Of a stretch of 64,000 bases of DNA, positions 1-64,000 are shown piece after piece (the stretch's first letter is position 1; every line of letters begins with the position of its first letter). Made by a program: the position numbers and the translations under genes. The notes below the pieces were generated by a model. That model was not told the origin of the DNA and did no database searches. It saw only the letters and a list, made by a program, of their open reading frames with translations. Location of the stretch: the NCBI RefSeq assembly GCF_002844195.1, contig NZ_PEND01000007.1, positions 1 to 64,000 on the forward strand, given 5' to 3'. This DNA comes from Halegenticoccus soli (GTDB lineage: Archaea > Halobacteriota > Halobacteria > Halobacteriales > Haloferacaceae).

Positions 1-203
1 TCCGAGTCGGGATCGACGTCGACGACCGCCAGGAAGTCCGGCGCGTCCGCGTCCGTTCCTACGTACAGCCCCATCACGTAGGCGACCTTCTCGGGTTCGG
101 ACTCCTCTATCGCCGCCTGCGGCGTCGTGTAGCCTACCCCTTCGTGGCGGTGGTCGTGGCGGCCGTGTCGCGCCTCTTCGTGTTGCTTGCTAGCGTCACT
201 CAT
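1..203 (-). CDS. selenium-binding protein (SBP56 family), N-terminal part only
   Basis: This reverse-strand gene starts at 203 and runs off the left edge, so only the first 67 codons are visible. The N-terminus is a His-rich leader followed by GYTTPQAAIEESEPEKVAYV and then PDFLAVVDVDPDS, which is how SBP56 (selenium-binding / methanethiol oxidase family) proteins begin. The family is a cytoplasmic beta-propeller; bacterial members oxidise methanethiol, but the archaeal role is not settled. A weak TATA-like stretch lies near 250, suitable for a short 5' leader. The family call rests on recall of the conserved N-terminus. The active-site region lies outside the window. Confidence 0.8.
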   Translation of the reverse strand, partial: MSDASKQHEEARHGRHDHRHEGVGYTTPQAAIEESEPEKVAYVMGLYVGTDADAPDFLAVVDVDPDS

Positions 204-511
204 TTGCCGGCTAGAACGTCGCCGAAGAGCGTCCACTTCTGCGTGCAGGTAAATATTGCCCGTACGTCGTCCAGGTGCCAGAATTCGCTCGATTGGCCTC
301 GAATGGGGGGAATCGGTGAGATTCGCATCTGAGCTGATTTCTGCCGGATAGGGAATCGACAGATCGACAAGGTGGTCGAGAGACAAGTCGGGTGATCGAT
401 AGAATGCCTCGCCGATTCGCCAGTCAGCGAATCCGTTCCGACGGGTAGACCCTCACCCGCGGCTCGTCTGCGACGACGGCGGCTGCGCCTTCCGAGCGTC
501 TGCGAAAGACG
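204..511. other. intergenic region with no gene seen
   Basis: About 300 nt separate the selenium-binding protein gene from the TFB terminator. The AT-rich stretch near 245-258 could be the reverse-strand promoter of the selenium-binding gene. I see no convincing open frame: codon choice in the short forward frame through here does not look haloarchaeal. No RNA gene was recognised. Confidence 0.5.
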
Positions 512-536
512 GAAAAATCGACCGGCGCGCCGGCCC
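512..536 (-). terminator. hairpin plus T-run after the TFB gene
   Basis: Just past the TFB stop, the reverse strand reads a perfect 12-bp palindrome (CCGGCGCGCCGG, 522-533) and then a run of five T (512-516). This is the layout of an intrinsic-type terminator. In archaea the T-run is the main signal, and the hairpin may add stability. Confidence 0.55.
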
Positions 537-541
537 CGTAT

Positions 542-1495
542 TCAGCGGAAGCCCATCGCTTCGATCTGTTCTTGATACCTGTTGCGGATGGTGACTTCGG
601 TGACTTGCGCGACGTCGGCGACCTCTCGCTGGGTCTTTTTCTCGTTGCAGAGGAGCGACGCCGCGTAGATCGCCGCGGCCGCGAACCCCGTCGGCGACTT
701 CCCCGACAGCAGCCCCTGTTCTGCCGACACGTCGATGATCTCCGTCGCCTTCGCCTGGACCTCCTCGCTCAGGTCGAGCGCGGAGGCGAAGCGGGGGACG
801 AACTGCTTGGGGTCGACGGGCTTGAGTTCGAGGCCGAGCTCCTGGGAGATGTACCGGTACGTCCGGCCGATCTCCTTCTGCGGCACCCGCGACACTTCGG
901 CGACCTCGTCGAGGCTGCGCGGGATGCCCTCCTGGCGGCAGGCGGCATAGAGGGCGCTCGTGGCGACGCCCTCGATCGAGCGCCCGCGGATCAGATCCTC
1001 GTTGAGCGCGCGGCGGTAGATCACGGACGCGACCTCCCGAACCGACCGCGGCACGCCGAGCGCGGAGGCCATGCGGTCGATCTCCGAGAGCGCGAACTGG
1101 AGGTTGCGCTCGCCCGCGTCCTTGGTTCGAATGCGCTCCTGCCACTTGCGGAGGCGGTGCATCTGGCTGCGCTTTTCAGAGGAGAGCGACCGCCCGTAGG
1201 CGTCCTTGTCCTTCCAGTCGATCGTCGTCGTCAACCCGCGGTCGTGCATCGTCTCGGTGATGGGCGCGCCGACGCGGGACTTGCTCTGCCGTTCGGAGTG
1301 GTTGAACGCGCGCCACTCCGGCCCCCTGTCGATGGACCGCTCGTCGATGACCAACCCGCAGTCATCGCACACGAGTTCGCCCTGATCGGCGTCCGTTACG
1401 ATCTCCGCCGAGCCGCATTCCGGGCATTTTACTGTCTCGTCCGACTCCTGTTCCGTTTCGTGCGCTCGCTGACGCTGACGGGTTGGACGCTCCAT
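542..1495 (-). CDS. tfb: transcription initiation factor IIB (TFB)
   Basis: TFB bridges TBP bound at the TATA box and RNA polymerase. The protein (317 aa) has an N-terminal zinc ribbon (CPECG...CDDCG, about residues 24-45). The B-reader region follows, then two cyclin folds (about 110-205 and 210-317) that contact TBP and the BRE. I start it at 1495 (MERPTRQ) rather than the in-frame ATG at 1513. A TTTAAAT box at 1520-1526 sits 27 nt upstream of 1495 and would fall inside a leader for 1513. Haloarchaea usually carry several TFB paralogues, so this one may serve a promoter subset. The gene stands alone with its own promoter and terminator. Confidence 0.95.
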
Positions 1496-1518
1496 TATAA
1501 GGTTTGTGGGCAAGAGCG

Positions 1519-1527
1519 AATTTAAAC
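1519..1527 (-). promoter_or_regulatory. TATA box of the TFB gene
   Basis: Reverse-strand TTTAAATTC centred about 27 nt upstream of the ATG at 1495, which fits a leaderless transcript. Confidence 0.6.
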
Positions 1528-1622
1528 CTTTGTACCGGTCTGTTCCCGAACACGTCTTCGAGCCCGTACGACGGGGAATCGCCGCCGGGCGGCGATACGG
1601 TTATCACAGTCGGGTCCTCCGC

Positions 1623-1630
1623 CTTTATGA
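1623..1630 (+). promoter_or_regulatory. TATA box of the nuclease lipoprotein gene
   Basis: CTTTATGA is centred 27-28 nt before the GTG at 1654. The in-frame ATG at 1627 lies inside this box, which argues for the GTG as the true start. Confidence 0.45.
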
Positions 1631-1653
1631 AGTTCACGGACGTATCTGGGCGC

Positions 1654-2721
1654 GTGACGTCGGTCGCACCTCCGCCGCGCCCATGCGTACTCGCCGCCGT
1701 CGCCGCGCTCCTGCTCGCGACCGCGGGCTGTCTCTCGCCGCTCGGATCGCCCGACGCCGGAGCCTCCCCCGGTAGATCGGTGCCGACGGCGACGCCGCAC
1801 CCGTCGACGGCGCCGACCGCGACCGCGACGGTCGTCGAGGTGGTCGACGGCGACACCGTGAAGGTCAGGTACCCGAACGGGTCGCGCGACACGGTTCGGC
1901 TCGTCGGCGTCGACACGCCGGAGGTGCACGTCAGGGACGACCCGACGGAGTACGAGGGGGTCCCGGACACGGAGCGCGGCAGGCGGTGTCTCCGGGGCCA
2001 CGGCGACCGGGCCAGCGACTACGCGACGGAGCGGCTCGACGGCGAGACGGTCGAACTCGGCTTCGACGAGAACGAGGGCCGGCGGGGTTACTACGGCCGC
2101 CTGCTCGCGTACGTCTACGTCGGCGGCGAGCAGTTCAACTACCGACTGGTCAGAGAGGGGTACGCGCGGGCGTACGACAGCGGCTTCGTCGAGCGCGAGC
2201 GCTACGAGGCGGCTGAGGCCGACGCCCGAGCCGACGGTCGCGGGCTCTGGTCGTGCGCGACGGCGGGGGGCGGCTCCGACCAGCGGCCCGCGGGCGAGGG
2301 GGGACTCGCCATCGAGACGGTTCACGCCGACGCGGAGGGGAACGACAACGAGAATCTCGGCGACGAGTACGTCGTCCTCGCCAACCGCGGCGACCGGACG
2401 CTGTCGCTCGACGGGTGGACCGTCGAGGACGAGGCGGGACACCGGTACGCGTTCCCCGCCGGGACGACGCTTCGGCCGGGCGAGTCGCTGACGCTCCGCA
2501 CGGGGTCCGGGGAGGACGCGCGCACCGACTACTACTGGGGGCGGGAGCGGGCCGTCTGGAACAACGACGGCGACGCGGTGTCGGTCCGCGACGCGGCCGG
2601 TGGGCTCGTCGCCCGCCGGACGTACGGCTCGGCGGCGAGTGTCGGGGGAACGGGGGTGGAGCGTGTGACCCCCGAATCGCTGACACACGCTCAATCAGCA
2701 AAATTTTTATGGTCGAAATGA
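1654..2721 (+). CDS. secreted thermonuclease-like lipoprotein with C-terminal lamin-tail domain
   Basis: This is a predicted extracellular, lipid-anchored nuclease. A hydrophobic signal ends in the lipobox LATAGC near residue 26. It is followed by a Thr/Pro-rich linker and then a staphylococcal-nuclease fold with VVDGDTVKV, LVGVDTPE and a GRLLAYVYV strand; the Arg of RLVGVDTPE and the acidic residues match the SNase active site. The last 120 residues (EYVVLANRGD, LDGWTVEDE, WNNDGDAVSV) are a lamin-tail domain, often fused to secreted nucleases. The GTG start is chosen because the ATG at 1627 overlaps the likely TATA box. The final dozen codons are AT-richer than the rest. Family assignment is firm; substrate (DNA or RNA) is inference. 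Confidence 0.88.
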   Translation: MTSVAPPPRPCVLAAVAALLLATAGCLSPLGSPDAGASPGRSVPTATPHPSTAPTATATVVEVVDGDTVKVRYPNGSRDTVRLVGVDTPEVHVRDDPTEYEGVPDTERGRRCLRGHGDRASDYATERLDGETVELGFDENEGRRGYYGRLLAYVYVGGEQFNYRLVREGYARAYDSGFVERERYEAAEADARADGRGLWSCATAGGGSDQRPAGEGGLAIETVHADAEGNDNENLGDEYVVLANRGDRTLSLDGWTVEDEAGHRYAFPAGTTLRPGESLTLRTGSGEDARTDYYWGRERAVWNNDGDAVSVRDAAGGLVARRTYGSAASVGGTGVERVTPESLTHAQSAKFLWSK

Positions 2722-2806
2722 AAAGTACGTAGGATTCTGTCTCAAAATTAGATGGTATCGTCCGGTGAGCGACCCGACTATATTACTCTTGAGCATTCAC
2801 AAAAGC

Positions 2807-2816
2807 TTTTGTATAA
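2807..2816 (+). promoter_or_regulatory. TATA box of the 2839 operon
   Basis: TTTTGTATAA is centred about 27 nt before the ATG at 2839, in a locally AT-rich stretch. Confidence 0.55.
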
Positions 2817-2838
2817 CCGGAGAATATGTGGAAGCGCC

Positions 2839-3252
2839 ATGAGCACGTCTCACTCGCCGAACGTCGAACGGGCGGTCGCCGCGTGTCGGCCGACGGACGT
2901 CACGCCGGTCAGCATCGCGGGCGACGCGCTCGATTCGCTCGCCCCGTCGTACCTCCGCGATCTGAAGGCGGAACTCGCCGACGAAGGGTACCAGCCCGCG
3001 ACGCTCGCGGTTTCGGGTTGCTTCGCCGAGGACTGTTCGCTGGCGACGCAGGAGGAGGCCGACCGCCTCCGGCGGCACGTCCGCGCCGCCGCGTTCCTCG
3101 GCGCGAGCCGACTCGAACTCGCCGTCGACGAGGTGAGCGACCCGGAGAAAGTCCGTCCCGCGCTCTCCGCGCTCGAAGAGCGCGCCCGCCGCGAGGGCGT
3201 CCGGCTCGCGCTCGTCGGCGACGCCGACGTCTCGCTCCGAACCACGGCCTGA
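2839..3252 (+). CDS. conserved haloarchaeal protein of unknown function, coupled to a methyltransferase
   Basis: I do not recognise this 137-aa acidic protein. It has an alternating beta/alpha look, with VTPVSIAGD, ATLAVSGC and GASRLELAVD as likely strands. There are two cysteines near the middle (SGCFAEDC) and no membrane segment. The segment RLRRHVRAAAFLGASRLEL...LEERARREGVRLALV resembles part of a sugar-isomerase-type TIM barrel, but it is too short for a whole one. The stop codon overlaps the ATG of the following methyltransferase by one base, so the two are almost certainly co-translated. It may assist that enzyme; this is inference from the overlap only. Confidence 0.75.
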   Translation: MSTSHSPNVERAVAACRPTDVTPVSIAGDALDSLAPSYLRDLKAELADEGYQPATLAVSGCFAEDCSLATQEEADRLRRHVRAAAFLGASRLELAVDEVSDPEKVRPALSALEERARREGVRLALVGDADVSLRTTA

Positions 3253-3875
3253 TGGCGACGAAGCGCGCCCTCGAAGGGCAGCTCGCCGTCGTCGCCGGGT
3301 TCGAGAACCCGCGGGCCGCGCTCGAACAGTACCCGACCCCGCCGGAGCTGGCGGCGCACGTCGTCCACGTCGCCGACCTCCAGGGGGACGTCGAGGGGCG
3401 GACGGTTGTCGATCTCGGCGCGGGCACCGGGATGCTCGCGCTCGGCGCGGCGCTCCGCGGGCCCGCCCGCGTCGTCGGCCTCGAACTCGACCCCGCGGCG
3501 CTGGCGACGGCCAGGGAGAACCAGCGCCGCGTCGGGACGACGACGCCGATCCACTGGGTCGTCGGCGACGCCGCGCGCGCGCCGCTGTGTCCGACCGAGC
3601 CGACCACCGTCGTGATGAACCCCCCGTTCGGCGCGCAGAAGGGGCGGGAGGGCGCCGATCGGGCGTTTCTCGCCGCGGCGGCGTCCCTCGCGGACGTCTC
3701 CTACTCCGTCCACAACGCCGGCAGCCGCGACTTCGTCGAGGCGTTCGCGGCCGACAACGGCGGCGAGGTGACCCACGCGTTCCGCGCGGCGTTCGCCCTC
3801 GACCGGCAGTTCGACTTCCACGAGGCCGACCGCAAGGAGATCGAGACCGAAGTGTTCCGGATCGAGTGGAACTGA
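3252..3875 (+). CDS. METTL5-like class I SAM methyltransferase
   Basis: This 207-aa Rossmann-fold methyltransferase has motif I VVDLGAGTGMLALGA, an acidic end of strand 2 (GLELDPAAL) and the amino-methylating motif IV NPPFG (about residues 120-124). N-terminal QYPTPPELAAHVV is typical of the METTL5/RlmF-related archaeal family. Eukaryotic METTL5 makes N6-methyladenosine in 18S rRNA, so an adenine-N6 rRNA methylation role is plausible here. The gene is translationally coupled to the upstream unknown protein. NPPF shows an exocyclic amine target; the exact substrate is inferred. Confidence 0.88.
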   Translation: MATKRALEGQLAVVAGFENPRAALEQYPTPPELAAHVVHVADLQGDVEGRTVVDLGAGTGMLALGAALRGPARVVGLELDPAALATARENQRRVGTTTPIHWVVGDAARAPLCPTEPTTVVMNPPFGAQKGREGADRAFLAAAASLADVSYSVHNAGSRDFVEAFAADNGGEVTHAFRAAFALDRQFDFHEADRKEIETEVFRIEWN

Positions 3876-3945
3876 GCGAGGCTCGGGCTACCGTTTCGGA
3901 TTTTCGTAGCAGTCACGCTACCCCCGGTACCGCTCCGTCACCGCA

Positions 3946-5634
3946 CTACCCCCGGTGCCGCTCCTTCGACGCGATCCGCACCTTCGTGTCGGCGGCCGAC
4001 GCGAACAGCTTCCGCCCCTCTCTCGTGAACGTGAGCCCGTCGATCGCGACCGTCTCGTCCGGGCCGGGGAGCGGCCCGCGGGTCGTCTCGTTGCCCCGGG
4101 TCACGGCGAGCGAAAAGCCGCTCCGCTCGGCGACGACCGAGACGTTCCGGCCCATCACGACCGGCTCGGCGGTCGACCGCGGCGAGGCGTACACCGGCTT
4201 CGACGCGCCGTCGACGCCGAGCGACACCCGGTACACCGGTTCGGTCCCGACCGGCTTCCACCCCTCCCTCGTGGCCACGACCGTCTCGCGCCACCCGACC
4301 CCGCCGAGGTGGATCCTGGCGGATCCCGCGAACGCGAGCCGCGACTTGGAGACGGCCGTCGTCCAGATCTCCCGCTCTTCGCTCCGCACGATGACGCCCG
4401 AGGTGTTCACGGACGTCCGCTCGCCGAACGCCTCGGCGTCGATCACCGCGATCATCCCGTCCGAGACGTTCTCGGCGTACGTCACCTCGTAATCCCGGAC
4501 GGTCACGGATTCGCCGGGCAGGTCGTCGTCGCCGACGGCGAAGAGGAGGTTCACCCCGACGGCGGGCCCCGCGACGGCGGCCGTACACACCAGGAGCAGC
4601 GCGACCGCCAGCTCCCGGCTCGTGAGTCCGGCGACGAACCCGCGGAGCGTCTCCGGGTCGGGCGCCGCACCGCCGACGCGCGCGAGCGGTCGCCGATCGG
4701 AGGCGGTCGCCGCCGCCGTCACGATTCCGGCGAGCAGCGTCACGAGCACGAGGCCCCAGGCGCGGTAGAGGACGAACACGCCGTTGCCGCGGAACCAGTA
4801 CACCGCCCACAGCGACTGCGCGACCGCGAAGAGGAGCACGCCCGTCCACAGCCGCAGCGCGGCGGGCGGTTCGTCGCCGCGGCGTCGGGCGAGCCGGAGC
4901 GCGATCGCCGCCCCCAGCAGGAGGCCGAGTAGGTGCCCCTGGATCGCGATGTCGGCGAACCACGGCGTCGAAAAGGTGGGTCGGCTGGCGGCCGTCGAGA
5001 CGGGGTCGGCGAGCGCCCAGTACGCCAACCGGACCGCCTGACCGGCGACGAGCGCGAGCACGGTCGCGAGCGGGAAGTACACGAGGGCGAAGCCGGCGAA
5101 CGCGAAGACGACGCCGGAGAAGCCGATAACGGGCCCGAGACCGAGCGCGGCGTTGAGCAGGCCGACCGCGACGACGCCGAGCGGGAACAGGACGAACGCC
5201 CGGACGTACGGGTTCGTCCGCCACGAACCGAACGACGACGCGCCCCGCTCCCGCGGGAAGTGGCCCCAGGCGTACTCCGCGAGCGGCGCGAGCGTCAGCG
5301 TCCCGACGAGGTTGCCGATCAGGTGACCCGGACCGGCGTGGGAGAACGCCGCGGCGAGCACGCCGAGCGGGTAGAAGTAGGACCACGCGGTGAAGGGAAG
5401 CGCGACCGGCGCGTTCCAGCGGCTCCACCCACCCTGGAGGAACAGGTACACGGCGAGGACGAACAGGGCGGAGACGACCGTTCCCCACGGGACGCCGGCG
5501 ACGAACCGGCCGCGGAGCGCGGCGAGCTTCCGCGACCACCGCCGGTCGAGCAGGCGAACGACCGCCAGCGAGGCGGCGAGCGCGAGGACGACCGCCGCGC
5601 GTTCGACGGGCACTCCGCCGGGAACCCAACCCAT
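3946..5634 (-). CDS. rhomboid-family intramembrane serine protease with C-terminal extra domain
   Basis: This 562-aa polytopic membrane protein has the rhomboid catalytic pattern: HAGPGHLIGN (His104 and Asn108), GFSG with the nucleophile Ser173, and IQGHLLG with the partner His234. Further membrane spans follow to about residue 375. The last ~190 residues are soluble and rich in beta strands, and probably face outside. Rhomboids cleave transmembrane substrates within the bilayer. The large extracellular C-terminal domain is not part of the core fold and may recruit substrates. It stands alone, tail-to-tail with the METTL5-like gene 70 nt away. Confidence 0.88.
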   Translation of the reverse strand: MGWVPGGVPVERAAVVLALAASLAVVRLLDRRWSRKLAALRGRFVAGVPWGTVVSALFVLAVYLFLQGGWSRWNAPVALPFTAWSYFYPLGVLAAAFSHAGPGHLIGNLVGTLTLAPLAEYAWGHFPRERGASSFGSWRTNPYVRAFVLFPLGVVAVGLLNAALGLGPVIGFSGVVFAFAGFALVYFPLATVLALVAGQAVRLAYWALADPVSTAASRPTFSTPWFADIAIQGHLLGLLLGAAIALRLARRRGDEPPAALRLWTGVLLFAVAQSLWAVYWFRGNGVFVLYRAWGLVLVTLLAGIVTAAATASDRRPLARVGGAAPDPETLRGFVAGLTSRELAVALLLVCTAAVAGPAVGVNLLFAVGDDDLPGESVTVRDYEVTYAENVSDGMIAVIDAEAFGERTSVNTSGVIVRSEEREIWTTAVSKSRLAFAGSARIHLGGVGWRETVVATREGWKPVGTEPVYRVSLGVDGASKPVYASPRSTAEPVVMGRNVSVVAERSGFSLAVTRGNETTRGPLPGPDETVAIDGLTFTREGRKLFASAADTKVRIASKERHRG

Positions 5635-5786
5635 ACGTCACCCGATCCGTCGTTCGGCCTTGAATCCGCTGATCCGCCCGCGGACCGGCGCGGCCGCTCG
5701 CCGCCCTTCCCGCGTCGGGTCGGAGTGTTCGAACCGGGTATCCGGAACGCCGGCGAGGCGCGCCGACGGCTTCGAAGCGTCCGGTT

Positions 5787-6065
5787 CTACAGCTTCCGTT
5801 CCGCGTCCTCGGCGAGTTCCTCCATCCGCTTGCCGACGCGGCCGGCGCTGGAGAACTCGTCGTCGCTCATCGCGGACGCGAGCGCGTTCCCGAGCACGAA
5901 CACCGCGTGTTTGTGCTCGCTCTTGGACTTGTGGACGTGGGACGGGTCGACGCCGAGCTGTTCGTAGGGCTCGAAGAGCGCCGGATCGACGTCCTCCCGC
6001 GCCCGGAAGTGCTCCATGATCGTGACCATCTGCTCGTGGAGTTCGAGGAGTTCGTCCTTGTGCAT
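5787..6065 (-). CDS. UPF0058 family protein
   Basis: This 92-aa helical, charged protein begins MHKDELLELHEQMV and contains the His/Lys-rich VHKSKSEHKHAVFVLG core that marks the archaeal UPF0058 family. No catalytic motif or membrane segment is visible. Homologues are widespread in haloarchaea and methanogens, with no established function. A TTAAACC box sits about 27 nt upstream. Confidence 0.88.
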   Translation of the reverse strand: MHKDELLELHEQMVTIMEHFRAREDVDPALFEPYEQLGVDPSHVHKSKSEHKHAVFVLGNALASAMSDDEFSSAGRVGKRMEELAEDAERKL

Positions 6066-6087
6066 GGTCGTGGGTAAGCGCGTTACT

Positions 6088-6096
6088 GGTTTAAGA
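6088..6096 (-). promoter_or_regulatory. TATA box of the UPF0058 gene
   Basis: Reverse-strand TTAAACC is centred 27 nt before the ATG at 6065. Confidence 0.5.
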
Positions 6097-6145
6097 ATTG
6101 TTTCGTCCGCGCTAGCGCGGCAACCGGTGACACAGACCGAACGGG

Positions 6146-6355
6146 TCAGAAGACGTACTCGTCCTCGTGACCCATCATTCCGTCGTCTTCGAAGCCCGGT
6201 TCGTCGTCCATCGGCCCGCTGGTCTTGTACGCTTTCAGGCCCGTCGCGAGCAGGTCCTCGACCGCTTCCTCGCGGTTTACGAACTCGCCCTGGTCGACGA
6301 GCTGGGCGATCTGCATCTCCAGATGTTCGGGGATGTTGATCTCGACTTTCGGCAT
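6146..6355 (-). CDS. ribbon-helix-helix (CopG/MetJ-like) small DNA-binding protein
   Basis: The N-terminal 40 residues of this 69-aa protein (KVEINIPEHLEMQIAQLVDQGEF, then NREEAVEDLL) form the beta-strand plus two helices of a ribbon-helix-helix dimer. The tail is acidic and Met/Asp-rich (DDGMMGHEDEYVF). This matches a highly conserved haloarchaeal family, which I recall as DUF7120. No toxin gene is adjacent, so it is more likely a stand-alone regulator than an antitoxin. A TTTAAATA box lies about 30 nt upstream. Confidence 0.85.
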   Translation of the reverse strand: MPKVEINIPEHLEMQIAQLVDQGEFVNREEAVEDLLATGLKAYKTSGPMDDEPGFEDDGMMGHEDEYVF

Positions 6356-6382
6356 CTGAACGTGCGAGGCTTTGGAGAGGGT

Positions 6383-6392
6383 GTATTTAAAG
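6383..6392 (-). promoter_or_regulatory. TATA box of the ribbon-helix-helix gene
   Basis: Reverse-strand TTTAAATAC lies 28-37 nt before the ATG at 6355, which allows a short leader of about 5 nt. Confidence 0.55.
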
Positions 6393-6556
6393 TTGGCGGG
6401 GCGACGTCCGGCTTAGCCAACCATACTATCCGGGTGATAAAAGATATTTTTCGTCCGCCGGAAGTACGATTTCGAATCCTGTAACTTATTCCGATCGAAC
6501 CGGTAGGAATCGGCGCAAGTCGGTAACCATAGGTAAACGGCGACCGATGGACGGAT

Positions 6557-7150
6557 ATGGCAAAGAACGTCACCGACGTCTACGAGGAGTTCGGCGGCGA
6601 GCGTCTCCCCCCGGGCCAGCGCGAGACGAAGCGCTTTCCCGTGCTCTCGAAGAGCGGAACCCCGTCGTGGGACCGCGAGTCGTGGCGCTTCGACGCGTGG
6701 GGCGCGGTCGAGAACGAACTGCGGTTCTCCTGGGAGGAGTTCCGCGAGCTCCCCTCGGAGACGCAGATCCAGGACTTCCACTGCGTGACCGGCTGGAGCA
6801 AGTTCGACTGCGAGTTCACGGGCGTCCCCTTCCCGGTCCTCGCGGACCGCGCGGGCGTCGACGCGGACGCCGTCCACGTGATGTTCCACGCGATGGACGA
6901 CTACACGACGAACCTCCCGCTGGACGAGTGTATGCGCGACGAGGTGCTGTTCGCGTACGAGTACGACGGCGAGCCGCTGCCGCCGGAACACGGCGGCCCG
7001 CTCCGCGTCGTCACCCCGCACAAGTACGCCTACAAGGGCGCGAAGTGGGTGAACGGCGTCGAGTTCCTCGCGGAACCCGAGCGCGGGTACTGGGAGCTGC
7101 GGGGGTACTCGAACACGGCCAACCCGTGGAACGAAGAGCGGTATAGTTAG
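6557..7150 (+). CDS. molybdopterin-dependent oxidoreductase, sulfite-oxidase/YedY-like
   Basis: This 197-aa protein is close to a bare Moco-binding sulfite-oxidase fold. DFHCVTGWS places the molybdenum-ligating cysteine at residue 76. The later DDYTTNLP and GGPLRVVTPHKYAYKGAKWV are conserved in YedY/MsrP-like enzymes. There is no Tat or Sec signal and no haem or dimerisation domain, so it is probably cytoplasmic. The natural substrate is unknown. It lies 32 nt upstream of menF in the same direction, and the menF promoter would overlap its 3' end. A link to quinone metabolism is only positional. Confidence 0.88.
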   Translation: MAKNVTDVYEEFGGERLPPGQRETKRFPVLSKSGTPSWDRESWRFDAWGAVENELRFSWEEFRELPSETQIQDFHCVTGWSKFDCEFTGVPFPVLADRAGVDADAVHVMFHAMDDYTTNLPLDECMRDEVLFAYEYDGEPLPPEHGGPLRVVTPHKYAYKGAKWVNGVEFLAEPERGYWELRGYSNTANPWNEERYS

Positions 7151-7182
7151 GGTAAAGAGTCCGGAGTCCCGAGCCGCTCACA

Positions 7183-8595
7183 ATGGAATCGCCGCGCGCG
7201 GACCGGTCGACCGTCGGAGGGGTGCTCGTCAGCCGGTCGACCCGGATCCCGACGCCCCCGTTCCGGGCGGTCGTCCGCGAGGCGTCGGCCCCGCGGACGG
7301 TGTGGACCGCGCCGGGCGAGTCGACCGTCGTCGGCGGCGGCGCGGCGGCGACGCTCACCGCCGACGGGCCCGACCGGTTCCGGCACGTCCGGGAGGCCGC
7401 CGAGTCGCTGTTCGCCGCGGGGGACGTTCACGCCGGCACCGAGGCGGCCTGCCCCCGCCTGTTCGGCGGCTTCGCGTTCCACGACGGGCCGGCCGCGGCC
7501 GGCGAGCTCGACGACCGAGCCGACCGCGACGGCCGGAGCGAACCAGACGACCCCGACGAACACCGCCCCTGGGACGGCTTTCCCGGCGCGCGCTTCGTGC
7601 TCCCGCGCGTGCAGGTCACGGACACCGCCGGCGGGACCTGGCTCACCGTCAACGCCGTCGGCCCCGACGCGACGGCGAAGGCGGTCGAACGCCGGCTCGA
7701 CCGGGAGCGCGAGCGCCTGGCCGGCCTTCGGGACCCCGGTCCGATCGCCGACCCGCCGGGGGTCGCAGCCAGGAGCCGGACGACGGACGTGGACGACTGG
7801 CGCGCGGGCGTGACGGCCGCCGTCGAGCGCATCCGCTCGGGCGAGCTTCGGAAGGTCGTCCTCGCGCAGGCGCTCCGGTGCGAGCTGGTGTCGGAGCTGT
7901 CCGTCGCCGACGCGCTCGCCCGGCTCGGCGAGACGTACCCGGACTGTCACCGCTTTCTCGCGGAACCCGCGGCGCGCGACCCGCGGCCGAGCTTCTTCGG
8001 CGCGACCCCCGAGCGGCTCGTGAGCCTGCGCGGGCGGACGGTCGAGACGGGCGCGCTGGCCGGGACGACCGGCCGCGGCGAGACGCCCGCGGAGGACGAG
8101 TGGCTCGCCGAGGAACTCCGGACGAGCGAGAAGGACATCCACGAGCACGAACTCGTCGCCGAGGCGATCAGAGAGCAGCTCGCGCCCGTCGCGTCGTCGG
8201 TGTCGACCGGCGAGCGGACCGTCCGCCGGCTGGCGACCGTCCAGCACCTCTGGACGCCGATCACGGCCGAGCTCGCCCGGGACGAACACGTCCTGTCGCT
8301 GGTCGAGGCGCTGCACCCGACCCCCGCGGTCGGCGGCCTCCCGCCGGAACTCGCGCTGGAGACGATCCGAGAGACCGAGCCGTTCGACCGCGGGTGGTAC
8401 GCCGCGCCGGTCGGCTGGTTCGACGCCGCGGGCAACGGCACGTTCGCGGTCGCGCTCCGCTCCGCAGTCGCCGCCGGCCGGACCGCGACGCTCTTCGCCG
8501 GCGTCGGCGTCGTCGCCGACAGCGATCCGGACCGGGAGTGGGACGAGGTGCAGCTGAAGTACCGGCCGATCCTGGACGAACTGGAGCGGCCGTGA
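7183..8595 (+). CDS. menF: isochorismate synthase MenF
   Basis: This enzyme converts chorismate to isochorismate, the first committed step of menaquinone synthesis. The 470-aa protein has the chorismate-binding fold in its C-terminal half: KVVLAQALR, FFGATPERLVSL, ETGALAGTTGRG, HEHELVAEAI, HPTPAVGGLP and a GWFDAAGNGTFAVALRSA stretch. The N-terminal half is Pro/Arg-rich and poorly conserved, as is usual. It begins a co-directional run with menD and menB. GGTAAAG at 7151-7157 could be a weak TATA box for a leaderless start. Confidence 0.93.
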   Translation: MESPRADRSTVGGVLVSRSTRIPTPPFRAVVREASAPRTVWTAPGESTVVGGGAAATLTADGPDRFRHVREAAESLFAAGDVHAGTEAACPRLFGGFAFHDGPAAAGELDDRADRDGRSEPDDPDEHRPWDGFPGARFVLPRVQVTDTAGGTWLTVNAVGPDATAKAVERRLDRERERLAGLRDPGPIADPPGVAARSRTTDVDDWRAGVTAAVERIRSGELRKVVLAQALRCELVSELSVADALARLGETYPDCHRFLAEPAARDPRPSFFGATPERLVSLRGRTVETGALAGTTGRGETPAEDEWLAEELRTSEKDIHEHELVAEAIREQLAPVASSVSTGERTVRRLATVQHLWTPITAELARDEHVLSLVEALHPTPAVGGLPPELALETIRETEPFDRGWYAAPVGWFDAAGNGTFAVALRSAVAAGRTATLFAGVGVVADSDPDREWDEVQLKYRPILDELERP

Positions 8596-8683
8596 GCGCC
8601 CGGGACCCGATCCCCGCCGGGGAGCGCCCCGACCGCGATGCGTCCCGACGGAGTATTGACCCTCGAACCGGAACTCCGCGCCG

Positions 8684-10432
8684 ATGACCGCGCCGAACCG
8701 GAACACCCTCTGGGCGCGGGCCTTCGTCGACGAGCTCGCGAAGGCCGGCGTGTCGGCCGTTTGTATCACCCCCGGCAGCCGCTCGACGCCGCTGACCGCC
8801 GCGTTCGCCCGCCGCGAGGACGTGCGGGTCTTCTCGCACCTCGACGAGCGGGCGTCGGCGTTCTTCGCGCTCGGCCGCGCCCGGCGGACGGGCGACGTGA
8901 CGCCGCTGGTCTGCACCTCCGGCACGGCCGCCGCGAACTACCACCCCGCGGTGATCGAGGCGTCGCGGGCGCGGGTGCCGATGCTCCTTCTCACGGCCGA
9001 CCGCCCGCCGGAGCTGCGCGACAGCGGGGCGAACCAGACGATCGACCAGGAGAAGCTCTACGGGGACGCGGTCCGGTGGTACAAGGACCTCCCGGAGCCT
9101 GAGGCGGAGCCCCGGAAGCTCCGGTCGCTGCGGACGGCGGCGGCCCGCGCGCTCGCCGAGGCGACGGGGACGCCCGCCGGTCCGGTTCACCTCAACTTCC
9201 CGTTCCGCAAGCCGCTTGAGCCGACCGAGGTGCCGGGGGACGTTCCGGACGACCTCCCCGAACTCGCCGCCGAGGGGCGCGGGGAGGCGTTCGTCCGGAC
9301 GACCGCGGGCGCGCCGGAGCTGGACGACCGAGACCTCCGGCGGGTTGCGGACGCCCTGTCGGTCGAACGGGGATTGATCGTCGCCGGCCCGGCCGACCCG
9401 CCGGGGTTCGACGTCGAGGCGCTCGCGGCGCTCGGCCACGCGACGGGCTTTCCGATCCTCGCCGACCCCCTCTCAGGCCTCCGGTTCGGCGGCCACACCA
9501 GGGTCCTGCCGGTTTTCGGCGGCTACGACGCCTACCTCGACCGGTCCGTCGCCGACGAGTGGCCCGACCCGGAGGTCGTCGTCCGGTTCGGCGCGCCGCC
9601 CACCTCGAAGCCGCTCCGCAAGTACCTCGCGGCCACCGGCGCGCGGCAGCTGCTCGTCGACCCCGCGGGCGAGCCGCGCGAGGCGGAGTTCGCGGCCACG
9701 GACCTCGTCACGGCCGACCCGTCGCGCCTCGCGGCGCGCCTCTCGCGGCTCGTCTCCGGACCCGACGGCGGCGAGTGGCGCGAGCGGTTCGAGCGGGCCG
9801 AGCGCGCGCACTGGGAGGCCCTCGACGAGACGGACGAGTTCTTCGAGGGGCGGATCCTGGCGGACGTGGCGGCCCTCGCGCCCGATCCGTCGACCGTGTT
9901 CGTCTCGAACAGCATGCCCGTCCGCGACGCGGACCGGTTCGCGCGCCCCGCCGCGAAGGCGCTGACCGTCCTCGGCAACCGCGGCGCGAGCGGCATCGAC
10001 GGGATCACGAGCGCGGCGCTCGGCGCGGGCAGCGCGACGACCGACCCGCTGACGCTCGTCACCGGCGACCTCGCGTACTACCACGACCTGACGGGGCTGC
10101 TCGCGGTCGGCCGCTGCGGCGTCGACGCGACGATCGTCCTCGTCAACAACGACGGCGGCGGCATCTTCCACGCGCTCCCGATCGAGGCGTTCGACCCGCC
10201 GTTCACGTCGCAGTTCAAGACGCCCCACGGGCTCGACTTCGAGCCGACCGGCGACCTCTTCGGGCTCGACTACGTCCGCGCGACCGACCGGGACGCCTTC
10301 CGCGACGCCTACCGGGCCGCCGTCGAGGCCGACGGGTCGCACGTGATCGAGGTCGCGACCGACGCCGAGTCGAGCCACCGGACGCGCGAGCGGTTGCGGG
10401 AGCGCGTCCGCGAGCGGTTGGGAGCCGACTGA
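8684..10432 (+). CDS. menD: SEPHCHC synthase MenD
   Basis: MenD is thiamine-diphosphate dependent and joins 2-oxoglutarate to isochorismate. The 582-aa length is standard. Seen motifs are CITPGSRSTPL (substrate and active-site region), TSGTAAANYHPAVIEAS, LLTADRPPELRDSGANQTI, LGNRGASGIDG, and the C-terminal ThDP/Mg site VNNDGGGIFHALP. It lies 88 nt downstream of menF. GTATTGAC at 8653-8660 could give it a separate promoter, so it may not depend on menF transcription. Confidence 0.95.
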   Translation: MTAPNRNTLWARAFVDELAKAGVSAVCITPGSRSTPLTAAFARREDVRVFSHLDERASAFFALGRARRTGDVTPLVCTSGTAAANYHPAVIEASRARVPMLLLTADRPPELRDSGANQTIDQEKLYGDAVRWYKDLPEPEAEPRKLRSLRTAAARALAEATGTPAGPVHLNFPFRKPLEPTEVPGDVPDDLPELAAEGRGEAFVRTTAGAPELDDRDLRRVADALSVERGLIVAGPADPPGFDVEALAALGHATGFPILADPLSGLRFGGHTRVLPVFGGYDAYLDRSVADEWPDPEVVVRFGAPPTSKPLRKYLAATGARQLLVDPAGEPREAEFAATDLVTADPSRLAARLSRLVSGPDGGEWRERFERAERAHWEALDETDEFFEGRILADVAALAPDPSTVFVSNSMPVRDADRFARPAAKALTVLGNRGASGIDGITSAALGAGSATTDPLTLVTGDLAYYHDLTGLLAVGRCGVDATIVLVNNDGGGIFHALPIEAFDPPFTSQFKTPHGLDFEPTGDLFGLDYVRATDRDAFRDAYRAAVEADGSHVIEVATDAESSHRTRERLRERVRERLGAD

Positions 10433-10600
10433 CGCGGACGATGCGCGGACGCCCGTCGAACCCCGATTGGCTGGCGCCGGTCGCCTATCACCCGTCGCCT
10501 CTCGGTCGTTTCGCGGCGCATCCGAAACCGCAACGGAAGCGCATTCGAAACAGCATCGGATCGGGATCCGACGCTCGCGGAGCGGACGTGACCGAGAAAG

Positions 10601-10609
10601 GATTTATCG
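10601..10609 (+). promoter_or_regulatory. TATA box upstream of the small membrane protein
   Basis: GATTTATCG is centred about 26 nt before the ATG at 10631. This separates the small membrane protein gene and menB from menFD. Confidence 0.55.
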
Positions 10610-10630
10610 GCTGACACTGTAGCGGGGCGC

Positions 10631-10966
10631 ATGTCCTCCCCAATCTGGCACGCCGTCGTCTGGTCGACGATCGCCCTCGTCTTCGCGTACTCCGTCGTCG
10701 CCGGGCACCCGCTCGTCGGAGGGTCCTTGGCCGCGGGGATCTACCTGATCGCGTGGCTCCTCGCGGAGCGTGCGCTCACAGGGCGGATCGCAGCCGCATT
10801 TAGCGCCAGACGGGCCGCCGTGACCGGCGGACTCGTCGTCGTCGTGGTCGCGTACTCGGCGGTACTCGCGGGGCAGATCCTGCTCGGAGTGATAACCGCC
10901 TGCGCGATCTTCGTCACCGCCGTTCTGACGAGTCCGACGGGACCGCTGGTCGACCGGACGGGCTGA
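10631..10966 (+). CDS. small integral membrane protein, function unknown
   Basis: This 111-aa protein has four hydrophobic segments (roughly residues 7-25, 28-45, 64-82 and 84-103) with short charged loops. I do not recognise a named family. It has its own TATA box and ATG. It sits between menD and menB, where small membrane proteins recur in haloarchaeal men clusters, but no role in quinone synthesis can be read from the sequence. Confidence 0.75.
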   Translation: MSSPIWHAVVWSTIALVFAYSVVAGHPLVGGSLAAGIYLIAWLLAERALTGRIAAAFSARRAAVTGGLVVVVVAYSAVLAGQILLGVITACAIFVTAVLTSPTGPLVDRTG

Positions 10967-11026
10967 TCCTGCCGAGTCTACCGCCGGACGGGAATCTTTT
11001 TGCGCGCTCCGTCCGGCGTTCCGAGC

Positions 11027-11938
11027 ATGGTTTCGGAGATCATGGACCCCGACCGCTGGGAGGAGGTCACGGGGGAGTTCGAGGACGTCACCTACCACCG
11101 GGCGGTGGACGTGCCGGCCGTCCGGATCGCCTTCAACCGCCCCGAGGTTCGGAACGCCTTCCGCCCCGGCACGGTCGACGAGCTGTACGCGGCGCTCGAC
11201 CACGCCCGCAAGCGGGCGGACGTGGGGTGCGTGCTGCTCACGGGCAACGGCCCGTCGCCGAAGGACGGCGGCTGGGCGTTCTGCGCCGGCGGCGACCAGT
11301 CCGTCCGCGGCGGCTCCGGCTACGAGTACCGCGGCGACGACGAGGCGGCGGCCGACGACGATCCCGCCGTCCGCGAGGCGAGGGCCGGCCGCCTCCACAT
11401 CCTCGAAGTCCAGCGGCTGATCCGCTTCATGCCGAAGCCGGTCGTCGCGGTCGTTCCGGGGTGGGCCGTCGGCGGCGGCCACTCGCTGCACGTCGTCTGC
11501 GACCTCACGCTCGCCTCCGAGGAGCACGCGAAGTTCCTCCAGACGGACCCGGACGTGGCCTCCTTCGACGGCGGCTTCGGCTCGGCGTACCTCGCCCGGC
11601 AGGTCGGCCAGAAGAAGGCCCGCGAGGTGTTCTTCCGCGGGAAGACGTACTCCGCCGCCGAGGCGGTGGACATGGGGATGGCGAACGAGGCGATCCCCCA
11701 CGAGGACTTAGAGCGCGTCGCGCTGGAGTGGGCCGACGAGATCATGGACAAGAGCCCGACCGCGATCCGGATGCTGAAGTTCGCGTTCAACATGGCCGAC
11801 GACGGGATGGTCGGCCAGCAGGTGTTCGCGGGCGAGGCGACGCGCCTCGCGTACATGACCGAGGAGGCGCAGGAGGGCCGCGACGCCTTCCTGGAGAAGC
11901 GCGATCCCGACTTCTCGCGGTTCCCCTGGCACTACTGA
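11027..11938 (+). CDS. menB: 1,4-dihydroxy-2-naphthoyl-CoA synthase MenB
   Basis: This crotonase-fold enzyme closes the second ring of the naphthoquinone. The 303-aa protein shows IAFNRPEVRNAFRP, AFCAGGDQSVRG (oxyanion-hole loop), PGWAVGGGHSLHVVCDLTLAS, TDPDVASFDGGFGSAYLAR and the C-terminal DFSRFPWHY tail, typical of MenB rather than generic enoyl-CoA hydratases. The start at 11027 is chosen over the in-frame ATG at 11000 because ATCTTTTT at about 10993-11000 fits a TATA box 27-30 nt upstream. The conserved segment also begins soon after. Confidence 0.95.
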   Translation: MVSEIMDPDRWEEVTGEFEDVTYHRAVDVPAVRIAFNRPEVRNAFRPGTVDELYAALDHARKRADVGCVLLTGNGPSPKDGGWAFCAGGDQSVRGGSGYEYRGDDEAAADDDPAVREARAGRLHILEVQRLIRFMPKPVVAVVPGWAVGGGHSLHVVCDLTLASEEHAKFLQTDPDVASFDGGFGSAYLARQVGQKKAREVFFRGKTYSAAEAVDMGMANEAIPHEDLERVALEWADEIMDKSPTAIRMLKFAFNMADDGMVGQQVFAGEATRLAYMTEEAQEGRDAFLEKRDPDFSRFPWHY

Positions 11939-12062
11939 CGTTTTCCGTCTCTCAGGGGCGCTCACGGGGCCTCGTCGATGCCGAACGTTGCACCCCGATT
12001 GGCGTCTGTCGCGCCCGCCTGGACGCGAGGTGAAATTCTTCGCGTCGCAATACCCTCGGACG

Positions 12063-12467
12063 TCACTCGTCTTCTTCGCCGGGTTCGAGCGGGAATCTCT
12101 CTACCTCGAAGTCGTCGTACGCCTTGTCCGAGGCGAGGACGGGAAGCCCCCGCGTCTCGGCGACGGCGGCGTGGAACGCGTCGAACGCGGTCGCGCCGTG
12201 TTCGTCCTGGTACTCGATCGCTTTGAGCACCAGTTCCTGATCCGAGTCGGGTCGTATCGGAACCATACTCATGAGGGCGACCGCGACGCGGCCCTGATCG
12301 AAGTCGTATCGCTCCCCGAGCATGAGAAATTCCAGGTACGCGTACGCCGACGTTTCGAGTTCGAACTCGTCACCGTCGACGGCACGCTCGGCGCGCTCTT
12401 TCAGCCAATCTGTATTTTTCGCCAGCGCGAGCAGAACATCCGTCTCAACGTATGTGTTCTTCGGCAT
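12063..12467 (-). CDS. PIN-domain nuclease, VapC-like
   Basis: This 134-aa PIN domain shows the acidic residues expected of the metal site: YVETDVLLAL (Asp near residue 9), the Glu in SAYAYLEFL, FDAFHAAVAET (Asp) and LASDKAYDDF (Asp). VapC toxins cut tRNA or rRNA and are blocked by a paired antitoxin. Its start lies inside the 3' end of the AbrB-type gene, which overlaps by 23 nt, so the two form one operon. The pair interrupts the men cluster on the opposite strand. Toxin activity is inferred from family and pairing. Confidence 0.85.
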   Translation of the reverse strand: MPKNTYVETDVLLALAKNTDWLKERAERAVDGDEFELETSAYAYLEFLMLGERYDFDQGRVAVALMSMVPIRPDSDQELVLKAIEYQDEHGATAFDAFHAAVAETRGLPVLASDKAYDDFEVERFPLEPGEEDE

Positions 12468-12690
12468 CCTCGATCGCCTGCTGCCGCGCTTCGTCGCGTA
12501 GTTCGTCGATCGACTTCCCGTCGAACGCGTCCCCGACTTCGTCCCGGATGACGGCCGCCGGGTCGTCGGGGATCGGTATGAGCCGAACGTGATCTTGATA
12601 CCTCACGACGTGAAACTCCGTTCCGTAGCGGTCTCGGAGTTCGCGCGGGAGGTAGAGCCTGCCTCGGTCGTCCGTGCGTGCCGTCCCCAT
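12445..12690 (-). CDS. AbrB/SpoVT-type antitoxin, VapB-like
   Basis: This 81-aa protein begins MGTARTDDRGRLYLPRELR, a swapped-hairpin AbrB DNA-binding domain. The C-terminal helical tail is acidic (DELRDEARQQAIEDAEEHIR) and would wrap around the PIN partner. I use the ATG at 12690, since the longer reading frame adds only a non-AbrB-like leader. It overlaps the PIN gene by 23 nt, the usual VapBC order. AbrB-type antitoxins repress their own operon. Confidence 0.85.
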   Translation of the reverse strand: MGTARTDDRGRLYLPRELRDRYGTEFHVVRYQDHVRLIPIPDDPAAVIRDEVGDAFDGKSIDELRDEARQQAIEDAEEHIR

Positions 12691-12772
12691 GGGCTCGCTA
12701 CGTGCGGGATGGTTTTGTGTCTTTCCCACGGAGAGTCGAATCGTCACGCACCTCCGACGAGACGACGTTCGC

Positions 12773-14089
12773 TCAGTCGCCGCCGGTCCCCGCCCCCTTC
12801 GCTCCGGTCCCGGCGCCGTCGACGCGGCGGACGATGGTCCCGACGAGCGCCACGGCGAGGAGGGCGACCGTCGCGATGACCGCGAACGCCGGGCGGAGGC
12901 CGCTCGACTCGATGAGCGCGCCGAAGACCGGCGGGGCGACGGCGTTGCCGATCATGATGCCGACCGTGATCACGGCGAAGTTCTTCCCGACGTCGTCGCG
13001 GGCGGAGAGCGCGTCGGCCAGCTTGTCGCGGGCGGGGAGGCTGAGGCTCCCGACGCTCCCGGCGAACACCGCACAGACGGCGGCGGCGAGCGGCGGGACG
13101 GCGAACGACGCGAGCGCGAACACGAACGCCGCGACGAGGAGGTAGCTGCCGACGAGGACGGGTCCGGGGCCCACCCGATCGGCGAGGTCCCCGCCGACCA
13201 GGATGAGCCCGGCCCCGACGACGAACGCCGAAGACAGCGCGAGGTTCGCCGTTCCCGAGTCGAGCCCGTAGCCCTCCGTGAGGAGCACGACGACGAACGA
13301 GGTGACGCCCCACATCACCGTCGAGGCGACGAGCGCGAACAGCCCCAGCCCGAGGATTCCGGGAGCCGACGCGATCGAGTTGATTCCGGCGCGAATCCGG
13401 TCGCCGACCGACCGCGGCCCCTCCTCGGCGGACGCGCTCGCGCTCGCGTCCACGTTCGGCCGCCGGATCGAGGGATCGACGCCGCGCAGGAGGGCCGCGA
13501 CCGCGACCGCCGCGTAGAGAAGGCCGACGCCGCCGATCAGCCCGAACGCGTGCCGCCACGTCAGCGCCGGGTGGGCGGCGATCGCGGTGATGAGCACGGG
13601 CGGCGCCGCGAAGCCGAGGTTGCCGGCGAAGCCGTGGACGCTGAACGCCCGCGCGCGGTTGCGCTCGGCGGTCGCGTCGGCGAGGAGGGGGAAGTGGGCG
13701 GGGTGGTGGCCGGCGACGCCGAGCCCGACGACGACCTGTCCGACGAGCAGCCACTCGAACGTCGGAGCGAGCGCCAGGATCAGGGCCCCGATCGATCCCA
13801 GCGTCAGACAGAGGCCCAGCGTCAGCGTCCGGTCGCGCTCGTCGGCGAGGTAGCCGTACGGGAGCTGACAGGCCGTGTTGACGAACGCCTGCGCGCCCAT
13901 GGCGACGCCGAGCGCCGCGAGGCTGACCTCGAACTCGCGGGCGAGCGTCGGCAGCACCGGCGGCAGCAGCACGAGGTACATGTGGTTCACGACGTGCGAC
14001 CCGCTGACGAGACCGACGACGAGAGCGGTCCCGCGGGGCACGCCGGCCGCGGAGCGTCGAAGAGAGCGCACCGACGAAGCGTGACGCAC
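12773..14089 (-). CDS. MFS transporter
   Basis: This 438-aa protein with about 12 membrane helices has the loop-2/3 motif region GYLADERDRTLTLG and the second-half GGDLADRVGPGPVLVG. N-terminal GLVSGSHVVNHMYLVLLPPVLPTLAREF resembles the fosmidomycin-resistance (Fsr) type, so drug or metabolite export is one option. Substrate cannot be read from sequence. It is divergent from menA, with 130 nt between them, and separated from vapBC by 82 nt. It is probably unrelated to menaquinone synthesis. Confidence 0.85.
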   Translation of the reverse strand: MRHASSVRSLRRSAAGVPRGTALVVGLVSGSHVVNHMYLVLLPPVLPTLAREFEVSLAALGVAMGAQAFVNTACQLPYGYLADERDRTLTLGLCLTLGSIGALILALAPTFEWLLVGQVVVGLGVAGHHPAHFPLLADATAERNRARAFSVHGFAGNLGFAAPPVLITAIAAHPALTWRHAFGLIGGVGLLYAAVAVAALLRGVDPSIRRPNVDASASASAEEGPRSVGDRIRAGINSIASAPGILGLGLFALVASTVMWGVTSFVVVLLTEGYGLDSGTANLALSSAFVVGAGLILVGGDLADRVGPGPVLVGSYLLVAAFVFALASFAVPPLAAAVCAVFAGSVGSLSLPARDKLADALSARDDVGKNFAVITVGIMIGNAVAPPVFGALIESSGLRPAFAVIATVALLAVALVGTIVRRVDGAGTGAKGAGTGGD

Positions 14090-14219
14090 AGCGGGCGGGA
14101 GTAGTTACCGGTCCCGGAGAGCCCCGCCGGACGTCGGCGCACGTCCGGGTCGGGGGGTTCGCCGCGCGGTCCGTCGCGAATCCGAACCTTCACCGTCCCG
14201 GCGACCCCACACGCCTGTA

Positions 14220-15155
14220 ATGAGCGCGCAGAACGTCTCGCGGACGAAGGCGTGGCTGATGGCCGCCCGCCCGCAGACGCTCCCGGCGGCCGCCGCGCCG
14301 GTCCTCGTGGGCGTCGGCCTCGCCCTCGCCGACGGCGTGTTCGCCCCCCTGCCCGCGCTCGCGGCGTTCGTCGGCGCGGCGCTCATCCAGGTCGGGACGA
14401 ACTTCGCGAACGACTACTACGACGCGATCCAGGGCGCGGACACGGACGAGCGTGAGGGATTCACCCGCGTCACCCAGTCCGGGCTCATTCCGCCCGATGA
14501 GGTGAAGCGGGCCATGTACCTCACCTTCGCCGCGGCGATCCTCGTCGGCACCTACCTCGTCTACGTCGGCGGCGTCCCCATCCTCGTCGTCGGCCTCCTG
14601 TCCGTCGCCAGCGGCGTCGCCTACACCGGCGGCCCGTACCCCCTCGGCTACCACGGCCTCGGCGACCTCTTCGTCTTCCTCTTCTTCGGCGTGATCGCCG
14701 TCACGGGCACGTACTACGTGCAGGCGGCGTCGGTCCTCGCGTCGCCGTTCCCGGTCGGCGTCCCCCCGGGGACCGTCACGCTCGCCGCCGTGATCGCCAG
14801 CCTGCCGGTCGCCGCGATCTCGACGGATATCCTGGTCGTGAACAACGTCCGCGACCGCGAGGAGGACGCGAAGACGGGAAAGCGGACGCTCGCGGTCCGC
14901 TTCGGGTACGGGTTCAGCCGCGCGCAGTACGTCGGCCTGCTCGCGCTCGCGTACGCCGTCCCGGTCTGGTTCTGGCTCGCCGCGGACCACTCGCCGGCGG
15001 TGCTGCTCCCGTGGCTGACGCTCCCCCTCGCGGTCCGCGTCTCCCGAACCGTCCTCGCCGAGACGGGCGGCGCGGCCCTGAACCCGGCGCTCGAACGGAC
15101 CGGCAAACTGCTCGCGGCGTTCGCGCTGCTCTTCGCCGTCGGGCTGGCGGTGTGA
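14220..15155 (+). CDS. menA: 1,4-dihydroxy-2-naphthoate polyprenyltransferase MenA
   Basis: This membrane UbiA-family enzyme attaches the prenyl tail to DHNA. The 311-aa protein starts RTKAWLMAARPQTLPAAAAPVLVG. It has the first Asp-rich motif NFANDYYDAIQGADTDE and the second DILVVNNVRDREEDAKTGKRT, both Mg/diphosphate binding sites specific to MenA. About nine membrane helices are visible. Its stop is followed after 1 nt by the menC start, so the two are one operon. Confidence 0.95.
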   Translation: MSAQNVSRTKAWLMAARPQTLPAAAAPVLVGVGLALADGVFAPLPALAAFVGAALIQVGTNFANDYYDAIQGADTDEREGFTRVTQSGLIPPDEVKRAMYLTFAAAILVGTYLVYVGGVPILVVGLLSVASGVAYTGGPYPLGYHGLGDLFVFLFFGVIAVTGTYYVQAASVLASPFPVGVPPGTVTLAAVIASLPVAAISTDILVVNNVRDREEDAKTGKRTLAVRFGYGFSRAQYVGLLALAYAVPVWFWLAADHSPAVLLPWLTLPLAVRVSRTVLAETGGAALNPALERTGKLLAAFALLFAVGLAV

Positions 15156-15156
15156 G

Positions 15157-16350
15157 ATGAGCCCGCGCCTGGAGGAGTTCTCGCTCCCGCTGAAGCGACC
15201 GCTGGCGACCGCGCGGGGCGAGATCACGGCGCGGCGTGGGTTCCTCGTCGGCGTCGAGTGGGACGACGGAACGCGCGGCGTCGGCGAGGCGACTCCGCTC
15301 CCCGGGTGGACGGAGTCGTTCGAGGAGTGCGCCGCGTTCCTCCGCGGGCTGGACGGAGGTGGTGATCCGGGGGGCCGGGGAGACGGCCTGAGGGATCGAG
15401 AGGGCGACCTGTCGGACCGAGGAGACGACCCGAAGAATCGGGAAGACGATCCGGGGGACCGAGGAGGCGACACGCGGGATCGAGGAGACGATCCGATGGG
15501 TGGCGGAACCGATCGGAGAGAACGGCCCCGCGCCCGCCCCGCCGCGCGCCACGGGATCGGGCTCGCGGACGCGGATCGACGCGCCCGGCGGGAGGGTCGA
15601 CCGCTCGCGTCGATCCTCGCCGAGGCCAGCGGCGGCGGACCGGCCGCCTCGTCGGTCCCGGCGAACGCGACCGTCGGCGACGGCCCCGTCGGAGAAACCG
15701 TCGCGGCGGCCGAGGAGGCCGTGGGCGAGGGGTTCGACTGCCTGAAGGTCAAGGTGGGCGTCCGCGACCTCGACGCCGACCTCGACCGCCTCCGGGCGGT
15801 CCGAGACGCGGTCGGCGACGGCGTGACCCTCCGGGCCGACGCCAACGGCGCGTGGGATCGCGACGCGGCCGAGCGCGCGGTCGACGCGCTCGCCGATCTC
15901 GATCTCGACTACGTCGAACAGCCGCTGCCCGCCGCCGACCTCGCGGGCCACGCGGCGCTCCGGGGGCGCGGAATCGACGTCGCGCTCGACGAGTCGCTCG
16001 CGCGGCACCGCCTCGCCGACGTGCTGGGGGCGGACGCCGCGGACGTCGTCGTCCTCAAACCCATGGCGATCGGCGGGCCGCTCGAAACCGTCCGGGCCGC
16101 CCGCGCCGCCGAGCGGCGCGGCGTCGCCCCCGTCGTCACCACGACGATCGACGCCGCCGTCGCCCGCGCGGCGGCCGTCCACGTCGCCGCCGCGATTCCG
16201 GACGCGCCGCCGTGCGGGCTGGCGACCGGAGGGATGCTGGCGGAGGACCTGGGCGCAGATCCCGTCCCCGTCGCGGACGGCGAGGTCGCCGTCCCGGCCG
16301 GGCCGGGGACCCTCGGAGACGCCTTCGACGACCTCCTGTGGGACGGGTAA
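15157..16350 (+). CDS. menC: o-succinylbenzoate synthase MenC with an in-frame repeat insertion
   Basis: This enolase-superfamily enzyme dehydrates SHCHC to o-succinylbenzoate. The catalytic pieces are intact: LKVKVG (KxK base), RADANGAW and YVEQPL and ALDES (metal ligands), and VVLKPMAIGG (second Lys). At 397 aa it is longer than usual. About 46 residues made of 7-residue units (D-R-G-D-D-P-x) are inserted around residues 69-118, just before the PAARHGIGLADADRRAR helix. The insert keeps frame and is hydrophilic, so the enzyme is probably active with a disordered loop. It follows menA by 1 nt. Confidence 0.92.
   Translation: MSPRLEEFSLPLKRPLATARGEITARRGFLVGVEWDDGTRGVGEATPLPGWTESFEECAAFLRGLDGGGDPGGRGDGLRDREGDLSDRGDDPKNREDDPGDRGGDTRDRGDDPMGGGTDRRERPRARPAARHGIGLADADRRARREGRPLASILAEASGGGPAASSVPANATVGDGPVGETVAAAEEAVGEGFDCLKVKVGVRDLDADLDRLRAVRDAVGDGVTLRADANGAWDRDAAERAVDALADLDLDYVEQPLPAADLAGHAALRGRGIDVALDESLARHRLADVLGADAADVVVLKPMAIGGPLETVRAARAAERRGVAPVVTTTIDAAVARAAAVHVAAAIPDAPPCGLATGGMLAEDLGADPVPVADGEVAVPAGPGTLGDAFDDLLWDG
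15373..15498 (+). repeat. six tandem 21-bp units inside menC
   Basis: Six successive 21-bp blocks start at 15373, 15394, 15415, 15436, 15457 and 15478. Each encodes a 7-residue unit close to D-R-G-D-D-P-x. The third and sixth units differ at only a few bases, while the first is the most degenerate. The period is a multiple of three, so copy changes keep the menC frame. Confidence 0.85.
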
Positions 16351-16394
16351 CCGCCGGGATCGGGATCCGCGGAGTCGGTCGAATCTGGTCGGAC

Positions 16395-16802
16395 CTACCC
16401 GTCCTCGACGACCTCGACGGTCCCGCGCATCCCCTGTTGCTGGTGCGGGACGCAGACGTACTCGTAGGTCCCCGGTTCGTCGAACGCGTGCTCGAACGTG
16501 TGGCCCTCCTCCACGGCGAGTTCGCTCTCGAACGTCCCGTCCTCGGCGACGACGTTGTGCTGGCCGCCGCGGCCGGTCCACTCCCAGACGACGGTCGTGC
16601 CGGCCGACACGCGGATCGAGGGGGGGTCGAACTGGTACCCGTTGCCCGCGCCGACGGCGACGGTGGCTCCGGACCGTCCCGTCGCGTCGACCGGAGTCTG
16701 CTCGCTCGGATCGCCGCCCGATCCGCCCGCACAGCCCGCGAGGGCGGCCAGTGCGCTCGCGCCGGCGAGCCGCACCACCGACCGCCTGGTGAGGTTCGTC
16801 AT
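16395..16802 (-). CDS. halocyanin-type blue copper protein
   Basis: This membrane-anchored electron carrier is outside the cell membrane. The start at 16802 gives a twin-arginine signal (NLTRRSVVRLAG) that runs into a lipobox ALAGC near residue 23. The plastocyanin-like domain has copper ligands in GGQHNVV (His) and YVCVPHQQQGM (Cys, His, Met). Total length is 135 aa. It lies between menC and the menE-like gene but on the opposite strand. Halocyanins take electrons from membrane oxidoreductases, so the placement next to menaquinone genes makes functional sense, though no co-transcription is possible. Confidence 0.93.
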   Translation of the reverse strand: MTNLTRRSVVRLAGASALAALAGCAGGSGGDPSEQTPVDATGRSGATVAVGAGNGYQFDPPSIRVSAGTTVVWEWTGRGGQHNVVAEDGTFESELAVEEGHTFEHAFDEPGTYEYVCVPHQQQGMRGTVEVVEDG

Positions 16803-16869
16803 GCGCCGACGCTTGGCGGGGCGTCCACAAAAGCGCCTCCAAACGCCGCCGTCGCCGGGCGCGAGTCGG

Positions 16870-16881
16870 GGATAATTATTA
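16870..16881 (+). promoter_or_regulatory. TATA box of the acyl-CoA synthetase gene
   Basis: GATAATTATTAG is an AT-rich island 30-41 nt upstream of the ATG at 16911, consistent with a short leader. Confidence 0.5.
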
Positions 16882-16910
16882 GACAAAGACTCCCCATGTG
16901 TCGATTACGC

Positions 16911-18479
16911 ATGACAAACCTGGTCACGAACGTCGCGGACGCGGCATCGGAGTACCCCGGAGAGACGGCGCTCGGCTTCGAGGGTCGATCGGTCTCCTAC
17001 GCGGAGCTGTGGGATCGGATCGGCGCGTTCGCCTCGGGGCTCGCAGAGCGCGGCGTCGAACCGGGCGACCGGGTCGCGGTGTACCTCCCGAACCTCCCGC
17101 AGTTCGTGATCGCCTTCCACGGAACGCTGCGCGCGGGCGGCGTCGTCGTCCCGATGAACCCGCAGTACAAGGCCCGCGAGATCGGCCACCTCCTGGCGGA
17201 CAGCGGGGCGAAAGCCGTCGTCGCGCTCTCGGACCTCGTCCCGTTCGTCGAGGAGGTGCGCGACGGGACGGACGTCGAGCACGTCGTCGCGGTGGGGGGC
17301 GACGCGGACGGGGGGACGCCGTTCGACGCGTTCCTCGGCGAGCCGGCGTTCGAAACGGTCGACCGGCCGGACGACGAGGTCGCGGTCCAGCCGTACACGT
17401 CCGGAACGACGGGGAAACCGAAGGGCGTCCTGCTCACCCACGACAACCTGGCGTCGAACGCGGAGATGGCCGCGGCCATCGTTCCCGACGGCATCAGCGC
17501 CAGCGACAAGCAGCTCGGCGTGCTGCCGCTGTTTCACATCTACGGGATGACGGTGACGATGAACGCGACGCTGTTCAGCGGCGGCGCGTACTACCCGCTC
17601 CCGTCCTGGGACGCCCAGCAGGCGCTCTCTCTCATCGACGACGAGGAGCTGACGCTGATGCACGGCGTGCCCGCGATGTACAACGACGTCATCAACCAGC
17701 CGAACGCCGCCGACTTCGACCTCTCGTCGCTCCGGCTGTGCGGCGTCGGCGGCGCTGGCATCCCGGCGGAGGTGCTCCGCCGCTTCGAGGAGCTGTACCC
17801 CGTCAAGATCTACGAGGGCTACGGGCTGACGGAGACGGCCCCGGTCACTCACTTCAACACCCCCCAGGAGGGTCGGCGAGTCGGCAGCATCGGCAGGGTC
17901 CTCCCCGGAGTGGAGGCGATGGTCGTCGACGAGTCGTTCGAGTCGGTGCCGCCCGTCGAGCGGGGTCCGGTCGACGAGGGCGAGGTCGACCTCGCCGACG
18001 TCACGGGAGAACTCGTGATCCACGGTCCGAACGTGATGAAGGGGTACTACAACCTGCCCGACGCGAACGACGAGGCGTTCACCGAGGAGGGCGGCAAGCG
18101 CTGGTTCCACACGGGCGACATCGCCTACCACGACGAGGACGGCTTCTACTACGTCGTCGATCGGGCGAAGCACATGATCGTCACCGGGGGGTACAACGTC
18201 TACCCGCGCGAGGTCGAGGAGCTCCTCTTCGAGCACGAGGCGGTGGCGGACGCGGCCGTCGTCGGCATCCCCGACGAGCGGCGCGGCGAGACCGTCAAGG
18301 CGTACGTCGTCCCCGCGCCGGACGCCGAGGTGTCGGCCGACGAGATCCGCGAGTACTGCCTCTCGAACCTCGCCGAGTACAAACACCCCCGCGAGATCGA
18401 GTTCGTCGACGCGCTCCCGCGGACGACGACGGGGAAGGTCCAGAAGTTCGAACTGCGGGAGCGCGAAGAGACCGCCTGA
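16911..18479 (+). CDS. AMP-forming acyl-CoA synthetase, candidate o-succinylbenzoate-CoA ligase (MenE)
   Basis: This 522-aa ANL-superfamily enzyme has P-loop YTSGTTGKPKGV, YGLTETAPVTHFN (A5), WFHTGDIAYHDEDGF (A7), VVDRAKHMIVTGGYNVYP (A8 hinge) and the C-terminal catalytic Lys in TTTGKVQKFELR. It sits right after menA-menC, where MenE is expected, and no other ligase is in the window. In overall look it is also close to long-chain fatty-acyl-CoA ligases, which are numerous in haloarchaea. The position supports MenE; the sequence alone does not decide it. Confidence 0.8.
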   Translation: MTNLVTNVADAASEYPGETALGFEGRSVSYAELWDRIGAFASGLAERGVEPGDRVAVYLPNLPQFVIAFHGTLRAGGVVVPMNPQYKAREIGHLLADSGAKAVVALSDLVPFVEEVRDGTDVEHVVAVGGDADGGTPFDAFLGEPAFETVDRPDDEVAVQPYTSGTTGKPKGVLLTHDNLASNAEMAAAIVPDGISASDKQLGVLPLFHIYGMTVTMNATLFSGGAYYPLPSWDAQQALSLIDDEELTLMHGVPAMYNDVINQPNAADFDLSSLRLCGVGGAGIPAEVLRRFEELYPVKIYEGYGLTETAPVTHFNTPQEGRRVGSIGRVLPGVEAMVVDESFESVPPVERGPVDEGEVDLADVTGELVIHGPNVMKGYYNLPDANDEAFTEEGGKRWFHTGDIAYHDEDGFYYVVDRAKHMIVTGGYNVYPREVEELLFEHEAVADAAVVGIPDERRGETVKAYVVPAPDAEVSADEIREYCLSNLAEYKHPREIEFVDALPRTTTGKVQKFELREREETA

Positions 18480-18597
18480 GCGACGCCGGATCCGGGCGTT
18501 CGCTTCCGTCGTCGTCGGCCTCTCCTCGCTTCGAACGTCGAGGGCTCCGCCGGCGGCGTGACGGTGCCTACTTGACCGTCCCCGCCGACCACCGGGT

Positions 18598-19314
18598 ATG
18601 ACCCGCGTCACGGTCTGGAACGAGTACCGACACGAGAAGGACAGCGAGGCGGTCGCCGAGGTGTACCCCGACGGGATCCACGCCGCGATCGCCGACGGGC
18701 TGGCGGAGCGCGGCTTCGAGACGCGGACCGCCACGCTCGACGAGCCGGAGCACGGCCTGACCGAGGAGGTGCTCGACGGGACGGACGTGCTGACGTGGTG
18801 GGGCCACCGCGCGCACGCCGAGGTGTCCGACGAGGTCGTCGAGCGGGTTCGCGACCGCGTGCTCGACGGGATGGGCCTCCTCGTCCTCCACTCCGGGCAC
18901 TACTCGAAGATCTTCAAGCGGCTCATGGGGACGACGTGCGGGCTGAAGTGGCGCGAGGCCGGCGAGCGCGAGCGCGTGTGGGTCGTCGAGCCCGGCCACC
19001 CGATCGCCGCGGGACTCGACGAGTACTTCGAGGTGCCCGAGGCGGAGATGTACGGCGAGCGCTTCGACGTGCCCGCGCCGGAGACGCTGGTGTTCGCGAG
19101 CTGGTTCGAGGGCGGCGAGCTGTTCCGCTCGGGGTGCTGTTACACCCGCGGAAATGGGCGGATCTTCTACTTCCGCCCGGGCCACGAGACGTATCCGATC
19201 TACTACCAGGAGGAGATACTGCGGGTGCTCGCAAACGCCGTCGAGTGGGCCGCGCCGACGGACGGCCCGGAGCCGACGCTGGAGAACGTCGATCCGATCG
19301 AGAACCTGGACTGA
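18598..19314 (+). CDS. ThuA-like (trehalose-utilisation family) protein
   Basis: This 238-aa protein of the ThuA / glutamine-amidotransferase-like fold shows [59 protein letters not shown] and [16 protein letters not shown]. Bacterial ThuA-type proteins act in sugar catabolism, with a proposed role at 3-keto-disaccharides. The archaeal substrate is unknown. It follows the acyl-CoA synthetase by 118 nt and faces the nucleoside hydrolase gene tail-to-tail, so it is probably its own unit. Confidence 0.88.
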
Positions 19315-19383
19315 CGATCGACGCTTCGACCGACGACCGCGACAGCCCGAGCTGACGACCGTCCGCCCCCTCGAACGGCGACG

Positions 19384-20340
19384 CTACAGCGGCCGTTCGG
19401 GATCCCCTTCTTCGAGCATGCCGGCGAACAGCTCCTCGAACAGGTCGGCGTCGGCCGACTCGATCACTCGCGTCCTGGCCGGGGCGTCGGCGACGTCCGC
19501 CGTGTCGACCACGCTGTGGCCGCGGGTGAGCCCCTCGCGCTCGTCTACGTCGGCGTAGTACGTCCCGGCCGCCCCCCGCAGCTCGGGCGCCATCGCCAGC
19601 GCGACGGTCAGCGAGTCGGGCTGGGTCGCGCCGTCGACGCCCTGCTCCTCGCGGGTGAACTCGCGGACGGGTTCGGCGATCGTGCGGAAGAAGTCGGCGT
19701 AGGCCGTGTCGAACGCGGCGAAGCGGTCGAACGCCTCGGCGCCGAGCACCGACGCGTCGAGGGTCAGCCCCCAGTCGACGAGCGTCACGTCGAGCTCGCG
19801 GAGGACGAGCTTCGCGGCGTCGGGGTCGACCCAGAAGTTGAACTCCGCCGCGGGGGTGACGTTCCCCGGCGCGTTGACCGCCCCGCCCATCACCCACACC
19901 TCGTCGACGTAGTCGTCCAGATCCGGCTCGCGCTGGAGCGCCATGGCGACGTTCGTCAGGGGGCCGATGCAGACGAGCGACACCTCGCCGGGGTCCTCCC
20001 TGACGGTCCGCAGGACGTAGTCGACGGCGTGCTCGTCCGCGGAGGGGATGCCGGTGTCGGGAAAGAGCTCGCCGCCGAGCCCGCCCTCGCCGTGGACGTA
20101 GTCCGCGTGCTCGAAGTCCTTGAGGAGGGGGCGTCGCGCGCCCTCGTGGACGGGCACGTCGTCGGCGCCGGCGAGCCGGAGGGCGTACTTCGCGTTCTCG
20201 ACCTGGTAGTCGAACTCGACGTTGCCGGCGACGACGGTGACGCCGTCCACGTCGAGCCGATCCGAGAGGACGGCCATCAGGATCGCCAGCGCGTCGTCGC
20301 CCGCGGTGTCGGTGTCGATGATGACGCGTCGGGGAGGCAT
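19384..20340 (-). CDS. inosine-uridine preferring nucleoside hydrolase
   Basis: This 318-aa enzyme cleaves the N-glycosidic bond of ribonucleosides. The calcium site IIDTDTAGDDALAIL starts at residue 6. VVAGNVEFDYQVENA, LVCIGPLTNVAMAL, VWVMGGAVNAPGN and AEFNFWVDPDAA follow, all in IU-NH order. Cytoplasmic salvage of nucleosides is the likely role. It is monocistronic, with a 125-nt gap before the zinc-ribbon gene upstream. Confidence 0.92.
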   Translation of the reverse strand: MPPRRVIIDTDTAGDDALAILMAVLSDRLDVDGVTVVAGNVEFDYQVENAKYALRLAGADDVPVHEGARRPLLKDFEHADYVHGEGGLGGELFPDTGIPSADEHAVDYVLRTVREDPGEVSLVCIGPLTNVAMALQREPDLDDYVDEVWVMGGAVNAPGNVTPAAEFNFWVDPDAAKLVLRELDVTLVDWGLTLDASVLGAEAFDRFAAFDTAYADFFRTIAEPVREFTREEQGVDGATQPDSLTVALAMAPELRGAAGTYYADVDEREGLTRGHSVVDTADVADAPARTRVIESADADLFEELFAGMLEEGDPERPL

Positions 20341-20465
20341 GTCTCCCCCTCTTCGTCCGGCGGCGCAATGGACGTTGTGCCCGAGCGGCCGGTCCCCGGT
20401 GGGCTGGCCCGACCGGCGGAATCACGCCCCCGTCTCCGCGACGGTCGGCGGACGCCGAACGCGGT

Positions 20466-20627
20466 TCACCGGCCGCTCATCACGTTCGTCGATCCGCACT
20501 CCGGGCACTGGGTCATCCGCCCGAGCGGCGGCGAGACGACGTGGTCCCACTCGTCGCCGCCGGCCGGGGCCGTGAAGCCGCACTTGAGGCATCGGGAGCG
20601 GTTCGTGGTGGTGGCGTTCACTGCCAT
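20466..20627 (-). CDS. 53-aa zinc-ribbon protein
   Basis: This gene is too small for usual gene-length cut-offs. It encodes 53 residues with two CxxC knuckles (CLKCGF near residue 13 and CPECGS near 41), separated by an acidic/aromatic stretch, and it ends VMSGR. This is the build of the haloarchaeal zinc-finger micro-proteins, several of which affect biofilm or swarming in Haloferax. Codon use is GC-rich and gene-like. An AAAAATGC-type AT stretch is about 30 nt upstream of the ATG. The target of the ribbon is unknown. Confidence 0.8.
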   Translation of the reverse strand: MAVNATTTNRSRCLKCGFTAPAGGDEWDHVVSPPLGRMTQCPECGSTNVMSGR

Positions 20628-20733
20628 GTGTACTCAAATGGCATGGTGCGAAATAGCATTTTTGTCGATCGTCGGAACGGTCGGCGGCGCGGGCGGCCCC
20701 GCGAACTAAGCCGCTGCCGCCCGTTGGCCCGCC

Positions 20734-20853
20734 ATGGCAAAACCCACCCGCCGACAGCGGCGGCTGCTGTACGGGCTCTTCGCCGTCGCGATTCTCGTGA
20801 CGATACTCGGTATCGGCGTCGTCTGGGCGCTGACGTACGGACCGTTCGGTTAG
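20734..20853 (+). CDS. 39-aa single-span membrane protein
   Basis: The frame starts MAKPTRRQRRLLYGLFAVAI and continues through one hydrophobic helix to a short WALTYGPFG end. It has five basic residues before one membrane span, a positive-inside anchor. Third codon positions are strongly GC, as in real genes here. The stop overlaps the stop of the convergent gene at 20850 by 4 nt. I know no function; this is a translated-looking micro-protein, moderately supported. Confidence 0.6.
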   Translation: MAKPTRRQRRLLYGLFAVAILVTILGIGVVWALTYGPFG

Positions 20854-21740
20854 TCGCGGTCCCCGCCGTGCGTGACGCCCTCGCGGGCGTCGGCTTTCTT
20901 CCGACGGATGGCGGCGGCGGCGTTGCTCGCGTCGTAGCCGAAGAACACGTCCTTCGCGTACGCTTCTGCGACCTCCGTCGCGTGGACCAGGTCGTCGACG
21001 TCGACGTTCACGGCGTACAGCTCGATCGAAAACGGCGTCCCTCCCTCGGAGTCTTCGGACCGCCGATCGAGCGCCGAACCGCTCGGTTCGGCCCCGCCGA
21101 GCGCGCTCTCGAACCCCTTCGCGATGGTTTCGAGCCAGTAGGTCGTCCCGTAGTGGGTGTCGTACAGCGGGACGACGAACTCGTCGACGTGCTCCGCGAG
21201 GGCGTCGAGGTCGAGGCCCGCCCGACGGTAGAGGTGGCCCGGGTACGGGTCGGGGTAGAGCGTCAGGTACGTCCGACCCGGGATCCGCGCCGCGGCCTCG
21301 GCGACGAAGTCGGTGATGACCGACGCGCGCCACTCGAACCGGTCGTCGTAGCCGCTCTCCTCGAACAGGCGGGTGCACCTGTCGCAGTGGCAGTACTCCT
21401 CGCGCGGGAATCCCACGTCGTCGAGCCGCACGTCCTCGTTCTCGGCGACGCAGTCGTCGACGATTTCGAGCAGTCCCGCGCAGTACTTCTCGTTCGTCGG
21501 GCAGATGTACGCCCAGTCGAAGTACGTCCGATCGCGGGTGGCGAGTTCGCCGTCCGGGTTCACGGGGACGAGTTCCGGGTTGCCGTTCGCCGCGGCGTTG
21601 TCGCCGAAACAGGAAACCATGTTGACGGCGTCCGAAAGCGGCGCGGCGGCCCGCCCGGTCACGTCCTTGACCTCGTAGAACGCCAGGTCGAACTCGGGCC
21701 AGTCGACCTCCTTCGCGTTGCGCGTGACGACCCCGTACAT
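20850..21740 (-). CDS. uncharacterised protein, TIM-barrel-like, with a Cys-His-Cys cluster
   Basis: This 296-aa soluble protein is not one I can name. It has FDLAFYEVKDV, TYFDWAYICPTNEKYCAGLLEIVDDC, a FPREEYCHCDRCTRLFEESG motif and YLTLYPDPYPGHLYRRAGLDL, then a strand-helix pattern to the end. The layout is reminiscent of glycoside-hydrolase-like TIM barrels that carry a metal-binding CHCxxC loop. The start at 21740 is preferred over a GTG at 21749, since TTACC at 21766-21770 is about 27 nt upstream. The overlap with the 39-aa gene is tail-to-tail. Confidence 0.8.
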   Translation of the reverse strand: MYGVVTRNAKEVDWPEFDLAFYEVKDVTGRAAAPLSDAVNMVSCFGDNAAANGNPELVPVNPDGELATRDRTYFDWAYICPTNEKYCAGLLEIVDDCVAENEDVRLDDVGFPREEYCHCDRCTRLFEESGYDDRFEWRASVITDFVAEAAARIPGRTYLTLYPDPYPGHLYRRAGLDLDALAEHVDEFVVPLYDTHYGTTYWLETIAKGFESALGGAEPSGSALDRRSEDSEGGTPFSIELYAVNVDVDDLVHATEVAEAYAKDVFFGYDASNAAAAIRRKKADAREGVTHGGDRD

Positions 21741-21891
21741 GGCGTCCACTTCGGAAGCCGACGGGGTAAGTCGTTCGCTCCGATCGAGGTCGCCCCGTCC
21801 GACTCGTTCGCAGGACGAACCGGCCGCCCGGAGCGTCCCGAAGTGTGCTATCTGTCAACATTGATGCCGGAGTGCGACGTACTATCTACAC

Positions 21892-21898
21892 GAGGTGA
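21892..21898 (+). promoter_or_regulatory. strong Shine-Dalgarno site for the SnoaL-like gene
   Basis: GAGGTGA lies 6 nt before the GTG at 21905 and matches the archaeal 16S rRNA 3' end. It decides the start and shows this message has a leader, unlike most genes here. Confidence 0.65.
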
Positions 21899-21904
21899 AG
21901 GGAA

Positions 21905-22801
21905 GTGGCAACGCTAGAGACGAACGCGGATGTGGTACGCCGTCTGCAGGACGAGTGCTACAACGAGGGTAACCTCGACGTGGCCGACGAACTGGTTTCG
22001 CCGGACTACGTCGAACACGGGCCGTCCCTGTCGGGGACGGTCCGCGGGATCGACGGATTCAAACACAACGTCACCACCTACCGGACCGCCTTCCCGGACA
22101 TGGAGATCCGGTTCGAGGAGGTGCTCCAAGACGGTGACTCGGTCGCCTTCCGGTTCACCGGCCGCGGGACCCACGAGGGCGACCTGCTGGGGATGGCACC
22201 GACGGGCCGCGAGGTGACGGTCTCCGGGATCGAGATCGACCGGGTCGCCGACGGGAAGGTGACCGAGGCGTGGCTCACCTACAACACCTACGGCATGCTG
22301 GAGCAGCTGGGCGTCGTCGAGCCGATCGAATCCGCCGCCGAGCCGATCGAATCAGCGGGCGAGCGCGCCGCCGATCCGAAGGAGGCGGTCGTCCGCCGGT
22401 TCTTCGACGAACTCGTGAACGCGGGGGACTTCTCGGCGGTCGACGAGATCCTCGCCCCCGACTACGTCCGCCGCGACGCGGGCGCGGACGATATCCAGCG
22501 CGGTCCCGGCGAGTTCGAGGAGATGCTCTCCGGGTTCAGGGCGGCGTTCCCGGACATGCGGGTCGAGATCGACGACATGTACGTCGCCGACGACGCGGTC
22601 GTCGTCAAGGCGACGGAGACGGGGACCCACGAGGGCGACTTCATGGGCGCGGAACCCACCGGAAAGCGCGTCGAGGTCGAGGGGCTCGTCGTCCACCGGA
22701 TCGCAGACGGCCGGATCGTCGAGACGTTCGCGAGCTGGGACTTCCTCGGGATGATGCGGCGGCTCGGGATCGTTTCGATGCCCGGAGAAACCGCGGCGTG
22801 A
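21905..22801 (+). CDS. tandem SnoaL-like (ester cyclase family) protein
   Basis: The 298-aa protein consists of two SnoaL-like cone folds in tandem (about residues 5-140 and 155-298), joined by a repeated PIESAAEPIESAGE linker. Each half repeats VRRL/FF..N.GD, APDYV, FPDM.{3,4}DM/EV, GTHEGD and EPTGK/APTGR. The two halves differ clearly, so the duplication is old. SnoaL-like proteins include polyketide cyclases and many proteins of unknown role. No catalytic assignment is possible. The GTG start is supported by the Shine-Dalgarno site 6 nt upstream. Confidence 0.85.
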   Translation: MATLETNADVVRRLQDECYNEGNLDVADELVSPDYVEHGPSLSGTVRGIDGFKHNVTTYRTAFPDMEIRFEEVLQDGDSVAFRFTGRGTHEGDLLGMAPTGREVTVSGIEIDRVADGKVTEAWLTYNTYGMLEQLGVVEPIESAAEPIESAGERAADPKEAVVRRFFDELVNAGDFSAVDEILAPDYVRRDAGADDIQRGPGEFEEMLSGFRAAFPDMRVEIDDMYVADDAVVVKATETGTHEGDFMGAEPTGKRVEVEGLVVHRIADGRIVETFASWDFLGMMRRLGIVSMPGETAA

Positions 22802-22865
22802 GCGGCGTGACGGGAGGATCGGTCCGGACGACCGCCGGGACGGTCCGGAACCGTCGGAAGGGCGA

Positions 22866-23327
22866 TCAGCTCGCGTCCAGGTGCTCGGCGATCCGCTTTC
22901 TGATGATCGTCCCGCAGTAGGTGCAGCGGACGCCGTCGTCGACGACCTCGAACTTCGATTCGACCGGCTCGTTCGCGTTGGTGATGCAGTTGTGGTTCGG
23001 ACAGGACAGCACCCCGGTCACGAGGTCGGGGCGCTCGACGCGGAGCTTCTCCGCGACCTCGTACTCGCGGATGATGTTGATGGTCGCCTCGGGGGCGATG
23101 AGCGACAGGACGTCGACCTCCGACTGGCTGAGCTCGCGCTCTTCGACCTTGACGATGTCCTTGCGGCCGAGCCTGTCGCTCGGGACGTTCACGCCGACGC
23201 TGACGCTCTCGCCCGCGCTGCCGTCGATGCCGAGGATGGCGAGCACGTTGAGCGCCTGCCCGCCCGTGACGTGGTCGATGACGGTACCGTTTCGGATCTT
23301 GCTGACGCGGAGTTGGTGGTCGCTCAT
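22866..23327 (-). CDS. pyrI: aspartate carbamoyltransferase regulatory chain
   Basis: PyrI (153 aa) pairs with PyrB and carries the allosteric nucleotide site. The N-terminal half has [21 protein letters not shown] and [10 protein letters not shown]. The C-terminal half has the structural zinc cysteines in CPNHNC and CTYCG. Its ATG overlaps the pyrB stop by 4 nt, so the chains are made in a coupled way. Pyrimidine end-product control is expected from the family. Confidence 0.96.
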
Positions 23328-24226
23328 AGGAGTGTGTCGAGCAGGGCCATTCGCACGGGGATGCCGTTGTGTGCCTGTTCGAAGTACCGCGCGTGCGCCG
23401 TCTCGTCCACCTCCGGGGCGATCTCGTCGACGCGCGGCAGCGGGTGCATCACGGTCAGCTCGTCCGACGCCGCTTCGAGCGTCTCGGCGTCGATCCGGTA
23501 CTGGCCCGCGACGGCGCGGTACTCGTTCTCGTCGGGGAATCGCTCGCGCTGGATGCGCGTCACGTAGAGCACGTCGAGCTCCGGCAGGATCTCCTCGAGA
23601 TCCGTGTGCTCGCGCACCTGCGCGCCCGCCTCGTGGAGGTCGTAGCGGACGCTCCGGGGGAGGCGGAGGCTCTCGGGGCTGACGAAGTGCTGGCGCGCGT
23701 CGAAGTTCGTGAGCGCGTGCGCGAGCGAGTGGACCGTCCGGCCGTACTTCAGATCGCCCATGACGCCGATCGTGATGTCGTCGAGGCCGTGGTTCTCGCG
23801 GATGGTGAAGAGGTCGAGGAGCGTCTGGGTCGGGTGCTGGCCCGCCCCGTCGCCGGCGTTGACGAGCGGCACGTCGACGAACTCCGCGGCCATCTTCGCC
23901 GCCCCCTCGCTCGGGTGGCGGAGCACGATCGCGTCGGCGTAGCCCTCGATGACCCGGACGGTGTCGGCCAGGGTCTCGCCCTTCGTGATCGAGGAGGACT
24001 CGACCGTTCCCATGTCGACCGTGTCGCCGCCGAGGCGCTTCATCGCCGTGTCGAAGCTCATCTTCGTGCGGGTGCTCGGTTCGAAAAAACAGAGCGCGAG
24101 CACCTCCCCGGCGCGGCGCGTTCGGAACGCCGCGGGGTCGGCGGCGATCTCGGACGCGCGGTCGAGCACCGCCTCGACGTCCTCCCGCGTGAGCTGGTGT
24201 GCGGAGATGAGGTGGTCCTGACGCAT
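23324..24226 (-). CDS. pyrB: aspartate carbamoyltransferase catalytic chain
   Basis: PyrB makes N-carbamoyl-aspartate in pyrimidine synthesis. The 300-aa protein shows [15 protein letters not shown] (carbamoyl-phosphate site), [36 protein letters not shown], and [20 protein letters not shown] near the C-terminus. The start at 24226 (MRQDHLIS) is chosen because the conserved fold begins directly after it; the frame extension to 24292 is not conserved. It forms an operon with pyrI. Confidence 0.96.
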
Positions 24227-24359
24227 CTCAGGTGAGTGGGGTTCGTGCAGGCTCTTGAAACGCTCGGGTTCTCGCTCGCTGGAATTGTACACGCTCGTGC
24301 AGAAGAACGTGCCGCCGGAGAACGAAGGAGGGCTGGAGACGTCGGTCCGGTCCGCCCGA

Positions 24360-25616
24360 CTACGGCCAGTTGCCGCCCTGCCGGTAGGCTTTGAGCACCC
24401 GCTCGATGGCGACGACGTACGCCGCCGTCCGGAAGTTCGGCACGTCCTTCGTCTCGTACGCGGCGACGAGATCGGCGAACGCGTCGACGATCACGCGCTC
24501 CAGTTCGTCGTTGACGCGCTCTTCCGACCAGTAGAAGCGCTGGCGGTTCTGCACCCACTCGAAGTACGAGACGGTCACCCCGCCCGCGTTCGCCAGGATG
24601 TCCGGGAAGACGGACACGTCCTTCGCCGTCAGCACGTCGTCGGCGTCCGGGGTGAGGGGGCCGTTCGCGGCCTCGACGATCACGTCGGCCCGCACGTCCT
24701 CGGCGAGGTCGCCGTCGATCGCGTTCTCCAGCGCGGCCGGGATGAGCAGTTCCACGTCGAGCGTCAGCAGCTCCTCGTTCGACAGCTCCTCCTCGGCGTT
24801 CGGGTAGCCGGTGACGCTCCCCGTCTCGTTCTTGTGCTGCTTCACCGCGCGCGCGTCGATGCCCTCGGAGTTGTACACCGCGCCGCTGGAGTCCGAGACC
24901 GCGACGACTTTGGCGCCGAGATCCTCGATCAGGGAGGCCGCGACCGATCCCGCGTTGCCGTACCCCTGGACCGCGACCGTCGCGCCGTCGATCTCCTCGC
25001 CGAGGTAGTCGAACGCCTCGCGGGCGGTGAGCATCGTCGAGCGCCCCGTCGCCTCGACGCGCCCCGCGCTCCCGCCGCTGTCGGGCGCCTTCCCGGTGAT
25101 GACGCCGGGCGCGGTCGTGTTCTCCAGGGTCTCGTAGGTGTCCTTGATCCAGTTCATCTCCTGCTGGCCGGTGTTCACGTCGGGTGCCGGGATGTCCTTG
25201 TCCACGCCGATGAAGGGCCGGAGCTCCTTCGCGAACGAGCGCGTGATTCGCTCGAGTTCGGCGTCGCTGTAATCGTCCGGATCGAGGGCGATGCCGCCCT
25301 TGCCGCCCCCGAACGGGATGTCGACGATGGCCGTCTTGTACGCCATCCACCCGGAGAGCGCCTTGACCTCGTCGCGCGAGACGTTCGGGTGATAGCGGAT
25401 GCCGCCCTTGTACGGCCCGCGGTCGCCGTTGAACTGCGATCTGTACGCCCGGAACACCTCGATGCGCCCGTCGTCCATCTCGACCGAGAGGTTCGCCTCG
25501 AGCACGCGTTCGGGGTGCTTGAGGCGTGCGAGGACGTCGGGCGTCACGTCGAGGTACGCCGCCGCGTCGTCGATCTGCTCCTGCAGACTTTCGAACGGGT
25601 TAGCCTCCTCCGCCAT
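24360..25616 (-). CDS. gdhA: glutamate dehydrogenase, paralogue 1
   Basis: This 418-aa hexameric-type enzyme interconverts glutamate and 2-oxoglutarate plus ammonia. [14 protein letters not shown] holds substrate-binding lysines, [18 protein letters not shown] the catalytic Lys region, and [14 protein letters not shown] the nucleotide-binding Rossmann turn. The C-terminal [22 protein letters not shown] matches archaeal GDH. A TTATT box lies 27 nt before the ATG at 25616. It lies 68 nt downstream of the CitE gene in the same direction, but with its own promoter. Confidence 0.95.
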
Positions 25617-25638
25617 GCATGAGCCACCAACCGGACGA

Positions 25639-25648
25639 CGAATAAGCC
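25639..25648 (-). promoter_or_regulatory. TATA box of gdh paralogue 1
   Basis: Reverse-strand CTTATTC is centred 27 nt upstream of the ATG at 25616. Confidence 0.55.
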
Positions 25649-25684
25649 TGCCGTATTGATACCATACCTAAAAATACATATTCC

Positions 25685-26533
25685 TTATATTTCGTCCGCC
25701 GCGCGGGCCCGCTCGACGATCCGCTCGGCCTGCGCGATCAAGGGCGCGTCGATCATCTCCCCTTCGACCCTGAAGACGCCGCGACCCTCCGATTCGGCTT
25801 CGTCGCGCGCGTCGAGCACCTTCCGCGCCCACTCGACGCGTTCGGGGTCGGGTGTGAACGCGTCGTTGATCACGGGGACCTGGGCGGGGTGGATCGCCAT
25901 CTTGCCGTCGTACCCGAGCGTGACCGCGAACGCGGTTTCGTCCGCCAGGCCCTCCGCGTCCTCGAAGTCGGTGTAGACCGTGTCGACGGCCTCGACGCCG
26001 GCCGCGCTCGCGGCGAGGACGACGTGCTCCCGCGCGTACAGCACCTCGGTCCCCTCGCGCGTGCGCGTCGCGCCGACGTCCGCCGCCAGGTCCTCCGCGC
26101 CGAACACGAGCGCGTCCGTCGCCTCCGCGGCGGCGGTCTCGCGTGCCGCGAGCACCCCGGCGGCGCTCTCGATCAGCGCGAGGATCGCCGCCTCTCGCCC
26201 GCGCGAGGCGAGCGCGGCGTCCACGTCCTCCACGTCCGCAGGCGAAGCCACCTTCGGCACCATCACCGCGTCGAGGCGCGCGTCCTCCGCGAGCACGGCG
26301 TCGAGGTCGTCCGCCGCGGTCTGCCCGGGGTTGACCCGCACGCAGACCTCCGCGTCGGGGTCGAACTCGGGGTCGGCGAGCACGCTCCTGACCGCGTCGC
26401 GCGCCTCCGCCTTCCGCGCGGGGGCGACCGCGTCCTCCAGGTCGAACACGACGGTGTCGGCGCCGGTGCCGGGCGCTTTGCGCATCAGTTCCGGGCGGTC
26501 GCCCGGCGAGAACAGAACGCTTCTGCGAGCCAT
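25685..26533 (-). CDS. CitE-family (HpcH/HpaI) acyl-CoA lyase or thioesterase
   Basis: This 282-aa TIM-barrel protein is of the citrate lyase beta / malyl-CoA lyase type. It has RRSVLFSPGDRPELMRKA, DTVVFDLEDAVAPARK (metal-site region), VRVNPG, DAVMVPKVASPADVEDV, LIESAAGVLAARE and LGYDGKMAIHPAQVPVINDAF. In haloarchaea, CitE paralogues act as beta-methylmalyl-CoA lyase or (S)-malyl-CoA thioesterase in the methylaspartate cycle (established for Haloarcula-type species). It sits between two glutamate dehydrogenase genes, which fits that cycle, but the other diagnostic genes are not in the window. Confidence 0.88.
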   Translation of the reverse strand: MARRSVLFSPGDRPELMRKAPGTGADTVVFDLEDAVAPARKAEARDAVRSVLADPEFDPDAEVCVRVNPGQTAADDLDAVLAEDARLDAVMVPKVASPADVEDVDAALASRGREAAILALIESAAGVLAARETAAAEATDALVFGAEDLAADVGATRTREGTEVLYAREHVVLAASAAGVEAVDTVYTDFEDAEGLADETAFAVTLGYDGKMAIHPAQVPVINDAFTPDPERVEWARKVLDARDEAESEGRGVFRVEGEMIDAPLIAQAERIVERARAADEI

Positions 26534-26556
26534 GGTGAATACGACGCGGGCGAACG

Positions 26557-26566
26557 TTCATATATC
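26557..26566 (-). promoter_or_regulatory. TATA box of the CitE-family gene
   Basis: Reverse-strand ATATATGAA is centred about 28 nt before the ATG at 26533, so the transcript is probably leaderless. Confidence 0.6.
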
Positions 26567-26808
26567 ATGGCGGGACCAGACCCGGCGTGACCTGACGCCC
26601 GTCGCGGGGCGAGCCGCGGTCGCGTGGCACGCCGTCCCGCGTTAACGTCGCAAACGCCGCCCCGGCGGCCGCCCGTTCCGAAAAGGGAGTCGTCGGAGAG
26701 GCCGGGGTCGGCGGCGCGACGCCGCTCGTGCCACCTGTTCGCCGCGTCGCCCGAGCGGTGCGCGCCGTCTCGGAGTCCGCCAACCGAATCGACGGGATCC
26801 CGCCGCGC

Positions 26809-28089
26809 CTACGGCCAGAGACCGCGCGCTTCGTGCGCCTCGGCGACCCGCGACAGCGCGACGACGTAGGCGGCGTCGCGCCACGTCACGCCCCGCTCTT
26901 CGACCACGTCGCGGACCGCGTTCCACGCCTTGAGCATCTCCGTTTCGAGTTCGTCGTTGACGCGTTCGAGCGACCACGCCCGCCGGTTGATGTCCTGGAG
27001 CCACTCGAAGTACGAGACGGTGACGCCGCCCGCGTTCGCCAGGATGTCCGGGATGACCCGGATCCCGCGCTCCTCGAAGATCGCGTCGGCGCCCGTCGTC
27101 GTCGGACCGTTCGCCCCCTCGACGATCATCCGCGCGCGCACGTCGTTCGCGTTCGCCGCGGTGAGGACGTTGCCGACCGCGGCGGGTACGAGCACGTCCA
27201 CGTCGAGGAGGAGTAGCTCCTCGTTCGACAGCGTCTCCGGCGCGTCGTAGCCGGAGACCATCCCGGGGCGCTCGTCGTGACCCTCGACGTCGCGGGTGTC
27301 GAGGCCGTCGGGATCGTACACCGCGCCGTCGACGTCGCTCACAGCGACGACGGTCGCACCGCGGTCGTCGAGGTAGCGCGCGGCGTTCGCGCCGACGCTG
27401 CCGAACCCCTGCACGGCGACCGTCGTCTCTTCGAGTTCCCAGCCGTAGTAGTCGATCGCCTCGCGGGCGACGATCCCGACGCTGCGGCCGGGGGCCTCCT
27501 CGCGGCCGCGGCTCCCGCCGATGACGGGCGGTTTGCCGGTCACGACGCCCGGGATCGTCTCGCCCTCCTGCATCGAGTAGGCGTCCATGAACCACGCCAT
27601 CGTCTGCGGGTCCGTCCCCATGTCCGGCGCAGGGATGTCGCGCATCGGTCCGATCACGTCGCGCAGCTCCTCTGCGAATCGCCGGGTGAGCCGCTCCTTC
27701 TCGCCGTCGCTGAGGGTCTTGGGGTCGACCACGACGCCGCCCTTGCCGCCGCCGAAGGGGATGTCCATCACGGCGCACTTCCAGGTCATCCACATCGCCA
27801 GCCCGACGCATTCCTCGGCACTCACGTCGGGGTGGTACCGCAGCCCGCCCTTGAACGGGCCCCGGACGCTGTCGTGCTGCGCGCGGAACCCCGTGTAGAC
27901 CTCCGTCTCGCCCGTGTCGCGCTGAAGCGGGATCGACACCTGGTGGACTTTGTCCGGGTGCTTCAGCCGCTCTATGATCCCGGGGTCGACGTCCAGGTGC
28001 GCCGCCGCGCGTTCGAGCTGCCGTCGCGCCGTCTCGACGGCCGTCTCCGACTCCTCCAGTTCCGGTGCCGTAGCTGTTGCGGATGACAT
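26809..28089 (-). CDS. glutamate dehydrogenase, paralogue 2
   Basis: This second GDH (426 aa) has the same landmarks as the first: [62 protein letters not shown] and [18 protein letters not shown]. They clearly diverge outside these motifs, so this is not a recent duplication; different cofactor preference or regulation is likely. The start at 28089 gives the usual N-terminus. The best TATA box (28227-28238) instead fits an ATG at 28203, whose 38-residue Arg-rich extension does not look coded. The message may therefore have a ~114-nt leader. Confidence 0.93.
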
Positions 28090-28226
28090 GACTGAGTACG
28101 TTCGCTCTGTCGGCGAAGGCGCGCGATCGCGTGCGCGTGAGTCGCACGCCGCCCGTCCAGAAACCGCCCGCCGATCGCTCCGTCTCTCTCGCGTCGGGGG
28201 CATTCACTCGGTGTCGTCCGCGCCAC

Positions 28227-28239
28227 CATATAATTATTA
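28227..28239 (-). promoter_or_regulatory. AT-rich promoter region upstream of gdh paralogue 2
   Basis: Reverse-strand AATAATTATATG lies in the most AT-rich stretch between the divergent gdh and MaoC genes. Transcription would start near 28203, about 114 nt before the chosen gdh start. Confidence 0.5.
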
Positions 28240-28329
28240 TTGTATTGGGTTCATTTATGACCTAATATGGCACACGTACGGAGTCGACGGACCGTCACCG
28301 TTTTCGTCCGCTCGCGCGACTCGCCGCGC

Positions 28330-28779
28330 ATGCCCGGACGCTACTACGAGGAGTTCGAGGTCGGCGAGACGATCGAGCACGGAAAGCGGCGCACGGTGAG
28401 CGAGAGCGACAACCAGCGGTTCTGCGACATGACGATGAATCAGCAGCCGCTGCACCTGGACGCCGAGTTCGCCGCCGACACGCAGTTCGGCCGGCGGCTG
28501 GTCAACGGCCTCTACACGATGAGCCTCGCGGTCGGACTCACCATTCCGGAGACGACCGACGGAACCATCGTCGCCAACCTCTCGTACGACAACGTCGAAC
28601 ACCCCGCGCCGGTGTTCCACGGCGACACCATCCGCGCGCAGTCGACGGTGACCGAAAAGCGCGAGACCAGCGACGGCGAGCGCGGCGTCGTCACCATGCG
28701 CGTCGAGGCGTACAACCAGGACGACACGCTGGTCTGCGAGTTCGACCGGACGGTGCTGTCGCTGAAGCGCCCCGGGTGA
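28330..28779 (+). CDS. MaoC-family hot-dog (R)-specific dehydratase
   Basis: This 149-aa single hot-dog domain begins MPGRYYEEFEVGETIEHGKR. The hydratase motif is seen as NQQPLHLDAEFAADTQFG (Asp and His in the D-x4-H type dyad region), then RRLVNGLYTMSLAVG. It probably hydrates an enoyl-CoA. It is divergent from gdh paralogue 2. Mesaconyl-CoA hydratase of the methylaspartate cycle belongs to the same superfamily but is larger in known cases, so I do not assign it. The start at 28330 has TTTTCG about 27 nt upstream. Confidence 0.88.
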   Translation: MPGRYYEEFEVGETIEHGKRRTVSESDNQRFCDMTMNQQPLHLDAEFAADTQFGRRLVNGLYTMSLAVGLTIPETTDGTIVANLSYDNVEHPAPVFHGDTIRAQSTVTEKRETSDGERGVVTMRVEAYNQDDTLVCEFDRTVLSLKRPG

Positions 28780-28849
28780 CGCGGGCGCGCCGGGGTCGAA
28801 CGGTGCGGGCCCGCCAAGCGTTTTATCCGTCGGCCGCCATCCCGCGTTC

Positions 28850-29464
28850 ATGGACGCGGACACGCCGCTCGACTGGCTGACCCTCGACGACGACGAGGAG
28901 GTGCTCTGGGCCAGCACCCCGCACCGCTACAGTCTCGTTCCGGAACTCGCCGTGGGGATCCCCCTGTCGCTCGTGCTGATCGGGATTCCGATCGTCGTCG
29001 CCGCCTACCTGCGGTACCGGAACACGAACTACGTCGTCACCACGTCCGGGCTGTACCGAAAGACCGGAATCCTCTCCCGGGACGTCCAGAAAGTCGGCTT
29101 CGACAAGGTGCAGAACATCTCGTACACCCAGACCGCGCTCGGCGCGTACCTCGGGTACGGCGACGTCGACGTCAGCACCGCCGGCAGCGCCGGCGTCGAG
29201 CTCCGGTTCCGGAGCGTCCCCGATCCGGCAGCCGTACAGGAGCTCATCGGACGGCGGACGGACCGCCGAGACGAACGGGAGACGGCAGACGGGAAGGCCG
29301 CGGTTCTCGACGAGATCCTCGACGAACTGCGGGCGATCAGGCGGACGCTGGAGGCCGACGGAGCCGCGACCGTCGAGGACCGGAAGGGCGACCGGAGCGG
29401 TGCCGGTACCGCTCCCGCGCCCTCGGAGCTGATACCCGACAGCGACGGCGACCGAGAGCCGTGA
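28850..29464 (+). CDS. membrane protein with bacterial PH domain (bPH2, YdbS-like)
   Basis: This 204-aa protein has an N-terminal membrane hairpin (about residues 28-52), then a PH-like domain: YRNTNYVVTTSGLYRKTGILSRDVQKVGFDKVQNISYTQ, a YGDVDVSTAG turn, and FRSVPDPAAVQELI. The C-terminal third is charged, with a short helix DEILDELRAIRRTLEA. YdbS-type proteins come in pairs, and here the next gene is a second copy whose GTG overlaps this stop. They likely form a two-subunit membrane complex of unknown function. TTTTATCC is 26 nt upstream (leaderless). Confidence 0.88.
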   Translation: MDADTPLDWLTLDDDEEVLWASTPHRYSLVPELAVGIPLSLVLIGIPIVVAAYLRYRNTNYVVTTSGLYRKTGILSRDVQKVGFDKVQNISYTQTALGAYLGYGDVDVSTAGSAGVELRFRSVPDPAAVQELIGRRTDRRDERETADGKAAVLDEILDELRAIRRTLEADGAATVEDRKGDRSGAGTAPAPSELIPDSDGDREP

Positions 29465-30039
29465 GTGCGGACGAATCCTGGCTGTGGCTCCGGGAGGGCG
29501 AGGAGGTGCGGTGGCGCGGTCGCCCTCGGCTCGCGCGCGTCCTCCCGGCGGTCGGCGTCGGCCTCGCGGTCGTCGCGGCCGCGGCGGGGCTGGCGGCACT
29601 GGTGGATCCGCTCGCTCTCGCCCTCGCCGCGTTCGGACTCCTCCCTCCGCTGGCGGCCGCTCTCCGGGTCACGAACACCGCGTTCGTCCTCACCGGCCGC
29701 ACGCTGTGGATCAAAACCGGCGTCCTCGGTCGCTCCGTCCGGCGAGTGCCCCTCAGTCTGGTTCAGAACACGGCCTCCCGGCAGTCGGTTCGCGGATCGC
29801 TCTTCGGGTACGGCACCGTCGTCGCGGAGGTCGCGGGCGGCCCCGACGCCGTCCTCGTCGACGTCCCCGATCCGCGAGAAGTGCGCGAGTTGATCGACGA
29901 CGGGGCGGTGAACCGCGGTGAAAAAAAGGAGGTCCCGGGCAGCGTCGACCAGTGGCGGGAAGTCCTGGCGGCCGTCCGGCGGATCCGGATCGCGATCGAG
30001 ATGCGAAATCGGGCGGGTTTCGACCGCGCGTCAGAGTAG
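29461..30039 (+). CDS. second membrane PH-domain protein (bPH2-like)
   Basis: This 192-aa protein has two membrane helices (about residues 24-60) and a PH-like domain with LTGRTLWIKTGVLGRSVRRVPLSLVQNTASRQSVRGSLFGYGTV. It starts at a GTG that overlaps the previous stop (GTGA), so the two are translationally coupled. It shares the KTG-L-R-V-QN plan with its partner but is clearly diverged. The 3' end overlaps the DUF5658 gene tail by 9 nt. Confidence 0.85.
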   Translation: MSADESWLWLREGEEVRWRGRPRLARVLPAVGVGLAVVAAAAGLAALVDPLALALAAFGLLPPLAAALRVTNTAFVLTGRTLWIKTGVLGRSVRRVPLSLVQNTASRQSVRGSLFGYGTVVAEVAGGPDAVLVDVPDPREVRELIDDGAVNRGEKKEVPGSVDQWREVLAAVRRIRIAIEMRNRAGFDRASE

Positions 30040-30432
30040 CCCGCCGAGCACCGCGGCGTTGACGCACACGGCGACGATCCAGGGGAGCGACAACAGCGCG
30101 GGGATCAATCGCTGGTACCTGACGGGGACGATCAGCCACCCGAGAACGCCGACGGAGAGCGCCGCGCCCTTGAGCCCCGCGAGGCCGACGACGGGACCGA
30201 ACGCCGAGATGGCCGCGACGGCGACCGGATTCGCCTCGGCGAAGCCCCGCCGGAGCCCGACGACTGTCAGTCCGATGTCGAGCCAGAACAGCGAGAGGAC
30301 GGCCGCCCACAGGTACGTTTCGACTCGGTCGACCGAGTCGAGCGAGGACGTCGATCGGTTTCGAACGGCGCACGCGACGCCCCGGGCGAGCTCGCGGAGA
30401 CACGTCGCGGCGGTTCCCTCCGTCGCGGCCAT
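30031..30432 (-). CDS. DUF5658-type small membrane protein
   Basis: This 133-aa protein has four membrane helices. The motif FWLDIGLTVVGLRRGFAEANPVA (Asp in a helix followed by EANP) is the signature of the DUF5658 family. The function is unknown. The start at 30432 (MAATEGT) is preferred to the ATG at 30471, which only adds an Arg/Val-rich non-membrane stretch. It overlaps the PH-domain gene tail-to-tail by 9 nt. Confidence 0.8.
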   Translation of the reverse strand: MAATEGTAATCLRELARGVACAVRNRSTSSLDSVDRVETYLWAAVLSLFWLDIGLTVVGLRRGFAEANPVAVAAISAFGPVVGLAGLKGAALSVGVLGWLIVPVRYQRLIPALLSLPWIVAVCVNAAVLGGLL

Positions 30433-30546
30433 GACCGACCCGACGCGCGTACGGACGAATACTATCCACACCCAAAAATCCGATAATGGGTCCCTAAACC
30501 GGCCAGGAACCTCGTTTCCGGGTCGGACACGCCTCGCTCCCGCCGA

Positions 30547-32295
30547 TCAGAGGACGGTGCCGTGCTTTTTGTCCGGCAGCGACTTCTCGACGGTCTCGTA
30601 GAAGTCGAACCGCCGCACCAGCTCCTCCCGGAGGTCGCTCGGCGGGACGATCTCGTCGATGACGACTTCGCTCGCCATGCGGTGGGCGTCGATGTCCACC
30701 CGGTACTCCTCGCGGAGTTCCCGTTCGCGGGCCGCCCGCTCCTCCGGGTCGTCGATGGCGGCGAGCTTGTTCGCGTACACCGCGTTGATGGCCGCCTCCG
30801 GACCCATGATGGCGATCTCCCCGCTCGGCAGGGCGATGACGCTCTCGGGGTCGTAGGCGGGCCCCCCCATCGCGTATATGCCCGCGCCGTAGGCCTTCCT
30901 GACGACGACGGTCTGCTTCGGGACCGTCGCCGACGAGGTGGCGTAGATGAACTTCTTGCCCTTCTCCAGGATCGCGTCCTTTTCCACCTGCGAGCCGGCC
31001 ATGAACCCCGGCGTGTCGCAGAGGTACAGGAGGGGGATCTCGTAGGCGTCGCAGGTCCAGATGAACTCGGCGGCCTTCTCGGCCGCGTCGGGGAAGATGG
31101 CCCCCGAGCGCTCGATCGGCTGGTTGGCGACGACGCCGACGGGTCGCCCGCCGATCCGGACGAACGCGGTGACGATCTCCGTTCCGTAGTCGGGCTTGAG
31201 TTCGAACGTCGACTCCGCGTCCGCGATCCGATCGATCAGGTCGAACACGTCGTACGGGCGGTTCGGCGACTCGGGGATGAGCTCGTCGATGCCGTCCGGC
31301 GAGTACTTCGGGGGCTTCGGCTCGCTCCGCGGCGGCTTCTCGCCCGCCTTGTCCGGCAGGTACGAGAGCAGCCCCGCCACGAGCTCCCGGGCGTGCTCCT
31401 CGTCGCGCGCGACGAGGTCGGCGCTGCCGGAGTACTTCGCGTGGATCTCCGGACCGCCGAGGTCCTGCATATCGATGTCCTCGCCGGTCACCATCTTCAC
31501 CATCCGCGGGCTCGCGATGGCCATGGAGCTCATCCCCTCGACCATGATCGTGAAGTCGGCGAAGACGGGGGTGTACGCCGCCCCGGCGATGCAAGGGCCG
31601 TAGAGCACGCAGATCTGGGGGACGCGGCCGGAGAGCATCGAGTGGTTGTAGTAGTACTTTCCGATCCCCTCGCGATTGGCGAAAAAGCCCGTTTGCTGGT
31701 CGATGCGGCCGCCGGACGAGTCCATGAGGTACAGCACCGGCTTGCCCGACTTGAGCGCGCGTTGCTGCATCCGGAGGAACTTCTCGACGCCCAGCCGGGC
31801 CATGCTGCCGGCTTTGACGGTGAAGTCGTTCGCCATGAAGTGGAGGTCGCGACCCTCGAACTCGGCGGCCCCCGTGATCATCCCGTCCGCCGGGAGGCGG
31901 TCGTTCGGATCGTACTCCTCCACCTCGGGGCTGTCGGGGTGCCACGCGTCGAAGTGCGCGAACTTCCCGTCCTCGAATGTGACGCCGTCGGCGCCGAACC
32001 AGAGATCGAGCCGGTCTCGGACGAACAGCTTCCCCTGGTCGGAGAGGCGCTCCCGGTACTTCTCGGGGCCTCCCTGCAGGATGTCCTCGATCTCCGCCCG
32101 CAGGGCCGCCTCGCGTTCGGTCGGCCCGAGGTCGTCGTCCAGCGGGTACTCGGTTTCGGGCGGTTCGGCCGTCGCCGAGGGCGCGTCGTCGCCCCCGACG
32201 TGTACCTCGATGTCGACGCCGAGATGCTTCGCGAGCGCGGTGGCGATGGCGCTCGCCTCGTCTTCGCTCGCGCCCTCGCCGATGCGGACCTTCAT
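30547..32295 (-). CDS. acyl-CoA carboxylase carboxyltransferase subunit with PccX-like N-terminus
   Basis: This 582-aa biotin-dependent carboxyltransferase (propionyl-/acetyl-CoA carboxylase beta type) shows DSSGGRIDQQTGFFANREG, YGPCIAGAAYTPVFADFTIMV, the N/C-half Gly-Ala oxyanion segments, PLLYLCDTPGFMAGSQVEK and VVVRKAYGAGIYAMGG. It is about 60-70 residues longer than common PccB. The first 35 residues (MKVRIGEGASEDEASAIATA and on to LAKHLG) match the short PccX/epsilon-like small subunit that haloarchaeal propionyl-CoA carboxylase needs, here apparently fused. No biotin carboxylase lies nearby. The start at 32295 is chosen because the ATG at 32334 adds no conserved sequence. Confidence 0.88.
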   Translation of the reverse strand: MKVRIGEGASEDEASAIATALAKHLGVDIEVHVGGDDAPSATAEPPETEYPLDDDLGPTEREAALRAEIEDILQGGPEKYRERLSDQGKLFVRDRLDLWFGADGVTFEDGKFAHFDAWHPDSPEVEEYDPNDRLPADGMITGAAEFEGRDLHFMANDFTVKAGSMARLGVEKFLRMQQRALKSGKPVLYLMDSSGGRIDQQTGFFANREGIGKYYYNHSMLSGRVPQICVLYGPCIAGAAYTPVFADFTIMVEGMSSMAIASPRMVKMVTGEDIDMQDLGGPEIHAKYSGSADLVARDEEHARELVAGLLSYLPDKAGEKPPRSEPKPPKYSPDGIDELIPESPNRPYDVFDLIDRIADAESTFELKPDYGTEIVTAFVRIGGRPVGVVANQPIERSGAIFPDAAEKAAEFIWTCDAYEIPLLYLCDTPGFMAGSQVEKDAILEKGKKFIYATSSATVPKQTVVVRKAYGAGIYAMGGPAYDPESVIALPSGEIAIMGPEAAINAVYANKLAAIDDPEERAARERELREEYRVDIDAHRMASEVVIDEIVPPSDLREELVRRFDFYETVEKSLPDKKHGTVL

Positions 32296-32454
32296 GGTGC
32301 GACCTCCGTCCGACGGTTGCAAATGGTTTTCCATGTGAATCCGCCCCGACGCGGGCCGTCGCCGCGCCGCTCCGCCGGCGACTCCGCGTTCGAAAACGAG
32401 CCTCCCGACAGGAGAGTGCCTTCGGCCGGAAGGGCCGGCGACCGGAGCGAACGC

Positions 32455-33342
32455 TCAGGCCAGCGCCGATTCGAGTCGCTCCACGAGCGCCGCGTTCCCG
32501 ACGTACAGCGGCACGCGCTGGTGGAGGGCGTCGGGCTCGACGGCGAGCAGCGAGCGCTCGCCGTCCGACGAGCGGCCCCCGGCCGACTCGATGATGTAGC
32601 CGATCGGAATCCCCTCGAACTGGAGGCGGAGTTTGCCCTCGGGGGCCGACCGGAGCGTCGGGTAGGCGAACACCCCGCCGTAGGTGAGCACCTGGTTGAT
32701 GTCGCCGATCATCGCCCCGCCGTAGCGGAGCTTCATGCTCTCGTCGCTTTCGACCTCGCGGGCGTATTCGGTGAACTCGGGCGTCCAGTCGGGGACGCGC
32801 CCGCCGAAGCCGTAGACCAGCGGATCGTCCGGGAGGGCGACGTCCTCGCGGACGGCTTCGAGTTCCCCGTCGTCGACGACGTACTCGGTGACGGACCGGT
32901 CGCGGGCGACGGCCATCGTGGTGATCGGCCCGTAGAGGACGTACGCCGCCGCGACGAGATCCCCCCCGGCCGCGGGGAGCGGCTGGTCGTAGACGGCGAC
33001 GATGGTCCCCATCGTGTTGTTCGGCTTGAGGTTCGACGAGCCGTCGAGGGGGTCGATGCCGACGGAGAGGCCCTCGCCCTCGCCGACGGCGATCACCTCC
33101 TCGCGCTCCTCGCTCGCGTACTCGACGACGCCGTCGATCGCGCCCAGCCGCTCCAGGAGGAGTTCGTCGGCGTAGGCGTCCGCCTCCAACTGCTCTTCGC
33201 CGCTCGGGTTCGTCTCGTCGCGCTTCACCCGCCGGCCGGGGAGGCAGCTTCGGATCTCGGGCGCGAGCGCCGCGACGGTCGTGATGACCTCGTCTATCGG
33301 ATCGAACTCCGGCGACCCGGGGGGAGCGACGGTCGTACCCAT
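32455..33342 (-). CDS. fbp: class I fructose-1,6-bisphosphatase
   Basis: This 295-aa gluconeogenic phosphatase has a metal site spread over YASEEREE and the hallmark [24 protein letters not shown], with [24 protein letters not shown] later. It follows the fba gene by 4 nt on the same strand, so aldolase and phosphatase are co-expressed. That coupling is typical of haloarchaeal gluconeogenesis. Confidence 0.94.
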
Positions 33343-33346
33343 CGGG

Positions 33347-34177
33347 TCAGTCGAGCGCCGCGCCCGCGCGTTCTTCGCCGGCGGACGACATCTCGCCCAG
33401 CGCGTCGTCGGCCGTCGCGCCCTCGAAGATCACCGCCTCCAGCGCGTCGAGGAGTTCCGTCGCGTTCTCGCGCTGGAAGACGTTCCGCCCGACGGCGAGG
33501 CCGGATCCCCCCGCGTTCATCGCCGACTCGACGGTTTCGAGGAACTGCCGGTCGTCCGTCTTCGACCCGCCGCTCATGACCACTTTCGTCCCCGCGGCGG
33601 ACTGACAGACCCACTCCATCGCCTCGGGCGTGCCGGGGTACTTGACCTTCGTGATGTCCGCGCCGAGTTCGAGCCCCATGCGGGCGGCGTAGGCGATCGT
33701 GTCGGGGCTCCGATCGTTCTTCAGCCCCTGCCCGCGCGGGTAGGACCACATGACGACACCCATGTCGTGCTCGCGGGCAGCCTCGTGGGCGTCTCGGAAC
33801 TCCTCTGTCATCTCCACCTCCTTGTTCGAACCCCCGTACACGGTGAAGCCGATCGCGTCGGCGCCGAGGTCGGCGGCGTAGTCGACCGACCAGTTGACCG
33901 AGCTGTCCGGTTCACCCATCCACAGGTTCGACGTCCCGTTGAGCTTCGCCAGGAGCGTCACGTCGTCCTCGTAGGAGGGGTAGTACGCCTCCGCGACGCC
34001 CTTCTGCACCGCGAGCGCCGTCACGGCGTCGTGGGTGGCGAGTTCGAACACCGTCTCGGGGTCCGTCGTCTCCGGGACTGGCTCGAAGTCGACCGGCCCG
34101 TGCTCCAGCCCGTGGTCGTACGCGAGGATCAGCGCCTTCTCGTCCCGGGTGATCGCTTCGTCGGCGTGTGGAAGCAT
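33347..34177 (-). CDS. fba: archaeal class I fructose-bisphosphate aldolase (DhnA type)
   Basis: This 276-aa Schiff-base aldolase begins [20 protein letters not shown], followed by [27 protein letters not shown] carries the likely Schiff-base Lys, and [16 protein letters not shown] and [18 protein letters not shown] bind phosphate. It is the first gene of the fba-fbp operon. The TATA box at 34201-34210 is the strongest in this neighbourhood and implies a leaderless message. Confidence 0.95.
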
Positions 34178-34200
34178 TCGGTTGCATCTCCGGCAACCAA

Positions 34201-34210
34201 CTATATAAAT
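34201..34210 (-). promoter_or_regulatory. TATA box of the fba-fbp operon
   Basis: Reverse-strand ATTTATATAG is centred 28 nt before the ATG at 34177, a near-ideal archaeal TATA box. Confidence 0.7.
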
Positions 34211-34307
34211 GGAGGGGCCGCGTGACGAACCGGGAACGTCCGATTTCTGGGAGGTAGAGGCCTCTATCCAGATTTTACACGGGATAGAATAGTGAAGATA
34301 ATTACTA

Positions 34308-34331
34308 CGGGAGTAGTAAACCCTACTCCCG
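34308..34331 (-). terminator. 9-bp hairpin at the stop of the HhH gene
   Basis: CGGGAGTAG (34308-34316) and CTACTCCCG (34323-34331) pair perfectly around a 6-nt loop. The 3' arm contains the stop codon of the HhH gene, and the fba promoter follows 100 nt further. It could end or attenuate the HhH transcript. Confidence 0.45.
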
Positions 34332-34910
34332 CCTTCCGCGGTCGCGCGCGGCCTCGTGCCACCTTCGAACCGTCGAGGCGTCGAGGTCGAGCACGTCGGC
34401 GACGCGGTCGGGATCGGCCGTCGCCAGCCGCCGGACCGACGCGATGCCGGCCTCCGCGAGCAGCGCCGCGCTCTCCGCGTCGACCGACGGAAGCGCGGTC
34501 ACGGGCGTCGGTCTGCTGCGGGTTCGCCAGGCCGTCTCGGCGGCCTTCGGATCGCCGCTCCCGTCGGTTTCCGCGGGAGACGAGGGCGACTGGTCGGCGT
34601 CCCAGTCGCCCGAACTGGCGGCGACCCAGGCTCTCTCGGCTTCGCCGAGTCCCCGTATCTGCGTCGAGCGGCGTTTCAGATCCGCCCCCGTGGACTCGAA
34701 CGACCAGGGGAGCGAGTGCTCGCGCCTGATCCGGGCGGCCACGCCCGGATTCACGCCGGCCTCGACGAGCTGCGCGTACGAGACGCGCCGTCCCGCGATG
34801 TCCGTCGCGTCGACGTTCCGATCCGCGAGCACCGTCGCCGTCGCCGGTCCGACAAACCGGAGGTCGGTCGGGTCCTCGATCGCCTCCCCCGCGTTCGTAT
34901 CCTCGCTCAT
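34323..34910 (-). CDS. helix-hairpin-helix protein of unknown function
   Basis: This 195-aa acidic protein has two nucleic-acid-binding-like helical units. The N-terminal unit (about 15-75) has DLRFVGPATATVLADRNVDATDIAG and YAQLVEAGVNPGVAARIRREHSLPW. The C-terminal unit (about 140-190) has ALPSVDAESAALLAEAGIASVRRLA and DLDASTVRRWHEAA, an HhH arrangement like the RNA polymerase alpha C-terminal domain. A disordered linker joins them. It matches a haloarchaeal family I recall as DUF7409. DNA or RNA binding is inferred from the fold. It is divergent from the hydroxyacyl-CoA dehydrogenase gene. Confidence 0.8.
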   Translation of the reverse strand: MSEDTNAGEAIEDPTDLRFVGPATATVLADRNVDATDIAGRRVSYAQLVEAGVNPGVAARIRREHSLPWSFESTGADLKRRSTQIRGLGEAERAWVAASSGDWDADQSPSSPAETDGSGDPKAAETAWRTRSRPTPVTALPSVDAESAALLAEAGIASVRRLATADPDRVADVLDLDASTVRRWHEAARDRGRRE

Positions 34911-34961
34911 TCCCCTCTCACCGGACGAACGAACATTCTCCCGAAGTGACTTGAAACTTTC

Positions 34962-34982
34962 TCAACCTGTATTCCAGGTTGA
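34962..34982. promoter_or_regulatory. perfect 8-bp inverted repeat in a divergent promoter region
   Basis: TCAACCTG and CAGGTTGA flank the 5-nt centre TATTC. GAAAC (34953-34957) and GTTTC (34985-34989) extend the symmetry outward. It lies between the divergent HhH and hydroxyacyl-CoA dehydrogenase genes, so an operator for a dimeric regulator is likely. Confidence 0.5.
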
Positions 34983-35054
34983 ACGTTTCGTCAGACGCGG
35001 GACGAATCGGGGCGCTCCGCTATCCTTACGTCGGTGCCGACGCCACTCCCGGGC

Positions 35055-35912
35055 ATGCGTGGCATGGACAGCATCGAGCGGATCGGCGTGATCGGCGCGG
35101 GGACGATGGGCAACGGCATCGCGCAGGTCGCCGCGACGGCCGGCTACGACGTGGTGATGCGCGACCTCGAACGGGAGTTCCTGGACCGCGGGTTCGAGAG
35201 CATCGACGACAGCCTCTCGCGGCTCGTGAGCAAGGACCGACTGTCCGAGGACGAGGCCGAGGAGATTACGGGCCGCATCACCGGAACGACCGAGTTCGAC
35301 GACCTGGCGGACTGCGACTTCGTCGTCGAGGCGGCCGTCGAGAACATGGACGTAAAGCGAGACATCTTCGCCGACCTGGACGAGACCGTCGACGAGGACG
35401 TGGTTCTCGCCACGAACACGAGCACGCTCTCGATCACGACCATCGCGAGCGCGACCGAGCGTCCGGAACTCGTCGTCGGCCTGCACTTCATGAACCCCGT
35501 TCCGATCATGAACGGGGTCGAGGTGGTCGTCGGCGAGAAGACGGACGACGCGGTCGTCGGGCTGGCCCACGACCTCGCGGAGAATCTCGGCAAGGAGACG
35601 TGGGAGTCCGACGACAAGCCCGGCTTCGTCACGAACCGGATCCTGATGCCGTGGATCAACGAGGGGATTCGGGCGTTCGACGAGGGCGTCGCCACGAAGG
35701 AGGACGTCGACGCGGGAATGAAGCTCGGGACGAACGTCCCGATGGGCCCGCTCGAACTCGCGGACCACATCGGGCTGGACATCTGTCTGGACGCGAGCGA
35801 GACGCTGTTCGAGGAACTCGGCGACCGGTACAAACCGGCGTACCTCCTGAAGCGGAAGGTCGACGCGGGCGATCTCGGCAAGAAGACCGGGAGGGGCTTC
35901 TACGAGTACTGA
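35055..35912 (+). CDS. hbd: 3-hydroxyacyl-CoA dehydrogenase
   Basis: This 285-aa NAD-dependent enzyme has an N-terminal Rossmann site IGVIGAGTMGNGIAQVAATAGY, NTSTLSITTIASAT and the catalytic His of GLHFMNPVPIMNGVEVV, then DKPGFVTNRILMPWINEG. The C-terminal half carries the dimer domain. It oxidises (S)-3-hydroxyacyl-CoA in beta-oxidation or a related pathway. I begin at 35055 because CTTACG near 35025-35030 fits the TATA spacing; the Met at 35064 is also possible. Confidence 0.94.
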   Translation: MRGMDSIERIGVIGAGTMGNGIAQVAATAGYDVVMRDLEREFLDRGFESIDDSLSRLVSKDRLSEDEAEEITGRITGTTEFDDLADCDFVVEAAVENMDVKRDIFADLDETVDEDVVLATNTSTLSITTIASATERPELVVGLHFMNPVPIMNGVEVVVGEKTDDAVVGLAHDLAENLGKETWESDDKPGFVTNRILMPWINEGIRAFDEGVATKEDVDAGMKLGTNVPMGPLELADHIGLDICLDASETLFEELGDRYKPAYLLKRKVDAGDLGKKTGRGFYEY

Positions 35913-36030
35913 CGAGCGACGAGCGGCGGTCCGGTCGCATGCCGCCCCCGACGACGCCCCGGTAGGTTCCAGATACGGGCTGTAACGGCCGCATTACTTC
36001 CCCGGAGCGGCCGCTCTGTTCTCCCGGATC

Positions 36031-36612
36031 ATGCTCGAAGACAGACGGACGTTCGTGCGACTCGCCGGAGTCGCCCTCGGACTCGCCGGCGCGGGAACCG
36101 CCGTCGCGGGCGGGGACGACGGATCCGGCGACGAAAGCGACGGCCACTCCGACGATGGAAGCGACGACCGATCCGGCGACGGAGCATCCGGACTGGGAGG
36201 CGAGTGCGCCCTCGAAGGCGTCGGTCTCGAAACCGTGGAGAGCGACGAGTGCTTCGGCGCGACCGTCGATCGGATCACGGGGGCGATCGAGGGCAACGAG
36301 AACCTCGCGCTCCTCGCGACGATCGACCACGCGGCGAACGCCGAATCGGTCGGCCAGGACCTGCGACCGACGACGCTGCTGCTGTTCGGCAACCCGGAGG
36401 TCGGCACGCCGCTGATGCAGGAGAGCCCGACCGCCGGCATCGATCTCCCGCAGAAACTGCTCGTCTGGGAGGACGACGACGGGTCGGTCAAGGTGACGTA
36501 CAACGACCCCGAGTTCCTCGCGGAACGGCACGGAATCGACGGACAGGACGAGCGGATCGGAATGGTTTCGAGCGCGCTGAAGGCGCTCGCTTCGGGAGAG
36601 GTGGACGAGTAA
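36031..36612 (+). CDS. exported DUF302 protein
   Basis: This 193-aa protein has a Tat-like signal (DRRTFVRLAGVALGLAGAG), a long Asp/Gly/Ser-rich linker (about residues 28-55) and a DUF302 domain with TTLLLFGNPEVGTPLMQESP, GIDLPQKLLVWED and VKVTYNDPEFLAERHGI. DUF302 folds are found in many secreted or redox-linked proteins of unknown activity. The acidic linker is typical of haloarchaeal surface proteins. No cysteine for a lipid anchor is present near the signal end. Confidence 0.88.
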   Translation: MLEDRRTFVRLAGVALGLAGAGTAVAGGDDGSGDESDGHSDDGSDDRSGDGASGLGGECALEGVGLETVESDECFGATVDRITGAIEGNENLALLATIDHAANAESVGQDLRPTTLLLFGNPEVGTPLMQESPTAGIDLPQKLLVWEDDDGSVKVTYNDPEFLAERHGIDGQDERIGMVSSALKALASGEVDE

Positions 36613-36726
36613 AGAGAAAAGAGGGGGGAGACGCGGACGCCGCGTCCGGACCACCCGGGTTTCGCGGCAGGACGCCCCGGCGTCCCGTCGGCGGATCGAT
36701 TTTATCTACGAGAAGGGGACCATCGC

Positions 36727-36830
36727 CGCTATGCGCTGAAAGACGCCGCGAGGTGGTCGGCGGACGCACGGCACGTCACCTCGCGCTCCCCGCCGTCCGT
36801 GCCGTCTGTTTGCCCACCTTACCGGCGCTC
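36727..36830 (+). ncRNA. possible structured RNA or mvaD leader with interlocked hairpins
   Basis: A TATA-like TTTTATC near 36699-36706 has no open frame at the expected distance; the ATG at 36731 stops after two codons. Downstream, a 9-bp perfect stem (36747-36755 with 36777-36785) interlocks with an 8-bp perfect stem (36768-36775 with 36798-36805). This gives the arm order of an H-type pseudoknot. It could be a separate RNA or a 165-nt mvaD leader. GC-rich sequence makes chance stems easier, so this is tentative. Confidence 0.35.
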
Positions 36831-36892
36831 CGTCCCTCTCCGGGCCGAGGACATTCAGCACGCTTAACCCGCCCCCGAACGGGCGACAACGT

Positions 36893-37867
36893 ATGAAGGC
36901 CACCGCGCGGGCCCACCCCATCCAGGGGCTCGTCAAGTACCACGGGATGCGCGACCCGGAACTCCGCCTCCCGTACCACGACAGCATCAGCGTCTGCACC
37001 GCCCCCTCGAACACCACGACGACGGTCGAGTTCCGGCCCGACGCCCCGGAGGACGTCTACGTGATCGGCGGCGAGGAGGTCGAGGGTCGCGGCGCCGAGC
37101 GCATCCGGGCGGTCGTCGACCACGTCCGCGACCTCGCCGAGATCGACCACGCGGTCCGCCTCGAAAGCGAGAACTCCTTCCGGTCGAACGTCGGCTTCGG
37201 CTCCTCGTCGTCGGGGTTCGCGGCCGCCGCGATGGCGCTCTCGGCGGCCGCCGGCCTCGACCTCTCCCGCCCCGAGATCTCGACGATCGCCCGCCGGGGC
37301 TCCTCCTCTGCGGCGCGTGCGGTCACCGGCGCGTATTCGCACCTCTACGCCGGACTGAACGACCACGACTGCCGCTCCGAGCGCATCGAAACGGACCTCG
37401 AAGACGACGTGCGGATCGTCGCCGGGCTCGTGCCGGCGTACAAGGAGACGGAGCAGGCGCACGCCGAGGCCGCGGACAGCCACATGTTCCAGGCGCGGAT
37501 GGCGCACATCCACGGACAGATCGCGGAGATGCGCGACGCGCTCCGGGCCGCCGACTTCGACCGAACGTTCGAACTCGCCGAGCACGACTCGCTGTCGCTC
37601 GCGGCGACGACCATGACCGGCCCCGCCGGCTGGGTGTACTGGCAGCCGCGCACGCTCGCCATCTTCGACGCCGTCCGCGAACTCCGTTCCGAGCGGGACG
37701 TTCCGGCGTACTTCTCGACGGACACCGGCGCGAGCGTCTACGTCAACACGACGGCGGACTACGTCGACGAGGTCGAGGCGGCCGTCGCCGACTGCGGCGT
37801 GGAGACCGAGGTGTGGGGAGTCGGCGGCCCCGCCGAGGTGCTGTCGGCGTCCGAATCGCTGTTCTGA
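36893..37867 (+). CDS. mvaD: phosphomevalonate / diphosphomevalonate decarboxylase MvaD
   Basis: This 324-aa GHMP-kinase-fold enzyme acts in the mevalonate route to archaeal isoprenoids. It begins MKATARAHPIQGLVKYHGMR, with APSNTTTTVEF, NVGFGSSSSGFAAAAMAL (GHMP P-loop), RRGSSSAARAVTGAYSHLYAG and AYFSTDTGASVYV. Haloarchaeal members act on phosphomevalonate, in the alternative mevalonate pathway shown for Haloferax. A weak GCTTAACC box is about 27 nt upstream, so the structured segment upstream may or may not be in its message. Confidence 0.93.
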   Translation: MKATARAHPIQGLVKYHGMRDPELRLPYHDSISVCTAPSNTTTTVEFRPDAPEDVYVIGGEEVEGRGAERIRAVVDHVRDLAEIDHAVRLESENSFRSNVGFGSSSSGFAAAAMALSAAAGLDLSRPEISTIARRGSSSAARAVTGAYSHLYAGLNDHDCRSERIETDLEDDVRIVAGLVPAYKETEQAHAEAADSHMFQARMAHIHGQIAEMRDALRAADFDRTFELAEHDSLSLAATTMTGPAGWVYWQPRTLAIFDAVRELRSERDVPAYFSTDTGASVYVNTTADYVDEVEAAVADCGVETEVWGVGGPAEVLSASESLF

Positions 37868-37940
37868 GCTCCCGTCCCGCGTCCGCGACGGGGCCGCGCG
37901 AGTCCGTGTCCTCTTGTCCCCTCGGTCCGTAGGGAGCCGC

Positions 37941-39077
37941 ATGCGAGTCGTCGTACTCGGCGCCGGCTACGCCGGTCTCTCCCTCGCCCGTCGCCTCGAA
38001 GACCGCCTCCCCGCGGAAGTCGACATCGTCGTCGTCGACGAGTCGGCGGAACACCTCGTCCAGCACGAGGTCCACCGGGTCATCCGCCGCCCCTCCGTCG
38101 CCGACGCCATCACCGTTCCGCTCGCCGAGGTACTCGGCCGCGCCGAGGTCGTCACCGCCCGCGTCGAGGCGGTCGACGCCGACGCGCGGGAAGTCGCGCT
38201 CGACACCGGCGAGACCCTCGGGTACGACTACGGCGCGGTCTGTCTCGGCGCGGAGACGAACTACTACAACCTTCCCGGCGTTGAGGAGCACGGCGCGCCG
38301 CTGAAGCGGCTCGAGCACGCGGAGCGCATCCGCGGGGACTTCCTCGACCTCTGCGCGTCGGGCGGGCGAGCGATCGTCGGCGGGGCGGGCCTCTCCGGCG
38401 TGCAGGTGGCGGGCGAACTCGCCGCGCTCGCCCGCGAGGAGGACGCGGAGGCGCGCGTCGAGGTCGTCCTCCTGGAACAACTCGACGAGGTCGCCCCGGG
38501 CTTCCCGTCCAACTTCCAGCGCGCCGTCCGGGACGAACTCGAGGCCCGCGGCGTGGTGATACGAACTGGCACGGCCGTCGAGCGGGCGACGGCGGACGAA
38601 CTCGAACTCGCCTCGGGGGCGCTCGCGTACGACCAGTTCGTCTGGACCGGCGGCATCGCCGGCTCGGCGGCGATGGGCGGCGACCGCCCCGTCGTCCGAA
38701 ACGACCTCCGGCTGAACCGCTCGACGTTCGTCGTCGGCGACGCCGCCCGGGCCGTCGACGCCGACGGGGAGCCCGTTCCCGCCAGCGCCGCGGCGGCGGT
38801 CCGCGAGGCCCGCACCGTCGCCGCGAACCTCGCCCGCCTCGTCGAGCACGACATCTCGGGAGACGGCGGCTTCGAACCGCACCTCGAACCCTACCGCTTC
38901 GAGGTGCCCGGCTGGATCGTCTCGGTCGGCGACGGCGCCGTCGCGCAGGTCGGCCCGACGGTGCTCACGGGATCGGCCGCGAAGGCGATGAAGGCGACCG
39001 TCGGCGCGGGCCACCTCGGCACGGTCGGTGCGATCAGAAAGGCCGCCGAACTCGTCGAACGGGAGTTCGACGCCTGA
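37941..39077 (+). CDS. NDH-2-like FAD-dependent NAD(P)H dehydrogenase
   Basis: This 378-aa two-dinucleotide-binding flavoprotein has N-terminal FAD site VVVLGAGYAGLSLARRL, VQHEVHRVI, the NAD site AIVGGAGLSGVQVAGELAAL, and STFVVGDAARAVDADGEPVPASAAAAV before the C-terminal GWIVSVGDGAVAQVG. It probably feeds electrons from NADH into menaquinone at the membrane surface. The same window makes menaquinone. A sulfide:quinone reductase role is less likely since the paired redox cysteines are absent. The start at 37941 fits the conserved first strand. Confidence 0.88.
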   Translation: MRVVVLGAGYAGLSLARRLEDRLPAEVDIVVVDESAEHLVQHEVHRVIRRPSVADAITVPLAEVLGRAEVVTARVEAVDADAREVALDTGETLGYDYGAVCLGAETNYYNLPGVEEHGAPLKRLEHAERIRGDFLDLCASGGRAIVGGAGLSGVQVAGELAALAREEDAEARVEVVLLEQLDEVAPGFPSNFQRAVRDELEARGVVIRTGTAVERATADELELASGALAYDQFVWTGGIAGSAAMGGDRPVVRNDLRLNRSTFVVGDAARAVDADGEPVPASAAAAVREARTVAANLARLVEHDISGDGGFEPHLEPYRFEVPGWIVSVGDGAVAQVGPTVLTGSAAKAMKATVGAGHLGTVGAIRKAAELVEREFDA

Positions 39078-39078
39078 G

Positions 39079-39126
39079 GGGCGTTCGATGTCCGCGCCCG
39101 AGGGACGTTCGACGTCCGCGCCCCGG
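39079..39126. repeat. two tandem 24-bp units after the NDH-2-like gene
   Basis: GTTCGATGTCCGCGCCCG and GTTCGACGTCCGCGCCCC recur at a 24-nt spacing directly past the stop codon. The last codons of the gene (GAGTTCGACGCCTGAGG) look like a shortened third unit, so the array may have grown from the gene end. Confidence 0.5.
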
Positions 39127-39164
39127 ACGAGCTTCCGACCGCTCCGTCCGCGCTCCAGCCCGCC

Positions 39165-39980
39165 TCACTCGCCCCGCGCGTCGTCCGCCGCCGCGACGAA
39201 CCGCGCCACCCGGTCGGCGTCGACCGGGTTCGTCGTCTCTCCCCCCTCCTTGAGCGCCGTCCCGACGACGACGCCGTCCGCGACGGCCAGCAGATCTGCG
39301 ACGGTTTCCGGGGTCGCGCCGCTGCCCACGAAGACGGGCGCCTCCGAGTCGAGTTCGTCCCGACGGGCGGCGATCGCTTCGAGGCGGTCGAGATCGACGG
39401 CGCGTCCGGTGCCGGCCCCCGAAGCGATGATCCCGTCAGCCAGGCCCCGGTCGATCGTTTCGGCGACGGTCTCCGCCGCGCCGCGCGGGGCGAGCGGCGC
39501 GGAGTGTTTCACGTCCACGTCGGCGAGGACGCGCACGTCGGCCTCCAGGCGTTCGCGGAGGCGCATCGTCTCGTGGGCGCGCCCCTCGACGACGCCCTGA
39601 TCCGTGACGCGCGCCCCGGTGTGGACGTTCACCCGGACGAAGTCGGCTCCGGTCGCGGCCGCGACGGACAGCGCGGCCTCGGCGTCGTTGCGCAGCACGT
39701 TCACCCCGACCGGCAGGTCGGCGGCGTCGGCGACCGCGGCGACGTGGCCCGTCATCGACGCGACGACGTGCTTCGGAACGTCGTCGGGGTAGAACGGCGC
39801 GTCGCCGAAGTTCTCCACCGCGACGGCGTCGACGCCGCCCGATTCGAGCGCCTCGGCATCCCGGACCGCGCGCTCGCGGATCCGCTCGCGGTCGCCGTCG
39901 AACCGCGGCGATCCGGGGAGCGGCAGGAGGTGGACCATTCCGATCACGGGACGGTGGGTCCCGAAAACGTCGGCGTTCAT
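39165..39980 (-). CDS. BtpA/SgcQ family protein
   Basis: This 271-aa TIM-barrel protein has the family opening RPVIGMVHLLPLPGSPRFDG, then DAVAVENFGDAPFYPDDVP, LPVGVNVLRNDAEAALSVA, DFVRVNVHTGARVTDQGVVEG and VFVGSGATPETVADLLAVADGVVVGT. BtpA stabilises photosystem I in cyanobacteria, while SgcQ relatives are sugar-system proteins. The haloarchaeal reaction is unknown. A phosphate-binding barrel fold is clear from GSG and GTALKEGG near the end. Confidence 0.9.
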   Translation of the reverse strand: MNADVFGTHRPVIGMVHLLPLPGSPRFDGDRERIRERAVRDAEALESGGVDAVAVENFGDAPFYPDDVPKHVVASMTGHVAAVADAADLPVGVNVLRNDAEAALSVAAATGADFVRVNVHTGARVTDQGVVEGRAHETMRLRERLEADVRVLADVDVKHSAPLAPRGAAETVAETIDRGLADGIIASGAGTGRAVDLDRLEAIAARRDELDSEAPVFVGSGATPETVADLLAVADGVVVGTALKEGGETTNPVDADRVARFVAAADDARGE

Positions 39981-40073
39981 ACCGGCCGGTCGGCGAGCGG
40001 GGACAAAGGTCGTGCGGAAGCGTCGCTCCGGGTCCCGGACCGCGTCGCTATCGCGATCGGAGCCGCTTTGCGA

Positions 40074-40565
40074 TCAGAGTCGCTTCGTCATCTTCACGTG
40101 CGGGATGTCGGCCTCGCAGAACACGTCGCTCACTGTCTCGTAGCCCAGCCGTCGGTAGAACGCCTCCGCGTGGGTCTGGGAGTTGAGCGTCAGCTCGGCG
40201 AACCCGCGATCGGCGGCGGTTTCCTCGACCGCGGCCATCAGCCGCCTCCCCCAACCGTCGCCCCGGGCGTCGGGGAGGACCGCGACGCGCTCGACCTTCC
40301 CCGTTCGGCCGCCGGCGGATCTCGAGATCGATCGACCGCCGTTCGATACGCCTCCGACCGCCTCGCCGTCCAGGGGTCGCAACCGCGCGGCTCCGATCGG
40401 TCGGTCCCCGTCGTAGGCGACGAAGTGGACCGCGCGCTCGTCGTGCTCGTCCCACTCGATATCCGTCGGAACGCCCTGCTCCTCGACGAACACCCGCCGC
40501 CGGACGGCGAAGGCGTCCTCCCGCGTCCGGTCGTCGTCGGCGACGACGACGCAGTCACCCGTCAT
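40074..40565 (-). CDS. GNAT-family N-acetyltransferase
   Basis: This 163-aa acetyltransferase is of the ElaA/YjcF-like type: VRRRVFVEEQGVPTDIEWDEHDERAVHFVAYDG, then VERVAVLPDARGDGWGRRLMAAVEE, where the R-x-x-G-x-G/A turn binds the acetyl-CoA pyrophosphate. It ends with FYRRLGYETVSDVFCEADIPHVKMTK. Its start is 110 nt from the divergent PurM-like gene. The substrate is unknown. Confidence 0.9.
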   Translation of the reverse strand: MTGDCVVVADDDRTREDAFAVRRRVFVEEQGVPTDIEWDEHDERAVHFVAYDGDRPIGAARLRPLDGEAVGGVSNGGRSISRSAGGRTGKVERVAVLPDARGDGWGRRLMAAVEETAADRGFAELTLNSQTHAEAFYRRLGYETVSDVFCEADIPHVKMTKRL

Positions 40566-40674
40566 CGGCGGTCGTTGCCGCCCGACGGGCAGAAGCGTTG
40601 CGGGTTCCGGCGACCTGCCCGCGGCGCTCGGGCGCAACGAGTAGCGTTTTGCGCGCCGCCGAGAGAGCGACGGT

Positions 40675-41685
40675 ATGGCAGACCTCGGGAAGATCGACCG
40701 CGCGTTCTTCGACGAGCACATCGCGCCGCGGCTCGGCGCCGACCGCGACGACGTGGCCATCGGGCCGAAGCACGGCGTCGACTTCGGAATGATCGAGGTC
40801 GGCGGCCGCGCCGTCGTGTTGGCGACCGACCCGCTCTCGGTGCTCCCCGAACTCGGCTTCGACCGCGCCGGGCGGTTCGCGCTGCACGTCGTGCTGTCGG
40901 ACGTCGCGGTCAGCAGCCTCCTTCCGACGCATCTCGCCGTCTCGTTCGCGCTCCCGCCGGAGATGACCGACGACCAGTTCGCCGAGCTCTGGGGGGCCAT
41001 CGACGACGAGGCGAGCGCCCTCGGGACGAGCGTCGCGACGGGACACACCGCCAGGTACAGCGGCGTCGAGTACCCGTGGGTCGGCGGCGCGACCGCCCTC
41101 GCCGTCGGTGACCCCGCCGACGTCGTCCGCCCGGACGGCGCCCGACCGGGCGATCGGATCCTCGTCACGAAGGGTCCCGCGGTCGAGGCGACGGGCCTCC
41201 TGACGACGCTGTTCGGCGACCGGATGGACCTCCCGGCCGAGACGCTCGCGGCCGCGCGGGAGCGGCTCGACGAGACGCGGACCGTCCGGGACGCGGTCGC
41301 GGCGGCCGCGGCGGGTCCGGTGACGGCGATGCACGACGCGACCGAGGGCGGCCTCTACGGCGCGTTCGCGGAAGTCGCGGAGAGCGCGGGCGTCCGCATC
41401 GAGATCGAGCGCGACGCGGTGCCGATCCGGCCGGGGGTGACGGAGACCTGCGACTACCTCGGCATCGACCCGTGGACAGCGACGAGCTCCGGCACGCTCG
41501 TGTTGGCCGTCGCGCCCGGGGGCGTTGGCGCGGTCGTCGACGCGCTCGACGCGCGCGGAACGCCGGTCGGCGTCGCCGGCGCGGTCGCGGAGGGCGAGGG
41601 CGTCCTCGTCGACGGCGAGCGCGTCGAACACCCCGAAGTCGATCCCTCGTGGGCGGTTTACGCGGAGTACGCCGGGTCGGAGTGA
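40675..41685 (+). CDS. AIR-synthase (PurM/HypE-like) superfamily protein
   Basis: This 336-aa protein has the PurM fold: LATDPLSVLPELGF, HVVLSDVAVSSLLPTHLAVSFALPP, GHTARYSGVEYPWVGGATALAVG, ILVTKGPAVEATGLL and MHDATEGGLYGAFAEVAE. The pattern is HypE-like, but the C-terminal PRxC cysteine used by HypE to make the nickel-iron cyanide ligand is absent. No other hyp genes are seen. It is therefore an ATP-using enzyme of unknown product. TTTTGCG about 26 nt upstream suggests a leaderless message. Confidence 0.88.
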   Translation: MADLGKIDRAFFDEHIAPRLGADRDDVAIGPKHGVDFGMIEVGGRAVVLATDPLSVLPELGFDRAGRFALHVVLSDVAVSSLLPTHLAVSFALPPEMTDDQFAELWGAIDDEASALGTSVATGHTARYSGVEYPWVGGATALAVGDPADVVRPDGARPGDRILVTKGPAVEATGLLTTLFGDRMDLPAETLAAARERLDETRTVRDAVAAAAAGPVTAMHDATEGGLYGAFAEVAESAGVRIEIERDAVPIRPGVTETCDYLGIDPWTATSSGTLVLAVAPGGVGAVVDALDARGTPVGVAGAVAEGEGVLVDGERVEHPEVDPSWAVYAEYAGSE

Positions 41686-41693
41686 CCGGGCGC

Positions 41694-42785
41694 TCAGCCG
41701 GCGGTGGACGCGGCGATCCGTCCCCGATCGGTCGGATCCTCGAGCTCGCCCATCACCGACTCGAACGCGTCCGTCGCGGTCACGAGCCCCGCGACCTCCC
41801 CCTCGTCCCGCACGAGCGCGAGCTCCTGGTTCTCGGCCTGAAACCGGTCTATGACCCCGCTGATCGTCGTTTCGGCGTCGACTGTCAGCGGGTCGGCCGC
41901 GAGCGCCTCGAACTCGATCTCCCCGTCGCGGAGCGCGTCGAGCTTCCGGGTGATCGTCGGGACGTAGACGATCCCGCGGAAGTCGTCGAGCGAGTCGCCG
42001 ACGAGCGGGAACCGGGTGTGGGGGTTCTCCTCGATGACGTCCAGGTTCTCCTCGAACGGCCGCTCGGTCGAGAGCGCGACGACCTCGTCCGGGTCGATGA
42101 CGATCTCGCGGACGGGCCGCTCGCCGACGCGGAGCGCGTTGAGCACCTCCTCGCGTCGCTCCTCGGACAGATCACCCTGGTCGAGCACCTCGCCGATCCT
42201 GTTCCGGAGGTCCGCCCGACTCTCGACCGCGTCCGCTTCGGCCTCGACCCACGAGCGGCTGATCTCGACGCCGAACAGCCGGAGGGTCCACTTTGCGACC
42301 TTGTCCCCGACGAAGATGAGGGGGTAGATGACCTTGGTGAACCAGTACAGCGGGCGAGCGCCGTACCGGGCGATGAGCTTCGTCCGCTCGACGCCGAGGT
42401 ACGTCGGCGTCTGCTCGCCGTGCGTCAGGTGCAGCAAGTTGATGACGAGGAACGACAGCCCCGCGGCGACGATGTGCGTCGATCCGGGCGCGAGCGAGTC
42501 GATCCGCGCCGCGCCGAGCAGCGGTTCGAGCACGCCGACGAGCGCCGGCTCCGCGACGATGCCGACCGCGATGCTCGACGCCGTGATGCCGACCTGACAG
42601 CTCGTCAGGTAGATTTCGAGCCGTTCAGTCATCTCCCAGGGGAGCCGGAGGCCGGGCGCGTCGAACTCCGACTCCGGGTACTGTCGGACGCGCGTGAGCG
42701 CGAACTCCGTCGCGACGAAGAAGGCGTTCGCAAGGATGAGAAGCAGTCCGGCGGCGAGCCGCGCGCCCGTGACCAACGTGTCCAT
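41694..42785 (-). CDS. CNNM-domain plus CBS-pair membrane protein (hemolysin-C type)
   Basis: This 363-aa protein has an N-terminal CNNM domain with three to four helices (residues about 1-150, NAFFVATEFALTRVR and CQVGITASSIAVGIVAEP). A cytoplasmic CBS pair follows (about 205-335, RPVREIVIDPDEVVALSTERPF and NQELALVRDEGEVAGLVTATDAFESVMGEL). Family members transport or sense Mg2+ or Co2+. Here the usual GE-x-x-PK loop reads HGEQTPTYLG, losing the Lys. The corC-type C-terminal domain is missing. Confidence 0.9.
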   Translation of the reverse strand: MDTLVTGARLAAGLLLILANAFFVATEFALTRVRQYPESEFDAPGLRLPWEMTERLEIYLTSCQVGITASSIAVGIVAEPALVGVLEPLLGAARIDSLAPGSTHIVAAGLSFLVINLLHLTHGEQTPTYLGVERTKLIARYGARPLYWFTKVIYPLIFVGDKVAKWTLRLFGVEISRSWVEAEADAVESRADLRNRIGEVLDQGDLSEERREEVLNALRVGERPVREIVIDPDEVVALSTERPFEENLDVIEENPHTRFPLVGDSLDDFRGIVYVPTITRKLDALRDGEIEFEALAADPLTVDAETTISGVIDRFQAENQELALVRDEGEVAGLVTATDAFESVMGELEDPTDRGRIAASTAG

Positions 42786-42843
42786 CTTAGTGACCTCCGC
42801 GTCCGGCTACACGTCTGACCCGGATAAGCGAGGTGGCCGCGGT

Positions 42844-43149
42844 TCACCGACCGCGAACGAGGTAGTAGGCGCCGCCGACTGCGACCGAGAGCCCGTAACT
42901 GCCGACCAGGAACGGCCCCCAGTAGACCCACAGCGCGTAGTTTGGAAAGAGGACGCTCCCGATCGAACTCCCGACGGTCATGAGGAGGTACCCCGGGTAG
43001 GCGAGCGGCGTCATGAGCCGCGCGTCGAGCCGTCCGACGAGGAGGGGAACGACGAGCAGCGCGTAGACGCCGAGGACGACGGGGCCGGCGAGGAGGTCGC
43101 GCGCGGAGAGAGTCCGTTTTCGCGCAGGCGAGTGCCCTCGGTCGATCAT
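42844..43149 (-). CDS. small membrane protein coupled to the AstE-like gene
   Basis: This 101-aa protein has three hydrophobic helices (about 19-39, 48-68 and 73-96) after a basic N-terminus MIDRGHSPARKRT. Its ATG overlaps the upstream AstE-like stop codon (ATGA), so it is co-translated with that gene. I do not recognise the family. The coupling suggests a membrane partner for the exported hydrolase. Confidence 0.75.
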   Translation of the reverse strand: MIDRGHSPARKRTLSARDLLAGPVVLGVYALLVVPLLVGRLDARLMTPLAYPGYLLMTVGSSIGSVLFPNYALWVYWGPFLVGSYGLSVAVGGAYYLVRGR

Positions 43150-44039
43150 CGGCGCAGCGACTCCTCCCTCACGCTCACGTCGGGTCGGTGAGAGACCCCG
43201 TGCTGGGCGAGGAGCGTCGACGCGAGGAGCTTCGTCCAGCGGACGCGGGTCCGGAGATCGAGCAGGAAGGTCGTCGCCTCGACGATGTAGCCCGGCCGGT
43301 CGAGGTCGCCCACGACCTTGTGGACGAGCAGCGGAGCGTCGCCGTCGATGACGTTTCCGCGGCGGAAGCGGTGGAACGGCATGGCCCACGGGACGTGCTC
43401 GTCGTTCACGTACTCGATCGCCGCGTCGGCGCGCTCGACGGCGTTTCCGACCGCCGCCGGGAAGACCGCCTGGCCGACCGACCCGCGGTGGACCCCGTAG
43501 ATGCCCCGCGCCCAGTGGAGGTCGAGCACGACGTCGGGGTCGTGGCGCTCGACGACCTCCCACAGCGCCCGCGCCAGTTCCGTCGTCGGCTCCTCGCCGG
43601 GCGGGAACTGGCGGTTCAGATCGCCGCCGATCCCGTGGCGCGTCCCCCGCTCGATCGCCACCCGGTTCGCCCGGGGAACCACGACCGCCGTCCCGGAGCG
43701 GAACTCCCACTCCGCGACGTCCTCCGCCGCGAGGTAGCCGCTCCGCTCGCTCCCGTGAACGCCGCCGAAGACCATCGCCGTCGGCCCGGACTCGGGGGCG
43801 TCGACAGTCACGACCTCGGTTTCCTGGTTCGTTCCCGTCAGAATCGTCTCCGTCGTTCGCTTCGCCTCGGCCGCCCCGCCCGCCCGCGCGCGGTCCGGGC
43901 CGTCGGCGTCGACCGGTCCGGGGTCGGCGAGCGCGGAGCCGACCCGGTACCCGAGGTCGGGGTCGAACCCGAGCGCGGCTCCGAGCCCGAGCCCGGCGAC
44001 GCCGACCGATCGCGCGAGGAACGTCCGTCGTCTCATCAT
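43146..44039 (-). CDS. exported succinylglutamate desuccinylase/aspartoacylase-like zinc hydrolase
   Basis: This 297-aa protein has a Tat-type signal (MMRRRTFLARSVGVAGLGLG). The AstE/aspartoacylase core follows: VFGGVHGSERSGYLAAE with zinc ligands His and Glu, VVVPRANRVAIERGTRHG, GDLNRQFPPG and VVLDLHWARGIYGVHRGSVGQ with the third zinc ligand His. It would act outside the membrane on an N-acyl amino acid or peptide-like substrate. It forms an operon with the small membrane protein downstream. Confidence 0.88.
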   Translation of the reverse strand: MMRRRTFLARSVGVAGLGLGAALGFDPDLGYRVGSALADPGPVDADGPDRARAGGAAEAKRTTETILTGTNQETEVVTVDAPESGPTAMVFGGVHGSERSGYLAAEDVAEWEFRSGTAVVVPRANRVAIERGTRHGIGGDLNRQFPPGEEPTTELARALWEVVERHDPDVVLDLHWARGIYGVHRGSVGQAVFPAAVGNAVERADAAIEYVNDEHVPWAMPFHRFRRGNVIDGDAPLLVHKVVGDLDRPGYIVEATTFLLDLRTRVRWTKLLASTLLAQHGVSHRPDVSVREESLRR

Positions 44040-44183
44040 CGGACACCAGTCGTCGCCCGACCATGATTATGTCCCCGATAAGTCCCCGAGCGGTCGGTTC
44101 CGAGACGGAGTCCGCCCGACTTATACGGCTGACAAATGAAAGCACCGTACTTACTCGGCCGGCGGGAGACGACCCAGGTAGGC

Positions 44184-44606
44184 ATGCCCGTCAGAGACCT
44201 CGCAAACAGCAACGTCGTGACCGCGAGCAGAGACGCGTCCGTCCCCGACATCGCCGCGAAGCTCGCCGACGAGAACGTCGGCGCCGTCGTGATCACGGAG
44301 GACGAAAAGCCGGTCGGCGTGGTGACCGACCGCGACATCGTCCTCAAGATTCCGGAGGGTGACGTCACGTCGATGACGGCCGAGGACTTCATCGACGAGG
44401 ACGTCGCGACGGTTCGTGCCGACGCCGAGGGGATCGAACTGGCCCGGACGATCGGCGAGCGGAAGGTGCGGCGGATCCCGGTCGTCGACGACGACGGCAA
44501 ACTCGTCGGCATCGCCACGCTCGACGACATGGTCGCGACCATCGGCGAGGAGCTGGGGGAGGTCGCGGACGTGATCGAAGCGCAGTCGCCGGGCTACTCG
44601 CCGTAA
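44184..44606 (+). CDS. CBS-domain pair protein
   Basis: This 140-aa protein is almost only a CBS pair: MPVRDLANSNVVTASRDASV, VGAVVITEDEKPVGVVTDRDIVLKI, then VATVRADAEGIELARTIGERKVRRIPVVDDDGKLVGIATLDDMV. Such stand-alone pairs bind adenosyl nucleotides and signal energy state. The start at 44184 is used because the ATG at 44136 has no promoter at the right distance. TACTTAC near 44153-44159 sits about 27 nt upstream, and AGGTAG lies close before the ATG. Confidence 0.88.
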   Translation: MPVRDLANSNVVTASRDASVPDIAAKLADENVGAVVITEDEKPVGVVTDRDIVLKIPEGDVTSMTAEDFIDEDVATVRADAEGIELARTIGERKVRRIPVVDDDGKLVGIATLDDMVATIGEELGEVADVIEAQSPGYSP

Positions 44607-44664
44607 CGCCGGTCGCTCCTCCGGTCGTCCGCGAACGCGGTTCAGCGCCGTCGCGAGGAGGCGA

Positions 44665-45753
44665 TCACCCGGTCCCCGCGGACTCGGGGTTGTCCGACTC
44701 GAACTTCCGCCGCATCTCGTCGAAGTAGTCGTCGCCGGTGATCCGGTGGAGCTGGCGGAGCTGGTGGATGTGGACCGCGTGGTAGAAGTCGTTACCGCGG
44801 TAGCCGCGGTTCAGCCCGTACCAGCTCACCTCGCCGGGTACCCTGTACTCCTCCAGGTGGCGCGCAACGGTCGTGATCGCCGCCTGGACCAGCGCCTCGC
44901 TGAACGCGGTTTTTCTGAGCAGCCAGTACTCGTACAGTCCCCACAGCCCGACGTTGAACCCGTTGAGCACGTGCGTCGGCGGGTCGTGCGGGTACTCTTC
45001 GATCCAGTAGTAGCCGTCGTCGTCGACCATGACGGTCCAGGGTCCCCCGCCGGCCGAACGCTTCAGCCGAACGAAGCTCCGGAACACCGCGTCGGCGATC
45101 TCCGCGTACCGTTCTTCGCCCGTCTGCTCGTGCAGTCGGAGGTACGCCGAGAGGGAGGTTCCCTGCGACATCCCCGAGTACCACGGCGGGTCGAGCGTCA
45201 CGCCGGACCCGCCTTTCGCCATCGTGTACGGGAAATAGAGGCTCCCGTCGTCGGTGCGAGTCGCCGTCTCCAGGAAGGCCGCGCCGATTTCTTTCGCCTT
45301 TTCGAGGTACGGATCGCGGCCGATCTCGCGGTGACAGTGCAGGAGGCGCAGCGCGAGCCGCGACGTGCGGAGCGGCATGATTCCACGCTCGCCCCGGATG
45401 GTCGATTCGACCACGTTCGGTAGTTCGTGGACTCTCGCGGCGTCGTAGCGACACTCCGGCGGCTCGCGGCGGTCGTGGATGAACTGCGGGCGCTCCTCGT
45501 ACGGAACCTCCCGCAGGTCGTACGGCTCCCGCTTCGCGGCGACGCCGCCGACGTCGACGGCGCTCGGGGTCGGTCGGGAGGTCGTCGTTTCGGTCGCCGT
45601 CGGGGCGTCGGTCTCGGTCGGCGCGGCGGTCGTCGTCGGCCTCTCCGATCCCGCGGTCGCTCCCTCGCCGCGCGGCGCGTCGGTGACGTCGCTACAACCG
45701 GCTAATCCAGTCGCCAGCAGGGCAGCGAACGCGCGTCGATCCACCCGGGTCAC
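44665..45753 (-). CDS. lipoprotein with D-glucuronyl C5-epimerase C-terminal domain
   Basis: This 362-aa protein has a Tat-like signal (RVDRRAFAALLATGLAGCSD) ending in the lipobox LAGC near residue 20. A Thr/Ala-rich linker leads to an (alpha/alpha)-barrel: LRTSRLALRLLHCHREIG, WYSGMSQGTSLSAYLRLHEQTGEERYA, YYWIEEYPHDPPTHVLNGFNVGLWGLYEYWL, EVSWYGLNRGYRGNDFYHAVHIHQL. That is the GLCE_C / heparosan epimerase pattern. It may epimerise glucuronate to iduronate in surface polysaccharide or S-layer glycan. The catalytic claim rests on family alone. Confidence 0.85.
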   Translation of the reverse strand: MTRVDRRAFAALLATGLAGCSDVTDAPRGEGATAGSERPTTTAAPTETDAPTATETTTSRPTPSAVDVGGVAAKREPYDLREVPYEERPQFIHDRREPPECRYDAARVHELPNVVESTIRGERGIMPLRTSRLALRLLHCHREIGRDPYLEKAKEIGAAFLETATRTDDGSLYFPYTMAKGGSGVTLDPPWYSGMSQGTSLSAYLRLHEQTGEERYAEIADAVFRSFVRLKRSAGGGPWTVMVDDDGYYWIEEYPHDPPTHVLNGFNVGLWGLYEYWLLRKTAFSEALVQAAITTVARHLEEYRVPGEVSWYGLNRGYRGNDFYHAVHIHQLRQLHRITGDDYFDEMRRKFESDNPESAGTG

Positions 45754-45829
45754 CTCCCGCGGCGTCGCGAGGGGCAGCCGTCGCTATCCCGGGGGTCCGG
45801 CGATTCGCGGAGGGGACGTATCGGGGACA

Positions 45830-45886
45830 TACTCTATTCATGTAATACTAGAATACGATGTATTAAATTTCCGGAATGAGATATCA
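45830..45886. promoter_or_regulatory. AT-rich spacer between the epimerase-like and HTH-10 genes
   Basis: This is a very AT-rich island in GC-rich DNA, downstream of the HTH-10 gene and upstream of the epimerase-like gene on the reverse strand. TAATAC (45843-45848) and GTATTA (45860-45865) form a short inverted repeat. It could hold promoter elements or an operator for the epimerase gene. Confidence 0.35.
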
Positions 45887-45926
45887 TCCCCCTCGCGGAT
45901 CGTCTCACCGGCGGGCCGCCGTCGGC

Positions 45927-46580
45927 TCAGCGAACGGTCCGCGCGACGGCCTTCGCCTCGGCTTTCCGGAGGTGTTCGCCCGCGGTCGCTCGCCCGATCC
46001 CGACAGCCGCCGCGATCTCCGCGAGCGTCGTTCGCCGCGGGATCTCGTAGTATCCCATGTCGACCGCGACGGTCAGAAGCTGCCGCTGGCGGTCGGTCAG
46101 CGCCGCCTCGGGATTCCGCGCGTTCCGAGCGTAGTCGCCGGTTCGTTCGAGTTCGACGCCGACCGACTTCGCGGCCTCGTCGATCGCGCGGCGGAGCGCC
46201 CGGCTCCCGCCGAGGAGCGTGACGCGGAGGTCGCCGGTCGCGGTGTATTCGAGCGGCGCGTCGAGGACGATCTCGTTCCGCCGGAGGATCGAGAGCAGCG
46301 ACGCGACCGGATCGGTCGGGACGGAGTGGACGTACGCCACCCCGGTCCTCTCGCCGACGACGTCGCACGCCAGGACGCTCGGGCTCGACGCGAGGAGCTC
46401 CCTTGCGCGGTCGAGGTCGCCCCGGAGCTCGTACGACGCGGCGATCGTGCCGTCGTCGAGTCGGTTGACGCGGCGGATCCCCTCGCGCGTCACCCCCGGC
46501 TCGTCGGCCAGCGCGCACTCCGCCGGGTGAAATCCCCCGGAGCCGGAGTCGATCCGGACCGTCGCGTATCTCGCGCGCAC
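45927..46580 (-). CDS. bacterio-opsin-activator-like HTH-10 transcriptional regulator
   Basis: This 217-aa haloarchaeal regulator has an N-terminal effector-like domain of about 145 residues (ARYATVRIDSGSGGFHPAECAL, then VTLLGGSRALRRAID). The C-terminal HTH-10 domain ALTDRQRQLLTVAVDMGYYEIPRRTTLAEIAAAVGIGRATAGEHLRKAEAKAV follows. The strong conservation of the Y-Y-E-I-P-R turn is typical. It probably controls itself or the nearby epimerase gene, but that is inferred from position. The N-terminal ligand is unknown. Confidence 0.92.
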   Translation of the reverse strand: MRARYATVRIDSGSGGFHPAECALADEPGVTREGIRRVNRLDDGTIAASYELRGDLDRARELLASSPSVLACDVVGERTGVAYVHSVPTDPVASLLSILRRNEIVLDAPLEYTATGDLRVTLLGGSRALRRAIDEAAKSVGVELERTGDYARNARNPEAALTDRQRQLLTVAVDMGYYEIPRRTTLAEIAAAVGIGRATAGEHLRKAEAKAVARTVR

Positions 46581-46754
46581 TGCCGGGACGGAGGAGATGG
46601 GGGGAGATAAATGTGCCAGCGGCGTCCGGCGCTACCTCCATGACCCGCCGCCGCGAACGGACGGACGTGAGACGACCGTTCGATCCGTCCGCGGGGAACC
46701 GACGAACGAGGGCTCGACGGCCGCGCCCGACCGAAGCGGGCGGGCTGGTGATCG

Positions 46755-46761
46755 GGAGGTG
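46755..46761 (+). promoter_or_regulatory. Shine-Dalgarno site for the methyltransferase gene
   Basis: GGAGGTG lies 6 nt before the GTG at 46768, a full match to the 16S rRNA 3' end. It favours this start over the ATG at 46597 and the GTG at 46759, which it overlaps. Confidence 0.6.
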
Positions 46762-46767
46762 TCCCCC

Positions 46768-47331
46768 GTGAAGTGGCTTTTGCGCCGGGCGTTCGCGGAA
46801 CCCCGAGGGGTGCTCGGACGGATCGGCGGCCGAGTGATGGCCCGGACGAACGACGACGCCGTCCGGCGGACGCTCTCGCTGCTCGACGTGCGTCCGACGG
46901 ACCGCGTCCTCGAAGTGGGGTTCGGGCCCGGCGTCGGGATCGAACGAGCGAGCGCGGCGGCGTCCGAGGGGTTCGTCGCGGGGGTCGACGCGTCGGAGGC
47001 GATGGTCGACCAGGCCCGCCGTCGAAACGCGGCGGCGATCGCCTCGGGTCGGGTCGACCTGCGGCTCGGGTCGGCCCTCGACCTCCCGTTCGACGACGAG
47101 TCGTTCGACGCCGCGTTCAGCGTCAACTCGATGCAGGTGTGGCCCGACGCGGCCGCGGGGCTCCGGGAGATCCGACGCGTCCTGAAACCCGGCGGTCGCG
47201 TCGCCGTCGCGTTCACGCCGCGCGCCGGACAGCCGACGGACGAGCTGGTCGGGCTGCTCTCCCGCGCCGGGTTCGAGTCCGTCCAACTCGAAGAAGGAAC
47301 GGCGGCGACGTGCGCGCTGGCGCGGAAGTGA
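46768..47331 (+). CDS. class I SAM-dependent methyltransferase
   Basis: This 187-aa methyltransferase is of the UbiE-like type: VLEVGFGPGVGIERASA (motif I), VAGVDASEAMVDQARRRN, LGSALDLPFDDESFDAAFSVNSMQVWPDAAAGLREIRRVLKPGGRVAVAF. The substrate could be a small molecule or quinone-like ring. MenG/UbiE for menaquinone is not otherwise seen in the window, but this enzyme lacks the typical MenG-specific segments, so I do not assign it. The Shine-Dalgarno site decides the start. Confidence 0.88.
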   Translation: MKWLLRRAFAEPRGVLGRIGGRVMARTNDDAVRRTLSLLDVRPTDRVLEVGFGPGVGIERASAAASEGFVAGVDASEAMVDQARRRNAAAIASGRVDLRLGSALDLPFDDESFDAAFSVNSMQVWPDAAAGLREIRRVLKPGGRVAVAFTPRAGQPTDELVGLLSRAGFESVQLEEGTAATCALARK

Positions 47332-47378
47332 GCCGGATCGTTCATCGGCTCTCAGATCGGCTGCGCCGCCGAGCGCCT

Positions 47379-48227
47379 TCAGCGCGCGGTGTCGTCGCCA
47401 CCGTCGCCGTCGCTCCCCCCTTCTGCCTCCAGCGCGTCGACCAGCAGGCGGATCCGCTCGACGGCGGCGTCTACGAGCGCGGAGCCCTTCTCGCGGGTGG
47501 CGGCCGTCGGGTCGCCGACGTTCCCGGCGGCCGTCAGTTCGGCCATGTCCTCGGCGGTGAGCGCCCAGCCGACCCTGTTGTCGCCGAGCGCATCGTAGTC
47601 AGTGAGCGGCAGCGACTCCTCCGGCGGATCGACCGCCTCCGCGCGGTCCGCGTGGACAAGTTCCGGCAGCAGTTCGAGCATGATGCTCGTCTCGAACTCC
47701 GAGGCGTGAAAGGAGACCTCGCCGGTCCTGATCTCGGCGGCGACGTCCGCGAAGAGCTCCACGAGCGGAACGTGGAACGCCTCGACGCCGTATTCGGTCC
47801 GGAGCCGACGGACGACGATCTCGAGTTCGGGGTCCTGCGCGAGGTAGTGACCGTTGAGCAGGAGGACGCGCTCGACGCCCCACTCGGCGGCCGACGCGCA
47901 GACGTCCGTCACGTAGCGCTGGAACGTCTCCGTGCCGACCGTGAACGTGCCCGGCTTGAACGCGTGGTGGGGGCTGACGCCGTACCAGACGGGGGGCGCA
48001 AGGAGCGCGGGACTGCGCTCGGCGACGCGCTCTGCGATCGCTTCGGGCATGAAGACGTCCACTCCGAGCGGGAGGTGGCGGCCGTGTTGTTCCGTGCTGC
48101 CGACGGGAAGGAGCATCGTGCGGCGGTCCCCGACCGCGGCTTCGACCTCCTCCCACGTCATTTCGGCGAGTCGGTACGGTCGGGCGTTCGTCTCCGAATC
48201 GGCGTCCGGGTTCGCGTCGGCGTTCAT
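47379..48227 (-). CDS. creatininase-family amidohydrolase
   Basis: This 282-aa enzyme has the creatininase metal site LLPVGSTEQHGRHLPLGVDVFMPEAIAERVA (Glu, His, Asp), YGVSPHHAFKPGTFTVG, LLLNGHYLAQDPELEIVV and FHASEFETSIMLELLPELV. Family members hydrolyse creatinine or related cyclic amides; some act in cofactor (F420, mycofactocin) or riboflavin-related chemistry. The start at 48227 is preferred. It lies 96 nt downstream of the symporter gene in the same direction, so it may hydrolyse the imported compound. Confidence 0.9.
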   Translation of the reverse strand: MNADANPDADSETNARPYRLAEMTWEEVEAAVGDRRTMLLPVGSTEQHGRHLPLGVDVFMPEAIAERVAERSPALLAPPVWYGVSPHHAFKPGTFTVGTETFQRYVTDVCASAAEWGVERVLLLNGHYLAQDPELEIVVRRLRTEYGVEAFHVPLVELFADVAAEIRTGEVSFHASEFETSIMLELLPELVHADRAEAVDPPEESLPLTDYDALGDNRVGWALTAEDMAELTAAGNVGDPTAATREKGSALVDAAVERIRLLVDALEAEGGSDGDGGDDTAR

Positions 48228-48323
48228 GCGTCGCGTCACGTTTCGCCGGCGGCGGCGTAAGTCGACCGAGAGCGGTAGTCCGTGCCGGGGAACGGGACGC
48301 GAGGAGCGCCGGCGAACCGCCGT

Positions 48324-49775
48324 TCAGCGCTCGGCGGCCGCGACGTTCCTGTTCGCGCCCGCGTCGGCGTCGACGGTGGCGAGGCTCACCCCGACGATCG
48401 CGGCCAGCGTCACCGGCCAGACGAGGATCGGGAAGTAGTCGGGCAGGAGGTAGAGGTTGCCGATCGAACTCGCCAGCCCGACCGCCGCGCCGGCGAACAC
48501 GCCCGCGCCGGTCGTCCGGTCCCAGAACAGGACGAAGAGCAGCGGCAATCCGAGCGAGACGCCGAGCCCGACGTAGGCGAACTCGATGATCTCGAAGATC
48601 GTCCCGGGGCGGATCCACGCCAGCAAAATGCCGAACCCGGCGGCGATCACGACGACGGCCCGTCCGACGAGGATCAGCGTCCGCTCGTCGGCGTCCGGGT
48701 TCACGTGCGCCTCGTAAAAGCGCGTGACGTCCGAGGAGGTGACGAGCAGCATCGAGTCCGAGGTCGAGAGGACGGCGCTGACGATCGCCGCGAGCAGCAC
48801 GCCGGCGACGACGGGCGGGAACAGGTCGACGATGGCCACCATCGCGACGTTCTCCGGGTTGCCCACGGTGCCGTAGAGGACGCGACCCGAGATGCCGATG
48901 AAGAGCGGCACGGTCAGCCGGAGCGCCTGGAAGGACACCGCGATCACCGACGCCCGGCTGACGAGCCGCTCCGAGCGGATCGCCTGAAACCGCATCAGCG
49001 AGTGCGGTTGGCCGATCGTCCCCATCGCGAAGGTGATCCACACGAGCGCGAAAACGCCCAGCTCCGTCCCGCCGAGGCCGGCGTCCATCCGCAGCAGCGT
49101 CGGCTCGATGGCGTTCGCCTGCGCGACGAATGCCGCCCACCCGCCGACCTCCGCGATCGCGAGAATCGGCAGCGCGACCACCCCGACGAAGATGAGGATG
49201 CCCTGGAAGAAGTCGGTCCACACCGACGCGTTGAAACCGCCGAGGACGGTGTACAGCGCGACCGCGGCCCCGCCGGCGACGATCGCGAGCGAGTAGTCGA
49301 TCCCGAACCCGGTGTCTATCGCCTCGCCGACCGCGATGACCTGCGCGCCCACGTAGGAGACCATGAACACGACGACCGCGAGCGTCGCGACGATCCGAAT
49401 GGCGGGTCCGAGCGGTTCGTCCTCGAACACCCGCGAAACGTGGTCCGTGACCGTGACGCTGTCGACGGCCTCGGACTCGCGGCGCAGCGGCGAGGCGACG
49501 TACCGGTACATCAGGAGCACGACCACGACCATCGTCAGCGAGAACCACAGCCCGCTCAGCCCGAGGGTGAACCCGACGCCGACCCACGCGAAGAACGTCC
49601 ACCCGCTGGCGACCGACGACACGTCCGACACCGCGATCGGCCACGTTCCCACGTCCCGCCCCGCCAGCAGGTAGTCCGACAGCCGCTTCGTCTCCGTCGT
49701 GAAAAAGAAGTACGCGCCGATCGCGATCAGGACGAGCAGATACAGTCCGAAGGTGAGCTGCAAGCCGAGGGACAT
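48324..49775 (-). CDS. sodium:solute symporter (SSS family)
   Basis: This 483-aa protein with about 13 membrane helices shows the SSS landmarks: SDYLLAGRDVGTWPIAVSDVSSVASGWTFFAWVG, YVGAQVIAVGEAIDTGFGI, AIVAGGAAVALYTVLGGFNASVWTDFFQGILIF, and SAVLSTSDSMLLVTSSDVTRFYE. It imports an organic solute with Na+. It follows the 46-aa gene with no gap, so the two are one unit. The creatininase-like enzyme is next downstream. Substrate is unknown, but the enzyme hints at an amide or imidazoline-type compound. Confidence 0.92.
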   Translation of the reverse strand: MSLGLQLTFGLYLLVLIAIGAYFFFTTETKRLSDYLLAGRDVGTWPIAVSDVSSVASGWTFFAWVGVGFTLGLSGLWFSLTMVVVVLLMYRYVASPLRRESEAVDSVTVTDHVSRVFEDEPLGPAIRIVATLAVVVFMVSYVGAQVIAVGEAIDTGFGIDYSLAIVAGGAAVALYTVLGGFNASVWTDFFQGILIFVGVVALPILAIAEVGGWAAFVAQANAIEPTLLRMDAGLGGTELGVFALVWITFAMGTIGQPHSLMRFQAIRSERLVSRASVIAVSFQALRLTVPLFIGISGRVLYGTVGNPENVAMVAIVDLFPPVVAGVLLAAIVSAVLSTSDSMLLVTSSDVTRFYEAHVNPDADERTLILVGRAVVVIAAGFGILLAWIRPGTIFEIIEFAYVGLGVSLGLPLLFVLFWDRTTGAGVFAGAAVGLASSIGNLYLLPDYFPILVWPVTLAAIVGVSLATVDADAGANRNVAAAER

Positions 49776-49916
49776 CTATCGCCGCCCCCACAGCGAGACG
49801 TATCCGCCGGCCCGCTTTTCGTCGATGCGGTAGAGGAGGTACGCCAGGATCGGCGTCGAGACGATCAGCGCGAGGGCGACGAACGTCCCGAACGGTAAGC
49901 CTGTTCCGAGTGTCAT
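49776..49916 (-). CDS. 46-aa membrane protein encoded directly before the symporter
   Basis: This short gene was missed by length cut-offs. It encodes MTLGTGLPFGTFVALALIVS and further residues, one membrane helix, then a cytoplasmic RIDEKRAGGYVSLWGRR tail. Its TAG is followed at once by the symporter ATG, so they are coupled. A TTTATG box (49942-49947) is 27 nt upstream and drives both. Small one-span partners precede several SSS symporters in haloarchaea and bacteria. A stabilising or regulatory subunit is likely but not shown. Confidence 0.8.
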   Translation of the reverse strand: MTLGTGLPFGTFVALALIVSTPILAYLLYRIDEKRAGGYVSLWGRR

Positions 49917-49940
49917 ACCGGAAAGAACGTTCGGAACGCG

Positions 49941-49949
49941 GCATAAATC
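49941..49949 (-). promoter_or_regulatory. TATA box of the symporter operon
   Basis: Reverse-strand GATTTATGC is centred about 28 nt before the ATG at 49916. Confidence 0.6.
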
Positions 49950-50103
49950 CTGCTCGTCACTTCGTCGATCTTTCAGGGGAGCCTACACCACCCGAATGAT
50001 TTACGGCGGTGATCGGCGATGCTACGGTAGGGCCGAGACAGTCGGCGACGCGCGGTCCCCCCGATTGAACGGCCGGAAACAGCACCGTTTCCGTGACAGG
50101 GCC

Positions 50104-50448
50104 ATGAAACGGAGTACGCAAAACACAGAGACGAACCGCGGAGGAACGGAACCGGAAGGCGATCTCCCCTCCGAATCAGCCGTCCCGGGCTACGGTGACG
50201 AGGACGTCCTGGCCGATCTGGAAGAGCGCGTCACCGACGTTCTGGCTCGGGAATTTCGTCCGCCGGCCCGTCGAGCGCTGAACCGCTGGACCGTCCTGAG
50301 CGTGAGCGGGCTGGTGAGCGTGCTCGGCTCGTACTACCATCTCGCGGTTTTTTCGATGCTCTCGACGAGCGGCTGGGCGAGTTTGGCGTTCGGACTGCTC
50401 ACGTTCTGCGGCCTGTCCTCGCTCCGGCCGGCCATCTTCGATCGCTGA
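50104..50448 (+). CDS. small membrane protein, function unknown
   Basis: This 114-aa protein begins MKRSTQNTETNRGGTEPEGD. Acidic and soluble residues come first (to about 60), with EDVLADLEERVTDVLAREFRPP as a helix. Two membrane segments follow (about 67-88 and 91-108). No known family was recognised. The start at 50104 has no clear TATA box; the in-frame ATG at 49996 adds an Arg-rich stretch that does not look coded. Codon third positions are less GC-biased than in neighbours. Confidence 0.65.
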   Translation: MKRSTQNTETNRGGTEPEGDLPSESAVPGYGDEDVLADLEERVTDVLAREFRPPARRALNRWTVLSVSGLVSVLGSYYHLAVFSMLSTSGWASLAFGLLTFCGLSSLRPAIFDR

Positions 50449-50526
50449 AAGGCGATTCGGGCTGGCTCTCAGTCGGACCGGGATCGTCCAGGCGTCACGG
50501 CGCAAGAAGACGGCCAGCACGGGTAT

Positions 50527-50691
50527 ATGACGACGTTCGCCGATCCGAGACGACATCCTTCACCAGGCACGCCGCTGTCGATTACACCTGATCCGCAGCT
50601 CGAAACAGTCCTGCCGAACCTCGGCTGCGAGACGGACGGTACTGACGTCGCGGAGCAAGACGGTACCGCGAACATCGGGCGGCCGGTTTAA
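50527..50691 (+). CDS. possible 54-aa protein
   Basis: A 55-codon frame (MTTFADPRRHPSPGTPLSIT and on) lies in an otherwise empty stretch. The second half is acidic (DGTDVAEQDGT), as haloarchaeal proteins are, but GC3 is only moderately raised and no motif is visible. No good ribosome site or TATA spacing is seen. I list it with low confidence; the region may be non-coding or decayed. Confidence 0.25.
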   Translation: MTTFADPRRHPSPGTPLSITPDPQLETVLPNLGCETDGTDVAEQDGTANIGRPV

Positions 50692-50900
50692 CGGCCGCCA
50701 GAGGCGACGAACTCCCTCATTCCAATCGAGGGGTTCGCGTCGATCCCATCTCGTTCGCTTCGTGGTTGGGCGGCCAGTGATGCAGAAATGTGAACCCCCG
50801 AGAGACGGTCGCCTCGCTTCGCTCGGCGCTGCGACTCTCGTGGTTCAAATCCTTTGCGAGTACATCTCCCGCTCCTCACTTCGTTCGTCGCAGGAAGATG
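50692..50900. other. tRNA-flanking spacer with an inverted T-arm-like copy
   Basis: No gene is seen in these 209 nt. GGTTCAAATCCT (50842-50853) is the exact reverse complement of AGGATTTGAACC (50910-50921), which lies in the tRNA T arm. Such debris next to a tRNA gene is what past integration of mobile elements leaves behind. Confidence 0.4.
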
Positions 50901-50974
50901 GGCGCTACAGGATTTGAACCCGTGACAACTTGGTCCGAAGCCAAGCACTCTGTCCAGACTGAGCTAAGCGCCCG
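50901..50974 (-). tRNA. tRNA-Arg (anticodon UCG)
   Basis: The reverse strand folds as a full 74-nt cloverleaf. The acceptor stem is GGGCGCT/AGCGCCC, the D arm GCTC with GAGT, the anticodon stem CTTGG/CCAAG with loop CTTCGGA, and the T arm ACGGG-TTCAAAT-CCTGT. Loop bases 34-36 read TCG, so it decodes CGA and probably CGG. There is no intron and CCA is not encoded. A TTTAAA box is about 28 nt upstream of its 5' end. Confidence 0.95.
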
Positions 50975-50999
50975 TACTCTACCCTTGCGCGGCACTCGG

Positions 51000-51008
51000 T
51001 TTTAAATC
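51000..51008 (-). promoter_or_regulatory. TATA box of the tRNA-Arg gene
   Basis: Reverse-strand GATTTAAA ends about 27 nt upstream of the mature tRNA 5' end at 50974. Confidence 0.6.
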
Positions 51009-51042
51009 ACGTGGTTTCGATCGCGGGCGCTCGCTTCGCGTC

Positions 51043-51051
51043 ATTTATACC
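51043..51051 (+). promoter_or_regulatory. TATA box of the UbiA-type prenyltransferase gene
   Basis: ATTTATACC is centred 27 nt before the ATG at 51074, a leaderless arrangement. Confidence 0.65.
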
Positions 51052-51073
51052 GGCCCGCCGGGCAGGAATCCGT

Positions 51074-51949
51074 ATGTCCCTCACCGACCGCGCCCGCGGG
51101 CTGCTCGAACTCACCCGCCCGGGGAACGCCGTCGCGGCCGGCGTGCTCACGTTCACGGGCGCGTACGTCGGTGACGACATCTTCGGCGCGCTCTGGCCGG
51201 TCGCGCTGGCGGTCGCCGCGACCGCGTTCGCCACCGGCGCCGGGAACGCCGTCAACGACTACTTCGACCGCGAGATCGACCGCATCAACCGGCCGGATCG
51301 CCCGATCCCCCGCGGCGCGGTGTCCCCCCGCGGGGCGCTCCTGTTCAGCGCGGCGCTCTTTCTCGCCGCGACCGCCTGCGCGGTCCAGCTCCCGGCGGCG
51401 GCCATCGCCATCGCGGTCGTGAACCTCGCGGCGCTCGTCGCCTACACGAAGCTGTTCAAGGGGCTCCCCGGGATCGGGAACGCCGTCGTGGCGTACCTCA
51501 CCGGCTCCGCGTTCCTCTTCGGCGACGCCGCGGTCCCGACGAACGACGGGGGCGGGCCGTTCTCGTCCGCCACGCTCGTGCTGTTCGCCCTCGCGGCGGT
51601 CGCGACGCTCACCCGCGAGATCGTAAAGGACGTGGAGGACGTGGCGGGCGACCGCGAGGAGGGGCTCAGGACCCTCCCCATCGCCATCGGCGAGCGCCCG
51701 GCGCTCTGGCTCGGCGTGGTCGCGATGGTCCTCGCCGCGGCGGCGAGCGTCCTCCCGTACCTCCGCGGGACGTTCGGCCCCGTCTACCTGGCGCTCGTCG
51801 TGCCCGCGGACGCCGTCATGGTCGGCGCGGCGCTGCGGTCCTTCCGCGACCCGACCGGGAGCCAGCGGCGGCTGAAGCACGGCATGTTTCTCGCGGCGGG
51901 CGCTTTCATCGCGGGGCGAACCGCCGCCATCCTGGGATTCGGCGCGTGA
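51074..51949 (+). CDS. geranylgeranylglycerol-phosphate geranylgeranyltransferase (UbiA family)
   Basis: DGGGP synthase adds the second geranylgeranyl chain to sn-glycerol-1-phosphate in archaeal lipid synthesis. The 291-aa membrane protein has the two Asp-rich sites GNAVNDYFDREIDRINRPDRPIP and REIVKDVEDVAGDREEGLRTLPI, typical of the archaeal DGGGPS clade rather than MenA. About eight helices are visible. The start at 51074 is fixed by the TATA box. It is the second UbiA protein of the window beside menA. Confidence 0.92.
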   Translation: MSLTDRARGLLELTRPGNAVAAGVLTFTGAYVGDDIFGALWPVALAVAATAFATGAGNAVNDYFDREIDRINRPDRPIPRGAVSPRGALLFSAALFLAATACAVQLPAAAIAIAVVNLAALVAYTKLFKGLPGIGNAVVAYLTGSAFLFGDAAVPTNDGGGPFSSATLVLFALAAVATLTREIVKDVEDVAGDREEGLRTLPIAIGERPALWLGVVAMVLAAAASVLPYLRGTFGPVYLALVVPADAVMVGAALRSFRDPTGSQRRLKHGMFLAAGAFIAGRTAAILGFGA

Positions 51950-52087
51950 GCGGTTGCACCGGGTGAGATAATCAAAAAGAATATTACCGGTTCAGCGTAT
52001 CTTCCCACCAGTTGATGACTTCCGGTGAGACGGAGCGTCACACGGACGGACGCGCAGAGCCTTTCGCTCCGGTGACGAGGCGCCCGT

Positions 52088-52699
52088 ATGTATGATCTCG
52101 GCCCACCCTTCGACGCTTCGGTCGAACCGGGAACGAACGTTCTGGTGTCCGGACCGCCGCTGACCGGAAAGCGGGCGCTGGCGCTCGACATCCTCGCCGA
52201 GGGAACCAGGCGAAACGAGGGTGCGATCGTCGTGACGACGAAGGACAACGCGAGCAGGGTGCTCGACGACTACGCCGAGCGGATCGCGTACGCCGGCAAG
52301 CCCGTCGCGGTGGTGGACTGCGTCACGCGCCAGCAGGGGATCGGCGACGTCCGCGACGAAGAGCGCGTCAAGTACACGTCGTCCCCCGTCGACATGACGG
52401 GAATCGGAATCAAGCTCTCGGAGTTCCTCCAGACGTTCTACCGCGAGCGACGCGTCGAGCGGAACCGGATCATGGTCCACTCGCTCTCGACGCTTCTCAT
52501 GTACTCGAACGTCCAGACCGTGTTCCGGTTCCTCCACGTGTTCACCGGCCGCGTCCAGAGCGTCGACGGCCTGGGGCTGTTCTGCATCGACTCGACGGCC
52601 CACGACGACCGGACGATGAACACGCTCAAGCAGCTGTTCGACGGGATCGTCGAAACGGAGGAGGGCTCGCGCCCGGCGCTTCGGCTCGCGCGCGACTGA
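52088..52699 (+). CDS. RecA-superfamily ATPase-like protein
   Basis: This 203-aa protein has a P-loop variant GPPLTGKRALALDIL near residue 22. DEERVKYTSSPVDMTGIGIKLSEFL, NRIMVHSLSTLLMYSNVQTVFRFLHVFTG and LFCIDSTAHDD (a Walker-B-like strand ending in Asp) follow. It is a KaiC/RadA-related domain common in haloarchaea, which I recall as DUF7504. The family often sits by signalling genes, but here it is alone. The catalytic Glu after the Walker-B strand is not obvious, so activity is uncertain. Confidence 0.82.
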   Translation: MYDLGPPFDASVEPGTNVLVSGPPLTGKRALALDILAEGTRRNEGAIVVTTKDNASRVLDDYAERIAYAGKPVAVVDCVTRQQGIGDVRDEERVKYTSSPVDMTGIGIKLSEFLQTFYRERRVERNRIMVHSLSTLLMYSNVQTVFRFLHVFTGRVQSVDGLGLFCIDSTAHDDRTMNTLKQLFDGIVETEEGSRPALRLARD

Positions 52700-52740
52700 A
52701 CCGCCGAACGCTTTTAGCCGACGGCGACCTCCGGTAGAAC

Positions 52741-53163
52741 ATGCCAGTCACCACCGACGACGGGCTGCGGGAGCTGCTGGAACTCGATACCGTCGCGGTC
52801 GTCGGCTGCTCGTCGACGCCCGGGAAGGCCGCCCACGAGATACCCGCGTACCTCCAGCGACACGGGTACGACGTCATCCCCGTCAACCCGTACGCCGACG
52901 AGATCCTGGGTCGGGAGGCCTACGACTCGCTCGCCGACGTCGAAGAGGAGATCGACCTCGTGGACGTGTTCCGGCCGAGCGAGGAGGTCCCCGGCGTCGT
53001 CGATCAGGTCATCGAGCGCAAGGAGGAACGAGGTGACGTGCGGGCGATCTGGCTGCAGCTCGGCATCGAACACGACGGGGCCGCCGCCCGCGCCGAGGAG
53101 GCCGGCCTCCGGATCGTGCAGGACCGCTGCATGAAGGTCGAACACGGCCGCCTCGTCCGCTGA
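52741..53163 (+). CDS. CoA-binding domain protein (YccU-like)
   Basis: This 140-aa single Rossmann domain has LDTVAVVGCSSTPGKAAHEIPAYLQRHGYDVIPVNPYADEILG, LVDVFRPSEEVPGVVDQVIE and IWLQLGIEHDGAAARAEEAGLRIVQDRCMKVEH. The fold is that of the succinyl-CoA synthetase alpha-subunit CoA-binding domain. Stand-alone forms have no proven reaction. CTTTTAGCC about 27 nt upstream indicates a leaderless message. Confidence 0.92.
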   Translation: MPVTTDDGLRELLELDTVAVVGCSSTPGKAAHEIPAYLQRHGYDVIPVNPYADEILGREAYDSLADVEEEIDLVDVFRPSEEVPGVVDQVIERKEERGDVRAIWLQLGIEHDGAAARAEEAGLRIVQDRCMKVEHGRLVR

Positions 53164-53220
53164 CGGGACCCGGCGCAGACCGGAACCGGCACGACCCCGC
53201 GGCCGAACCGCCACGCTCCG

Positions 53221-54201
53221 CTACCCCTCCCACTCGTCGAACGACCCGTAGATCCCCTTCGAGAGGTAGCGCTCGCTGGAATCGGGGAAGACCGTCACGA
53301 CGGTGTCGTGGGGGGCGTCGATCGCCCCGTCGCGGATCCGCCGGGCGACCTCGCGCGCGGCGACGCTGTTCGCCGCGGCGCTGGAGGCGACGAGCTGTCC
53401 CTCCTCGCGGGCGAGCCGCTGGACTTCGGCGTGCGTCCGCCGGTCCGACACCTGGACGACTTCGTCCACGAGGTCGGGCTCGAACAGCTCGTTCGTCGCC
53501 GGGTCGTGGGTGCCGATCCCCTCCGTCTTGTACTCCTCCTCCTCGACGTCGCGACCGAGGACCGTGGCGTACAGGGACCCCTCCGGCTCGACGGCGACGA
53601 CGTGCGTGTCGGGGTGCCGCTCGCGCCCGTAGCGCGCCACGCCCATGAGCGTCCCCGCCGTGCCGCAGCCGGCGACGACGGCGCCGACCTCGCCGTCGAG
53701 GGCCTCGTACACCTCGGGACCCGTCGTCGCGTAGTGCGCCTCGGTGTTCAGGGGGTTGGAGAACTGCTGCGGGACGACGGCGTCGTCGAGCTCCTCGGCG
53801 AGTTCGTGCGCGCGGTCTATCGCCCCGCCCATCCCGTCTTCGGTCGGGGTGTTTATCACCTCCGCGCCGAGGGCGCGCATGAGCTGCTGCTTTTCGACGC
53901 TGAAGCGCTCGGGGACGACGAACACCGCGTCGAGTCCGAGCCGGCCGGCCGCCACGGCGATGCCGATGCCCGTGTTGCCGGCGGTCGGCTCGATCACCGT
54001 CCCGCCCGGTCGCAGCGTCCCCGCTTCGAGCATCCGTTCGAGCATGTACTTCCCAATGCGGTCCTTGACGCTCGCGCCCGGGTTGAACGACTCCAGCTTG
54101 GCGTAGACGGGGACTTCCTCCGGCGCGGCGTGAACCGCCACGAGTGGCGTCCTCCCGATCGTGTCCAGCACCGACGACAGCGGCTCCCGGTGGGTCGTCA
54201 T
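53221..54201 (-). CDS. PLP-dependent cysteine synthase-like enzyme
   Basis: This 326-aa fold-type II enzyme has FNPGASVKDRIGKYMLERM with the PLP Lys, PTAGNTGIGIAVAA (substrate loop TAGNTG), GCGTAGTLMGVARYGRE (phosphate loop) and VVTVFPDSSERYLSKGIYG. It matches the O-acetyl- or O-phosphoserine sulfhydrylase / cystathionine beta-synthase group. There is no CBS or haem domain. The acyl donor is not decided by sequence. It faces the CoA-binding gene tail-to-tail. Confidence 0.92.
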   Translation of the reverse strand: MTTHREPLSSVLDTIGRTPLVAVHAAPEEVPVYAKLESFNPGASVKDRIGKYMLERMLEAGTLRPGGTVIEPTAGNTGIGIAVAAGRLGLDAVFVVPERFSVEKQQLMRALGAEVINTPTEDGMGGAIDRAHELAEELDDAVVPQQFSNPLNTEAHYATTGPEVYEALDGEVGAVVAGCGTAGTLMGVARYGRERHPDTHVVAVEPEGSLYATVLGRDVEEEEYKTEGIGTHDPATNELFEPDLVDEVVQVSDRRTHAEVQRLAREEGQLVASSAAANSVAAREVARRIRDGAIDAPHDTVVTVFPDSSERYLSKGIYGSFDEWEG

Positions 54202-54244
54202 CGTGCTGGCAAAAGTTGCCCCGGCCCGTTAAGTTTGTTATCCG

Positions 54245-54640
54245 CTACTCGTCGGCGGTCGTCGGCGCGTCCGTACCCTCCGAGCCGGTCGTCGCGCCGT
54301 CGGGGTCCGATTCGTCCGTCCCGGCGGTCGATCCACCCGTTCCGGCGGTCGTCGCGTCCGCGTCCGTCGCCGTCGCGTCCCCCGCTGTCCGCTCCGCCTC
54401 CTCGATGTGCGCCTTCGCCTTCACGGCGTCGAGGTCGACGCCCTGTTCCTCCGCGATCGCTTCGAGGATGGCGCGCTGTTCGGCGACTTCGGCTTCGAGG
54501 CTCCCGACGCGCTCTCGCGTGTCCGCGACCGTCCGCTGGGTCTCCTTGACCTGCTCGCGGACCTCGTTCAGGCGCTTGTACACGTCCTCGGCCATGTCCG
54601 TCACCTTCTGGAGCGTTCTGGCGGTGTTTCCGAGTCCCAT
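54245..54640 (-). CDS. DUF5798-type coiled-coil protein
   Basis: This 131-aa protein has a helical coiled-coil N-terminal half: TARTLQKVTDMAEDVYKRLNEVREQVKETQRTVADTRERVGSLEAEVAEQRAILEAIAEEQG. The C-terminal half is a disordered Ala/Thr/Asp-rich tail. It matches the haloarchaeal DUF5798 family by its conserved start. The function is unknown; it may bind or organise nucleic acid or membrane proteins. It lies just upstream of the cysteine synthase-like gene (43 nt) and may share its transcript. Confidence 0.85.
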   Translation of the reverse strand: MGLGNTARTLQKVTDMAEDVYKRLNEVREQVKETQRTVADTRERVGSLEAEVAEQRAILEAIAEEQGVDLDAVKAKAHIEEAERTAGDATATDADATTAGTGGSTAGTDESDPDGATTGSEGTDAPTTADE

Positions 54641-54856
54641 ATCCCCGCATTCGTCGCCTCCCTTGTGTGCGTTCCGCTTGCCCGTCGACGTCCACCCTCC
54701 CTCCGAGAGGCGCGCCAGAGAACTCGCGAGTGGAACGTACGGGTCTTCGAATCGCCGGTCCTTCCAACCGCCGAGACGGGTGAGACCGGAGAGATTGGAG
54801 GGAACGGAGAGAGCGGAGAGCGGAGCGCTTTTGCGCGTGCCCCCGGAGTGGGGGAC

Positions 54857-55651
54857 ATGGGCAAGCCCCGGATCCTGCTGACGAACGACGACGGCATCGG
54901 GAGCGTCGGGTTCCGCGCGCTCTACGACGGGCTCTCGGCGGTCGCGGACGTGACGGCCGTCGCGCCGGCCACAGACCAGAGCGCGGTCGGCCGGGCGCTG
55001 TCCCGCGAGGTGACCGTCTCCGATCACGAACTCGGCTACGTCCTCGACGGCACGCCGGCCGACTGCACGGTCGTCGGACTGGAGACGCTCTGCTCGGACG
55101 TCGATCTCGTCGTCGCCGGTTGCAACAAGGGGGCGAACCTCGGGGCGTACGTCCTCGGCCGGTCGGGGACGATCAGCGCGGCGGTGGAGGCGACGTTCTT
55201 CGGCGTCCCCGCGATCGCGGTCTCGCTGTACGTCCCCGGCGGCGACGTCTCGTGGACCGAAGCCGCGACCGACACCGAGGACTACCGGGAGGCGACGGAC
55301 GCGACGGCGTACCTCGTCGAACACGCACTCGGCGCGGGGGTCTTCGAGGAGGCCGAGTACCTGAACGTCAACGCGCCGATGCCGAACGAGACCCCCGCGA
55401 GGATGGCCATCACGCGCCCCTCGACGCTGTACGACATGACCGCCACGCGCGAGTCGGACGGCGTCCGACTGCGGGACCGCGTGTGGGATCGGATGCGCGA
55501 GGGCGACCTGCCGGACCCGGACGGCACTGACCGCCGGGCGGTCGTCGACGGGAACGTGAGCGTCTCGCCGCTGACCGCGCCGCACACGACGAAACACCAC
55601 GACTCGCTGGACAGGCTCGCCGAGTCGTACCGGTCGGAGTCGAGGGAATAA
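54857..55651 (+). CDS. surE: 5'/3'-nucleotidase SurE
   Basis: This 264-aa metal-dependent phosphatase acts on nucleoside monophosphates and other small phosphates. The hallmark ILLTNDDGIGSVGFRALYDGL contains the two metal-binding Asp residues. VTAVAPATDQSAVGRALS, DGTPADCTVVGLETL and DLVVAGCNKGANLGAYVLGRSGTISAAVEATFFGVPAIAVS follow. A C-terminal extension ends with HTTKHHDSLDRLAESY. GCTTTTGCG 26 nt upstream fits a leaderless start. Confidence 0.95.
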   Translation: MGKPRILLTNDDGIGSVGFRALYDGLSAVADVTAVAPATDQSAVGRALSREVTVSDHELGYVLDGTPADCTVVGLETLCSDVDLVVAGCNKGANLGAYVLGRSGTISAAVEATFFGVPAIAVSLYVPGGDVSWTEAATDTEDYREATDATAYLVEHALGAGVFEEAEYLNVNAPMPNETPARMAITRPSTLYDMTATRESDGVRLRDRVWDRMREGDLPDPDGTDRRAVVDGNVSVSPLTAPHTTKHHDSLDRLAESYRSESRE

Positions 55652-55696
55652 CGCCGAACCGCCCGCACCACCGGGCGCGCCGCTGCGAATGAGATA

Positions 55697-55706
55697 CGCC
55701 TTTTAC
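55697..55706 (+). promoter_or_regulatory. TATA box of the exchanger gene
   Basis: GCCTTTTACC is centred about 27 nt before the GTG at 55730. Confidence 0.55.
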
Positions 55707-55729
55707 CGTGTACTGATACCCTCCTCACC

Positions 55730-56737
55730 GTGAACGGACTCCTCGCCTATCTCGTTCTGGTGATCGCCGCGACCGCCGTCATCTGGAAGGGCAGCGAGCT
55801 CCTCGAACGGTCCGCCGAGCGCCTCAGCAAGTACTACGGCTTACCGGTCGCGGTCCACGGAGCCGTCGTCGTCGCGGTCGGATCGAGCTTCCCCGAACTC
55901 AGCTCCGTCGTCATCAGCACGCTCCTCCACGGCGAGTTCTCCCTCGGGGTCGGAGCCATCGTCGGGAGCGCCATCTTCAACCTGCTCGTCATCCCGGCGC
56001 TCTCTGCGCTCTCCAGCGAGGAGCTCGAAGCGACCCGCGACATCGTCCACAAGGACGCCCAGTTCTACATCATCAGCGTTCTGGTCCTGTTCATCACGTT
56101 CTCCCTCGGCGCGACCTACGTGCCCGGCGGGACGAACACGGCGGCGATCCTCACCCCGGCGCTCGTCCTCATTCCGCTCGCCACGTACGGCATCTACGTC
56201 TTTCTGCAGTACCAGGACACCCGCGACCACGTGACCGCCGAAGCCGTCGACGTGGATCCGCGCCGCGAGTGGGGAACGCTCGCCGTCTCCCTCGTCGTCA
56301 TCGCCGTCGGCGTCGAGGGGGTCGTCCGCGCCGCCCTCGGCTTCGGCGAGCTGTTCGGCACGCCGAGCTTCCTGTGGGGGCTGACCGTCATCGCCGCCGC
56401 GACGAGCCTGCCCGACGCGTTCATCAGCGTCCGCGCGGCCAAGAACGACGCGAGCGTCACGAGCCTCACGAACGTCCTCGGGAGCAACACGTTCAACCTC
56501 CTGGTCGCGATCCCCGTCGGCGTCCTCCTCGCGGGATCCGCCACCGTCAACTTCCTCACGGCCATCCCGATGATGGGCTTTCTCGCGTTCGCGACGCTCG
56601 TGTTCGTCGTCTTCACCCGCACCCACCTGGAGCTCACCGACCGCGAAGCGTACGCGCTCCTCGGGCTGTACGCGGCGTTCCTCGCCTGGATGACGCTCGA
56701 AACGGTCGGCGTCATCGACACCGTGCGGGGCGTCTGA
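55730..56737 (+). CDS. sodium/calcium exchanger family protein
   Basis: This 335-aa protein of about ten helices has two inverted halves, each carrying an alpha-repeat. These are VAVGSSFPELSSVVISTLLHGEFSLGVGAIVGSAIFNLLVIPAL in the first half, and VIAAATSLPDAFISVRAAKNDASVTSLTNVLGSNTFNLLVAIPVG in the second. Glu and Asp at the S-x-P-E/D positions bind Ca2+. It exchanges Ca2+ for Na+ or H+ across the membrane. It starts at GTG, with the N-terminus opening straight into the first helix. Confidence 0.94.
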   Translation: MNGLLAYLVLVIAATAVIWKGSELLERSAERLSKYYGLPVAVHGAVVVAVGSSFPELSSVVISTLLHGEFSLGVGAIVGSAIFNLLVIPALSALSSEELEATRDIVHKDAQFYIISVLVLFITFSLGATYVPGGTNTAAILTPALVLIPLATYGIYVFLQYQDTRDHVTAEAVDVDPRREWGTLAVSLVVIAVGVEGVVRAALGFGELFGTPSFLWGLTVIAAATSLPDAFISVRAAKNDASVTSLTNVLGSNTFNLLVAIPVGVLLAGSATVNFLTAIPMMGFLAFATLVFVVFTRTHLELTDREAYALLGLYAAFLAWMTLETVGVIDTVRGV

Positions 56738-56900
56738 CGGGTCCCGGGTCCCCCGCGTCAGCCCCGATCGAACGGGCCTCACTCCCGGCCGCGGGTGTCA
56801 CTCGCGATCGAGCGGGCGCTACTCTCGTTCGCGCACGTCCCGCTTTCGCTCGGGTAGTGAGGATGTGAAGACTGAACTTCCGAGTCGGCGACGGTCACTT

Positions 56901-57707
56901 ATGGGCGAAAAAGAGGCCATCGAACGGGTGGCCGACCCGGCGACCGTCTCGTCGCTCGCGGCCGATCTCCGCGATCTCGGGGTTCGGGAGGGCGACGCGC
57001 TCCTGGTCCACTCCTCGCTGAGCGCGCTCGGGTGGGTCTGCGGCGGCGCGCAGGCGGTCGTCGACGCGCTGCGGGAGGCCGTGACCGATTCAGGGACGCT
57101 CGTGATGCCGACCCACACCGGGCAGTACACCGATCCGGCGGGCTGGTCGAACCCGCCCGTCCCCGAGGCGTGGGTCGACGTGATCCGGGACGCGATGCCG
57201 CCGTTCCGCCCGGACGTCACGCCGACGCGGGGGATGGGCGCGATTCCGGAGTGCTTCCGGAACTACCCCGACGTCGTTCGAAGCGAACACCCGGAGGTCT
57301 CGTTCGCCGCGTGGGGGGCGGACGCCCAATCGATCGCGACCGGTCACGGGTTCGACTACGGACTCGGAGAGAACTCGCCGCTCGCGCGCGTCTACGAGCG
57401 CAACGGCGACGTTCTCCTCCTCGGCGTCGGGCACGACAGCAACACGTCCCTCCACCTCGCCGAGTATCGGGCCGACGTTCCGAAAGAGACGGCCGAGTGC
57501 GGCGCGCCGGTTCTCGAAGGCGGGCGACGCCGCCGCGTCGAGTACGAGGACATCGAGACGAGCACGGACGACTTCCCCGACCTCGGGGCCGAGTTCGAGC
57601 GGCGAATCGGGCTCGCGGAGGGCCGCGTCGGCGACGCGGACGCCAAGCTGGCGAGCCAGCGGGCGCTCGTCGACTTCGCGGTCGAGTGGTTCGAGGCGAA
57701 CCGCTGA
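56901..57707 (+). CDS. aminoglycoside N3-acetyltransferase-like protein
   Basis: This 268-aa protein is of the AAC(3)/YokD fold: GDALLVHSSLSALGWVCGGAQAVVDALREAV, LVMPTHTGQYTDPAGWSNPPVP, PTRGMGAIPECFRNYPDVVRSEHPEVSFAAWG and LLLGVGHDSNTSLHLAEYRA. The His of SEHP and GVGHDSNT match the acetyl-CoA and substrate region. Archaeal ribosomes are mostly insensitive to these drugs, so the real substrate is probably another amine. The start at 56901 is preferred over 56865. Confidence 0.9.
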   Translation: MGEKEAIERVADPATVSSLAADLRDLGVREGDALLVHSSLSALGWVCGGAQAVVDALREAVTDSGTLVMPTHTGQYTDPAGWSNPPVPEAWVDVIRDAMPPFRPDVTPTRGMGAIPECFRNYPDVVRSEHPEVSFAAWGADAQSIATGHGFDYGLGENSPLARVYERNGDVLLLGVGHDSNTSLHLAEYRADVPKETAECGAPVLEGGRRRRVEYEDIETSTDDFPDLGAEFERRIGLAEGRVGDADAKLASQRALVDFAVEWFEANR

Positions 57708-57820
57708 GAGACCGGTGCGCGGTTTACGGGGTCGCGGCGGACGGTCAGCGGGACGGAAAGCGAGCCCCTCCATCCCGTCGTCCGGAGAAATCCGCCCGAA
57801 TCGCGGAAACACCAAGACGT

Positions 57821-58528
57821 ATGTCGGAGCCTCGTTTCTGCACCGGTATGCATCGGGCATTCGTGGAGCTACTCCGGAGCAACGCGAACCACGCGAGCGA
57901 GTTCGAATCCCGGTTCGACGACGTGCAGGACGCCCAGCACCCGGACGTCGTCACCGTCTGTTGCTCGGATTCCCGCGTCCTCCAGGACCACATCTGGGTG
58001 AACGACGAACCCGGACGCGTCTTCACGTGCGGCAACATCGGGAACCGCGTCGTGCAGCGGACCGACGCCGGCGAGGCGGTCTCCGGAGACGTGCTCTACC
58101 CGGTCGAACACACCGGGACGGACACCGTCGTCGTCGTGGGACACACGGGTTGCGGTGCCGTCACGGCGACGTACGACGATCTGACGCGCGGAATTTCGGA
58201 ACCGGCCGGGATCGAGCACTGCCTCGGGCTGTTGAAACCCCGCCTCGAAGCGGGCGTCGACTCGCTCCCCTCGGACGTGAGCCGAGCGGAGGCCGTGAAC
58301 CGGCTCGTCGAGTACAACGTCGATCGGCAGGTCGAGTTCCTCGTTGAGAGCGACGACATCCCCGACGACGTCGAGGTCGTCGGCGTCGTCTACGACTTCC
58401 AGGACGTGTACTCCGGGCGTCGGGGGGAAGTCCACGTCATCAACGTCGACGGGGAAACGGACGTCGAGACGCTGCGAGACGAACACCCGGAAATCGACTC
58501 GCGGATCGAGCGGCTCTGGGAGTACTGA
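57821..58528 (+). CDS. beta-class carbonic anhydrase
   Basis: This 235-aa enzyme interconverts CO2 and bicarbonate. The zinc ligands are Cys48 (VCCSDSRV), His108 and Cys111 (VVGHTGCGAV). The Asp50-Arg52 dyad of CSDSR is intact, so it should be active. It begins MSEPRFCTGMHRAFVELLR. A start at the Met at 57848 would still leave the fold complete. The C-terminal VVYDFQDVYSGRRGEVHVINVDGE is conserved in the clade. It is the last ordinary chromosomal gene before the mobile-element region. Confidence 0.93.
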   Translation: MSEPRFCTGMHRAFVELLRSNANHASEFESRFDDVQDAQHPDVVTVCCSDSRVLQDHIWVNDEPGRVFTCGNIGNRVVQRTDAGEAVSGDVLYPVEHTGTDTVVVVGHTGCGAVTATYDDLTRGISEPAGIEHCLGLLKPRLEAGVDSLPSDVSRAEAVNRLVEYNVDRQVEFLVESDDIPDDVEVVGVVYDFQDVYSGRRGEVHVINVDGETDVETLRDEHPEIDSRIERLWEY

Positions 58529-58557
58529 CCCCGGAAGCGCCCTCCCTTCCGGAGGTC

Positions 58558-58737
58558 TGCCATCGACGGAATATGAACAGGACAGTCAACGTGGCGATCA
58601 AACGGAAATTCGGTGCGGTCGTGCGGTCGTGCCGCTGGTGGAAGCAGTTCCGCGAACACGTCCTCAAGTGCGTCGTTCACAACCTGGAACGAAGCCTCCT
58701 CTCTCACACGAAGACTACCAATGTCAGTGGTCTGAGA
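58558..58737 (+). pseudogene. decayed C-terminal end of an IS5-like (ISH-type) transposase
   Basis: An open stretch encodes the catalytic-tail pattern HRRNMNRTVNVAIKRKFGAV, then VRSCRWWKQFREHVLKCVVHNLERSLLSHT. This resembles the end of IS5-family haloarchaeal transposases (E/R-x-VN-x-AIKRR-x-G, R-x-WWKQFRE, VHN). Nothing upstream continues the reading frame into the catalytic DDE core, so it is a truncated remnant. The match is by recall of the family tail. Confidence 0.6.
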
Positions 58738-58789
58738 TTCTCGGGCTGCTGGATGCAGAGTGGTGTATTCAGCAGCGACTCGTCTCAGT

Positions 58790-60064
58790 TCATCCCGCGC
58801 CCGAATCGACGAACTCCCCCAGGTCGGCGACGAAGACCTGGCGCCCACCGTTCGGACAGGCGTTAACCGTGACAAAGCGGTGCTCGGGGTCCCAGACGGG
58901 ATGGGGATCGACGCGGAGTTCGTCGTGCGGCCCCGTAAACGGGGGGTCGGTGCGGATCCTGAGGGCAGTCCGTTCCGTCTGTGCCGCCACGTCGACGAGT
59001 CGTAGCGGGATCGTCCCGTCGCCTTCGGCGACGTCTTCGTGCTGATAGGCGTCGGTGACAAACGTGTGGCCGTCGGCGTGGGGGGCTGGATGGCCGCCGC
59101 CAACGATTGTATCGCTGAGCACCTCGTAGCCGCCGCCGTCAGGGTCGACCGACACGAGTCGCATCGGGCCGTCCTCCTCGAGCCGCAGGTTCATCGTGAT
59201 GCGCTCGCCGTCCGGCCGCCAGCAGATGTGATGGCCGCCGCGGTTCCAGGCCTCGACCGGGAGACAGAGCCGGACGTTCGACCCATCGGCGTCGAGTGTG
59301 ACCAGATGCGGGACCCAACGCCAGTAGCCACCCTCGTCGGGCCAGTAGCGGAAGTTCAACATCAACTGGTCGCCGGCGGGATTCCACATCACATGGAAGA
59401 CGTAGTAGGTACCGGGACCGAACGCCGAGCCGTCGAGGTCGAGCGCCTCGACGATGTCCGCGACGGATGCGACGAGTTCGCACTCTCCGGTTTCCGTGTC
59501 GGTTACGTAGACGCCGTCGTCGTCGTCGGCTTCCTCGTAGCGGGACAACGCGTCGTCAGGGACGACGACCCCGTAGCCGTCCTGTGTCACGCGCGTCCCC
59601 AACAGGTTGGGACTGGCCGCCTTCGACCCGTCGGCAGTCACGTCGTAAATCGTCCCTTCGAGCCGAGTTTGGTCACCCGTGGTAGGGTCCAGTTTCACGC
59701 CGTACGGTGTCCAGGTGTCCGTGTTCATGTCATTGAAAAACAGCTGCGCGTCCGATTCGCCCCACTGGAGGTGGGCGCCCATCTGAGTATCCCAGCCCGT
59801 AGTCTTCGCAACCGTCTCGCGCTCGCCGGTCAGGAGGTCCACGACGGAGATTTCCGCGATTTCGCCCGGGTTAGGGAGCCGGTCCTCGCAGGGTAGTTTC
59901 GTGACCGCCAGGTATCGTCCCGAGGGACTGATCGGCGAGGTCTCGAAGAAGCGGTGGATGTAGCCCGTCTCGTCGGGCGTGACACACCAGGTCGGGACCG
60001 CCGGGTCGAACTCACGGTAACGGGGAAAGTGTTTGTCGAGGGTCTCTCGGTCAGGTGTCGGCAT
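58790..60064 (-). CDS. oligogalacturonate lyase-like (PL22) beta-propeller protein
   Basis: This 424-aa seven-bladed propeller protein begins MPTPDRETLDKHFPRYREFD. Notable are TSPISPSGRYLAVTKLP, TGWDTQMGAHLQWGESDAQLFFNDMNTDTW, FRYWPDEGGYWRWVPHLVTLDADGSNVRLCLPVEAWNRGGHHICWRPDGE and VGGGHPAPHADGHTFVTDAYQHED, holding the metal-binding His residues. PL22 enzymes break oligogalacturonates from pectin. No uptake or downstream gene is nearby. Its GC and codon choice are a little lower than neighbours, and it lies between IS remnants, so recent transfer is likely. The start at 60064 is chosen. Confidence 0.85.
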   Translation of the reverse strand: MPTPDRETLDKHFPRYREFDPAVPTWCVTPDETGYIHRFFETSPISPSGRYLAVTKLPCEDRLPNPGEIAEISVVDLLTGERETVAKTTGWDTQMGAHLQWGESDAQLFFNDMNTDTWTPYGVKLDPTTGDQTRLEGTIYDVTADGSKAASPNLLGTRVTQDGYGVVVPDDALSRYEEADDDDGVYVTDTETGECELVASVADIVEALDLDGSAFGPGTYYVFHVMWNPAGDQLMLNFRYWPDEGGYWRWVPHLVTLDADGSNVRLCLPVEAWNRGGHHICWRPDGERITMNLRLEEDGPMRLVSVDPDGGGYEVLSDTIVGGGHPAPHADGHTFVTDAYQHEDVAEGDGTIPLRLVDVAAQTERTALRIRTDPPFTGPHDELRVDPHPVWDPEHRFVTVNACPNGGRQVFVADLGEFVDSGAG

Positions 60065-60190
60065 ACCCGGGGTATGAAGACACGGGCTAAAATGGTTGCA
60101 TTCTTGCGGCAATCCGGATCCTGCGAATCTGCTCGCAGTCCGAGCCCCAGAAATACCGCCTCCCGGAACGCCACCGACAGTTTATGGAAG

Positions 60191-60194
60191 TTAC
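60191..60194 (+). other. TTAC, likely left-end target of the IS1341-type element
   Basis: TTAC directly precedes the left end. IS608-type elements insert after TTAC, and TnpB of that group would recognise the same tetranucleotide as its TAM. Confidence 0.5.
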
Positions 60195-60204
60195 AAGGCT
60201 AAAA

Positions 60205-60224
60205 CCCCGCCCTTCAGGGCGGGG
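60205..60224 (+). repeat. left-end subterminal hairpin
   Basis: CCCCGCCC-TTCA-GGGCGGGG is a perfect 8-bp stem with a 4-nt loop. It is the structure bound by TnpA at the left end. Confidence 0.8.
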
Positions 60225-60337
60225 ATACAGCCGACAATTTCTACACAACCCGCCGTCGCTGTCACTGTCGGATATTCCACGTCTCAGTCGTTACTTTTAA
60301 TACAGTAATTCCAATAAGTGCTTATGAATACTGTTCG

Positions 60338-61606
60338 ATGCTGGAAACAACCCGTACATATCGAGCGAAAATCGTCAACCACTCTCAAGTGAGTGACGAT
60401 CTCGATGACTGCGGGCACTCGGCATCCAAACTGTGGAACGTCGCTCGCTACCACATCCAACAAGAATGGGATGATACTGGCGAGATTCCGTCTGAGGCCG
60501 ACCTCAAGCGCGAATTAAAAGACCACGAACGATACAGTGACCTGCATTCTCAGTCAAGTCAGCGTGTTCTCGAAGAACTCGCTGAGTCGTTCACCGGCTG
60601 GTTCAAAAAGCGCAAGAACGGCGACACAGACGCCAATCCACCCGGCTACCGCAAGCGAGGCGACAACCACCCACGCTCCACCGTGACGTGGAAGCAGAAC
60701 GGCATCAAGCACGATTCCAAGCACAACCAACTCCGTCTGAGCAAAGGCTTCAACCTGAAGAACCACCGCTCAGACTTCATCCTCGTAGAGTACGAGACTC
60801 GACCGGACGTGACCGTGGGGAACATCCAGCAGGTGCGAGCCGTGTGGAACGGCGACCGCTGGGAACTGCACCTCGTCTGCAAGGTCGAGATTCCTGTTGA
60901 GGACGCTCCCGGCGACAACACCGCGGGTATCGACCTTGGCATCAGCAACTACCTCGCTATCGCCTACGACGATGGGGACGCTGAGTTGTATCCGGGGAAC
61001 GTTCTCAAGCAGGACAAGCACTACTTCACCCGCGACGAGTACGACACTGAGGGCAAAAACGGCCCCTCTCGTCGTGCGCTTCGTGCCCGACAGAAGTTGT
61101 CTCGGCGGAAAGACCACTTCCTGCACGCTCTCGCTAAGCACGTCGTAGAGCGGTGCATCGACCATAAGGTCGGTCGCATCGCCATCGGTGACTTGGGCGA
61201 TATTCGTGAGGATGAGAACGGTGACTCGCGGAGCTGGGGCAAGCGTGGGAACAAGAAACTCCACGGCTGGGAGTTCGACCGTTTCACGACCTTGCTCGAA
61301 TACAAAGCCGAAGAACACGGTATCCTCGTTGACCGCACAAGCGAGCGAGATACAAGCAAGACGTGTTCGTGCTGTGGTCGAAAGCGTGACGCGAATCGTG
61401 TGGAGCGTGGCTTGTACGTCTGTGAGTCATGCGGTGTGACGATGAACGCGGACGTGAATGGAGCGGTGAACATTCGCAGAAAGATAACTCAGAATCCTCC
61501 AACAGGGGATATGAGTAACGGTCGTTTGGCACGGCCAGTAGCCTACCTGTTCAATCAAACCTCGGGGCGTTTCGCACCGAGCGAACAGGTGGGTTGCGAA
61601 CCTTAA
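60338..61606 (+). CDS. tnpB: RNA-guided endonuclease TnpB
   Basis: TnpB (422 aa) uses an omega-RNA from the element's right end to cut DNA. The N-terminal helix-turn-helix region (SASKLWNVARYHIQQEWDD) leads to the split RuvC: GIDLGISN (Asp199), IAIGDLGDIREDENG, and NADVNGAVNI (Asp372). Between the last two is a CxxC...CxxC zinc finger (Cys343/346 and Cys362/365). The usual E-D-L of the second RuvC motif reads G-D-L (Gly284-Asp285), with Glu291 nearby. This is common in haloarchaeal TnpBs and may be a relocated catalytic Glu. The frame is intact. Confidence 0.93.
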   Translation: MLETTRTYRAKIVNHSQVSDDLDDCGHSASKLWNVARYHIQQEWDDTGEIPSEADLKRELKDHERYSDLHSQSSQRVLEELAESFTGWFKKRKNGDTDANPPGYRKRGDNHPRSTVTWKQNGIKHDSKHNQLRLSKGFNLKNHRSDFILVEYETRPDVTVGNIQQVRAVWNGDRWELHLVCKVEIPVEDAPGDNTAGIDLGISNYLAIAYDDGDAELYPGNVLKQDKHYFTRDEYDTEGKNGPSRRALRARQKLSRRKDHFLHALAKHVVERCIDHKVGRIAIGDLGDIREDENGDSRSWGKRGNKKLHGWEFDRFTTLLEYKAEEHGILVDRTSERDTSKTCSCCGRKRDANRVERGLYVCESCGVTMNADVNGAVNIRRKITQNPPTGDMSNGRLARPVAYLFNQTSGRFAPSEQVGCEP

Positions 61607-61675
61607 TATCCCAACGCTCGGGAATCCTCGCCCTTTAGGGCGGGGAGGATGTCAACTGCCCCCTGTACCGAGCGA
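61500..61675 (+). ncRNA. predicted omega-RNA (reRNA) and guide of tnpB
   Basis: By analogy with ISDra2, the scaffold comes from the tnpB 3' end and right-end hairpin. The guide is the flank directly after TCAA, here about 61656-61675. The 5' boundary is a guess; only the TCAA junction and right hairpin can be read from the sequence. Confidence 0.45.
61622..61650 (+). repeat. right-end subterminal hairpin
   Basis: ATCCTC/GAGGAT and GCCC/GGGC pair around TTTA with a small bulge. GAAT stands at its 5' foot, matching the right guide tetranucleotide I recall for IS608. Confidence 0.65.
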
Positions 61676-62241
61676 TTCCTCAGACTGTTTCCGGTGACCC
61701 CCTGGGAACCGATACGCGCTCTGTATTCAGCAGATATCTCGACACCTATCACTGACCGAGGGTTTCAACAAGGCCGCGGGAATGGTTCTCCTCACGCGGC
61801 TGGTTTCTGCGTGGCTTCTTCCGGACGCCCGAGCCTCGATTTCGGCGAGCGCGTGACGTGTTCCCACGGCGGGATGGGCGCTCTTTACTCATCTCGAAGA
61901 TCGATCCCCGACGACGAACGTTGCGTTCGCCCGCGTTGACACCGCTGGTTTGCGGAGCGTGAGCGGGCCGAGCGGGAAACGGACGGACGCGGGAAGCGGG
62001 TCCCGACGTCAGTACCCGGACCTCTCGATGGGTTACGCCCGACGCTGTCGAAGGCGCGGGTTACGTCGTGACGACGCGTTGCTCGGTTGATCAGCACCGC
62101 TCGGACGGCTGGAGCGCCAGGGTGCCGTCTGGGAACTCAAAACGTCCGATTCCGGTACCGACGGAACGAGCGCACTAATCGCGTCACAGCGGTGTTCGGC
62201 GACCGGGAAGACGCCGCTGAGCGCCGCATTGCCGATCCCAC
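61656..62241. other. spacer with IS debris and no intact gene
   Basis: No convincing gene is present in these 586 nt. The left part is the target flank of the tnpB element. The stretch 61729-61785 looks like the end of a haloarchaeal IS read from the other strand. The rest (61790-62240) is GC-rich, with short frames of atypical codon use, probably decayed sequence. Confidence 0.45.
61729..61785 (-). mobile_element. probable terminal remnant of an ISH/IS5-like element
   Basis: On the reverse strand it begins GGCCTTGTTGAAACCCTCGG and passes through a GGTGTCGAGATATCTG segment to CTGAATAC. This is the kind of terminus I associate with haloarchaeal IS5-type elements. TATTCAGCAG also occurs at 58767-58776, beside the transposase remnant, so both fragments may come from one element type. 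Confidence 0.4.
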
Positions 62242-62628
62242 CTACGTCCCGTCCTCTCCCGGAACCCGCCCCGCCTCCTGTTCTTCAGCCCATTCGAGGA
62301 TGGGATCTAATCGCTGACACAACTGTTCTCCGGACGCGGTGAGGTCGTACTCGACCCGCGGTGGGATCTCCGCGTACTGCTCCCGAGAGAGGTACCCGGC
62401 CTCGACGAGTTCATCGAGGCGAGTTGACAGCGTCGAACTGCTCACCCCGCCGAAGGCGTCCTCTATCTCGCTGTATCTAGCTGGTCCGATCGCCCCCACG
62501 ACGCAGATCACCTGCATCGCGTACCGGCGACTGAGGATGTCCATCACCCCACCTAACGGACAGTAGCAGACGATCTCGCGGTTCTGCGAATTCGGGGCGT
62601 CAGTTGACGTGTCGGGTGTTTCTCCCAT
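62242..62628 (-). CDS. HxlR-family winged-helix regulator
   Basis: This 128-aa regulator is of the HxlR/YodB family: CYCPLGGVMDILSRRYAMQVICVVGAIGPARYSEIEDAFGGVSSSTLSTRLDELVEAGYLSREQYAEIPPRVEYDLTASGEQL. Two cysteines near residue 21-23 (VCYC) sit where thiol-sensing family members carry a redox Cys. It is divergent from the Cys-Cys protein gene and likely controls it through the dyad at 62668-62683. It may sense electrophiles, metal or redox state, by inference. Confidence 0.9.
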   Translation of the reverse strand: MGETPDTSTDAPNSQNREIVCYCPLGGVMDILSRRYAMQVICVVGAIGPARYSEIEDAFGGVSSSTLSTRLDELVEAGYLSREQYAEIPPRVEYDLTASGEQLCQRLDPILEWAEEQEAGRVPGEDGT

Positions 62629-62667
62629 AGCTTTCGTTCACCGCACTTCGTTCGATACTTCGGACTT

Positions 62668-62683
62668 GACAGTATAAACAGTC
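62668..62683 (+). promoter_or_regulatory. possible HxlR operator overlapping the TATA box
   Basis: GACAGT-ATAA-ACAGTC is an inverted repeat with 5 of 6 matching positions per arm. It contains TATAAA of the divergent 62708 gene (centre about 32 nt before its ATG). Binding there would block TBP. Confidence 0.45.
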
Positions 62684-62707
62684 CCGTATTCAAAGTAACA
62701 GCGTCCC

Positions 62708-63046
62708 ATGAGTCGGAACGATACGTCACGAGATGTCGCGTGCACGCTGACTGAAGAACAGGAACGAGAGCGGAGCGAGGAGGTCCGCTCTCGTCTCATC
62801 GCCAACTACGTCGGATTCGAGGAGTCCGGAGACGGCTTGAGAATTCGGTTCGACGGAACTGACGAGTCGCTCCTGGCGGTCGCTCGATTCGCGTCTTCCG
62901 AGTTGAAGTGCTGTGCGTTCGCCGAGTACGGGATCACGGTATCGCCGCCGTACGAGGAGACGGTTCTGACGATCGCCGGCCCCGAAGGGACGCGGCAGAC
63001 GTTCCGCGGCGGTCTAGTCGACCGGCTGGAGGCGGGAGCCCCGTAG
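62708..63046 (+). CDS. small Cys-Cys protein of unknown function
   Basis: This 112-aa protein begins MSRNDTSRDVACTLTEEQER. The core LLAVARFASSELKCCAFAEYGITVSPPYEETVLTIAGPEGT resembles a bacterial family with L-x2-FE-x-ECCPF and LTxTGPEG, often near mercury or redox genes. The vicinal cysteines may bind a metal or form a disulfide. It is divergent from HxlR with a shared 79-nt control region. The function is unknown; a metal or electrophile response is inference. Confidence 0.75.
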   Translation: MSRNDTSRDVACTLTEEQERERSEEVRSRLIANYVGFEESGDGLRIRFDGTDESLLAVARFASSELKCCAFAEYGITVSPPYEETVLTIAGPEGTRQTFRGGLVDRLEAGAP

Positions 63047-63192
63047 ACGCCATCTCGTGCGGAAACGCGGTTTCGATTACGGAAAGTCACCGACCTCGAT
63101 TCCGAACCGACGGACGACATTTCCCTTTAGCTTCGGGGTCGTATGCGGAAGGGTAACATGGTTCGCCGGCGTAGTCTTCGGGTCGAAGAATA

Positions 63193-63990
63193 ATGGAGAC
63201 AATCACTTCAGCGGACGGGACTCCCATCGCGTTCGAACGGACGGGGAGCGGACCGCCGCTCGTACTCGTGCACGGAAGCGCCGGTGATCACACGCGGTGG
63301 GAACTGTCGGAAGTCCGTTCCGCCTTCGCGGAACACTTCACGGTCTACGCGGTCGATCGCCGTGGCCGCGGAGAGAGCGGTGACGCCGCCGAGTACGAAC
63401 TGGAACGGGAGTTCGAGGACGTGGCTGCGGTCGTCGGTTCGATCGACGACCCAGTGGTCCTGCTCGGCCACTCCTACGGCGCCCTCTGCTGCCTGGAGGC
63501 GGCCCTGCGAACCGATAATCTGCGCAAACTCGTCCTGTACGAACCGCCGCTTCCGGTCGGCGACCACGAACTCTACTCCGAGGACGTGCTCGCCGAACTG
63601 GCGGCCCTCTTGGACGACGGTGAGAACGAGCGGGCGCTCGTTCTGTTCCTGCGCGAGGTCGCCGAGATCCCGCCGGCGGAAATCGACGTGCTTCGCTCGG
63701 CACCGAACTGGCCGGACCGCGTGGCCGCGGCCCGCACACTGCCCCGCGAGACGCGGGCGCCCGCCGAGTACGAGTTCGATGCTGCTCGGTTCGCGGATCT
63801 GGTCACACCGACCCTGCTGTTGTCCGGTGGCGAGAGCCCGAAGTGGTTCAGGGAGGCGACAGACGCGGTTAACGACGCGCTCCCGAACAGTCGGATCACT
63901 ATCTTGGACGGTCAACAACACGTCGCGATGAACACCGCGCCGGACCTCTTCATCGACGAAGTACTCACGTTCGTCCGTGAGGCGAACTGA
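63193..63990 (+). CDS. alpha/beta hydrolase
   Basis: This 265-aa enzyme has LVLVHGSAGDHTRWE (oxyanion hole HG), YAVDRRGRGESGD, the nucleophile elbow GHSYGALCCLEAA and the catalytic His in DGQQHVAMNTAPDLF. Asp in the TLLLSGGESPKW region is replaced by Glu/Ser-type residues, so the acid may lie elsewhere. Ester or lactone hydrolysis is likely, and the substrate is unknown. It follows the Cys-Cys protein gene by 146 nt in the same direction and could belong to the same regulon. It ends 10 nt from the window edge. Confidence 0.9.
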   Translation: METITSADGTPIAFERTGSGPPLVLVHGSAGDHTRWELSEVRSAFAEHFTVYAVDRRGRGESGDAAEYELEREFEDVAAVVGSIDDPVVLLGHSYGALCCLEAALRTDNLRKLVLYEPPLPVGDHELYSEDVLAELAALLDDGENERALVLFLREVAEIPPAEIDVLRSAPNWPDRVAAARTLPRETRAPAEYEFDAARFADLVTPTLLLSGGESPKWFREATDAVNDALPNSRITILDGQQHVAMNTAPDLFIDEVLTFVREAN

Positions 63991-64000
63991 CGGATCAACA

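Follow-up and report, generated by a model that had tools for sequence, protein, structure and literature searches.

The carboxyltransferase (CT) described here is, in the reading that we somewhat favor, a subunit similar to those of methylcrotonyl-CoA carboxylases (MCC) that carries a built-in docking element resembling PccX and the epsilon subunit, uses PccA as its partner, and is linked to a MaoC-type hydratase and a CitE-type lyase. Its gene lies in a 64-kb stretch of DNA (the window) at the start of contig C7, from a 4.6-Mb haloarchaeal genome.

The carboxyltransferase gene and its subfamily

The CT frame (30547..32295, minus strand) is open and in frame, and codes for 582 aa. The full Pfam Carboxyl_trans domain (PF01039) is present at residues 86-580 (30556..32040, minus strand) with a score of 430 bits, above the curated cut-off of 22.3. 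The ORF and the Pfam match identify the protein as the CT (beta-type) subunit of a biotin-dependent acyl-CoA carboxylase, in the group called clade A below. The best-matching solved CT subunits can be aligned to it only from about residue 60-75, so that its first ~58 residues constitute the extra length pointed out in the preliminary description of this DNA. That description was also right that no biotin carboxylase (BC) is nearby: none is present in the 64-kb window, and all PF02786 matches of the genome are located elsewhere. An ORF of 1005 aa (30562-33579, plus strand) lies opposite the genes for the CT and FBPase and is most likely a shadow frame of the high-GC coding sequence.

An alternative in-frame ATG at 32334 would make the CT 13 aa longer. 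It is probably not the start, given that the conservation of the CT begins at MKVRIG and that a GGAAAAC-like element is conserved there as DNA. This promoter-like element (32320..32332, minus strand) was recognized by eye 25-37 nt 5′ of the start codon. By the same visual count, 17 of 20 genera have it ahead of the CT gene, and three loci (L092, L102 and L107) lack it. In two others (L103 and L104) it is displaced by 1-2 bases and is therefore conserved as DNA, in a promoter-like manner, and not as protein. The element has a partly palindromic, GGAAAAC-N-GTTT-like form, and could be a promoter or an operator.

Clade A orthologs, defined as the high-identity group (at least 71% identity), were found in 100 of the 117 genomes of the order, all tallies across these genomes being read from match tables. 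A paralogous CT with 51-54% identity, clade B, is present in 11 genomes, and 10 of these 11 CTs were used in the analyses. For the CT tree 73 rows were chosen, including 17 from clade A, 10 from clade B, 7 PccB proteins, 12 other CTs and 26 bacterial sister CTs. Clades A and B are each supported at 100/100, and together they group at 100/99 with the CT of Alkalihalobacterium (L128), which has a long branch and a weak placement (94/60). Clades A and B form one group with the 26 bacterial CTs, and the PccB proteins and the 12 other CTs lie beyond a 100/100 branch. The same branch separates the CT from the PccB of its own genome and from six other haloarchaeal PccB proteins. The L128 CT is without the N-terminal element described below and adjoins genes for AtuA, acyl-CoA dehydrogenases, CoA ligases and MaoC.

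Tyr474 of the CT (30874..30876, minus strand) aligns with the specificity Asp of PccB, which is numbered 422 (D422) in the titles of PDB entries for mutants of S. coelicolor PccB. Tyrosine occupies this site in all clade A, clade B and near-bacterial rows; the seven haloarchaeal PccB rows are divided between Asp (four), Cys (two) and Ile (one). The PccB of this genome has Asp there, unlike the CT: its loop reads RKAYGGAYDVM versus RKAYGAGIYAM in the CT, and the form RKAYGAG[IL]YAM is shared by all clade A, clade B and sister rows. The preliminary description had regarded the body of the protein as PccB-type. Judging by the tree and the alignment it is not: it falls into a CT clade apart from PccB and does not have the residue associated with PccB specificity. 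The highest-scoring solved relatives of the CT are PCC-type beta subunits, ahead of the MCC beta chains of known structure.

Outside haloarchaea, the CTs most similar to this one come from Bacillales, from Desulfallas/Desulfotruncus-type Firmicutes and from Actinobacteria, at 43-52% identity. According to the tree and the gene context, the sister CTs are found in clusters of acyl-CoA dehydrogenase, BC, BCCP and enoyl-CoA hydratase genes. Genes for acyl-CoA dehydrogenase, BC/BCCP, enoyl-CoA hydratase and HMG-CoA lyase constitute the gene set of methylcrotonyl-CoA carboxylase pathways. The L138 sister CT adjoins ORFs for acyl-CoA dehydrogenase, BC, BCCP (the latter two being separate genes) and enoyl-CoA hydratase, and the L148 sister CT adjoins an enoyl-CoA hydratase and two HMG-CoA-lyase-like ORFs, as named by reading their sequences. 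These MCC-like-cluster CTs from Bacillales and Desulfallas/Desulfotruncus-type bacteria share the RKAYGAG[IL]YAM loop with the CT and are its nearest relatives outside haloarchaea (about 43-52% identity), but they have no N-terminal element, and their clusters contain enoyl-CoA hydratase/HMG-CoA-lyase-type genes where haloarchaea have MaoC and CitE.

The N-terminal element and its likeness to PccX

In an AlphaFold2 model, residues 1-40 (32176..32295, minus strand) form a compact N-terminal element of a strand (residues 2-5), a helix (11-25) and a second strand (29-33), with pLDDT of about 90. The alignment and the model delimit a variable linker at residues 41-58 (32122..32175, minus strand), in which residues 49-53 have pLDDT under 50. 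By sequence, no solved structure was found for the N-terminus, all matches being weak (E 0.1 or more).

Of the 100 clade A genomes, 94 have a match that extends to residue 1-4, and six (G002, G033, G067, G068, G071 and G096) have one that starts later; the N-terminus was recovered by profile in G033, G068 and G071, and the match in G096 starts at a contig end. In G008 and G086 the clade A CT is split into two pieces. Clade B proteins are also aligned from residue 1-4. Alignments of canonical PccB to the CT start only at about residue 40-71, and those of the closest non-haloarchaeal CTs at residue 39-78, apart from one at a contig edge that starts at 134. The element is absent from all 18 non-haloarchaeal frames inspected. 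It is therefore the standard architecture of a haloarchaeal enzyme family and no fusion peculiar to this genome, since 94 of 100 orthologs align from residue 1-4.

The preliminary description had proposed that the N-terminus, of which it quoted residues 5-24, resembles PccX or the epsilon subunit. Profile comparisons place a PccX-similar stretch, comprising the first strand and the helix, at residues 3-28 (32212..32289, minus strand). When clade A N-termini (41 rows) were compared with PccX (30 rows) by hhalign, residues 3-28 matched with 93% probability and a score of 39.9. The clade B N-termini (10 rows) matched PccX with 82% and a score of 32.0, and alignments A2 and A3 matched each other with 95.6%. 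The best scores from 200 column shuffles were 20.3 for clade A and 19.2 for clade B. Among 159 windows of neighboring ORF families, the best scores outside the CT's own family were 18.0 (clade A), 17.6 (clade B) and 16.6 (PccX); these decoys came from 17 ORF families, of which several resemble frames opposite real genes and one is the CT itself.

The match is also reciprocal. An HMM of the CT N-terminus was searched against 246 genomes of the phylum. Of the 36 haloarchaeal genomes with a known PccX, 32 gave a match at its coordinates (E 2e-6 to 0.1), and the other four, G011, G023, G043 and G047, gave none among the matches listed to E 0.12. Two further matches, in G304 and G313, were read as PccX. 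Against 5170 ORFs of 80 named loci, the top five non-CT matches of the N-terminal profile are four PccX ORFs and an ORF at L151; for the PccX ORFs at L188 and L194, the first matching segment listed is something other than the helix. Conversely, the PccX profile retrieves six PccX proteins first from the same ORFs and then nine CT N-termini. At the level of sequence, the resemblance is thus above chance and specific over ~26-28 residues, so the PccX-type N-terminal strand-helix segment is present in the CT. Common descent of this segment and the PccX helix is likely.

The remainder of PccX has no such counterpart. Its conserved C-terminal half (W.G.RW.FAGR...RVP..APTDAW.AAGR) is absent in all 41 aligned clade A rows. 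Of this half, clade B retains only the W-[DEN] that also follows the helix in PccX, and does so in 9 of 10 rows. The AlphaFold2 model of PccX (mean pLDDT 67) has a single helix, after which comes coil of low confidence, and no credible solved structure was found for PccX. In the models the CT continues after the helix with a strand and PccX with a longer helix. The Pfam model ACC_epsilon (PF13822) matches none of 38 CT N-termini at E up to 10, and only one of 29 PccX proteins (E 5.9). In Actinobacteria, epsilon (AccE/PccE, PF13822) has an ATPEE-type helix similar to the CT N-terminus, but it is a separate chain. The proposed PccX/epsilon likeness holds for the strand-helix segment and fails for the C-terminal half and for the Pfam family.

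At L151 (Jatrophihabitans), the gene for an unfused relative of the CT, from the bacterial sister group, is followed by a small ORF of 52 aa. The ATG of this ORF, at 5527, shares bases with the stop codon of the CT gene. This actinobacterial epsilon-like ORF scores above the ACC_epsilon cut-off (26.3 vs 25 bits) and is the fifth best non-CT match of the CT N-terminal profile (E 0.014). Possibly it represents, in this one case, an unfused form of the N-terminal element. Small downstream ORFs were scanned in 15 loci, of which L151, L157, L162 and L169 have sister-group CTs; among these four, an ORF of this kind adjoining the CT was seen only at L151.

Free PccX, the alpha subunit and the gene neighborhood

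The genome has one other PF01039 CT, a 516-aa PccB (C1:853084-854607). The 3′ end of its gene is overlapped by a free ORF of 96 aa, which is followed by a 603-aa BC-BCCP frame (PccA). From its position between pccB and pccA we take the 96-aa ORF to be PccX, the small subunit presumably required by the haloarchaeal propionyl-CoA carboxylase. The same genome thus has a free pccX beside a different pccB, a finding that the preliminary description had named as one that would speak against a fusion. In this canonical PccA-PccB-PccX system, PccX is a separate gene and its helix resembles the CT N-terminus, PccB begins at about CT residue 60 and belongs to another clade, and PccA is the likely shared alpha subunit. 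PccX homologs were found in 101 of the 117 genomes of the order (E up to 0.01); four of the 101 matches have weak E values (0.0016-0.0064), and the G009 match corresponds to the N-terminus of a CT and not to a free gene. No paper joining PccX, propionyl-CoA carboxylase and Haloferax was found; among the matches listed in searches on pccX or Haloferax mediterranei there was none with pccX, and none of the titles listed in a further search dealt with an architecture like that of the CT.

Directly upstream of the CT, on the same strand and without PccX in between, 15 of the 100 genomes with clade A have a PccA gene. Thirteen of them show a gap of 2-54 bp; the other two, G067 and G071, have gaps of 202 and 270 bp and a CT match that starts only at residue 46-50. 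The same arrangement is present in two of nine named loci, Halopiger and Halovenus. PccA occurs in all 85 near-complete clade A genomes (near-complete meaning at least 90% complete and at most 5% contaminated; 97 genomes). Four genomes have clade A and PccA without canonical PccB or free PccX: G006, G009, G025 and G037, which are 99%, 92%, 89% and 88% complete, respectively. In the opposite direction, seven near-complete genomes (G011, G036, G051, G060, G076, G101 and G115) have PccA, PccB and PccX without clade A. Either CT can therefore occur without the other, and clade A is able to persist where PccX is missing.

Contig C5 carries genes for BCCP, CT_A_B and CT_C_D together with a divergent BC gene (L076 4394-8285). 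This second free-standing BC/BCCP was considered as a CT partner and rejected, as it sits with CT_A_B and CT_C_D subunits in a 5-oxoprolinase/urea-carboxylase-like set. Since the other BC/BCCP belong to that cluster, PccA is the only fitting BC-BCCP protein here. A role of the CT as the alpha subunit of a Na+-pumping decarboxylase (MmdA-like) was likewise rejected, because no OAD beta (PF03977) is encoded in the genome; the control search was positive in 2 of 14 genomes.

Two further enzymes are encoded near the CT. The MaoC-type hydratase (28333..28779, plus strand) best matches the NCBIfam model RipB/Ich with 119 bits, below its cut-off of 340. The CitE/RipC-type C-C lyase (25685..26533, minus strand) scores 220 bits with citE (cut-off 443) and 205 bits with RipC/Ccl (cut-off 375). 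By sequence score, the two proteins are relatives, and not members, of these families. A methylaspartate-cycle role was also considered for them and discarded, because their scores with the haloarchaeal equivalog models (51.7 and 71.3 bits, respectively) stay far below the cut-offs (560 and 500) and are exceeded by those of other models. Two glutamate dehydrogenase genes flank the CitE gene (24360-25616 and 26809-28203), each of them found near the CT in 9 of 20 neighborhoods chosen for genus spread. Of the same 20 neighborhoods, MaoC and FBPase are each present in 14, FBP aldolase in 13, 3-hydroxyacyl-CoA dehydrogenase in 12 and CitE in 10. In G020, CoA ligase, acyl-CoA dehydrogenase, PccA, CT and MaoC lie on one strand, and CitE 0.8 kb further on the other.

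MaoC orthologs are present in all 85 near-complete genomes with clade A and in 2 of the 12 without it (G051 and G076). CitE orthologs are present in 83 of the 85 (not in G010 and G024) and intact in none of the 12; CitE is broken in G051, and G115 has only a 50% paralog. The Fisher values for these co-occurrences, 5e-12 for MaoC and 1e-13 for CitE, overstate the association, as the genomes are not independent. In G051, which has no CT, CitE apparently lies in two broken frames (G051:C1:1795023-1795851), as if the pathway were being lost. Close relatives (35-39%) of the Desulfotruncus HMG-CoA-lyase-like protein were found in 6 of the 117 genomes, and the best match in the genome studied here, within a 532-aa frame, is 29%. 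These data fit a leucine-type route of carboxylase, hydratase and lyase that would act on a putative substrate and in which CitE would stand in for HMG-CoA lyase. It is possible, if rather doubtful, that the route is an order-wide one for leucine or isovalerate, in which PccA and the CT would make up a two-subunit 3-methylcrotonyl-CoA carboxylase, the RipB-like MaoC would lead to HMG-CoA, and the RipC/CitE-like lyase would take the place of HMG-CoA lyase.

Competing explanations and the proposed role

The likeness of the N-terminal element to PccX may be convergence of a short, acidic and alanine-rich helix, the element then being an unrelated strand-helix-strand add-on that serves, for example, oligomer contacts or salt stability. 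We regard this as a tentative alternative of rather low probability. The match is short, and the same profile also hits an unrelated protein of another archaeal family (E 4e-5), named as ArgJ by reading its sequence. Moreover, the FakA-like_C model matches 11 of 38 CT N-termini weakly (best E 0.0044), SPOR models match them weakly too, and the second strand is without a counterpart in the PccX model. However, the leading non-CT match in haloarchaea is PccX, a partner of an enzyme of the same class, reciprocally and in genome after genome; shuffles and windows of other families score half as much; and the W-[DEN] after the clade B helix is that of PccX. A different possibility, and an unlikely one, is that the CT is a second PccB (propionyl-CoA) isoenzyme with a functionless relic at its N-terminus. 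The shared fold and the top scores to PCC beta subunits speak for it, but the protein belongs to a fully supported separate clade, has the RKAYGAGIYAM loop and co-occurs with MaoC and CitE. Moreover, a relic would hardly be retained in 94 of 100 orthologs, and the seven near-complete genomes with PccA, PccB and PccX do without a clade A CT.

The preliminary description had gone further and proposed a true PccX fusion that would set the ratio to a PccB-type CT at 1:1, a reading under which the fusion would be confined to this lineage. Beyond the PccX-like helix at the N-terminus little agrees with it: the C-terminal half of PccX is missing, the architecture is order-wide, the CT is not PccB-type, and a free PccX stands beside another PccB. 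It is now very improbable. The preliminary description had also counted against its idea an alignment of the segment with the usual N-terminus of other PccB proteins and not with PccX. The outcome is half of this, in that the segment aligns with the N-terminus normal for its own CT subfamily and with PccX as well.

In the reading that we prefer, the CT would be the beta subunit of a second haloarchaeal acyl-CoA carboxylase, kin to MCC-like enzymes and not to PccB. PccX, like actinobacterial epsilon, would connect the alpha and beta subunits, and the PccX helix would assist in recruiting BC-BCCP. In the clade A subfamily this helix would be tethered to the CT via a flexible linker, which would make the beta-binding half of PccX superfluous and reduce the enzyme to alpha plus beta. 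PccA would have to be shared by the CT and PccB/PccX in this genome, because it is the only fitting alpha subunit. The carboxylated product would then pass to the MaoC hydratase and the CitE-type lyase, both encoded nearby. What the genomes show directly is the likeness to PccX, the spread of the element through the family, the PccA genes next to the CT in relatives and the co-occurrences; the docking, the roles of the PccX halves, the sharing of PccA and the substrate are inferred.

Known systems offer partial parallels. In Actinobacteria, one alpha subunit serves alternative beta/epsilon pairs, according to PMC13118682. PMC4347857 describes mycobacterial AccE as binding AccA3 reciprocally and as found with AccD4/AccD5, and the mycobacterial MCC AccD1-AccA1 as needing no epsilon. 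The latter counts against the need for an epsilon-like element in the CT. By analogy with the nearest bacterial CTs and mycobacterial MCC, which do without it, the N-terminal element may be dispensable or have another role.

Overall, the preferred reading suggests that a biotin-dependent carboxylase can drop its small assembly subunit by tethering the alpha-recruiting helix to the CT. If so, both designs would exist in one haloarchaeal cell, with a free PccX serving PccB and a built-in element serving the CT, and they would probably compete for one PccA. The role of PccX/epsilon would thereby become open to truncation and swap experiments. Finally, the linked MaoC and CitE genes provide a plausible pathway for this orphan CT.
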